Below, piece after piece: positions 1 to 30,776 of a DNA stretch of 30,776 bases. Source of the DNA: Oscillospiraceae bacterium (lineage in GTDB: Bacteria > Bacillota_A > Clostridia > Oscillospirales > CAG-272); NCBI GenBank assembly GCA_015063335.1, contig SVUH01000019.1, positions 1 to 30,776 of the forward strand, read 5' to 3'. Numbering within the stretch: the first letter of the stretch is position 1; each line of letters starts with the position of its first letter. Made by a program: the position numbers and the translations under genes. The notes under the pieces are model-generated. The model searched no databases. It was not told where the DNA came from and saw only the letters and a program-made list of their open reading frames with translations.

Positions 1-27
1 TACCGTTTCTCCACTAATAGTTAAGAT

Positions 28-60
28 AGAATGGTAGACTCCATTCTTCTTTCCTTTTTT
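28..60 (+). terminator. possible terminator of a gene left of the window
   Basis: A 7-bp stem (AGAATGG, 28-34, with CCATTCT, 41-47) and a 6-nt loop are followed by a T-rich tract to about 62. In frame 1 the bases before it read as a short open tail ending at a TAA at 22-24, which could be the last codons of an upstream plus-strand gene, but too little is present to name it. The stem is short and the T tract is broken by C residues, so this is a tentative call. Confidence 0.4.
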
Positions 61-131
61 TAAGATGTGGGTTTGATATGCACATGTTGGGTAAGAAATA
101 CGACCAATATATTAAAAATTAGACAAAGCTC

Positions 132-160
132 TTGATTTATTTCTTTAAAAGTAGTATAAT
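132..160 (+). promoter_or_regulatory. sigma-A promoter of the dCMP deaminase-rimI-tsaD-rex-dnaD-dnaC operon
   Basis: A -35 box TTGATT (132-137) and a perfect -10 box TATAAT (155-160) are separated by 17 bp. Transcription should start near 167, leaving a leader of about 35 nt before the ATG at 203. No other convincing promoter or terminator was found before 4969, so it probably drives all six genes. Confidence 0.8.
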
Positions 161-202
161 GTATTATGTATGACTGTAATTTATATCTAAAAGGAGAATG
201 AC

Positions 203-691
203 ATGAACAGAGTTTCAAAGCATAATTACTACTTGGATATTGCACAGACTGTTGCTGAGCGTGGCACCTGCATGCGCAGACTTTTCGGCGCTATAATCGT
301 AAAGGACGACGTTATCGTTTCGACGGGATATAACGGCGCGCCCAGAGGAAGAAAGAACTGCACCGACCTTCAGTCGTGTATCAGAGACAAGCTTAACATT
401 CCGCGCGGCGAGAGATACGAGATGTGCCGCTCGGTTCATGCAGAGGCAAACGCTATAATTGCTGCGGCAAGAGAGAGAATGCTCGGCTCTACGCTTTACA
501 TGGTTTGCGTAAACCCCGAGAACGGAGAGCTTTATCCCGGCACGAGCAGCTGCATGATGTGCAAGCGTCAGATAATAAACGCGGGAATTTCCACCGTTAT
601 CGTTCGCGATACCAAGGATGAATACCGCATAATCAACGTTGCCGATTGGATAGAGGACGACGATTCTCTGTCGGGAAAATTCGGTTATTAA
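203..691 (+). CDS. dCMP deaminase family protein (ComEB-like)
   Basis: Zinc-dependent deaminase of 162 residues that would convert dCMP to dUMP, feeding dTMP synthesis. The zinc site is visible: His79-Ala-Glu81 (HAE, with the catalytic glutamate) and Cys117/Cys120 in SSCMMC, where many relatives have PCxxC. The N-terminal part (FGAIIVKDDVIVSTGYNG) is typical of the CMP/dCMP deaminase fold, and length is normal for the family. The ATG at 203 follows AAGGAG (191-196) at good spacing. It is the first gene after the promoter at 132-160. About 90 bp separate it from rimI with no clear terminator, so the genes are probably cotranscribed. A ComEB role in competence is not implied. The family assignment is firm; dCMP rather than another nucleotide as substrate is inferred from similarity. 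Confidence 0.9.
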   Translation: MNRVSKHNYYLDIAQTVAERGTCMRRLFGAIIVKDDVIVSTGYNGAPRGRKNCTDLQSCIRDKLNIPRGERYEMCRSVHAEANAIIAAARERMLGSTLYMVCVNPENGELYPGTSSCMMCKRQIINAGISTVIVRDTKDEYRIINVADWIEDDDSLSGKFGY

Positions 692-781
692 GACCTTTAA
701 TGAAAAGCCGTCGGTGTAGCGTGCTCGCTGGCAACACGTGGGGCTTTGCGTATCTCGGTATTCGGAATAAGGCGGTGTAGG

Positions 782-1216
782 GTGACTGTTTTAAGACTTA
801 AAGAAGAACACATATCGGCAGTTGCCGAGATAGAGAGGGCATGCTTTAGCGAGCCTTGGTCGGAGAGCGCGCTTCGCTTGCTCCTTGGCGACACGGCACT
901 TGGATTTGTCGCACTTACAAAGGACGGCGAGGTCGCCGCATACGTTGGAATGATGACTGTCGCTGACGAGGGACAGATAACCAACGTGGTAACACACCCC
1001 GACTATCGAAGATGCGGCTACGGAGCGGCTGTTCTTGACGAACTTCTTAACTTTGCCGCGCAAAACAGGATCAAGGAGATATACCTTGAGGTAAGACGTT
1101 CAAACGAGGCGGCACGCGCCTTGTACGAGACGCGCGGCTTTGAGTACGTGGGAGAGCGAAAGGGCTTTTACCGCTTTCCTCTCGAGGACGCCTTGATTAT
1201 GAAAAAATGTATCTAA
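782..1216 (+). CDS. rimI: ribosomal protein S18-alanine N-acetyltransferase RimI
   Basis: GNAT-fold acetyltransferase expected to acetylate the N-terminal alanine of ribosomal protein S18, or to act as a related protein N-acetyltransferase. About 144 residues, usual for RimI. The family start pattern LRLKEEHISAVAEIE then CFSEPWS is present. The acetyl-CoA loop is seen as HPDYRRCGYGAAVLDELL, and the C-terminal half has EVRRSNEAARALYETRGF. I chose the GTG at 782 because AAGGCGG (769-775) lies 6 nt upstream and the protein then begins just before the conserved LRL. A TTG at 746 would add 12 residues with no family match and a poorer site. It ends 12 bp before tsaD, the common rimI-tsaD pairing, but tsaB and tsaE, often next to them, are absent here. 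Confidence 0.9.
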   Translation: MTVLRLKEEHISAVAEIERACFSEPWSESALRLLLGDTALGFVALTKDGEVAAYVGMMTVADEGQITNVVTHPDYRRCGYGAAVLDELLNFAAQNRIKEIYLEVRRSNEAARALYETRGFEYVGERKGFYRFPLEDALIMKKCI

Positions 1217-1228
1217 AGGATATTTGAA

Positions 1229-2242
1229 ATGTATATTCTCGGAATAGAAAGCTCGTGTGACGAAACCTCTGCGGCGGTAGTCAGCATGGAGCGAGGAGAG
1301 AGAAAAATTCTCTCCAATATAGTTGCCTCGCAGATCGAAACTCACCGTCTTTACGGAGGTGTCGTTCCCGAGATCGCGAGTCGCGCGCATATTGAAGCGA
1401 TAAGCTCTATCACATACGAGGCACTCTCGACTGCGGGCATTACGATAAATGACGTCGGCTGTATTGCCGTCACCTCGCACCCTGGGCTTATAGGTGCATT
1501 GCTCGTTGGAGTCAACTTTGCAAAATCCCTTGCCTTTGCGTATGGGATACCGCTCGTTCCCGTAAATCACGTAAAGGCTCACGTTGCAGCAGCATATCTT
1601 GAATACCCAACCCTTGAGCCGCCCTTTACGGCACTTGTCGTATCGGGTGGACACACGTCAATATACAGTGTTAACGATTACACCGATTTTCGTGAGATCG
1701 GCGGTACGCGCGACGATGCGGCAGGTGAGGCTTTTGATAAGATCGGCAGAGTTATAGGAATGCCGTACCCTGCGGGGGCGGCTATGGACAAGCTTGCCTA
1801 CGAGGGAAAAAGTGACGCCATAAAGCTTCCGTCGCCCGCGATGCCGGGAGATAATCTGGAGTTTTCCTTTAGCGGTCTTAAAACTGCCGCACTCAACTAT
1901 ATAAATTCAGAAAGGCAAAAGGGAAGCGAGCCGAATGCCGCGGATATTACCGCGTCGTATACTAAGGTCATTGTCGATGCATTGGTAAAAAAGACAGCGC
2001 TTGCTATTGAAAAAACAGGCACGAATCGCCTGTGCCTCGCAGGCGGAGTTGCGGCAAACTCCCATATAAGAGCCGCGCTCGATAAGCTTTGTAAGGAAAA
2101 GGGCGTTGAGTTTTATAGACCAAGTCTCGCGCTCTGCTCCGATAACGCCGCAATGGTTGCAGCGGCGGGATATTTTGAATATCTGCGAGGAAATTTTGCA
2201 AATACCTCGCTTAATGCATCAGCACTTGATGAAGAATACTGA
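1229..2242 (+). CDS. tsaD: tRNA N6-adenosine threonylcarbamoyltransferase TsaD
   Basis: TsaD transfers the threonylcarbamoyl group to A37 of ANN-decoding tRNAs, acting with TsaB and TsaE; it is universal and usually essential. It is 337 residues, the expected size. Motifs run in order: GIESSCDETS at the N-terminus (ASKHA-type phosphate loop), metal-binding His114 and His118 in NHVKAHVAAAY, the VSGGHTS loop, GEAFDKIGR, SFSGLKTA, GGVAANSHIR, and the C-terminal LCSDNAAM with the metal-ligand aspartate. The ATG at 1229 has AAAGGA 8 nt upstream. It lies between rimI (12-bp gap) and rex (16-bp gap), so it is clearly in the operon. Nothing is truncated or altered. Confidence 0.97.
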   Translation: MYILGIESSCDETSAAVVSMERGERKILSNIVASQIETHRLYGGVVPEIASRAHIEAISSITYEALSTAGITINDVGCIAVTSHPGLIGALLVGVNFAKSLAFAYGIPLVPVNHVKAHVAAAYLEYPTLEPPFTALVVSGGHTSIYSVNDYTDFREIGGTRDDAAGEAFDKIGRVIGMPYPAGAAMDKLAYEGKSDAIKLPSPAMPGDNLEFSFSGLKTAALNYINSERQKGSEPNAADITASYTKVIVDALVKKTALAIEKTGTNRLCLAGGVAANSHIRAALDKLCKEKGVEFYRPSLALCSDNAAMVAAAGYFEYLRGNFANTSLNASALDEEY

Positions 2243-2258
2243 TTAAAAAGGATCTTTT

Positions 2259-2990
2259 ATGAGTAAACAACGTAAACAGGTGTCGGTCGACGATATACTC
2301 AGCGACCAGAATATTGAAAAGATAATAAGCAAAAACAGCTTTCGTCCCGAGGTGTCTCCTGCGGTTATCAAGAGATTGCCGAGATATTTCAGATACCTGC
2401 GAGAGATCATACGTATGGGTAAGACCAGAGTAAGCTCTGCCGAGCTTTCCCGTATGATGAACGTTACGGCATCGCAGATAAGGCAGGATCTTAATTGCTT
2501 TGGCGGATTTGGTCAGCAGGGATACGGCTATAACGTAAACTATCTCTACACCAAGATATGTGAAATACTCGGTGTTGGCTGTGGCTTCAGAGCGGCTGTA
2601 ATAGGCGCGGGAAACCTTGGCACAGCTCTTGTAAAGAGCACGATGTTTGAAAAGAGAGGCGTTGACGTGGTTGCTATGTTCGACGTAGATACTGACATTA
2701 TCGGAAAGAAGATAGGCGACGTTAAGGTTTACGGCATGGACTCTCTTGAAGAAATGCTCAAAAAGTTTTCCGTTGATATCGTAATTCTGACACTCCCGAA
2801 GGAATATGCCATCGATGCCGCAGAAAGACTTGAAAACACGGATATAACGGGCATATGGAATTTTACGGGTAAGGAGATACAGATACACTCAAAGGACGTT
2901 GTCGTCGAAAACGTCCATATAGGCGACTCCCTTATGACCCTTTGCTACGAGGTAGCTCAAAAAACGTATCGAAACGACGGTAAGGCATAA
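2259..2990 (+). CDS. rex: redox-sensing transcriptional repressor Rex
   Basis: Rex binds DNA when NADH is low and releases it as NADH rises, controlling fermentation and reduction genes in Gram-positive bacteria. The protein has 243 residues: a winged-helix domain (AVIKRLPRYFRYL, then SSAELSRMMNVTASQIRQD and the FGGFGQQGYGYNV stretch) and a Rossmann NAD(H) domain starting at AVIGAGNLGTALV. Compared with the usual 205-215 residues there is an N-terminal extension of about 30 residues before the helix that normally begins the protein. The start at 2259 is supported by AAAAGGA just upstream. The stop codon directly abuts the ATG of the dnaD-like gene, so the two are translationally close. Confidence 0.95.
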   Translation: MSKQRKQVSVDDILSDQNIEKIISKNSFRPEVSPAVIKRLPRYFRYLREIIRMGKTRVSSAELSRMMNVTASQIRQDLNCFGGFGQQGYGYNVNYLYTKICEILGVGCGFRAAVIGAGNLGTALVKSTMFEKRGVDVVAMFDVDTDIIGKKIGDVKVYGMDSLEEMLKKFSVDIVILTLPKEYAIDAAERLENTDITGIWNFTGKEIQIHSKDVVVENVHIGDSLMTLCYEVAQKTYRNDGKA

Positions 2991-3974
2991 ATGTCAAGAA
3001 TAAATAAAATTTACATAAACTACGGTGGCTACGATTCACGCTACGACGCATCGATAAAGGGTGCGGACGAAAACGACCTCATGATACTCGGCGGGCTTTT
3101 TTTGCTTGCCGCTGCTGACGGAGGGGTCGATATTTCACGCGCTGAGGAGCTTTTGCCCGTAGAGCGTGCCGAGCTTATGGCATCGGTCAAATATTGGCGA
3201 GGCGCCGGCGTGATAACGAATACGCGCGCTGCGAAGGCTACCGAAAAAGAAAATAAAGAAAATAAAGAAAATAAAGAAAATACAGCGCACAATGGCGGAG
3301 TCATTACCCACTCAGGTGTTGAGGAATACTCCAACGACGAGCTTGCAGCCGTTATCGAGGAGCGCGTAGGCACTGCCTTCATTGACGAGGCGCAAAAGGC
3401 AATGGGCAAGATGTTCAACAAAAACGAGGTCGGTAAGCTTATCGGCATCGTTGACCAGCTTGGCTTTGAGGAAGAGGCGGTTTTGGCGATCCTTTCCTAT
3501 TGTGTTCGCATTGGCAAAAAGAGCATAAGCTATGCCGAAAAGATAGCGGTAAGCTTCCATGACGAGGATATATCGAGCGCCGCACAGGTGCACGCGCAGA
3601 TCGATTTTCTTGAGCGCAGAAACACGAGCATCGAGAAAATAAGAAGCCTTTACGGCTTTGGTGGTAGAGCGCTGTCTCCGACGGAGAAGAAGCTTTTTGC
3701 CTCATGGACAGAGGACTACGGCTTTGATTTTGAGGTCGTAGAAAAGGCGTATAATATAACCGTTGACGCAATTCACGACCCTGCGCCCAAGTATACGGAT
3801 AAGATACTTAAAAATTGGCATGAAAAGGGACTACGTAATGTTGAGGAGATAGATACCTATATTGCCGAGGAAAAGCAAAGCGCCAAGGAAAAGGCGCACT
3901 CGGGCGTTAAGGTTGGAGTTAAGAACAGTTATGCCGAGGAGTGGCTAACGCAGTTGCTTGACAAGAAATTTTAA
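2991..3974 (+). CDS. DnaD-domain protein (DnaB/DnaD primosome family)
   Basis: Likely replication-initiation or restart protein that helps the loader bring helicase to DNA. The 327-residue protein has an N-terminal winged-helix-like region (LGGLFLLAAADGGVDISRAE and on), a low-complexity linker with four KEN tripeptides at about residues 86-97, and a C-terminal DnaB_2-type helical domain. That domain contains IEKIRSLYGF, LSPTEKKLFASW and the hallmark YTDKILKNWHEKG, which fits the YxxxIxxxW motif. The ATG at 2991 follows the rex stop directly, with its ribosome site inside the end of rex. The next gene encodes a helicase loader, which supports the assignment. Whether it matches Bacillus DnaD or DnaB in detail cannot be told. 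Confidence 0.88.
   Translation: MSRINKIYINYGGYDSRYDASIKGADENDLMILGGLFLLAAADGGVDISRAEELLPVERAELMASVKYWRGAGVITNTRAAKATEKENKENKENKENTAHNGGVITHSGVEEYSNDELAAVIEERVGTAFIDEAQKAMGKMFNKNEVGKLIGIVDQLGFEEEAVLAILSYCVRIGKKSISYAEKIAVSFHDEDISSAAQVHAQIDFLERRNTSIEKIRSLYGFGGRALSPTEKKLFASWTEDYGFDFEVVEKAYNITVDAIHDPAPKYTDKILKNWHEKGLRNVEEIDTYIAEEKQSAKEKAHSGVKVGVKNSYAEEWLTQLLDKKF
3246..3281 (+). repeat. in-frame tandem repeat, 9-bp unit x4
   Basis: Four consecutive copies of AAAGAAAAT encode Lys-Glu-Asn four times in the linker between the two domains of the DnaD-like protein. Copies are identical, so a copy-number change would alter linker length without shifting frame. Confidence 0.95.
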
Positions 3975-3991
3975 TAGAAAGGGAAAAATTC

Positions 3992-4969
3992 ATGGGATAT
4001 AACAGAGCTGATTACATAAAAATTAGAAATGAATTTTCCGATAAATACCAGGTGGCAAGACAGCGTGCGGACGAGAACCGCACCAAAATACATGCCGAGA
4101 TCCCCGAAATATTCGCCATTGATCGCGAGCTCTCAAAAACAGGGCTTAAGATAATGGGAATCATTAAAGCGGGCGGAGACACCGAAGCGGCTATCGCCGC
4201 ACTCCACGCGAGCAACGATGCTCTCATAGCCAAGCGTGAGGAGCTGCTTGTGGCTAACGGATACCCCAAAGACTATACCGACGTGCATTACGACTGCCAA
4301 AAGTGCGGAGATACGGGCTTTATTGATACGGTCATGTGCGACTGTATGAAAAAAGCGCTCGTTCGTGCGGGATTTGAGTCGTCGGGACTTGGTGGACTTA
4401 TCGGTAAGCAGAGATTTTATAACTTTGATCTTGGGTATTATGATGACGAGGACGGCTCAAAGGCGAGAGTCGAGAAAAACGTTCGCATCTTAAAGCAGTT
4501 CGCAGAGGGATTTTCTTCGGATACATATTCTAACTTTTTGCTTCTCGGTACGACGGGACTTGGAAAGACGCATCTTTCGACGGCAGTCGCAGAGAAGGTC
4601 ATCGAGCGCGGCTTTGACGTTCTTTACGTAAGCTCGATCTCCATGCTCGGAGATTTTGAGCAAAAGAGATTTGGAAATAGCGGCGTTTCACCGTATTCCA
4701 ACGATACCGAGAGATATTACGAGTGCGATCTTCTTATAATTGACGATCTTGGCACGGAGGTCGTAAACAAGTTCACGCAGGCGTACCTCTATGAGGTAAT
4801 AAACACGAGAATTAACAACAGAAAGTGCACTATCATTAATACCAACCTCACGCCGAGCGATATTATTGCTACGTATACCGACCGTATACACAGCAGAGTT
4901 TTCGGTGAATACATGCCGCTCCTCTTTACGGGCGTTGATATTCGCAGGCAGAAATCACTTGGTAAATAA
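3992..4969 (+). CDS. DnaC/DnaI-like replicative helicase loader (AAA+ ATPase)
   Basis: ATPase expected to load the replicative helicase at origins together with DnaD-type partners. In its 325 residues: an N-terminal helical part, a zinc-binding segment with Cys102, Cys105, Cys116 and Cys118 (YDCQKCGDTGF, then MCDCM), and a C-terminal AAA+ core. The core has Walker A GTTGLGKTHL at about 186-195 and Walker B LLIIDDLGTE at about 247-256, followed by the YEVINTRINN stretch typical of the DnaC/DnaI/IstB group. An IstB transposition protein is unlikely: there is no insertion sequence nearby, the zinc segment is present, and it follows a dnaD-like gene. The ATG at 3992 is preceded by GAAAGGG (3977-3983). 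It is the last gene of the operon. Confidence 0.9.
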   Translation: MGYNRADYIKIRNEFSDKYQVARQRADENRTKIHAEIPEIFAIDRELSKTGLKIMGIIKAGGDTEAAIAALHASNDALIAKREELLVANGYPKDYTDVHYDCQKCGDTGFIDTVMCDCMKKALVRAGFESSGLGGLIGKQRFYNFDLGYYDDEDGSKARVEKNVRILKQFAEGFSSDTYSNFLLLGTTGLGKTHLSTAVAEKVIERGFDVLYVSSISMLGDFEQKRFGNSGVSPYSNDTERYYECDLLIIDDLGTEVVNKFTQAYLYEVINTRINNRKCTIINTNLTPSDIIATYTDRIHSRVFGEYMPLLFTGVDIRRQKSLGK

Positions 4970-4974
4970 GTAAT

Positions 4975-5018
4975 AAAACCACATTTGCTATCAAAATATG
5001 ATACAAATGCGGTTTTTT
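4975..5018 (+). terminator. intrinsic terminator of the rex-dnaD-dnaC operon
   Basis: Long hairpin in three stacked parts: AAAACC (4975-4980) with GGTTTT (5011-5016), CATTTG (4982-4987) with CAAATG (5004-5009), and TATCA (4989-4993) with TGATA (4999-5003). It runs into a six-T tract just after the dnaC-like stop codon. Confidence 0.85.
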
Positions 5019-5019
5019 A

Positions 5020-5048
5020 TTGCAATTTGCATGGATATTTGCTATAAT
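5020..5048 (+). promoter_or_regulatory. sigma-A promoter of the gene at 5078
   Basis: TTGCAA (5020-5025), 17-bp spacer, TATAAT (5043-5048). The -35 box starts in the end of the preceding terminator's T tract, so this is an independent unit. The same TTGCAA -35 box is used upstream of the glycine riboswitch at 22297-22325. Confidence 0.75.
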
Positions 5049-5077
5049 ATAGGAAAGATATAAAGGGTGGTGAAAAA

Positions 5078-5950
5078 ATGGCGGAAAACATTTGGGAATA
5101 CATATTCGGGGAAGACGTAGCGGAGTCTATGCGGCTTATAGGCTGCGAGGATAAATATATAAGTGGGAATGCATCTGACTTTGAAAAATTCAGGGAGTGG
5201 ATCGCAGTTCTTGCTTTTTTCGATGGCACGGAAATGGCAAAAAAACACTGCGAAAAAATTGGCTTCGCCATCGGAGAGAACCTGACACCCGGGCAAATCA
5301 AGAGGAGCTCAGCAAGTCTTATTTGGAAAAAATATGCTTCCTTGAATTGTTTAATAATTGAGGATTTAGAAGAATTTAGTCGTGAGGAAAAAGACAATTA
5401 TGTTCCCTCATACAGACGTGAAAATATTACTGTGGATTTTTTTAATAATACCGCCAATATTCTTTCTTTTTCGAGCATGCTTTCAGAGGATGCAAAAAAA
5501 AATGAAGATGATGAAATAAGCCTTGAAAAAACGATTGATGTCTGCCTTTTTGAGGGCGAGTTTAATCGCCCTGACAGATATACTGCCGAAAAGGTATTAA
5601 AAAAGATAGGTGCTGGCGAAAAATGTAATAATAACGAAAATAATTTGTTATTATGTCAATTGGTATGTGAGATTATTTACGCTAAAAAAGACAACTGTCC
5701 GATTTTTGTTTTTGATATAAAAAATGGCAGTGAGTGCGCCGAAGGGCTTATAAATTATCTTGTGAAGCGTGACCTTGAGGCGAGAATATATTTGCTTACA
5801 GACTCAAGCGTTCCGTCACGCAGGGTGCGAGAGCTTTGCCTTTGCGGAAGCCGAAAATGCTTTGTCACACCCGTTGTCCCCAAAAACTATTCGGACTATT
5901 TAGCGGAGCTTGAGAAAATTTATCCGTGCCAACTTATACTCCGTAAATAA
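5078..5950 (+). CDS. conserved-looking hypothetical protein, function unknown
   Basis: I do not recognise this 290-residue protein. It has no signal peptide and no membrane segment, so it is probably cytosolic. Residues 1-100 are mixed helix-forming sequence (WEYIFGEDVAESMRLIG). The middle, about 125-190, is acidic, Asn/Lys-rich and noticeably more AT-rich in DNA than its neighbours. The C-terminal part alternates beta-like and helical stretches (CPIFVFDIKNG, LEARIYLLTDSS, ELCLCGSRKCFVTPVV), reminiscent of an alpha/beta fold, with two closely spaced cysteine pairs but no complete known metal motif. The ATG at 5078 follows AAAGGGTGG. It has its own promoter (5020-5048) and terminator (5967-6003), and lies between a housekeeping operon and the phage cassette. 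Whether it belongs with either is unclear. Confidence 0.75.
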   Translation: MAENIWEYIFGEDVAESMRLIGCEDKYISGNASDFEKFREWIAVLAFFDGTEMAKKHCEKIGFAIGENLTPGQIKRSSASLIWKKYASLNCLIIEDLEEFSREEKDNYVPSYRRENITVDFFNNTANILSFSSMLSEDAKKNEDDEISLEKTIDVCLFEGEFNRPDRYTAEKVLKKIGAGEKCNNNENNLLLCQLVCEIIYAKKDNCPIFVFDIKNGSECAEGLINYLVKRDLEARIYLLTDSSVPSRRVRELCLCGSRKCFVTPVVPKNYSDYLAELEKIYPCQLILRK

Positions 5951-5966
5951 TAGAACAATAAAAGTT

Positions 5967-6003
5967 GCCTGCCGAGAAAGCAAACATTCTCGGCAGGCTT
6001 TTT
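5967..6003. terminator. strong terminator, probably bidirectional
   Basis: Perfect 12-bp GC-rich stem (GCCTGCCGAGAA, 5967-5978, with TTCTCGGCAGGC, 5987-5998), 8-nt loop, then five T residues on the plus strand. The minus strand continues into AACTTTTATT, so the hairpin can also end the minus-strand phage cassette, whose last gene stops at 6014. Confidence 0.88.
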
Positions 6004-6013
6004 GATACCCTAA

Positions 6014-6406
6014 TCAGTCATAAAAATACCTGTTCAATATTTTTTCGGATATCGAGCTTATATTTTCGCAGACTGAGGATATGGTATCGCAGTAGCGATC
6101 ATAGAGCCTTTCATGAAACTCCTGATCATCGTCCGCGATAAGCATTGCGGCAAGATAGATGGCAGCCGCAGGAGCGAATCGCGCGAGCAGAGGAAACTCG
6201 GAGTCAAGCGGAAGATGCGCGGACTCAAGCTCAGTGCCTGCTTCCTCACCAAGGAAATGTCTTATCGATGAATCTCTGTCAAAGAGTTCGGTGCAGAAAT
6301 TTGCCAAAAGATAAGGCGCTCTTTCCTCAAAATCCTCATTATCCCCCTGTGTCATGCTCTCAGCGAGTATAGCCAGAGCGTTTCGGTAAATATCCTTACA
6401 AGTCAT
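6014..6406 (-). CDS. phage head-completion / connector-type protein
   Basis: 130-residue, mostly helical, acidic protein directly downstream of the coat gene (20-bp gap). Position and helix-rich character fit the small adaptor or head-completion proteins that attach below the portal after DNA packaging (P22 gp4 or HK97 gp6 type). The segment FPLLARFAPAAAIYLAAMLI followed by EFHERLYDRYCDTI is hydrophobic enough to suggest a membrane helix, but in this context it is more likely a buried helix of a bundle. The ATG at 6404-6406 has TTGGGG upstream, a weaker ribosome site than the other cassette genes have. The specific role is inferred from position, not from a motif. Confidence 0.6.
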   Translation of the reverse strand: MTCKDIYRNALAILAESMTQGDNEDFEERAPYLLANFCTELFDRDSSIRHFLGEEAGTELESAHLPLDSEFPLLARFAPAAAIYLAAMLIADDDQEFHERLYDRYCDTISSVCENISSISEKILNRYFYD

Positions 6407-6426
6407 ACGTTACCCCAATTCGATAA

Positions 6427-7257
6427 TCAGGTAGTTACGTTGATGACTACTACTTCTTCGGGATAGATTATCTCAGCACCGTAGATGTGCAGACCTTTAA
6501 CGGCATCAGCAAATCTCTTTTCGGGACGGTATGCATCTATCTCGGAGAGCTGCTCGGCGAAGGCGATAGCACGTCTTGTACGCATCATGCATTTGTGGGT
6601 TACAATCGTGCCGTCACGCTCAGTTGCTACGTTGGGGGAGACGAACACCTTGCATCCGGCGATGCTGCCGATGCAGCCGTGCTCAAGAGAGTCGATGTTG
6701 TCTGTGGAGAGGGATATCTTTGCTTTGAGAATGAGAGATGCAACCATGGGAGTTACCTCAAGAACTACTCCTTCGCTGTCAGAAACGTTCTTCTCATAAA
6801 GTCTCTGGCGAGCCTCGATGATAGTGTTTATGATGGTTTCGGGTGTAGCCTGTGAAGCATCAAAATTACGAAGCTCTTCGCTTTTTGCAAGGCTGTAAAC
6901 GTACTTATCTGCGGCATCTGCAAGGCTGTTTGCGGCAACCTTCATAGCGGCTTCCATAAGACGGGGAGTGCACTGTGCGCGGTCAACATCGTCAATCTGG
7001 AAATTGAAGCACTTTGCCTGATCGATATAAAGCTCTTTTACAGTATCTGAAAGAGACTGGGGAGTATCCATATCGGAGTCTTTGGTATAATCGGTTACGT
7101 TTACCTTGCCAACTCCGCATATTTTTACGACGGAGCCCTTGTTCTTGATTTCGCCCTCGTACTCTCTCGTACAGTTTGAAACTGCTATGTACTTCCTGTC
7201 GAGAGCGGTGTAGAGATTTTCACTCCAAATAGTAGGTATAAAGTTTGAAATTGCCAT
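6427..7257 (-). CDS. major capsid protein, P22 coat-type (HK97 fold)
   Basis: Forms the icosahedral shell. The N-terminus MAISNFIPTIWSENLYTAL, then EGEIKNKGSVVKICGVG and VTDYTKDSDMDTPQSLSDT, are characteristic of the P22 gp5-like coat family found in Firmicute phages. This is followed by the spine-helix region (LMEAAMKVAANSLADAADKYV) and a beta-rich C-terminal half (VVLEVTPMVASLIL, IAGCKVFVSPNV, AFAEQLSEIDAYRPEKRF). At 276 residues it is much shorter than P22 gp5 (430), so it probably lacks the inserted I-domain. The ATG at 7255-7257 follows AGAAAGGAAT. The scaffold gene lies immediately upstream, as expected for a coat that needs scaffold-assisted assembly. Confidence 0.88.
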   Translation of the reverse strand: MAISNFIPTIWSENLYTALDRKYIAVSNCTREYEGEIKNKGSVVKICGVGKVNVTDYTKDSDMDTPQSLSDTVKELYIDQAKCFNFQIDDVDRAQCTPRLMEAAMKVAANSLADAADKYVYSLAKSEELRNFDASQATPETIINTIIEARQRLYEKNVSDSEGVVLEVTPMVASLILKAKISLSTDNIDSLEHGCIGSIAGCKVFVSPNVATERDGTIVTHKCMMRTRRAIAFAEQLSEIDAYRPEKRFADAVKGLHIYGAEIIYPEEVVVINVTT

Positions 7258-7296
7258 AATAAATAATTCCTTTCTTGAATAAAAATATAATTTTTG

Positions 7297-7893
7297 TTAG
7301 TTCCATTTTTTCATGGATTCAATAATTTTTGAATAATTAGCTTTTACTTCGCTTCGTGACATACTTCTTACCTCGTCGGGCGAAAAGTATTCCTTTGAGG
7401 AGTTCGTGCCTACGCGCCCGGAGGAGCTTCCGGCATTGCGCTCGTTGACAGTCTTGGCTGCCATTTCTCTCTGATATACTCTTTGTCGGTAGAGCGCATA
7501 GGAAGCGGCAAGAGAATTTCCTGCGCGAACGCTGTCCCAAACGCTGTCGGGAAGCGTTTTTAGATCTGTGTTTGGGAATACGTCGAAGAACTCACCGAGC
7601 TGCTCGGAAATTCTCCGAGATTCCTCAGCTTGTGCGAGAAGGCGCTCGTTAAGCTCGCGCACCTTCTCGCGAAGCTCGCAGAGTTCAAGCGCAGTGTCCG
7701 CGCTTTCGTCTGCATCCGTCTTCTCGTCCGATTCCGTGCTTTCGTCTGCTTCCGTGTCCTTTTGACTATCGGTAGTATTGTCCTCTACGGTGCAAACGTC
7801 GTCCTCGGAGAAGAACACGCCCTCAACGGCGGTGTCTTCCTCTTCTACGAATGCTTCCTCGTAGGGGATCGCTTGGTTAAACGGCATATCCAT
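7297..7893 (-). CDS. phage scaffolding protein
   Basis: 198-residue protein expected to direct procapsid assembly and then leave. Residues about 11-68 are extremely acidic and Ser/Thr/Asp/Glu-rich. About 68-100 is a predicted coiled coil (LCELREKVRELNERLLAQAE). The C-terminus carries FSPDEVRSMSRSEVKANYSK followed by basic residues (MKKWN), typical of the coat-binding end of scaffolds in Firmicute phages. The ATG at 7891-7893 is preceded by AGAAAGGAG and overlaps the portal stop by 17 nt, suggesting coupled translation. No protease gene is nearby, which fits the P22 mode where scaffold is released rather than digested. Confidence 0.82.
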   Translation of the reverse strand: MDMPFNQAIPYEEAFVEEEDTAVEGVFFSEDDVCTVEDNTTDSQKDTEADESTESDEKTDADESADTALELCELREKVRELNERLLAQAEESRRISEQLGEFFDVFPNTDLKTLPDSVWDSVRAGNSLAASYALYRQRVYQREMAAKTVNERNAGSSSGRVGTNSSKEYFSPDEVRSMSRSEVKANYSKIIESMKKWN

Positions 7894-9433
7894 GCTCAGT
7901 CTCCTTTCTTGACTCCAATTCCTCCATCAGAGCCTCCTTGTTTTGGACGAGCCCCGCAGGGAGTCTGCGAATGTACTCAACGGGAGTTATATAGCCCTTA
8001 TCAAGGAGCTTGTCGAGAATGTTTTGCGACGCCACTGCACTGTACCTCGTTATCTCGGTAACGTCAACGCGGGCGCTTATCGCAGCCTTGCGCAGGCTCT
8101 CTACGTCTACGGGCAGAGAGCTTACGCTTGCGCCGTCCTTGCAGGGAAGCAAACGGCCATCGCCGTAGTAGGCGCATATCATATCCACCCAGATCGCGGC
8201 GAGCCGCTCGATAGACTCGTAGAAGGAATAGCGCACGTTGTCAAGTGCTATACGGGAGGTTTCCTGGAGCGCAAGGATCGCGCTCGTGTTTCTTGCCTCC
8301 ATATTTCCGAGAGCGGACTCGGTAGCACCCATAAGCTCCTTCGTAAGCGTTACGGCGCTGTTTATAAGCTCCATAAAGCCGTTTTGCATTTCTCCCGTAC
8401 CTACGACCGAAACGGCATCGGAAATATTTCCGCCGCCCATGGCGGCAATAGCCTCTCCTATCTCGTTAGACCATTCGGGAATACGGGATTTGTCATAGAT
8501 GACCTTTGAGAATGCAGTATCCGTCATGTGCTTCATCGCCATAGCGTAGGCTCTGTTTATGAACTTCTGATTGGGTATCATAGAGCTTACGGGAGACGAG
8601 CCGTGGAAGCTGTCCTTTGAGCGAGTCCAGCTGAAGGTGACTATGGGGTAGAGTCGGCATGAGGTGTGAGCGCGCTTGATAACGCAATCGCGCGTTGATT
8701 TCTCGAAGCACACCTCATCGTTCTCGCGCCAGAATTTAATTATAAAGGTTGCCTTTTCCTCGTCCTCACCCTCAAGCTCCAAGGTGCTCAGAGTACCTGA
8801 ATTTACAAAGTTGTCGTCTCTGACTATCTTCGCAACGTCGTCCTCGGGTATCCCGTTTTCACGAGCCTCTCTGCGAAGAGACAGCACGGAGCTTCTTCCG
8901 GAGATTATGACGTATTCCTGAGACTGTATGTCGTGCTTGTTTACGTCTGACGGAAAAATGCACGTCGCGTCCGCAATGTCGGTGACTATATCTCCTGCGT
9001 ATTCTCCCGCGCCCTGAGCGTTAGTATCCCAATAGCAGTAAAGCGCACCGTCACCCATGACGGCAGCATCCGTCAGAAGCGAGAATATTTTTGAGTCCAT
9101 AGCGGACTTTTCCCAACGGTACGCGGTATTTGCGTTGAGAGCGGTGATAAGAGCCTCGGCGCGCTCGCGTTCTTCCCTTGTGTAAAAGGGAAGATTTTCG
9201 TCCGTGAAGCGTATTGAGAGATTGGTCGTGGCTACGGAGCATACAAGATAATCAACAACTCGCCTTATGATATTAAAGACGGGATGCGGAAGCTCAGCGC
9301 TGTCATTTGAGCTCCACTGCTCGCCGCGGTAAAAGGCTTGATTTTTTCGCGCGCTCTCGTAGAGTCCGATTCGACGCTTGTATGTCTTGCCGGATTCGTA
9401 CTGCTGCCACGCTTTGTTTTTGTGATAATTCAT
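7877..9433 (-). CDS. phage portal protein
   Basis: Dodecameric ring at one capsid vertex through which DNA enters; it docks TerL and later the neck proteins. It is 518 residues from the ATG at 9431-9433, chosen because AGAAAGGAAG precedes it. The longer frame to 9484 opens with a non-conserved stretch. Family-like features are an N-terminal RRIGLYESARKNQAFYRGEQW block, the core IIKFWRENDEVCFEKS and LYPIVTFSWTRSKDSFHGSS, the helical stem SSMIPNQKFINRAYAMAMKH, and the crown region with IALDNVRYSFYESIERLAAI. The C-terminus ends DKLLDKGYITPVEYIRRLP. Its end overlaps the scaffold start by 17 nt, and 73 bp separate it from the neck gene upstream. No frameshift is seen. Confidence 0.87.
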   Translation of the reverse strand: MNYHKNKAWQQYESGKTYKRRIGLYESARKNQAFYRGEQWSSNDSAELPHPVFNIIRRVVDYLVCSVATTNLSIRFTDENLPFYTREERERAEALITALNANTAYRWEKSAMDSKIFSLLTDAAVMGDGALYCYWDTNAQGAGEYAGDIVTDIADATCIFPSDVNKHDIQSQEYVIISGRSSVLSLRREARENGIPEDDVAKIVRDDNFVNSGTLSTLELEGEDEEKATFIIKFWRENDEVCFEKSTRDCVIKRAHTSCRLYPIVTFSWTRSKDSFHGSSPVSSMIPNQKFINRAYAMAMKHMTDTAFSKVIYDKSRIPEWSNEIGEAIAAMGGGNISDAVSVVGTGEMQNGFMELINSAVTLTKELMGATESALGNMEARNTSAILALQETSRIALDNVRYSFYESIERLAAIWVDMICAYYGDGRLLPCKDGASVSSLPVDVESLRKAAISARVDVTEITRYSAVASQNILDKLLDKGYITPVEYIRRLPAGLVQNKEALMEELESRKETEHGYAV

Positions 9434-9506
9434 TTTTCTTCCTTTCTGTAATAATAATGATTGTAGATCGACGGATCGCCACACGCAAAGCGGGAAGAGA
9501 CGCGGC

Positions 9507-11177
9507 TCACTTTACTGCCAGAGATGCCGAGACTATTCTTTGGCGTGCTTTCCCGTCCGCAAAAATGCTTGCGCTCACACGCTGAAATCTGTTTGCTCGT
9601 GCTCGCTTTTTTTGCAATACCGAATTGGAGCCGTCCGTACCAAAGGTAAGCTCTCCTCGCAGAATGCTTTCGTCGTCCGAATGTAGATCTACCGTTATTT
9701 CTCCGTCAGAGACCTCTGTCGCAACGTATGATAATCTCTTTTTCTTTGGCGTTGAAAAGTCCTCGGGATGAGAGACGATTTTTCCTTGAATTATCTGCGA
9801 TCCCTCGTCGGTGACAAGATCGTCGTAAAACACGAAAATATTTTTCCCGTTATGGAAGGCGGCGTTGCCATCAACGTCAAAAAAGACGTAAGCGCATATA
9901 CCCGTATATCGAGTCCAAACGGATCTCTTGGGAGAATATACCCAGACTACGTCCCCCTCACCGGAGTATAGGAGAAGCTCGTCCTTTGCTTGCCAATAGT
10001 GTAGCTTACTGCTTAATAACCACTCGGGAGCAAGCAACGAATCTATGGCGTCGGAGATCGGATAAGCGTTGCACTCGTCCAGCTCGTCTGTGTTAGACGC
10101 GTAAGCGTATACACCGTCAGCTCCCACAGTGCAGGGCGTGTTTCCCATTACTGCCGTTCCTTGTGTTACTATCGATACGGTGGTATTGATATTCATGATG
10201 GGAAAGTCCTCTGTAGCGCAAGCGGAGCTGTCCGCCATCCAGACACCGCCCTCCGTGAAAATAAGCAGACGGTCAAAATGACGGGCAACGCCCTTTATGG
10301 GGTATCTGCCGTCACCCACGGTGAATTTGTGGTTGAGAGGAAAATAAATGGAGTCGCTGTCGGAATATACGCGGCGGCAGTCCTCAAGGTCGCTATCCGA
10401 TACGTAAGCACCGCTATACATTACGGCGCCGTTCCCGGCTCCGTAAAGAAACGGACGGCTGTTGCTTATTCCACCGAAAACCGTGGCGCGTGTGTTAGCC
10501 TTAATGGCAGAATCGGATATCTCTGTCGCGTATGTAAAGTATAGCTCAACTCTGTCGTTTTGTTTGAGACCTGATACGATCACAATGCTCGGATTTGAGC
10601 TTATCATGTAATTTTCGGAACTGATCAGCTCGCCGTTTACGTAAAGCGCTTCTATCGAGGCGATCGGACCGTCCGCATACAGCATAGAGGCGGTGCTTTT
10701 TGTGATCAGATAGCTTATACGCGCTCGGTTTGTGAGAGCGTTTCGGGGCTCGTTTATTTCTCCGATCTCCTCATCATGCCAATTCTTGCCGATGAGCGGC
10801 GCATAGCCGACGGCAGGGCGTACCGCATCAGAGCTTACCGCATAAATGTTATTTCCGTCGATCAGAAATAGAGATCTGCGATAGAAGAAGAAGCTTGCCG
10901 GTTTTCCCGAATTACCAATGGTAGCGATCTTTGACATTTCGTTATCCAGGTAGCTTATGGAATATACGTCAGCGCCCGCAAGCACGAAGATAAGGGGTAT
11001 GCCGCTAATCGTGCCTGACCATATTGCTCGTATCAATTTCGGCATGGTAGCAAGCTTTTGGTAGCCCGAGCGCTTTTGCAATGAGCCATCGGGCAGAAAT
11101 CTGAAATTGACTATGTCAGCAGCCCCCAGCTTATAGTCCTTCGTTCCAACCGCGCGTACGCCGTCAAACGGTATCAA
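9507..11177 (-). CDS. phage neck / tail-hub protein, P22 gp10-like beta-propeller
   Basis: 556-residue, beta-rich protein with repeated four-strand-like units, for example MPKLIRAIWSGTISGIPLIF, RRSLFLIDGNNIYAVSSD, RHFDRLLIFTEGGVWMADSS, TVGADGVYAYASNT, KDELLLYSGEGDVVWVYSPK. This pattern and the opening GSLQKRSGYQKL fit the propeller-like stabilisation/neck proteins of short-tailed phages (P22 gp10 type), which cap the portal. Gene order is unusual: it sits between terL and portal, whereas in P22 gp10 lies after the coat gene. The start is uncertain. The TTG at 11177 lacks a good ribosome site. An ATT at 11201 lies 6 nt after GAGGTGA and would add eight residues. The structural role is well supported, the exact name less so. 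Confidence 0.72.
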   Translation of the reverse strand: MIPFDGVRAVGTKDYKLGAADIVNFRFLPDGSLQKRSGYQKLATMPKLIRAIWSGTISGIPLIFVLAGADVYSISYLDNEMSKIATIGNSGKPASFFFYRRSLFLIDGNNIYAVSSDAVRPAVGYAPLIGKNWHDEEIGEINEPRNALTNRARISYLITKSTASMLYADGPIASIEALYVNGELISSENYMISSNPSIVIVSGLKQNDRVELYFTYATEISDSAIKANTRATVFGGISNSRPFLYGAGNGAVMYSGAYVSDSDLEDCRRVYSDSDSIYFPLNHKFTVGDGRYPIKGVARHFDRLLIFTEGGVWMADSSACATEDFPIMNINTTVSIVTQGTAVMGNTPCTVGADGVYAYASNTDELDECNAYPISDAIDSLLAPEWLLSSKLHYWQAKDELLLYSGEGDVVWVYSPKRSVWTRYTGICAYVFFDVDGNAAFHNGKNIFVFYDDLVTDEGSQIIQGKIVSHPEDFSTPKKKRLSYVATEVSDGEITVDLHSDDESILRGELTFGTDGSNSVLQKKRARANRFQRVSASIFADGKARQRIVSASLAVK

Positions 11178-11249
11178 GAACTCTTTTGTTTTGCTTGAAA
11201 TGATTTTTCACCTCACTTTCATGTGCTTTGTGTGTCACGGACATAAGGA

Positions 11250-12575
11250 TCAGTCGAAGAATGAAACCTTTTTTCGAGGTAGTATAAAGAAAGGCGCTGT
11301 CTCTCGCTCGGGAGGCGGGGCACATCTGCTCATAACTGCGTAGCGAAGCGCCTCGGGAGAGTGGGTGACCGAGTGGGGCTCGCTTGAAGCGTCTTCGCTT
11401 TTCGACGCGTCAAAGAGGAGAGCGGGCAGGCAACGTATAAGCTCGGGACAAGCACGGCTTATACGAATATGCGGCGCGCCGTCGGACGGGGAGAGATATT
11501 GCCTGAGCAATCGCCAACCGGGCACGCGTCTGTTGTCTGCGGGAAGCATGGGGGGCATTCCCGAAATCAACTGCATTATCTCAAAGCCGCTTCTTCCGCT
11601 GTCCTGCCGCCTGTTCCACAGATCGGGGGAGGCGACTGCAAACTCTACCTTTCGCCCTCTGCAAAGAGCTGCGACAGCTTCTCCTGCCTTGTTTAGCGTC
11701 AAGCCCGACACGCATTTTTCGGCGACAGCGTAAAGATTGCCGTGGATATCCACCGCGATAATATAAGCCGCCAGCATGTCAAAGCCGTAGTCAAACGCGG
11801 CAAAGTAGGTGACGTATTCGGGAATATCGGAGGGATCGCATACGTGCTTTTTCTCGTCAAATTCGGGGAAGAACTGCCCCTCGAATACGTCCCATCTGCC
11901 GTAAAGCCAGGCATCGCGAAGCCGCTCAGGAAGAGTCCGCAGAGATGCTACGTACTCGGGATCGGACTCGGTCAGCACCTCGTTATCGAAAACGAGAGCC
12001 TGAATAAATGCATAGTCCTCGGGGCGCTCGTCCTCGCGGAACTCGCGGTCAACAAAGAGTCGCTTCACCCAAGCATGGCCGATGCCGCCCGGATTGCAGG
12101 TAAGATACATGCGTCTTGGAAATTCCGACGTGCCGCGCAAGCACGCCTTGAAAATGGAAAATCGGAACTCACTCATGTGTGTAGCCTCGTCGATCGCAAT
12201 AACGTCGTATTCCTGTCCCTGATAACGAAGCACGTCTCGGTCGCAGCTGCAAAAACCGAGAAAAATGCGGCTTCCGCTGGGGAAGGTTAATGACTTTTCG
12301 CTCTCTGAATACTTCACGAGGTCGCCGTATTCACGAAGAAAGGGAATTACGTGATTTGAGCGAAGCTCGGGAAGCGTTCTTCGGACAAGCAGGCAACGAA
12401 GCCCCGGGTATCTCAGACACATGGCAACGAGTTTTCTGCGAAGTGCCCATGATTTTCCGCCGCCTCTCGCACCGCCGTAGGCTGTAAATCTTGCGCGGGA
12501 GTCGAAGAAAAGCTGTTGCTTGGGGTTCGGCTTGCCGCGTATCACCACTTTCCCACCGTTATTCGCCGTCGGCAT
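11250..12575 (-). CDS. terL: terminase large subunit TerL
   Basis: Motor and nuclease that translocates DNA into the procapsid and cuts the concatemer. 441 residues from the ATG at 12573-12575. The ATPase half has Walker A GGARGGGKS (34-42), Walker B DVIAIDE (124-130) and the coupling motif LTCNPGG (158-164). The RNase H-like nuclease half has Asp262 in AAFDYGFD and Asp318 in SPDLWNRR. In the third acidic position HSPEALRYAVM carries Glu408 where many relatives have Asp. All motifs needed for activity appear present. It overlaps terS by 17 nt. A TTG at 12588-12590 preceded by GGAGG at 12-nt spacing is an alternative start adding five residues. 72 bp separate it from the neck gene. Confidence 0.93.
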   Translation of the reverse strand: MPTANNGGKVVIRGKPNPKQQLFFDSRARFTAYGGARGGGKSWALRRKLVAMCLRYPGLRCLLVRRTLPELRSNHVIPFLREYGDLVKYSESEKSLTFPSGSRIFLGFCSCDRDVLRYQGQEYDVIAIDEATHMSEFRFSIFKACLRGTSEFPRRMYLTCNPGGIGHAWVKRLFVDREFREDERPEDYAFIQALVFDNEVLTESDPEYVASLRTLPERLRDAWLYGRWDVFEGQFFPEFDEKKHVCDPSDIPEYVTYFAAFDYGFDMLAAYIIAVDIHGNLYAVAEKCVSGLTLNKAGEAVAALCRGRKVEFAVASPDLWNRRQDSGRSGFEIMQLISGMPPMLPADNRRVPGWRLLRQYLSPSDGAPHIRISRACPELIRCLPALLFDASKSEDASSEPHSVTHSPEALRYAVMSRCAPPPERETAPFFILPRKKVSFFD

Positions 12576-12948
12576 AGATGTCGTGCTCAAAGCAGTATTT
12601 TACCTCCGTGCTCGCGGGGACTTCTTCATCGCATACGTAGAGCAGACGCTTTTTCATGTAAGTCGAGAGCAGATTTGGGGATATATCTGCGTTCAGTGCC
12701 TCGTCCTCAAAAACCGCGACCAGCCTGTCGTACTCGTCTGGGTTTATGAACTTCAATTCGAGCAGATCGGAAAGTCCCGATTTTACGTATCTGCAAAAGC
12801 CCGCAAGATTAGGGAAGCGATATTGTCGTTTTGCCTTTGTGCCGTCCTCGCGAGGAGCCGTGCGGCAGGATTCAATATACTTGTCCGCCATGCGGTAAAG
12901 CCTCCCGTCATCCAAAAGCTTTTTTATCTTGTTCTTCTTTTTCGGCAT
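12559..12948 (-). CDS. terS: terminase small subunit TerS (probable)
   Basis: 129-residue basic protein immediately upstream of terL, the standard place for the small subunit that recognises the packaging site. The N-terminus is Lys-rich (MPKKKNKIKKLLDDG), followed by a helical putative DNA-binding region (AGFCRYVKSGLSDLLELK) and a C-terminal acidic tail. The ATG at 12946-12948 follows AGAAAGGAG at good spacing; longer readings to 13065 add a stretch without family character. Its stop lies inside terL (17-nt overlap). It is the first gene of the cassette. The identity rests mainly on position and size, since TerS proteins diverge quickly. Confidence 0.75.
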   Translation of the reverse strand: MPKKKNKIKKLLDDGRLYRMADKYIESCRTAPREDGTKAKRQYRFPNLAGFCRYVKSGLSDLLELKFINPDEYDRLVAVFEDEALNADISPNLLSTYMKKRLLYVCDEEVPASTEVKYCFEHDIYADGE

Positions 12949-13347
12949 GGGTGTCTCCTTTCTTTGATATTTGCCCGTTTTTCGTCCGATTCTCCGTCCG
13001 TGACACCTGTATTTTACACCTCTTTTTTCTGCCAAACCCTGACCGTAACTGCCATCGACTGCCAACTTTTTTTAGAAAAGAAGAGCCTTTTGTAAAAAAT
13101 ATAAACCGAATGGTTTTTAAAAAAGCCAAATAACCGAACGGTTTTTTTGAAAACCGAAAAAAACCTATAATGATAATGTTAATGTAAATAATAATTATAA
13201 TTATATATACCGAAAAGGGGGGAGACTTGTAAGAGATAAGAAAGGTATCGCCTTTCCACCTAAAACAAGAAAAATTGTGCATTTCGCTATTTTTTGAGCC
13301 TCTTTTTTGAGAAAATACCGAAAAATAAAAATATGTTCATATTAGAC
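12949..13347. other. AT-rich spacer between the phage cassette and a divergent membrane-protein gene
   Basis: No gene is seen. The stretch holds five copies of the word ACCGAA (near 13105, 13133, 13153, 13209 and 13317). Two of them are palindromic: ACCGAATGGT (13105-13114) and ACCGAACGGT (13133-13142), each followed by T residues. A small hairpin GAAAGG/CCTTTC lies at 13240-13256 and TTTTTTGAG is repeated at about 13290-13310. The minus-strand promoter of the phage cassette should lie here, but I see TATAAT-like boxes (13194-13205) without a matching -35. Confidence 0.6.
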
Positions 13348-13377
13348 TTGACAAAATGCGGTATTGTGTGATAAAAT
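13348..13377 (+). promoter_or_regulatory. sigma-A promoter of the membrane protein gene at 13418
   Basis: Perfect -35 TTGACA (13348-13353), 18-bp spacer, -10 TAAAAT (13372-13377). The leader is about 35 nt. Confidence 0.75.
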
Positions 13378-13417
13378 AATATAGTATTATTATGACTAAA
13401 TTTAACAAAGAGGTAAC

Positions 13418-15340
13418 ATGATGCAAAACCAAGAAATTCTCAACAGTTCTGCTGCAAGCCCGAAGCTTGGAAGACGTGTAACTCGCGCATGCGTGTTCCA
13501 GAACTACCTGAGCCTTTTTTACATGGTAGTTGTATTGATTGTGGCGCTTATCGGCGTTTTCAATTCGATCGACTTCTTAGATCTTATCTTTAACATCTGT
13601 CTTGTTCCCGCGGCGCTTATGCCGTATGCGGCAAGCGGTGCTTTTAAGAAGCCTACTGCGGAAAGACTTGCAATGGGCTCGCACAACAAGAGCCTTACGG
13701 AAGGATTTTATTACAGCACGAAGATACTTGTGCCTGTTGCCGCATTTATTCCGATCATCGCGCTTGAGCTTAAGATGAACTTCCTTTTCCCGTACGTCGT
13801 GCTCGGTGTTTGCGCAGTGGCAATGCTGCTCAACCTGATCTTTACTCGTACAAGGATCTACGAGCAGGGTGAAAAGAAATTTGTAACCGTTACTCAGCTT
13901 TGCTCGCTTGTAAGCCTTGCGGGCGGAGTGATCTTCACTGTTGTTTACATCGCCTTCTGCGGAGAATTCTTTGGAAAGAATCCCAACGAGATCTCCGTAA
14001 ACATCGCGGCTATCGCGTTGGCGCTCGGAATTGGAATTACATACCTCTATCTTCAGGAGAATATCGCAAGATTTACCTTTACGGCGCACAGCTCGTTCTC
14101 GCATAAGATACCTCTTATCATGGCAGCTGCAGCCCTCGTGCTCGTTTGCTGGGGCTCGATCGTTATGTATAGCGCGGGAATCGGTGAGCTTGTATTCGTG
14201 CTCTTTGCAATAATCGGTTCCGTTGTAATGCTTGCTGCCGAGGTTCTTTACCTCGTGCTTGACCGCATTTTCTGCAAGGACGTTGACGTAGCTGACAAGG
14301 CTGAGATCGTAAGCGGAAAGAACGATATGTGTTCTCCCGAGTATTACCAGAAATCTCTTGAGGACTTCGGTATAAAGAAGTGGACTAAGGGAAGTGTAGT
14401 AAAGCTTCTCCTTGCTGTAGTCGGTATTCGCATAGTCGCGGATAACGTGATAGGAACCGTTGCGAACAGCATTAAGATCGCAAAGGACAACGCAATTTTG
14501 GCTTCAGGCGGAAGACTTAACGGAGAGACCACGCTGGCTCCCGGTAACGGACTCGTAGCGCTTTTGATCACGGCGGCTGTTGTAATACTTTTTGTATTCC
14601 TCATGATGAGAGTCAACAGGCTTCTCAAAAAGGAAATAACCGCATCGTCCATGCATACGCCCGGCTTGATAATAGGTATAGCGGTTATCGCTTCCTGCAT
14701 TATTCCCTTGATATTAACGATCGGCGGACTCTTTGATAACGAGCAGCTCTACATGATTTTTGATGTTCTTATGTCAATTTCAATGTTTGTGTTCGTGTAC
14801 TATTATTTCGGAACCTTTATGCTCCGTAAGCTTGGTGTTTCCGCAAAGGCGAGAAACATTCTTCCCACGGTATTCTTCGTTGTATGCGAGGGAGTCGTGC
14901 TTGTAGCGGGCTTCGGAATTGCTCAGCTCTTTACTATACTCTCCAAGATGACTGCTCTCAAGAGCATGATGAGTGATATAGGCCTTGTAAACGCTTGGAC
15001 CAAGCTCGACCTTGCATCAGAGATGTCGGGACTTGAGGCTGTTAAGCTTCTTTCGGGTATTCCCTCGAAAGCAAGAGTTTTCGTTTGCATCGCAGTGATC
15101 GTAGCATTTATTGCAATTGCAACCTTCGTGGCAGGAATGATCTACAAGGCAACCCAGAACATCGCCCTTGGTATTCTTCCCGCAGTGCTCGCCTCTAACA
15201 TGGCATCGCTGTTTACGGCAATGTCCGCTCCCCTTAACACGGTTTGCGCGATAATATCTGCCGTAGTGCTTATCGTAGCAGGCGTGTTCGCATTTATCGC
15301 AGCATCTAAAAATCAGCTTCCTGTCGAGGAAGACGACTGA
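13418..15340 (+). CDS. large polytopic membrane protein, function unknown
   Basis: 640-residue protein with about 14-15 predicted membrane helices (near residues 30-50, 55-73, 100-117, 121-142, 158-181, 193-212, 231-252, 257-281, 325-345, 377-397, 415-437, 445-467, 482-508, 554-576, 607-630). One larger soluble loop lies at about 282-325 and short charged ends flank the whole. There is no transporter signature, ATP-binding cassette or enzyme motif that I recognise, and no cleavable signal. Two ATGs stand in tandem at 13418 and 13421; AAGAGG (13408-13413) is better spaced for the second. The gene has its own promoter and a strong terminator and appears monocistronic. Its many small residues and regular helices suggest a transport or scaffold role, but this is a guess. 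Confidence 0.8.
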   Translation: MMQNQEILNSSAASPKLGRRVTRACVFQNYLSLFYMVVVLIVALIGVFNSIDFLDLIFNICLVPAALMPYAASGAFKKPTAERLAMGSHNKSLTEGFYYSTKILVPVAAFIPIIALELKMNFLFPYVVLGVCAVAMLLNLIFTRTRIYEQGEKKFVTVTQLCSLVSLAGGVIFTVVYIAFCGEFFGKNPNEISVNIAAIALALGIGITYLYLQENIARFTFTAHSSFSHKIPLIMAAAALVLVCWGSIVMYSAGIGELVFVLFAIIGSVVMLAAEVLYLVLDRIFCKDVDVADKAEIVSGKNDMCSPEYYQKSLEDFGIKKWTKGSVVKLLLAVVGIRIVADNVIGTVANSIKIAKDNAILASGGRLNGETTLAPGNGLVALLITAAVVILFVFLMMRVNRLLKKEITASSMHTPGLIIGIAVIASCIIPLILTIGGLFDNEQLYMIFDVLMSISMFVFVYYYFGTFMLRKLGVSAKARNILPTVFFVVCEGVVLVAGFGIAQLFTILSKMTALKSMMSDIGLVNAWTKLDLASEMSGLEAVKLLSGIPSKARVFVCIAVIVAFIAIATFVAGMIYKATQNIALGILPAVLASNMASLFTAMSAPLNTVCAIISAVVLIVAGVFAFIAASKNQLPVEEDD

Positions 15341-15350
15341 TTTTAAACAA

Positions 15351-15395
15351 TAAAAACCCGGCGCCGAAGCATTACGCTTCGGCGCCGGGTTTTTA
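15351..15395. terminator. perfect bidirectional terminator
   Basis: Long perfect stem: TAAAAACCCGGCGCCGAAGC (15351-15370) pairs with 15376-15395 around a 5-nt loop. A/T runs on both sides allow termination of the plus-strand gene ending at 15340 and of the minus-strand gene ending at 15413. Confidence 0.92.
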
Positions 15396-15412
15396 TTAAA
15401 AGCTTAATTGTT

Positions 15413-17377
15413 TTAGCCTATTTTTTGTACTTTCATGTCGTTCTCACCGAACATATACATGTAGCCGTCGATATACACACCGCGCTTGTAGTCGTTTATG
15501 CCGTCAAGCTTTACGTCTACAAGCTTATGGAGCTCATATCCGTCAAATAGAAGAAGAATATATCTGTCCCGATTTTCACCACGGTCGTAAGTGCTTACGC
15601 CCATTCCGACGAGCTGCTCGTCGCGATCGATGTAGTATGACTTATAATCGGAAGAATTGTAGGTGTTCTCGGATTCGTACTTGCATACGGAGCGGACAGC
15701 GTCGCCGTCCTCCTCGTATACCTCTATCTTAAGAGTGCTTCTCGAAGCACCGACACCGATGCCTACGAGATAGCCGTTACCAAAGTTTACAAGTGAGGAA
15801 GAGAAACCGTCGATAGTTCCCGTGTCCTTAACGGTAATATTCGAAAGGTCGGAGAGATCAAAGAAGAATACAGGGTCGGTAAGCTGTACCGATGTGCAGA
15901 CGTAAGCCGACGTGCCGTCAAATCTTGCGGAGCGAACGCTCTCGCCGATGGGTGCGAAATTATTTACGCTTGCTACTATATTTCGATTTTCAAAATCAAT
16001 GCAGTAAAGGCTCGCGCTCGTGCCGAGATCGGTGTTTGATACCGAGATCATTTTAGTCTTGCCGTAGAGAAGGTTCTTTTCTTCCTTGTATTCACTCGAG
16101 CTTGTGGTCGTGACGACTCTGAGAAGACCGTCGTATTCGTCAAGGGAGTATCTGTTTTCAACGTATCCGTCTACCAAAACAGAGCCGATATAGCGGAAAG
16201 AATCCTCGTTGTAAGCCATGCCGTAGATCTCGGTCTTGGCAGTGTTTCTTATCTTATCACCGCTTTCTGATTGGAAGTTAAAGCCGCGAGTCAGGTAAAC
16301 GGTGCTGCCTGAGAGATAAACGTGCTCGCCGCAGGAGAGGAAAGCCGACGTATCATCAAGCTCTAAGGTGTCCTCGTCAAAGTGGCAGATGACAGTGTAT
16401 CGGGTACTCGTTATTGTATCGGGTGAAATTATGCCCTCCATGGGAATGCTTTCGTAGCCCTCGCCCATATCGATCTGGGGTACGAACTGCGACTCATCGG
16501 AAAAGTCGGGGGAATTCTTTACTGCAAAATCGGATATCAGTATAAATCCGCCGTCCGTGAGTCTTGAGGAGTTGTAAGCGCCTATAAGACGAACGGATTT
16601 CTTTTCCGTGATGTTCGCAGGATCGCTAACGTCAAGCGCAACTATCTCAATAAGCGAGCCCTTCGCCTTGTCGTATCCGGGGGATATGACCGTAACGGTT
16701 TTGCAATCTGCTGAGAGATACATCTCGCGGTAGGAATAGTAGGAATAATAGTTTTTGGTGGTATAGGAAAGATTGTAAGAGCCAACCATCTGCGAATCCT
16801 CGCCGTCTATCGAATAAACGCGGAGCGTGTAGCCGTCAAGGTAATATATATACTCGCTTGAACGCTTAATAAGGTCGCCCTCTATAACGCCCGCGGTCTG
16901 GTTGTCGGTTATTTCCTCGTATTTCTCGCCCGACTCTCCGTCAGCGCCGCTGATCATATCAACAGCCCCCTCGGTCTCGGTATAAAGGAGAGCGCCGTTG
17001 GCTATTTCCTTAACACTGCCGTCTTCTGCTGTTGCTTTAAACATACCCGTAAAGCGGTCGTAAAGCATAGCGAAATTGTTGCCGTATTTGGGCTTTTCGT
17101 AGGTAAGAACGTTGATCTTTTGTATAAGCTCGTAGTATTCGCTATCGGAATACATCGAAACGTCGGGGGGAGTGTCGTCAATTGGCTTAAAGAGCCAGAC
17201 ACCGACCGCAAGTCCCGTCGTTGCAAACACACCGAATAATAGGGAAGCAGCAACCACTGCCGCGATAATTATTTTCTTAAACGCTTTGCGCCCGCTGTGA
17301 CTTTTGGCGGGGTTTGCCTCCTCTACGTACTTGTCGTCGGCAAGAGACATCGCGCGTAAAAGCTTTTTGTCCTTCAT
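15413..17377 (-). CDS. membrane-anchored beta-propeller protein, putative anti-sigma/sensor
   Basis: 654 residues: a short cytosolic head (residues 1-34, with LLRAMSLADDKYVEEANP), one membrane helix at about 36-62, then a large extracellular beta-propeller region of the secreted C-terminal-propeller type (Pfam Beta_propel, PF09826). Propeller-like blades include YIYYLDGYTLRVYSIDG, LIEIVALDVSDPANIT, YVCTSVQLTDPVFFFDLSDL, YLVGIGVGASRSTLKIEVYE and VYIDGYMYMFGENDM. Its ATG overlaps the stop of the ECF sigma gene (ATGA, 17374-17377), so they are cotranslated. This arrangement and the short DDKYVEEA-type head suggest that it holds the sigma factor and senses something outside the cell. That is inference; no canonical zinc anti-sigma motif is present. 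AAGGAGG precedes the start. Confidence 0.85.
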   Translation of the reverse strand: MKDKKLLRAMSLADDKYVEEANPAKSHSGRKAFKKIIIAAVVAASLLFGVFATTGLAVGVWLFKPIDDTPPDVSMYSDSEYYELIQKINVLTYEKPKYGNNFAMLYDRFTGMFKATAEDGSVKEIANGALLYTETEGAVDMISGADGESGEKYEEITDNQTAGVIEGDLIKRSSEYIYYLDGYTLRVYSIDGEDSQMVGSYNLSYTTKNYYSYYSYREMYLSADCKTVTVISPGYDKAKGSLIEIVALDVSDPANITEKKSVRLIGAYNSSRLTDGGFILISDFAVKNSPDFSDESQFVPQIDMGEGYESIPMEGIISPDTITSTRYTVICHFDEDTLELDDTSAFLSCGEHVYLSGSTVYLTRGFNFQSESGDKIRNTAKTEIYGMAYNEDSFRYIGSVLVDGYVENRYSLDEYDGLLRVVTTTSSSEYKEEKNLLYGKTKMISVSNTDLGTSASLYCIDFENRNIVASVNNFAPIGESVRSARFDGTSAYVCTSVQLTDPVFFFDLSDLSNITVKDTGTIDGFSSSLVNFGNGYLVGIGVGASRSTLKIEVYEEDGDAVRSVCKYESENTYNSSDYKSYYIDRDEQLVGMGVSTYDRGENRDRYILLLFDGYELHKLVDVKLDGINDYKRGVYIDGYMYMFGENDMKVQKIG

Positions 17378-17925
17378 ATAAAAATTTCCTCCTTTTCAAG
17401 ATGCGCCTTGAATTTCTTACGTGTGCGCATGAGTATGACCTTTACGTTGCTTTCGCTAATTCCAAGCGAATGGGATATTTCCGAAATGCTCGAAAGATAC
17501 CAATACCTCTGCATGAATATTATGCGGGTGCGCTTTGGCAGAGAAGCGAGAAATGAGTTTATCGCGTCCTTCAACGCTTTGTCATTGCTGTCGTCACCAT
17601 GTGTATCCGGCAGACACTCGGATATTTCATCAAGCACAAGCTCAATAGAGCCACCGCGCTTTTGGGCATTTTTTTGGTTGTATCTGTCAAGAGCTAAATT
17701 CCTTGTTATTCTGCCAAGGAAAGAGGAGAGTCGAGAGGGGCGGTGCGGCGGCATTGCTTGCCAAGCCCTCAAATACGTATCGTTTACGCATTCCTCTGCA
17801 TCCTCGTTTGAATACAGTATGTTATAGGCAATAGTGTGGCAGTAGGGGGCGTATTTTTTTTGCGTCTCGCTTATCGCCGTCTCCGAACGAGCAAAATATA
17901 GATCTATAATTTTACTGTCTTCCAT
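17374..17925 (-). CDS. ECF-type RNA polymerase sigma factor
   Basis: About 183-residue sigma-70 family member of the extracytoplasmic-function type, with only regions 2 and 4. Region 2 is seen in IAYNILYSNEDAEECVNDTY, with LRAWQ and ITRNLALDRYNQK. Region 4 is seen in LPKRTRIIFMQRYWYLSSIS, with the helix-turn-helix ISEISHSLGISESNVKVILM. The start is the ATG at 17923-17925. The more distal ATG at 17937 lies inside the GGAGG ribosome site of the second one and is unlikely to be used. It is first in a two-gene operon with the propeller protein. Upstream lie both a sigma-A promoter (18037-18065) and an ECF-type promoter (17962-17986), suggesting autoregulation. Confidence 0.92.
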   Translation of the reverse strand: MEDSKIIDLYFARSETAISETQKKYAPYCHTIAYNILYSNEDAEECVNDTYLRAWQAMPPHRPSRLSSFLGRITRNLALDRYNQKNAQKRGGSIELVLDEISECLPDTHGDDSNDKALKDAINSFLASLPKRTRIIFMQRYWYLSSISEISHSLGISESNVKVILMRTRKKFKAHLEKEEIFI

Positions 17926-17961
17926 GATTACCTCCATTGTTTTCGAGTCCTCACCCTTAAT

Positions 17962-17986
17962 GACGGGATTTTTACATAAAGGTTAC
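17962..17986 (-). promoter_or_regulatory. putative ECF-type promoter (autoregulation)
   Basis: Minus-strand TGTAACC has its AAC core at 17982-17984, then 16 nt, then CGTC (17965 down to 17962). AAC-N16-CGT is the classical ECF promoter layout (compare SigW-type). It sits about 37 nt upstream of the sigma gene start. TTACATA occurs twice around it (17972-17978 and 17983-17989). Confidence 0.6.
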
Positions 17987-18036
17987 ATAATAGGAAAAAA
18001 TTGAAAAAATTTTGAATTATCGTTCTTGCTAAAGAA

Positions 18037-18065
18037 ATTATAACACACCGCCTACAAAATGTCAA
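18037..18065 (-). promoter_or_regulatory. perfect-consensus sigma-A promoter, minus strand
   Basis: TTGACA (18065-18060), 17-bp spacer, TATAAT (18042-18037), with TG one base before the -10 (extended -10). All twelve box positions match consensus. It reads toward the ECF sigma gene, giving a leader of about 105 nt. Confidence 0.8.
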
Positions 18066-18121
18066 CTCGTGTATTAAAAGAGAATTTGCATGTATATATT
18101 CATTTATTTTCGACTAAACTA

Positions 18122-18150
18122 TTGCCTTTTGGAAGATTTTGTGATATAAT
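18122..18150 (+). promoter_or_regulatory. sigma-A promoter of the putP-like gene
   Basis: TTGCCT (18122-18127), 17-bp spacer, TATAAT (18145-18150) with an extended -10 TG at 18142-18143. AGGAGG at 18170-18175 precedes the ATG at 18181. Confidence 0.75.
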
Positions 18151-18180
18151 AGTATATAATTTTAATTTTAGGAGGTCATT

Positions 18181-19719
18181 ATGCAACCAAGTGATGTTGC
18201 TATGCTGATGACGATCGCCTTTTACATGATGTTAATGGTTGTTATCGGTATTTACTACACTAAAAAGAATAAGTCGACCGACGATTTCTATCTCGGTGGC
18301 AGAAAGCTTGGTCCGTTCGTAACGGCAATGAGTGCCGAGGCATCTGATATGTCGAGCTGGCTTTTGATGGGCTTGCCCGGTGTCGCACTTGCGACGGGAA
18401 TTGCCGAAGCGTTCTGGACGGCACTCGGACTTGCGATAGGTACATATCTTAACTGGCTTATCGTAGCAAAGCGTATTCGCGTTTATTCAGAGAAGGTGGG
18501 AGCAAGTACGATCCCCGATTTCTTCTCTAACCGCTTCCGCGACAAATCCGGTATGCTGACGCTTGCGGCGGCAATTATCATTATCGTATTCTTCGTTCCT
18601 TATACCGCATCGGGCTTTGCTTCCGTTGGTAAGCTCTTTGAATCTCTGTTCGAGGTTAACTACCATGTTGCGATGGTGGTGGGCGCGGCTGTTATTATTG
18701 CTTATACCATGAGCGGAGGCTTCCTTGCGGCAAGCACGACGGACTTTATGCAAAGTATTATTATGACGCTCGCGCTTGTTGTCGTCGTTGTTTTCGGTAT
18801 TTTCTCGGTTGACGGCATGGCAAATGTAACGAACGCTGTCAAGGATCTTCCCGGCTACCTGAGCCTTGTGAACGTATTTGATTCCGCGAACTCGGCGGCA
18901 AAGTCGTTCTCGTTCCTCTCTATCATCTCAACGCTTGCATGGGGACTTGGTTACTTCGGTATGCCTCATATCCTTCTTCGCTTTATGGCGATCGAGGATA
19001 AGAACAAGCTCAAGACCTCGCGCAGAATTGCTTCTGTTTGGGTCGTAATTTCCATGGGCGTTGCGATCTTCATCGGTGTGGTTGGATACGCTATGGTCAA
19101 CGCAGGCGTTGTTTCGCTTAGCGACCCCGAAAGAATTATTATTGAGATCTCCAAGCTTCTCAGCACGCACGGCTTGTTGCTTGCAGTTGTTGCAGGTCTT
19201 ATTATCGCAGGAATCCTCGCATCTATCATGTCTACCTCCGACTCCCAGCTTCTTGCGGCGGCGTCAAGCGTTTCCGAAAACATAGTAAGACGCTTTATAA
19301 AGAAGGACATGAAGGCAAAGACGTCGATGCTTATCGCGCGTATTACAGTTGCCGTTATAGCGGTTGTTGCAGTTATCTTTGCATGGGATCCCAACAGCTC
19401 GGTATTCGGAATAGTTTCCTTTGCATGGGCAGGCTTTGGAGCGGCGTTCGCTCCCGTAGTTCTGTTCGCACTGTTCTGGAAGCGCACCAATAAGTGGGGC
19501 GCGCTTGCAGGAATTGTTTCGGGCGGCTTGACGGTTATTCTTTGGGAATACGTCGTTACTCCCTTTGGCGTAAAGCACGGCATTGAGGCACTTACTATTT
19601 ACGAGCTTCTTCCCGCATTCATTATCGCTTGCATCGGTATCGTTGTTGTAAGCCTTCTTACCAAGGCTCCCGACAAAGAGGTTATCGAGGAATTCGAAGC
19701 TGTTAAGGCAGAGAAGTAA
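18181..19719 (+). CDS. putP: sodium/proline symporter, PutP type (SSS family)
   Basis: Imports proline with sodium. The 512-residue length and about 13 membrane helices are normal for PutP. Family signatures: the N-terminal DDFYLGGRKLGPFVTAMSAE followed by ASDMSSWLLMGLPG, TIPDFFSNRF, AYTMSGGFLAASTTDFMQ (sodium/substrate region), and ILASIMSTSDSQLLAAASS. The ASDMSSWLLMGLPG block is closer to PutP than to pantothenate or sugar SSS members, so proline is the best substrate guess. The gene is monocistronic, with its own promoter and a GC-rich hairpin after it. It is divergent from the ECF sigma operon; whether the propeller/ECF system controls it is unknown. Confidence 0.9.
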   Translation: MQPSDVAMLMTIAFYMMLMVVIGIYYTKKNKSTDDFYLGGRKLGPFVTAMSAEASDMSSWLLMGLPGVALATGIAEAFWTALGLAIGTYLNWLIVAKRIRVYSEKVGASTIPDFFSNRFRDKSGMLTLAAAIIIIVFFVPYTASGFASVGKLFESLFEVNYHVAMVVGAAVIIAYTMSGGFLAASTTDFMQSIIMTLALVVVVVFGIFSVDGMANVTNAVKDLPGYLSLVNVFDSANSAAKSFSFLSIISTLAWGLGYFGMPHILLRFMAIEDKNKLKTSRRIASVWVVISMGVAIFIGVVGYAMVNAGVVSLSDPERIIIEISKLLSTHGLLLAVVAGLIIAGILASIMSTSDSQLLAAASSVSENIVRRFIKKDMKAKTSMLIARITVAVIAVVAVIFAWDPNSSVFGIVSFAWAGFGAAFAPVVLFALFWKRTNKWGALAGIVSGGLTVILWEYVVTPFGVKHGIEALTIYELLPAFIIACIGIVVVSLLTKAPDKEVIEEFEAVKAEK

Positions 19720-19736
19720 TAGAATATGTAATGCTA

Positions 19737-19764
19737 CACCCCCGACGTTATAGCGTCGGGGGTG
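19737..19764 (+). terminator. hairpin after putP, weak terminator
   Basis: Perfect 11-bp GC-rich stem (CACCCCCGACG, 19737-19747, with CGTCGGGGGTG, 19754-19764), 6-nt loop. The following bases contain only a short ATTT and then a TATTTTT run ten bases later, so it may protect the 3' end as much as terminate. Confidence 0.6.
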
Positions 19765-19775
19765 ATTTGCGCGTA

Positions 19776-19823
19776 TTTTTCGCTCGTGCCGCTTCGCTAC
19801 CCCAAGGGAAGGCTAACTGTAAA
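19776..19823 (-). repeat. dispersed intergenic repeat, copy A
   Basis: About 46 bp that closely match 29947-29993: both share TTTCGCTCG, GCCGCTTCGCTACCC, then GAAGGCT and TGTAAA. Read on the minus strand it contains AGCCTTCCC followed by GGGG, like the left half of the palindromic element at 30214-30366. It lies between genes. Confidence 0.7.
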
Positions 19824-19878
19824 ATGGCTTTAAGCTGTTGAATTTTAGCAGTACATACCGCTTTTTTTAAAAATCGTA

Positions 19879-19907
19879 TTGATATTTCTGTTTTTATGTG
19901 ATATAAT
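19879..19907 (+). promoter_or_regulatory. strong sigma-A promoter of the structured RNA and SLOG gene
   Basis: TTGATA (19879-19884), 17-bp spacer, TATAAT (19902-19907), with an extended -10 TG (19899-19900). The predicted start is at 19913-19915, the first base of the closing helix of the RNA at 19914-20120. Confidence 0.82.
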
Positions 19908-19913
19908 AATCGT

Positions 19914-20120
19914 GCTCAACAAACTAAATAATGACGCAAAGCGGGTTTATTTTATCCAATGGATAAGTATACTCTTTTTTGGTCATACTCACTTTACGAA
20001 TTTGATAAAAATGCAAATTCTATTTATGTGAGTGTGATTAATCCCATTTTGCGTAAAGTTTGTTGAGCGACAAATCGGAGTTTGCGTTTTTTGTGCGTGA
20101 CTTCGGTCGCGCACTTTTTT
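19914..20120 (+). ncRNA. candidate structured RNA or riboswitch-like leader, class unknown
   Basis: A 5' closing helix (GCTCAACAAACT, 19914-19925, with AGTTTGTTGAGC, 20057-20068) starts at the predicted transcription start. Inside, ACGCAAAG (19934-19941) pairs with TTTTGCGT (20047-20054), GGG (19943-19945) with CCC (20043-20045), and TTA (19947-19949) with TAA. A hairpin TTATCC/GGATAA (19952-19966) and an arm ACTCAC/GTGAGT (19987-19992, 20028-20033) capped by AATTTG/CAAATT (19999-20004, 20014-20019) follow, forming a multibranch junction. After it comes a UUCG-capped terminator (20093-20120). A second TTTGCGT at 20081-20087 could compete for the ACGCAAA strand, as expected of a switch. It does not match any riboswitch consensus I know. 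It could act on the SLOG gene 26 nt downstream or be an independent small RNA. Confidence 0.65.
20093..20120 (+). terminator. UUCG-capped intrinsic terminator
   Basis: GTGCGTGAC (20093-20101) pairs with GTCGCGCAC (20106-20114) with one G-U wobble, closed by a C(TTCG)G tetraloop and followed by six T residues. It lies between the structured RNA and the ribosome site of the SLOG gene, so it either ends a separate RNA or is a regulated attenuator. Confidence 0.9.
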
Positions 20121-20146
20121 ATTTATATAAAGATAAGGAAACAAAC

Positions 20147-20476
20147 ATGAAGCTTTTAATAGTTGGTTCGAGGAGCATTACAGATTTTGATTTATCACAG
20201 TACATTTCCGACGATGTGGATATAATTATAAGCGGCGGTGCTAACGGTATCGACACGGTCGCTGAGCAATATGCAGACGGGCATAGGATATCCAAGATTA
20301 TAATTCGCCCACGTTATGAGCTTTATGGACGAGGCGCGCCGTTAAAGAGAAATCAAGAAATGGTTGATATGGCAGACGCCGTATTGGTTATATGGGACGG
20401 AAAGTCAAAAGGCACGCAATTCACAATGAATTATGCCCAAAAAGCAGGCAAACAGGTGACAGTGGTACAGATTTAA
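20147..20476 (+). CDS. small SLOG-family protein (DUF2493 / YspA-like)
   Basis: 109-residue Rossmann-like protein. It opens with LLIVGSRSITDF and carries the nucleotide-binding pattern DIIISGGANGIDTVAEQYA, then APLKRNQEMVDMADAVLVIW and the C-terminal GTQFTMNYAQKAGKQVTVVQ. These match SLOG-superfamily proteins (relatives of DprA, LOG and YpsA), thought to bind or process nucleotide-derived ligands; the exact ligand is unknown. The ATG at 20147 has AAGGA 7 nt upstream. A TTG at 20060 would extend the protein through the terminator hairpin and is rejected. Expression depends on reading through or around the terminator at 20093-20120, so the RNA at 19914-20120 may regulate it. A convergent hairpin separates it from the symporter gene. 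Confidence 0.82.
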   Translation: MKLLIVGSRSITDFDLSQYISDDVDIIISGGANGIDTVAEQYADGHRISKIIIRPRYELYGRGAPLKRNQEMVDMADAVLVIWDGKSKGTQFTMNYAQKAGKQVTVVQI

Positions 20477-20489
20477 ATAAAAAACGAAA

Positions 20490-20523
20490 GACAGCGGTAC
20501 ACAAGTACCGCCGTCCTTCTTTA
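20490..20523. terminator. bidirectional terminator between convergent genes
   Basis: GACAGCGGTAC (20490-20500) pairs with GTACCGCCGTC (20505-20515) with one mismatch and an ACAA loop. The plus strand continues CTTCTTTAT and the minus strand TTTCGTTTTTTATT, so it can serve both the SLOG gene and the symporter gene. Confidence 0.75.
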
Positions 20524-20542
20524 TCTAAAAAGTTAAATGAAA

Positions 20543-22075
20543 TTATTTGTTAGCGTCCTCAAGTGCGTCCTCAAGTCTGTCCTTCTTTTTGCGGTTAGCG
20601 CATTTTGCAACAGTAGAAGCGAGAGCAAAGAGAGCGATCGCATTGGGGAGAACCATGAGGTAGTTAAAGAAGTCCATAAGCTCCCAAACGAGCGAAACCT
20701 TAAGCACAGAGCCTACGAATATAAAGACTATCGCTACGATGGAGAACACGATGAGAGACTTCTTCTTGAAAAGATACTCGAAGTTGATCTTGCCGAAGAG
20801 ATTCCAACCGATGATAGTGGAGAACGCGAAGAAGAACAGGCAAACCGCAACGAATACGTTACCGATAATAGTTCCTGCAGTAGTGCCGAATACCTCGCTG
20901 AATGCCGTTCCAAACGCGGTCTGGGCAAGCGTATCCTGCTTGAATATTGCAGCAACAGAAGCGAGAAGTCCCTGCGTGCCGTCGGCTCTGATGCCGTAGC
21001 TTGCAGCATCAGCAAGCTGACCGCCGCCTGCGTAGAGAGTGGAGATAACGACGAGAGCGGTAAGATTGAGAACAACGAAGGTGTCTATAAATACGCCTAT
21101 CATAGCGGTAACACCCTGATCGTGAGGATCCTTGACCTTTGCGAGAGCGTGAGCATGGGGAGTTGAACCCATACCTGCCTCATTCGAGAACAGACCGCGC
21201 TTAGCACCGTTGCTGAGAGCTGCCATGAGTGCCGCTCCGATACCACCGCCTATGAGCGCGTTGGGGTTGAACGCGTACTTGAATATCATTCCAAACGCCT
21301 CGGGGAGGTACTCAATACGGATAATTAGAACGAAAAGCGCGCCTACGATATAAAGCCCTGCCATAACGGGAACTATCTTTTCGGTTACGGACGCGATGCG
21401 GTTTACGCCGCCGAGGAAGATAACTGCGGAAAGAATTGCCACGACTGCACCTACTACGAGAGCGATGGTGTTTACTTCAAAACCACCAAGGTCAAAGCTG
21501 TGACTCCAGCCCGAGGTCTGCGTGATCGCGTTGCTTACAACGCCGCCGATGGAGTTGGACTGAACCATAGCGCCCATAAATCCGAGGGAAAGGATAGTAG
21601 CAACTGCGAAGAAGCCTGCTAAGAACTTACCGAACTTGCCTTTGAATGCCGCTTTGATGTAGTAGATAGGGCCGCCCGCAACCGAGCCGTCGGGGTTTAC
21701 CACGCGAGTTTTCTGCGCGAGTACTGCCTCAGCATAGATCGTTGCCATTCCGAGAAATGCGATAACCCACATCCAGAAGATAGCACCGGGGCCTCCGATA
21801 AGGATAGCGCCGCATGCACCTACGATGTTACCTGTACCGACCTGAGCCGCGATAGCGGTCGCCAAAGCCTGGAACGAGGAAAGACCGCCCTCTTGCTTAC
21901 CGCCGCGAAGAGAGAAGTTGCCGAATACCTTCTTTATACCCTCGCCGAAGCAACGCACCTGAACGAACTTTGTTCTGATGGTAAAGAAAAGACCAACTCC
22001 GATAAGGAGTATCAAGAGAATGTAGTTAGACAGGTAGCCGTTTACCGTGCTAACAAATTTTTCAAAAGCTTCCAT
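20543..22075 (-). CDS. sodium:alanine/glycine symporter (AGCS family)
   Basis: Sodium-coupled importer of alanine or glycine, 510 residues with about 11 membrane helices, typical of AGCS (AgcS/AlsT-like). Signatures: ALATAIAAQVGTGNIVGACG in the first unwound helix region, GGPGAIFWMWVIAFLG, AGGPIYYIKAAFKGK, and GLFSNEAGMGSTPHAHALAK. The ATG at 22073-22075 follows AAGGAGG by 4 nt. The roughly 215-nt leader carries a glycine riboswitch with a terminator immediately before the ribosome site, which points to glycine as the physiological substrate and suggests uptake is shut off when glycine is plentiful. The C-terminal tail is short and charged (KKKDRLEDALEDANK). Confidence 0.93.
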   Translation of the reverse strand: MEAFEKFVSTVNGYLSNYILLILLIGVGLFFTIRTKFVQVRCFGEGIKKVFGNFSLRGGKQEGGLSSFQALATAIAAQVGTGNIVGACGAILIGGPGAIFWMWVIAFLGMATIYAEAVLAQKTRVVNPDGSVAGGPIYYIKAAFKGKFGKFLAGFFAVATILSLGFMGAMVQSNSIGGVVSNAITQTSGWSHSFDLGGFEVNTIALVVGAVVAILSAVIFLGGVNRIASVTEKIVPVMAGLYIVGALFVLIIRIEYLPEAFGMIFKYAFNPNALIGGGIGAALMAALSNGAKRGLFSNEAGMGSTPHAHALAKVKDPHDQGVTAMIGVFIDTFVVLNLTALVVISTLYAGGGQLADAASYGIRADGTQGLLASVAAIFKQDTLAQTAFGTAFSEVFGTTAGTIIGNVFVAVCLFFFAFSTIIGWNLFGKINFEYLFKKKSLIVFSIVAIVFIFVGSVLKVSLVWELMDFFNYLMVLPNAIALFALASTVAKCANRKKKDRLEDALEDANK

Positions 22076-22084
22076 AAAGCCTCC

Positions 22085-22125
22085 TTAAAAAATAAAAAAT
22101 AAAAACCACTGAAAACCTTCAGTGG
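22085..22125 (-). terminator. riboswitch expression-platform terminator
   Basis: Minus-strand CCACTGAA and TTCAGTGG (22125-22106) form an 8-bp hairpin with a GGTT loop, followed by TTTTTATTTTTTATTTTTT and then AAGGAGG. It lies between the glycine aptamer and the symporter start, so it is the probable transcriptional control element. Confidence 0.82.
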
Positions 22126-22159
22126 CTCGTGAAGAAAACAATACAGACATATTTTGTCT

Positions 22160-22241
22160 GCTCTGTCCTTTTGCCTGAGAGATTCGGCGAATATCGCCTT
22201 GCACCTTCGGCACTCCGTACAAAACGGAGATTCTCCAGAGC
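22160..22241 (-). promoter_or_regulatory. glycine riboswitch, single aptamer
   Basis: Read on the minus strand, the segment holds GCTCTGGAGA, GTGCCGAAGGTGCAAG, a GGCGA/TCGCC hairpin arm, AATCTCTCAGGCAAAAGGAC and the closing CAGAGC, all core glycine-aptamer elements in the right order. Only one copy of the CCGAAGG and CTCAGG cores is present, so it is a singlet rather than the tandem form. A small hairpin CAGACA/TGTCTG (22144-22160) directly follows and may play the part of a vestigial partner aptamer. The downstream gene is a glycine/alanine symporter. Confidence 0.93.
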
Positions 22242-22296
22242 CCCTCCGCCAACGGTTTCTCGTAAGAAGATCCCGAAGACTTCAACGGTTTAACAT

Positions 22297-22325
22297 ATTA
22301 TATCACATATTTCGACATTTTGCAA
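22297..22325 (-). promoter_or_regulatory. sigma-A promoter of the riboswitch-symporter unit
   Basis: Minus strand TTGCAA (22325-22320), 17-bp spacer, TATAAT (22302-22297). Transcription would begin near 22290, about 50 nt before the aptamer. Confidence 0.75.
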
Positions 22326-22370
22326 TAGATATAGTGAACAAAATAAATGACTAGAAAGGTGTATATTTAG

Positions 22371-22410
22371 TGAAAAAAGAGTGTGGGGCTGCTTCACTTG
22401 AAGCAGCCCC
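22371..22410 (-). terminator. terminator of hpf
   Basis: GC-rich 11-bp stem (22385-22395 with 22400-22410, GGGGCTGCTTC/GAAGCAGCCCC) with an ACTT loop on the plus strand. The minus strand continues ACACTCTTTTTTC, making it a terminator for the gene ending at 22432. Confidence 0.75.
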
Positions 22411-22431
22411 GTTTAAAGAAAAGGAGATAAT

Positions 22432-22959
22432 TTATTCGTGCGTTGTTATAAGACCGTAGTCTCCGTTCTTGCGCTTGTAAACGACAGATACCTCGTTGGT
22501 TGAGTCGTCCTTGTAAACGAAGAACTCATGATCAAGCAGATTCATCTGCATTATGGCCTCCTCGACCGACATTGGCTTTATTGCGAAGCTCTTGCGGCGT
22601 ATATTGAATTCAGCCTCCTCCTCAAAGTCCTCACCCGTGTCGATTATGCCGTAGTCGAACGCATCCTCGCGTAAGCGCTTTGCAAGGCGAGTCTTGTTCT
22701 TTCTTATCTGTCTTTCTATGGAATAAAGCGCTCTGTCAAGCGCGTTTCTGAATGTTTCGTCCTGAACCTCGCTGCGGAAAATAGTTCCCGAAGAAACAAT
22801 GGTGATCTCAAGGCATTTTTTATTGTGCTTGGAGCTAAGCGTTGCAGTCGCACTGCATTCGTCGCTGAAATACTTGTCAAGCTTAGATAGCTTGCTCTCG
22901 ATCAAAAGCTTCATTTCGTCCCACACGTTCATCTGTCTGCCAACAATGGTAATCTTCAT
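22432..22959 (-). CDS. hpf: ribosome hibernation promoting factor, long form (HPF/RaiA family)
   Basis: Binds the 30S subunit and dimerises ribosomes into inactive 100S particles in slow growth. 175 residues: an N-terminal S30AE domain (MKITIVGRQMNVWDEMKLLI, LEITIVSSGTIFRSEVQ, ALDRALYSIERQIRKNKTRL), an acidic linker, and the C-terminal dimerisation domain (KSFAIKPMSVEEAIMQMNLL followed by DHEFFVYKDDSTNEVSVVYK). That makes it the long HPF of Firmicutes rather than short HPF or YfiA. The ATG at 22957-22959 is preceded by AAGGAGG; an upstream start at 23007 would put the ribosome site inside the gene. It has its own promoter (23012-23040) and terminator. Confidence 0.93.
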   Translation of the reverse strand: MKITIVGRQMNVWDEMKLLIESKLSKLDKYFSDECSATATLSSKHNKKCLEITIVSSGTIFRSEVQDETFRNALDRALYSIERQIRKNKTRLAKRLREDAFDYGIIDTGEDFEEEAEFNIRRKSFAIKPMSVEEAIMQMNLLDHEFFVYKDDSTNEVSVVYKRKNGDYGLITTHE

Positions 22960-23011
22960 ACTGATTGCCTCCTTGAGAAAAATATGGTTGAAGAACTGAA
23001 TCTTCACTTAT

Positions 23012-23040
23012 ATTATAACACGACTTGATAAATTTGTAAA
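23012..23040 (-). promoter_or_regulatory. sigma-A promoter of hpf
   Basis: Minus strand TTTACA (23040-23035), 17-bp spacer, TATAAT (23017-23012), extended -10 TG present. The leader is about 45 nt. Confidence 0.72.
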
Positions 23041-23160
23041 TAGTAATTATAAATTTTATTTTTTATTAATATTTCTTGTATATATTCAACAATATTTTGA
23101 CGCTTTTTTTAGTTATAGAACTGTTTTTTTATTAGAGTGGCGTAAAATCACGGACGGCGC

Positions 23161-23189
23161 TTGAATTTTTTGACATAATATGATATAAT
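23161..23189 (+). promoter_or_regulatory. sigma-A promoter of the lipoprotein gene
   Basis: TTGAAT (23161-23166), 17-bp spacer, TATAAT (23184-23189) with extended -10 TG at 23181-23182. A TTGACA at 23170-23175 lies only 8 bp from this -10 and pairs instead at 17 bp with a poor TATGTT. The predicted start near 23196 rules out the ATG at 23194 as translation start. Confidence 0.72.
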
Positions 23190-23226
23190 ATATATGTTCG
23201 GTACTTTTAAAAATACGGAGAGTTTT

Positions 23227-24372
23227 ATGAAAAATATAACGACAAGGATCTTGATCTTACTGCTCGCGCTTGCACTCTGTCTGTCCCTCACGTCTTGTTA
23301 CGATTTTGACCTTTCGGGCGGCGGTGGAGGTGGCGGCGCGTCACATTCCGGCGGTAATAAAAGCAACAAGAACAATAAAAATGAAACGATGTCCGAGGTG
23401 GTGGCTTCGGGAGACCTGCAGATACATTTCCTTGAGCTTGGCAATAAGTTTACGGGAGACTGCACCTATATAAAGGCAGGCGAGAACGATATTCTTATCG
23501 ATGCGGGCTCGCGCGTATCCAGCATTGAAACGATCGACGAATACATAAGTGAATACGTCCTTGACAGAAAGCTTGAATACGTTATAGTTACGCATGCGCA
23601 TCAAGACCATTATGCAGGCTTTGCGACCTCGGAGAATACGGACAGCCTTTTCGATCTTTACGAATGTGAGATCATAATCGACTTTGCGCAGATAACGTCG
23701 GGCAAGGAGGACGGAGCGCAGTACAAGAATTATGTTCGCGAGCGCGATGACGAGATCGCTAAGGGCGCTAAGCATTATACGGCGGCAGAGGCGGTCGGAA
23801 TGGGTGGAGAGTTTGACCTCGGAGAGGGAATTACCCTGACGGTGCTCGATAGCTACTATTATTATAACCGCGCTAAAAATGAAAACGACCATTCCGTTTG
23901 CACGCTAATAGATGACGGCAAGAACAGCTATCTCTTCACGGGCGACCTTGAAGCTGAGGGTGAGAAAAAGCTCGTTGAGATGAACGAGCTTCCGATTGTG
24001 AAGCTTTATAAGGCGGGACACCACGGCTCAAAGACCTCGTCAAGCGAGGCACTTTTGTCGGTCATAAAGCCCGAGATCGTGTGTGTTTGCTGCTGCGCGG
24101 GAAGCTCGGAATACACAGATGCTAATGAAAATCAGTTCCCGACGCAACAGTTTATTGACCGTGTTGCGCCGCATACAGACAAGGTTTACGTAACAACTCT
24201 GTGCGTTGATTATAAAAATGGCGAATTTACCTCAATGAACGGAAATATAGTCATTTATTCGGTTGCCGGTAACGTTCAGCTCGCGTTTTCGGCAAGTGAC
24301 ACAAAGCTTAAGGATACCGAGTGGTTTAGGAAAAACCGCACCACTCCCGCCGCATGGACAGGCGCATCGTAA
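23227..24372 (+). CDS. lipoprotein with ComEC-like metallo-beta-lactamase domain
   Basis: 381 residues. An N-terminal signal with Lys/Arg and a hydrophobic core ends at the lipobox LTSC (Cys24), so the protein should be lipid-anchored outside the membrane. A Gly run (31-37) and a Ser/Asn/Lys-rich linker follow. From about residue 64 comes a metallo-beta-lactamase fold: LQIHFLELGNKFTGDCTYIK, ILIDAGSR, the metal motif HAHQDH (123-128), the later SYLFTGDLEAEGE aspartate, and KAGHHGSKTSSSEALL. This arrangement is that of the C-terminal hydrolase of ComEC/Rec2, here as a stand-alone surface protein with no channel domain. A nuclease or phosphodiesterase activity is plausible but the substrate is unknown. 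ATG at 23227 follows CGGAG; an in-frame ATG at 23194 overlaps the transcription start and is rejected. Confidence 0.88.
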   Translation: MKNITTRILILLLALALCLSLTSCYDFDLSGGGGGGGASHSGGNKSNKNNKNETMSEVVASGDLQIHFLELGNKFTGDCTYIKAGENDILIDAGSRVSSIETIDEYISEYVLDRKLEYVIVTHAHQDHYAGFATSENTDSLFDLYECEIIIDFAQITSGKEDGAQYKNYVRERDDEIAKGAKHYTAAEAVGMGGEFDLGEGITLTVLDSYYYYNRAKNENDHSVCTLIDDGKNSYLFTGDLEAEGEKKLVEMNELPIVKLYKAGHHGSKTSSSEALLSVIKPEIVCVCCCAGSSEYTDANENQFPTQQFIDRVAPHTDKVYVTTLCVDYKNGEFTSMNGNIVIYSVAGNVQLAFSASDTKLKDTEWFRKNRTTPAAWTGAS

Positions 24373-24389
24373 TTCAATTAAAAAATAAG

Positions 24390-24428
24390 AAAGACGGCAT
24401 GTGTTAAGCATAGCCGTCTTTGTTTTTT
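24390..24428. terminator. terminator between convergent genes
   Basis: AAAGACGGC (24390-24398) pairs with GCCGTCTTT (24413-24421), partly extended inward by AT/AT pairs. It is followed by GTTTTTT on the plus strand and CTTATTTTTT on the minus strand, serving the lipoprotein gene and the MocR-like gene. Confidence 0.8.
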
Positions 24429-24450
24429 GAATGCTCACAATGGAGAACTG

Positions 24451-25542
24451 TTATTCGCCGCAAGACATGTCCTTTCGCATCTTTCGCCTGACCCGGTTTA
24501 TATGCCTCTCAAAGTCGCCCTTGTCGAGCAGCTCCGTTATGACGTATTGCATAAATGTAGGCACTGTGCATGAATAGAAGCCAAGCTTTTCCTGATAGAG
24601 CTTGACAAGGTGCTTGGGAATTACCATATAACCCACGCGCAACGAGGGAGATATCGTTTTTGAAAACGTGTTGAGATATATTACGTTGTCGTGCTCGGAA
24701 AGGGAAAAGAGAGTTTCCGTCGGCTTTGTGAATACCGAGAACTCGGATTCGAAATCGTCTTCGATAATGTAGCGCTCGCCCTCACCTGCCCAACGAATGT
24801 ATTCGTGCCGCTTGGACGCCGTCGCGGTTACGCCGCTTGGATAGCTTCGGTACGGCGTTGTGTGAAGAACGTCGGCATTTGTTTTTGAAAGAGCATCGCT
24901 GTCAATGCCCGTTTGAGTAAGAGGAAGCCGCTCATAGGGGATCTCCGTTGCCCGATAGACCTCCTCGATCTTCTTATACGATGGGGATTCAATGGCAAAT
25001 ATACGGTGTCTGCCAAGCAGCTCCACTATGAGTCCGTAAAGGTATTCCGAGCCCGATCCGATAACTATCTGCTCGACGTCCACCCTTATACCTCTGTTTC
25101 TTATAAGATAATTTTTAATTGCCTCGCGAAGCTCGGTACAGCCGAGGTTCGGCGACTTATCAAGCAGCAGGTCTCCATGCTCTGTCATGATTCGGCGCAT
25201 AGTTTTGCTCAATACGGAAAGAGGAAAATCGGGCTGGCTTTGCTTTGCATGATATGCCGTGCGATATCTTTGAACGGGAGACGCGGACGTGGCAAAGCCG
25301 TCCTTTTTACGGAAGCATACGGCAAAGCCGCTTCGTTCTCTCGGTACTATGTATCCCTCGTCGCATAAAAGCGCGTATGCATGCTCCACCGTTACGGTGC
25401 TTACGCCCGTTTCCTCCGCAAGCGCGCGGATAGAAGGGAGCTTGCTGTTATACTGTAAGACCTCGCTTACGATGTCGCTCCTTATCTGTGTGTAAAGCTG
25501 CAAATAAAACGGACGGTTTTCTTTATCAATAACGTACTTCAT
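24451..25542 (-). CDS. MocR/PdxR-like GntR-family regulator, C-terminally short
   Basis: 363 residues. The GntR winged helix comes first (FYLQLYTQIRSDIVSEVLQY, LPSIRALAEETGVSTVTVEH, AYALLCDEGYIVPRERSGFAV). An aminotransferase-like PLP domain follows (LGCTELREAIKNYLI, IVIGSGSEYLYGLIVELL, HTTPYRSYPSGVTA, RYIIEDDFESEF), with the PLP lysine in NTFSKTISPSLRVGY. MocR regulators are usually 450-490 residues; this one stops just after HINRVRRKMRKDM, losing roughly the last 90-100 residues, the small C-terminal lobe of the aminotransferase fold. No continuation was found in another frame before the terminator. It is divergent from pyridoxamine kinase, so it probably regulates vitamin B6 salvage. The ATG at 25542 has only a distant GGAG. 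Confidence 0.87.
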   Translation of the reverse strand: MKYVIDKENRPFYLQLYTQIRSDIVSEVLQYNSKLPSIRALAEETGVSTVTVEHAYALLCDEGYIVPRERSGFAVCFRKKDGFATSASPVQRYRTAYHAKQSQPDFPLSVLSKTMRRIMTEHGDLLLDKSPNLGCTELREAIKNYLIRNRGIRVDVEQIVIGSGSEYLYGLIVELLGRHRIFAIESPSYKKIEEVYRATEIPYERLPLTQTGIDSDALSKTNADVLHTTPYRSYPSGVTATASKRHEYIRWAGEGERYIIEDDFESEFSVFTKPTETLFSLSEHDNVIYLNTFSKTISPSLRVGYMVIPKHLVKLYQEKLGFYSCTVPTFMQYVITELLDKGDFERHINRVRRKMRKDMSCGE

Positions 25543-25592
25543 CTGTATATATTATTTTCTCCAAAACTGACTATTTTTATATCTACAAAAAT

Positions 25593-25621
25593 ATTATATA
25601 ATAATATCAACAAAAAATCAA
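25593..25621 (-). promoter_or_regulatory. promoter of the regulator gene, overlapping that of pdxK
   Basis: Minus strand TTGATT (25621-25616), 17-bp spacer, TATAAT (25598-25593). On the plus strand a TATAAT (25597-25602) with no good -35 lies over the same bases and probably serves pdxK. The two -10 boxes overlap, and the minus-strand -35 touches the pdxK ribosome site, so the regulator could control both directions by binding here. Confidence 0.65.
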
Positions 25622-25634
25622 GGAGAAAATAAAA

Positions 25635-26465
25635 ATGTCTTACAAAAAAATTTTAACGATACAGGATATATCGTGTGTGGGTCAGTGCTCTCTGACGGTC
25701 GCTCTCCCCATACTTTCCGCTTGCGGAGTTGAAACTTGTATTCTTCCCTCGGCAGTTCTGTCAACTCATACGGGCGGCTTCAGCGGCTTTACCTTCCGTG
25801 ATCTGACGGACGATATGCCCGCAATTCAGGAGCATTGGAAAAAGGAAAACATCAAATTCCAGGCTATTTACACGGGATACCTCGGTAGCATCAAGCAGAT
25901 AGGCTACGTCAGAGATATCCTCAAAACCATGGGAACAGAGGACTGTGTTCGCGTTGTAGACCCCGCAATGGCTGATAACGGAAAGCTCTATTCTATCTTT
26001 AATCAGGATTACGTTGATGCTATGCGCGTTTTGTGCGGTGAGGCGGATATTCTTATTCCCAATATCACCGAGGCTTGCTTCCTTACGGGAGAAACCTATA
26101 AAGAAACCTATGATGAAGAATATGTCCGTGTGCTTCTCGAGAAGCTCGCCGCTCTCGGAGCAAAGACGGTCGTGCTTACGGGCGTTAGCTATGATCCTCG
26201 AAAGACGGGTGTTGCTATTTATGAGAACGGCAACGTCAATTACTATGCGCACGAAAAGGTTTCCAAGGGCTGCCACGGAACAGGCGACATTTATGCCTCT
26301 GCATTTGTGGGCTCTTTGATGAATGATAAGAGCGTTTGCGAGGCCGCTAAGATAGCTGCGGATTATACTCTTAAATGTATAATTAACACCGTTGGAGATC
26401 CCGAGCACTGGTATGGTGCGAAATTCGAGACTGCACTTGGTGATTTGATCAATATGCTGGCATAA
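25635..26465 (+). CDS. pdxK: pyridoxamine/pyridoxal kinase (PdxK family)
   Basis: Phosphorylates pyridoxal, pyridoxamine or pyridoxine in B6 salvage. 276 residues of the ribokinase-like fold: ILTIQDISCVGQCSLTVALP at the start, PILSACGVETCILPSAVLST with THTGGF, AIYTGYLGSIKQI, RVVDPAMADNGKLY, ILIPNITEACFLTGE, and the anion hole/catalytic base GCHGTGDIYASAF, where Asp is the base. The sequence resembles clostridial pyridoxamine kinases more than ThiD, whose substrate is a pyrimidine. AAGGAG lies 9 nt before the ATG. It is divergent from a PdxR-like regulator and followed by a terminator, so it is a single-gene unit. Confidence 0.92.
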   Translation: MSYKKILTIQDISCVGQCSLTVALPILSACGVETCILPSAVLSTHTGGFSGFTFRDLTDDMPAIQEHWKKENIKFQAIYTGYLGSIKQIGYVRDILKTMGTEDCVRVVDPAMADNGKLYSIFNQDYVDAMRVLCGEADILIPNITEACFLTGETYKETYDEEYVRVLLEKLAALGAKTVVLTGVSYDPRKTGVAIYENGNVNYYAHEKVSKGCHGTGDIYASAFVGSLMNDKSVCEAAKIAADYTLKCIINTVGDPEHWYGAKFETALGDLINMLA

Positions 26466-26479
26466 CTCAAAAAACAATA

Positions 26480-26514
26480 AACGGGGGCTATCGAAGCGGT
26501 AGCTCCCGTTTTCT
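26480..26514 (+). terminator. terminator of pdxK
   Basis: AACGGGGGCTA (26480-26490) pairs with TAGCTCCCGTT (26500-26510) with one G-U wobble, 9-nt loop, followed by TTTTCTAT. Confidence 0.8.
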
Positions 26515-26578
26515 ATAAATATAAAAGTAAAAAAATTGTGTTTTTTTAATAAAGGGTATTTTATTTATTCTTTAGATG

Positions 26579-26587
26579 TGTTATAAT
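26579..26587 (+). promoter_or_regulatory. extended -10 promoter of the TVP38-zapA operon
   Basis: TG (26579-26580), one base, then TATAAT (26582-26587). The -35 region is only T-rich, which is usual for extended -10 promoters. AAAGGAG at 26608-26614 and a GTG start at 26622 follow. Confidence 0.62.
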
Positions 26588-26621
26588 ATAATCGGTGTAG
26601 TTTTGAGAAAGGAGAGAGGTC

Positions 26622-27401
26622 GTGAATAAAAAACGTGAGCGCCGAGAGCAGATAAAGAAGATTTTTGAGGACAAGCCGCTTGGGGAAGCAAAACACTATT
26701 CCAAAAAGAGCGCAGCAACTCTGCTTTCTGTTATTTCGGTCGCGATGTGTATCGCTACCGTGGCTTGTGTCATATTTTTGCGCACTTACTTTTCCGATAC
26801 GGACGTAATAAAGGCATGGATCGATCAGAACTACTTTTTAGGCTTTATCGTAATGGTGCTTCTTTGCGCCTTGCAGGTAGTAATAGCGCTTGTGCCGGGT
26901 GAGCTTTTGGAGATAGCCGCAGGCTATGCTTTCGGATATTTTTTCGGAACGGTTGTTTGCATCATAGGAATAATGCTCGGAAGCGTTATTGCGATAATGC
27001 TGTCGAGAAAGTTCGGGCGGCGGCTTGTCGAGTCGCTCTATCCTCGAGAGAAGATAGATGCGCTTCCGATACTGAATGATCCCAAGAAGAGAAACGTAAT
27101 GACGTTTTTGCTCTTTCTTATACCGGGTACGCCAAAGGACTTTTTTACCTACGTTATAGGAATGACGGAAATGAGTATTCCCGCGTATATCGCGCTTACG
27201 ATGTTCTCGCGCCTGCCCTCAATTATTATGTCAACTGCGGGTGGAAGCGCGCTTGGAAACAATAGTATGAAATCGGCGGCGATCATATTTATTATAGCTG
27301 GGATAGTCAGCTGTATCGGTTATTTTATATATCATAAGATACAGGAAAGACACAAGGCAAGGATAAACAATTTAAAAAATATACAAGAAAATAAAGACTG
27401 A
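26622..27401 (+). CDS. TVP38/TMEM64-family membrane protein (DedA superfamily)
   Basis: 259-residue inner-membrane protein with a basic N-terminal tail (MNKKRERREQIKKIFEDK) and about six membrane segments. It carries family motifs PGELLEIAAGYAFGYFFGT (about 92-110) and FLIPGTPKDFFTYVIGM (about 165-181), which in this superfamily form re-entrant loops. Members are linked to lipid scrambling or flipping and to membrane homeostasis; the substrate here is unknown. The GTG at 26622 is preceded by AAAGGAG at 7-nt spacing and replaces an ATG start. The stop lies 11 bp before zapA, whose ribosome site overlaps it, so the two form an operon. Confidence 0.86.
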   Translation: MNKKRERREQIKKIFEDKPLGEAKHYSKKSAATLLSVISVAMCIATVACVIFLRTYFSDTDVIKAWIDQNYFLGFIVMVLLCALQVVIALVPGELLEIAAGYAFGYFFGTVVCIIGIMLGSVIAIMLSRKFGRRLVESLYPREKIDALPILNDPKKRNVMTFLLFLIPGTPKDFFTYVIGMTEMSIPAYIALTMFSRLPSIIMSTAGGSALGNNSMKSAAIIFIIAGIVSCIGYFIYHKIQERHKARINNLKNIQENKD

Positions 27402-27412
27402 GAGGGAAAACC

Positions 27413-27727
27413 ATGAAACAGAAGTACACAATAAGAGTTGCTGACATCGAAATGAACGTTATCAGCGAGGAATCTCCTGAGGCTGTTGAGGCGCTCGTAG
27501 GCATAGTTGACAGAAAGATGAGAGAGATCGAGGCTGCAAGCAAGAGTTGCTCAAAGAGTGAAGCTGCGCTCCTTTGCGCGCTTGACTATTGCTCCGAGAG
27601 AATAAAGGCGCAAAGAAAGATAAAGACGCTTGAATCCCGCTTGCAGATAGCAGAAACCACCGTTGAGGAGCTCGAGCTCGAAAACGAAAAGCTCCGCTCA
27701 CAGCTCTCGGGCGGCGGAATGTTCTGA
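27413..27727 (+). CDS. zapA: cell division protein ZapA
   Basis: 104-residue FtsZ-ring stabiliser. The N-terminal ZapA head is visible as YTIRVADIEMNVISEESPEA followed by VDRKMREIE. A long coiled coil (about residues 63-95, IKTLESRLQIAETTVEELEL) forms the dimerisation stalk. Size and architecture match Firmicute ZapA. The ATG at 27413 has GAGGG 7 nt upstream, overlapping the stop of the TVP38-like gene. The next gene, of the U32 family, starts 26 bp downstream, a neighbourhood seen in many Clostridia. Confidence 0.88.
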   Translation: MKQKYTIRVADIEMNVISEESPEAVEALVGIVDRKMREIEAASKSCSKSEAALLCALDYCSERIKAQRKIKTLESRLQIAETTVEELELENEKLRSQLSGGGMF

Positions 27728-27738
27728 TACATACCTAC

Positions 27739-27744
27739 TATAAT
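27739..27744 (+). promoter_or_regulatory. possible -10 box just before the U32 gene
   Basis: A perfect TATAAT sits 9 bp before the ATG at 27754, with no convincing -35. If used, the message would begin within a few bases of the start codon and be essentially leaderless. It may be chance. Confidence 0.35.
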
Positions 27745-27753
27745 CTATATAAT

Positions 27754-29829
27754 ATGGAAAAAATAAAATTGCCAAACGCCGTTGCCGAGGATATACGCGC
27801 CCGCAGGCGGCTTCCCGAGCTGCTCTCGCCCGCAGGCTCCTACGAGGCATTGACGGCGGCAATCGAGGGTGGTGCTGACGCCGTTTACATTGGCGGTGTT
27901 GCGTTTAACGCAAGAATTAACGCAAAGAACTTTACCTATGAGGAAATGAAAAAGGGAATTGCTCTTGCTCATTCATACGGAGCAAAGGTCTATATCGCGG
28001 CAAATACTCTCGTTTATGACCGCGAGCTTGATGAATTTTTGCGCGCCGCTGAGGACGCATACAAGGGCGGGGCAGATGCACTTATTATCGCAGACGTCGG
28101 AGCGGCGAGAGAGGTCGCAAAGCGTATTCCGATAGAGCTTCATGCAAGCACGCAGATGTCGGGACACGGATTGGAGAGCGCAAGGGTTCTTGCCGATGTC
28201 GGCTTTTCGCGCATGGTGTGCGCAAGGGAAATGAGCAAAGAGGATATAGCAGCCTTTACTCGGACGTCTCCTATTGAAGCCGAGGTGTTCGTTCACGGCG
28301 CGCTTTGCGTGTGTCATTCGGGGCAGTGCCTCTTTTCCTCGCTTGTCGGCGGACGGAGCGGAAACCGCGGTGAGTGCGCGCAGCCCTGCCGACTTCCGTA
28401 CGAGAAGAACGGAAAGAACGGAAAGAACGGAAAGAGCTATCCGCTCTCTCTGAAGGACCTCTGTCTCGCGGAGCATATTCCCGAGCTTTGTGACATGGGA
28501 GTGGCTTCTCTTAAGATCGAGGGGCGTATGAAGTCTCCCGAATACGTGCGCGACGTTACGAGCGCATGGAGAAGACTGCTTGATCTGCGATGCGCGGCAA
28601 GTAAGGAGGACGTAAGACAGCTCGCCGAGGTGTTCTCGCGCGACGGCTTTACGGACGGATATTTTAATAGAAAGATTAGCAACGGAATGCTCGGCATCAG
28701 AACCGACGAGCAGAAGTCAAGGACGAGAGAGCTTGAGCCCTTTTCGGGACTTACGCGCAATATCCGACTTGATATGAGCGTTTCTGTAAGGGCAGATGCC
28801 CCCGCAACGCTCACGGTAACACGGACGGATAACGGAAAGAGCGCGACTGCCGTAGGTGACGTTGCGCAGCCTGCCAAGACCGCGCCAATAGACGAGAATA
28901 CGGTTCGCAAGAGCCTCTCAAAGCTTGGAGATACGCCGTATCGGCTTGGTAATATGACAATTGAGCTTGACGAGGGACTTATGCTTCCAATCTCGGCTCT
29001 TAATGCTCTGAGAAGAAGTGCTCTTGCCGCACTCGACGGACAGAGCGAGAGAGCGGGAATAGTGCAAGCCGAAAAGTCGCATCCGACAGAGCGACGTACG
29101 CCGATGCGCACAGCTGTTTTTTACGAGCCCGATGAGATACCGCGTTCTGCATATGAATTTTTTGACGTAATATTTACACCGATTGAAAAGTACATGGGCA
29201 ACACGAGCGGCGTGCTACTTCCTGCGGTTATCTTTGACGGCGAGAAGGAAAAGGTAAAAGAGCTGCTTGGCAATGCAAAAAAAATGGGCGCGGAGCACGC
29301 GCTTGTAGGAAACGTCGGGCATATCTCGCTCGTCAGAGAGGCGGGCATGAAGCTCCACGGAGATTTCAGGCTTAATGCGACGAATGATTCAACCGTTGCC
29401 TTTTACGAGAATTTGGGCTTCGAGGACGTGATCCTGTCTCCCGAGCTTACACTTCCACAGCTACGCGATATAGGCGGAAAAAGCTTTGCAACGGTCTACG
29501 GAAGAATGCCGCTTATGGTGACCGAAAAATGCGTAAATTCTGCGCTTGGCGACTGCAAGACCTGTGTGGAAAAGGCGGGCAGAGCGTGGCTTGTTGACCG
29601 CAAAGGCGTTCGTTTTCCCGTCTTTAAGACGTTCGGACACAGAAGCATAATTTTTAATTCCGCACCCTTCTATATGGCGGATAAGCAATCAGACCTTGAC
29701 CGAGCGAAGATTACCATGCAGCACTTTATTTTTACTGTCGAGAACAAGACTGAGGCAGAGAGTGTTATAAGCTCTTACAAAAAGCATCAAAAGCCGAGTG
29801 ATAATCTAAAAATTAAAAGAATAAAGTAA
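27754..29829 (+). CDS. peptidase U32-family protein (TrhP/YegQ-like), likely RNA-modifying
   Basis: 691 residues. An N-terminal TIM-barrel-like U32 domain starts at LPELLSPAGSYEALTAAIEG, with DAVYIGG, ELHASTQMSGHG and the family signature region around EVFVHGALCVCHSGQCLFSS. Cysteines 185, 187, 192, 208 and 212, together with a later cluster in TEKCVNSALGDCKTC, resemble the iron-sulfur cysteine set of this family. A C-terminal extension fits the DUF3656/collagenase-associated region of long U32 proteins. Despite the name, close relatives hydroxylate tRNA or rRNA bases (TrhP, RlhA) using prephenate, so an RNA-modification role is more likely than proteolysis. No ribosome site is visible before the ATG at 27754. 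A KNG tripeptide repeat interrupts the domain at about 218-227. Confidence 0.88.
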   Translation: MEKIKLPNAVAEDIRARRRLPELLSPAGSYEALTAAIEGGADAVYIGGVAFNARINAKNFTYEEMKKGIALAHSYGAKVYIAANTLVYDRELDEFLRAAEDAYKGGADALIIADVGAAREVAKRIPIELHASTQMSGHGLESARVLADVGFSRMVCAREMSKEDIAAFTRTSPIEAEVFVHGALCVCHSGQCLFSSLVGGRSGNRGECAQPCRLPYEKNGKNGKNGKSYPLSLKDLCLAEHIPELCDMGVASLKIEGRMKSPEYVRDVTSAWRRLLDLRCAASKEDVRQLAEVFSRDGFTDGYFNRKISNGMLGIRTDEQKSRTRELEPFSGLTRNIRLDMSVSVRADAPATLTVTRTDNGKSATAVGDVAQPAKTAPIDENTVRKSLSKLGDTPYRLGNMTIELDEGLMLPISALNALRRSALAALDGQSERAGIVQAEKSHPTERRTPMRTAVFYEPDEIPRSAYEFFDVIFTPIEKYMGNTSGVLLPAVIFDGEKEKVKELLGNAKKMGAEHALVGNVGHISLVREAGMKLHGDFRLNATNDSTVAFYENLGFEDVILSPELTLPQLRDIGGKSFATVYGRMPLMVTEKCVNSALGDCKTCVEKAGRAWLVDRKGVRFPVFKTFGHRSIIFNSAPFYMADKQSDLDRAKITMQHFIFTVENKTEAESVISSYKKHQKPSDNLKIKRIK
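28405..28434 (+). repeat. in-frame tandem repeat, 9-bp unit x3 plus partial
   Basis: Three copies of AAGAACGGA plus a further AAG encode Lys-Asn-Gly repeats shortly after the Cys-rich segment of the U32 protein. Same unit length as the KEN repeat at 3246-3281. Confidence 0.93.
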
Positions 29830-29868
29830 CAAAAGCTCCACCGTTTTTCGTGAACGGTGGAGCTTTTG
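29830..29868 (+). terminator. terminator of the TVP38-zapA-U32 operon
   Basis: Perfect 16-bp stem (CAAAAGCTCCACCGTT, 29830-29845, with 29853-29868) and a 7-nt loop directly after the U32 stop. The T run is inside the 3' arm (CTTTTG) and followed by TGTTAAA, so it may act in both directions. Confidence 0.8.
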
Positions 29869-29922
29869 TGTTAAACACAAAACGGACAGGCTCTCGCTGC
29901 GGCTCGGTTACGCTCACGTTCT

Positions 29923-29941
29923 AACACCACCCCGTGGTGTT
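29923..29941. repeat. short hairpin in gene-free region
   Basis: AACACCAC (29923-29930) and GTGGTGTT (29934-29941) form an 8-bp stem. It lies in the gene-free interval 29870-30378, otherwise occupied by the repeats listed below; no gene is seen there. Confidence 0.6.
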
Positions 29942-29946
29942 ATTCA

Positions 29947-29993
29947 TTTCGCTCGCGCCGCTTCGCTACCCGCTGGAGAAGGCTTATTGTAAA
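29947..29993 (-). repeat. dispersed intergenic repeat, copy B
   Basis: About 47 bp closely matching 19776-19823, 10 kb away; the conserved parts are TTTCGCTCG, GCCGCTTCGCTACCC, GAAGGCT and TGTAAA. Both copies lie outside genes. Confidence 0.7.
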
Positions 29994-30047
29994 TCGAGCC
30001 TCGTGCGTTGTGGTTTTCTTTGCGTGTTGCGGGTGTTTTGCGTTATG

Positions 30048-30184
30048 CGGACAGTCGAGGACGCCTGTCCCTACAAAGCTTTAAATGATATTTGCTTGCT
30101 TAAATATTATTCATTAAAAATCTTATAAAAATATAAATCAGCGATATTTTTATGTATGTAGGGACAGGCGTCCTCGACTGTCCG
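30048..30184. repeat. MITE-like element with 28-bp perfect terminal inverted repeats
   Basis: Positions 30048-30075 (CGGACAGTCGAGG and on) are the exact reverse complement of 30157-30184. The 81 bp between them are AT-rich and carry no gene. The right end runs into two tandem copies of TCCGTTATAA (30181-30200). The size, perfect ends and lack of coding capacity fit a non-autonomous mobile element or a large RNA hairpin. Confidence 0.8.
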
Positions 30185-30213
30185 TTATAATCCGTTATAA
30201 TTAATAAAAGAAT

Positions 30214-30366
30214 AAAGTCGTCGTAAGGACAAGCCTTCCCTATGGGGAAGGGGGACCGCTTGCGGTGGATGAGGTGTCTTTTATTGATATTCTTTTTAAC
30301 ACCTCATCAGTCAGCTTGCGCTGACAGCTTCTCCCATTGGAGAAGACTTATCCTTACGACGACTTT
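30214..30366. repeat. palindromic intergenic repeat with long imperfect terminal inverted repeats
   Basis: The ends AAAGTCGTCGTAAGGA (30214-30229) and TCCTTACGACGACTTT (30351-30366) are perfectly inverted, and the pairing continues imperfectly inward through the CTTCCC/GGGAAG region. A second inverted pair, GATGAGGTG (30269-30277) with CACCTCATC, surrounds an AT-rich centre. Each half holds a small GC-rich hairpin. The sequence resembles short intergenic repeats common in gut Clostridia; I cannot assign a named family. Confidence 0.75.
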
Positions 30367-30378
30367 TTTATATAAAAA

Positions 30379-30774
30379 TTATCTTCTGTTTAAATTCACT
30401 CCAATGAGAGCGCCGACGAGCGAAACGGCAACGAGAGAAATTCGGATAAGTAGCTCAACGGGTAATGAGAGCCCCAAGGAAAGAGAATTATTTATAAAAA
30501 GAGAAATTATCCAAAGAAAGAGGGAGAGAAGCGCGCCGCTGCAAATACCTGCGGGTATTGCGGCAGGTCGCTTTTTTGCGGCGGCAAAGCCGCACGCCAA
30601 AAAGCTGACAGCAAGAGTTAAAACCGAAAAAAGTGAGGTAAGTTTATCTCCCGAGTGGGTAATCAAGCACAAAAAAGAGAAAATAAAGAGCAACGCGCAT
30701 ACGCATATTGCGCCGACACCTGCGCCAAATGCCGAAGCGCTCAAAAGATTTACGTTTTTTGAGCGCTTCGGCAT
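30379..30774 (-). CDS. TIGR04086-like small membrane protein, possibly start-truncated
   Basis: 131 residues with four hydrophobic segments (about 12-37, 45-67, 70-95 and 103-127) and a C-terminal ALIGVNLNRR, matching the four-helix TIGR04086 membrane proteins found in Clostridia, whose function is unknown. The ATG at 30772-30774 is two bases from the window edge, so no ribosome site can be seen and the true start could lie outside. The first 16 codons form one arm-loop-arm of a 20-bp perfect inverted repeat (30727-30776), which would hide the start codon in RNA or may mark an assembly edge. The stop is at 30379, just beside the palindromic repeat element. Confidence 0.75.
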   Translation of the reverse strand: MPKRSKNVNLLSASAFGAGVGAICVCALLFIFSFLCLITHSGDKLTSLFSVLTLAVSFLACGFAAAKKRPAAIPAGICSGALLSLFLWIISLFINNSLSLGLSLPVELLIRISLVAVSLVGALIGVNLNRR

Positions 30775-30776
30775 TT
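30727..30776. repeat. 20-bp perfect inverted repeat at the window edge
   Basis: AAATGCCGAAGCGCTCAAAA (30727-30746) is the exact reverse complement of 30757-30776, with a 10-nt loop. It covers the predicted start codon of the TIGR04086-like gene and ends exactly at the last base of the window. Confidence 0.9.

What the first reader, a model, noticed from the sequence alone, without database searches (positions are those of the whole stretch)
19914..20120. Undescribed structured RNA with its own promoter and UUCG terminator ahead of a SLOG gene
A near-consensus promoter with extended -10 would start transcription at the first base of a 12-bp closing helix whose partner lies about 140 nt downstream. 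Inside are a long second helix, a hairpin and a two-part arm forming a multibranch junction. A C(UUCG)G terminator then precedes a small SLOG/DUF2493 gene. The strand ACGCAAA can pair with either of two TTTGCGT copies (20048-20054 and 20081-20087), which suggests a switch. SLOG proteins bind nucleotide-like ligands, so a nucleotide-sensing riboswitch or a small regulatory RNA is attractive. I recognise no known class.
Basis: partly seen in the sequence, partly recalled or inferred. Interest (0 to 1): 0.72.

Follow-up and report, generated by a model that had tools for sequence, protein, structure and literature searches.

The report
Multicopy switch-like leader RNA family
This is one copy of an RNA leader family that we could not find described, with its own promoter and terminator, standing in front of many different genes in gut Clostridia known from metagenomes, where it probably decides whether each gene is read.

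Summary
Window 19914-20120 is a strongly folded RNA (z -8) with a near-consensus promoter and a UUCG terminator, and no Rfam 15 match. It is one copy of a family: a covariance model built here matches 88 of 146 genomes sampled from one family, 70 of 197 of its order, and only the centre genome among 299 of the phylum; four rich genomes hold 11-13 matches each. SLOG is one of many downstream genes; others encode BspA-like repeat proteins, lipoproteins, zinc ribbons and small Cys-rich proteins.

An SD and ORF follow the terminator in 129 of 150 high-scoring copies (2 of 150 in a mirror-image control), so it is mainly a cis-acting leader. The linker before the terminator has two overlapping, covarying partners: the apical-hairpin 3' strand (pseudoknot) and the terminator loop (antiterminator). 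Own-versus-swapped pairing gives z -17.6 and -15.3; a control gives 0.3. I infer attenuation: pseudoknot gives termination, antiterminator gives read-through. Signal and polarity are unknown, and in the window's own nested fold the terminator beats the antiterminator. No expression data were available.

The parts
19879..19907 (+). promoter: TTGATA, 17-nt spacer, TATAAT with extended TG
   Evidence: in the family the -10 has at least 5 of 6 matches in 150 of 157 copies (49 of 157 when the 16 nt are shuffled), lies 5-6 nt before the model start in 143 of 157, and TG precedes it in 138 of 157
19914..19925 (+). P1 closing helix, 5' strand (T19913 can extend it by a wobble with G20069)
   Evidence: P1 cells are 99.8% paired and 6 of 10 pairs change on both sides in A6, an alignment fitted to P1
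19934..19945 (+). P2 5' strand (ACGCAAAG and GGG)
   Evidence: MFE fold
19951..19967 (+). side hairpin of the long (L) type
   Evidence: MFE fold
19975..19980 (+). U6 junction strand; a run of at least 4 U lies in the interior of 92 of 102 A6 rows
   Evidence: sequence
19979..19992 (+). P3 5' strand
   Evidence: MFE fold
19998..20020 (+). apical hairpin GAATTTG / CAAATTC with A-rich loop
20007..20021 (+). pseudoknot strand AAAAATGCAAATTCT, pairs with 20077-20091
20028..20041 (+). P3 3' strand
   Evidence: MFE fold
20043..20054 (+). P2 3' strand (CCC and TTTTGCGT)
   Evidence: MFE fold
20057..20068 (+). P1 closing helix, 3' strand
20069..20092 (+). linker; 20077-20091 pairs with the apical strand (pseudoknot), 20074-20081 pairs with the terminator loop 20100-20107 (antiterminator)
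20093..20120 (+). intrinsic terminator: 9-bp stem, UUCG loop (20093-20114), T tract 20115-20120
20136..20139 (+). AGGA, likely ribosome-binding site
   Evidence: sequence
20147..20476 (+). downstream gene: 109-aa SLOG protein (PF02481 above its cut-off; YAcAr and cpYpsA just below theirs)

Best explanation
The element is a self-contained transcription-attenuation leader. RNA polymerase starts at about the first base of P1. The P1-closed domain folds. The linker that emerges next can pair either with the apical-hairpin 3' strand (pseudoknot), which leaves the terminator free to form (gene off), or with the terminator loop (antiterminator), which lets transcription run into the gene (gene on). 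An unknown effector (small molecule or protein) acting on the P1-closed domain biases the choice. The same unit stands before many accessory, often surface or secreted, genes, so it probably reads out one shared cellular signal. Shown by comparative sequence analysis: the family, both pairings, the promoter, the terminator, and the position before genes. Inferred: transcription, switching, its polarity, and the effector.
For: Two covarying linker pairings. The mean duplex energy with own partners is lower than in all 5000 permutations: pseudoknot -17.63 against -14.46, z -17.6; antiterminator -11.67 against -9.46, z -15.3; control (apical strand x terminator loop) z 0.3; N 158. In 87 dereplicated copies z is -15.0, -13.4 and 0.3. 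Fixed-register counts on A6 (102 rows): P1 plus pseudoknot 95.3% of cells paired against 42-54% when slid, 15 of 24 pairs with two-sided changes; P1 plus antiterminator 92.2% against 38-48% when slid, 13 of 19 pairs with two-sided changes. The predicted best duplexes share at least 3 linker bases in 118 of 118 long-type and 38 of 38 short-type copies (2 of the 158 fall in neither length class). Position: an SD plus an ATG ORF within 100 nt downstream in 129 of 150 copies, against 2 of 150 for the mirror-image upstream side and 3 of 150 shuffled; the median distance of 26 nt leaves little room for a second promoter. Energies: the pseudoknot duplex is more stable than the apical hairpin in 158 of 158, and linker plus terminator folds more than 2 kcal/mol better than the terminator alone in 110 of 158.
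Against: No transcript, termination or binding data. For the window itself the antiterminator, when forced, folds at -67.9 kcal/mol against -72.0 for the ordinary MFE that contains the terminator, and in 48 of 158 copies linker plus terminator is not more than 2 kcal/mol better than the terminator alone, so an antiterminated state would need kinetics or an effector. Energies ignore pseudoknot loop costs. In fixed register the antiterminator is weaker than the pseudoknot (70.4% and 87.0% of cells in its two parts against 92.0%). Some copies stand in tandem, each with its own promoter and terminator (L039 x2, L154 x3, L210 x2), so upstream copies do not directly precede a gene. In 11 of 156 copies no downstream CDS was found. 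L105 seems to have a promoter-like sequence between terminator and SLOG (read by eye). Permutation and shuffle controls do not fully remove relatedness among copies.
Confidence: 0.65

Rival explanations
1. Trans-acting small RNA: the terminated ~205-nt transcript is the functional product and acts elsewhere; downstream genes are expressed by leaky read-through.
For: The units carry their own promoter and terminator; tandem units with no gene between them occur; an OFF state would make a discrete RNA.
Against: SD plus ORF follow at a near-fixed distance in 129 of 150 copies; a pairing of the linker with the terminator loop is conserved, which a pure sRNA would not need.
Confidence: 0.17
2. A version of the best explanation: the leader responds to a protein (antiterminator or repressor) rather than to a small molecule, bound at the apical hairpin or the P1-closed domain.
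For: Besides P1, linker and terminator, the best conserved interior stretch is the apical hairpin and its loop, while the rest of the interior varies, which suits a protein site; many unrelated target genes suit a regulon protein.
Against: No candidate protein was sought or identified; no co-occurrence test was run.
Confidence: 0.3
3. RNA plus SLOG protein pair, such as a defence module or a type III toxin-antitoxin-like pair with the RNA as antitoxin.
For: A terminator between RNA and gene resembles the type III layout (recalled); the SLOG protein matches ShosA weakly in PADLOC (28.4 bits, E 2.3e-7); the association survives to 44% SLOG identity (L084).
Against: About 137 of the 145 downstream proteins are not SLOG-like by eye; the descriptor scan found the unit in only 5 of 80 SLOG loci.
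Confidence: 0.04
4. Mobile DNA element such as a MITE whose inverted ends look like an RNA helix.
For: Dispersed, multicopy, inverted ends of about 9-19 bp.
Against: Copies diverge with compensating changes in P1 and in the pseudoknot, share orientation and spacing relative to genes, and carry a conserved promoter and terminator; two exact patterns in viral contigs gave 0 and a blastn of the window copy to plasmids gave no match.
Confidence: 0.03

Closest known systems
Transcription-terminating riboswitches (general kind)
   Same: 5' leader, closing helix P1, pseudoknot, terminator against antiterminator, compact structured domain
   Different: No ligand known; promoter, linker and terminator stem are themselves conserved in sequence; 11-13 matches in each of four genomes, before functionally unrelated genes
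[quoted passage not shown]
   Same: A pairing of the terminator loop with upstream RNA is proposed to prevent termination
   Different: There the loop pairs with a hairpin; here it pairs with a linker that also has a second, competing partner
Multi-gene riboswitch regulons such as c-di-GMP riboswitches in Clostridia (recalled)
   Same: One RNA class controlling many surface and accessory genes
   Different: No Rfam match of the copies tested, so not a recognisable member; architecture not compared in detail
Clostridiales-1 RNA (RF01699) and Gut-1 RNA (RF01706), listed in PMC2864571 (passages seen)
   Same: Gut Clostridia or gut-metagenome RNAs without known function
   Different: No leader copy tested matched either; Gut-1 occurs separately in L150, and as a weak hit outside the leader in L201

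Membership tests
Riboswitch (transcriptional) | Conserved structured domain in the 5' leader of genes | tested here: met
   transcription itself not shown
Riboswitch (transcriptional) | Two mutually exclusive structures coupled to a terminator | tested here: met
   by covariation and overlap of predicted duplexes only; not shown that they switch
Riboswitch (transcriptional) | Direct binding of a small-molecule ligand | not testable with these tools
   needs in-line probing or ITC
Riboswitch (transcriptional) | Highly conserved unpaired bases forming a pocket | tested here: inconclusive
   apical loop and U-rich strands are fairly conserved, the rest of the interior varies
Any Rfam 15 family | Covariance-model match at or above the gathering score | tested here: not met
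   window and 20 loci at gathering; window region and 20 further loci at relaxed E-values; no leader copy in them matched at gathering
Type III toxin-antitoxin | ToxN-family endoribonuclease gene downstream | tested here: not met
   downstream protein in the window is SLOG; ToxN is not among the families shown for 121 downstream proteins, of which the first 25 of 60 Pfam families were shown
Type III toxin-antitoxin | RNA made of short tandem repeats | not tested
   no repeat search was run
Trans-acting sRNA | Discrete transcript acting on distant targets | not testable with these tools
   no expression data

The most novel reading that the evidence does not exclude
A new riboswitch class, largely confined to one order of gut Clostridia known from metagenomes, in which a portable promoter-sensor-terminator module with a pseudoknot-against-antiterminator linker wires up to ten or more unrelated surface, secreted and nucleotide-binding-fold genes per genome to one undiscovered signal.
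Probability: 0.35. Interest if true: 0.85.

Novelty: new variant of a known kind. Interest (0 to 1): 0.72.

Why it matters
If right, it is an unrecognised class of gene-control RNA that is common in one order of gut and rumen Clostridia and controls part of their surface repertoire. The conserved linker with two covarying partners gives a directly testable mechanism, and the set of target genes gives a route to a new cellular signal.

Tried and rejected
SLOG-specific riboswitch: rejected on downstream gene diversity. Leader peptide or translated read-through from the GUG in the terminator stem: frame to the downstream ATG is spread 45/50/38, so rejected. Phage or plasmid carriage: two exact patterns in viral contigs gave 0 and a blastn of the window copy to plasmids gave no match; the phages collection was not searched, and exact patterns miss diverged copies. 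Defence link: 7 PADLOC families, at most 2 proteins each, among 121 downstream proteins. First MAFFT attempts: A2 was misregistered and A3 used wrong L105 coordinates; neither was used for conclusions. My descriptor scan also reported what I take for false positives in L025, L042, L071 and L082; it has no measured error rate. The first orientation control (14 copies) was invalid, because about 100 loci had too little upstream sequence; it was replaced by the symmetric control. Sensitivity limits: the 8-genome R1 search did not list the known L052 copy; the phylum search scored only 8 first-look candidates per genome, so diverged members may be missed. A U-A-U triple helix (U-rich strand with the A5-U5 pseudoknot) was considered and is untested.

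Literature: no description of this RNA in the search listings, nor in the passages seen of PMC8040213, PMC2864571 and PMC11109978. Supplementary tables of the large candidate-RNA surveys, most subscription papers and preprints were not searched, so an unnamed entry there cannot be excluded.

Full report
Observation. The window region 19914-20120 folds far better than shuffles (-72.9 kcal/mol against a mean of -40.26, z -8.06, 0 of 200 as low). It has an 11-of-12 promoter with extended TG and a UUCG terminator. No Rfam 15 family matches it at gathering score; the only match in the whole window is a glycine riboswitch elsewhere. A relaxed search of this region gave no credible match.

Finding relatives. 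The SLOG protein matches PF02481 and, just below cut-off, SLOG families. A scan of genome contigs kept the best 80 of 133 SLOG loci. Reading their upstream regions and running a descriptor scan over the 92 sequences then held (80 genome-contig loci, 11 viral loci, the window) showed the same plan in 5 of the 80: L021, L022, L039 (two tandem copies), L052 and L084. The scan also reported what I take for false positives in L025, L042, L071 and L082. Many other upstream regions look like divergently read regulator genes (impression, not counted). A further SLOG-linked copy is L105. A covariance model R1 from seven copies gave matches in 8 of 8 genomes searched; 27 matches reach E 1e-9, of which 6 are the SLOG-linked copies and 21 lie elsewhere; the known L052 copy was not listed. 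A second model R2 from 28 rows, one of them truncated, was used for surveys at E at most 1e-4: 88 of 146 genomes of the family, 70 of 197 of the order, 1 of 299 of the phylum, that one being the centre genome itself (strict filters, with 16, 12 and 8 first-look candidates scored per genome). Four rich genomes searched with 150 candidates each gave 13, 11, 13 and 11 matches, a few of them weak or antisense to a stronger one.

Sample. For the statistics I used loci regions fetched from the displayed list, best scores first, so the numbers describe high-scoring copies. R2 matches 102 places in those 100 loci (A6) and 61 in 55 other sources (A7), by construction. Of these 163 rows, two antisense rows and three repeats of the same segments were dropped, leaving 158.

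Architecture. Copies fall into a long type (190 nt or more) and a short type (under 185 nt). Both share a promoter whose -10 lies 5-6 nt before the model start in 143 of 157 copies (at least 5 of 6 matches in 150 of 157, against 49 of 157 when shuffled; TG in 138 of 157), a long P1, an inner helix, an apical hairpin with an A-rich loop, a linker and a terminator. The long type, to which the window belongs, adds a side hairpin and a U-rich junction strand before P3.

Two competing linker pairings. The linker 3' half pairs with the 3' strand of the apical hairpin; in the window 20077-20091 pairs with 20007-20021. The linker 5' half pairs with the terminator loop; in the window 20074-20081 pairs with 20100-20107. 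Both coevolve: the mean own-partner energy is lower than in all 5000 permutations (pseudoknot z -17.6, antiterminator z -15.3), while an unrelated pair of segments gives z 0.3; in 87 dereplicated copies the values are -15.0, -13.4 and 0.3. On A6 in fixed register P1 is 99.8% paired, the pseudoknot 92.0%, and the two parts of the antiterminator 70.4% and 87.0%; sliding the partners by 1-3 columns drops the whole structures from 95.3% to 42-54% and from 92.2% to 38-48%. The shuffle control there keeps column make-up but not relatedness, so it is supportive only. A6 was fitted to P1 and the terminator; the pseudoknot and antiterminator were not in the model. The two predicted duplexes share at least 3 linker bases in 156 of 156 copies with a type assigned, so they exclude each other at least in part.

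Position. Downstream of the terminator an SD and an ATG ORF begin within 100 nt in 129 of the 150 copies that have 280 nt on both sides; the mirror-image control gives 2 of 150 and shuffled sequence 3 of 150. With looser rules 145 of 156 copies have a downstream CDS within 200 nt, 128 of them within 60 nt, median 26 nt (a few of these ORFs may be spurious). Hence most downstream genes probably depend on read-through of the terminator. Tandem complete units occur (L039, L154, L210), and L105 seems to have a promoter-like sequence before SLOG (by eye).

Targets. I scanned 121 of the 145 downstream proteins (A8), leaving out 24, mostly repeats of the small Cys-rich and SLOG types. Pfam finds LRR_5 in 17, LRR_8 in 11, Zn_ribbon_3 and Zn_Ribbon_1 in 6 each, SHOCT in 5, three SLOG-type families in 3 each, and many singletons; 25 of 60 families were shown. 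NCBIfam agrees on repeat-rich surface proteins. By eye, many others begin with lipoprotein-like signal sequences, about 16 of 145 are a small Cys-rich protein with no Pfam match in the one example tested, and about 8 of 145 are SLOG-like. PADLOC matches are few.

Mechanism. The pseudoknot duplex (mean -17.6) is more stable than the apical hairpin (mean -4.5) in 158 of 158 copies, and linker plus terminator folds more than 2 kcal/mol better than the terminator alone in 110 of 158. For the window, reserving the pseudoknot strands and adding the duplex energy gives about -80 kcal/mol; the ordinary MFE with terminator is -72.0; forcing the antiterminator gives -67.9 (pseudoknot loop costs ignored). 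I therefore infer that the default is terminator on, and that an effector or folding kinetics that keep the linker from the apical strand would favour read-through. The opposite polarity, with an effector that stabilises the pseudoknot, fits the comparative data as well. Transcription, termination, polarity and effector are all untested.

Comparison and novelty. No Rfam match of any leader copy in the window or in the 40 loci tested. The papers and searches listed in Tried and rejected show no such RNA, but supplementary tables were not available. It works like a transcriptional riboswitch; whether it is one needs ligand evidence. Unusual points are the conserved promoter, linker and terminator stem, the number of copies per genome, and the diversity of targets.

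Noticed in passing
window 6427-12590 (-): Phage head module (major head, portal, structural protein, terminase large subunit by PHROGs) among what look like host genes; only 8 ORFs were scanned, and no search for tail or integrase genes was made. A prophage remnant or gene-transfer-agent-like cluster is possible.
   Followed up: partly
window 22153-22248 (-): Glycine riboswitch RF00504 (67.8 bits) upstream of an ORF at 20543-22075 (-) that looks like an amino-acid/cation symporter (by eye).
   Followed up: no
L210:848-1054:+ and similar downstream genes: Small protein family with a conserved CLGNGEQGFECCCDECDYYLLCFPEFD-like core, no Pfam match in the example tested, about 16 times behind this leader; possibly metal binding.
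   Followed up: no
L154:1501-2341 (-): Three complete leader units in tandem, followed on the same strand by a small ORF and a tRNA gene at 1089-1160 (-).
   Followed up: no
L150:282-362 (+): A Gut-1 RNA (RF01706, 61.2 bits) near a leader copy, in a genome reached here: a lead to a host of this gut RNA family.
   Followed up: no
L334:2230-2508 (-) and 12516-12860 (-): Two similar small proteins, each behind a leader copy; the listed ORFs run into the leader at their 5' ends.
   Followed up: no
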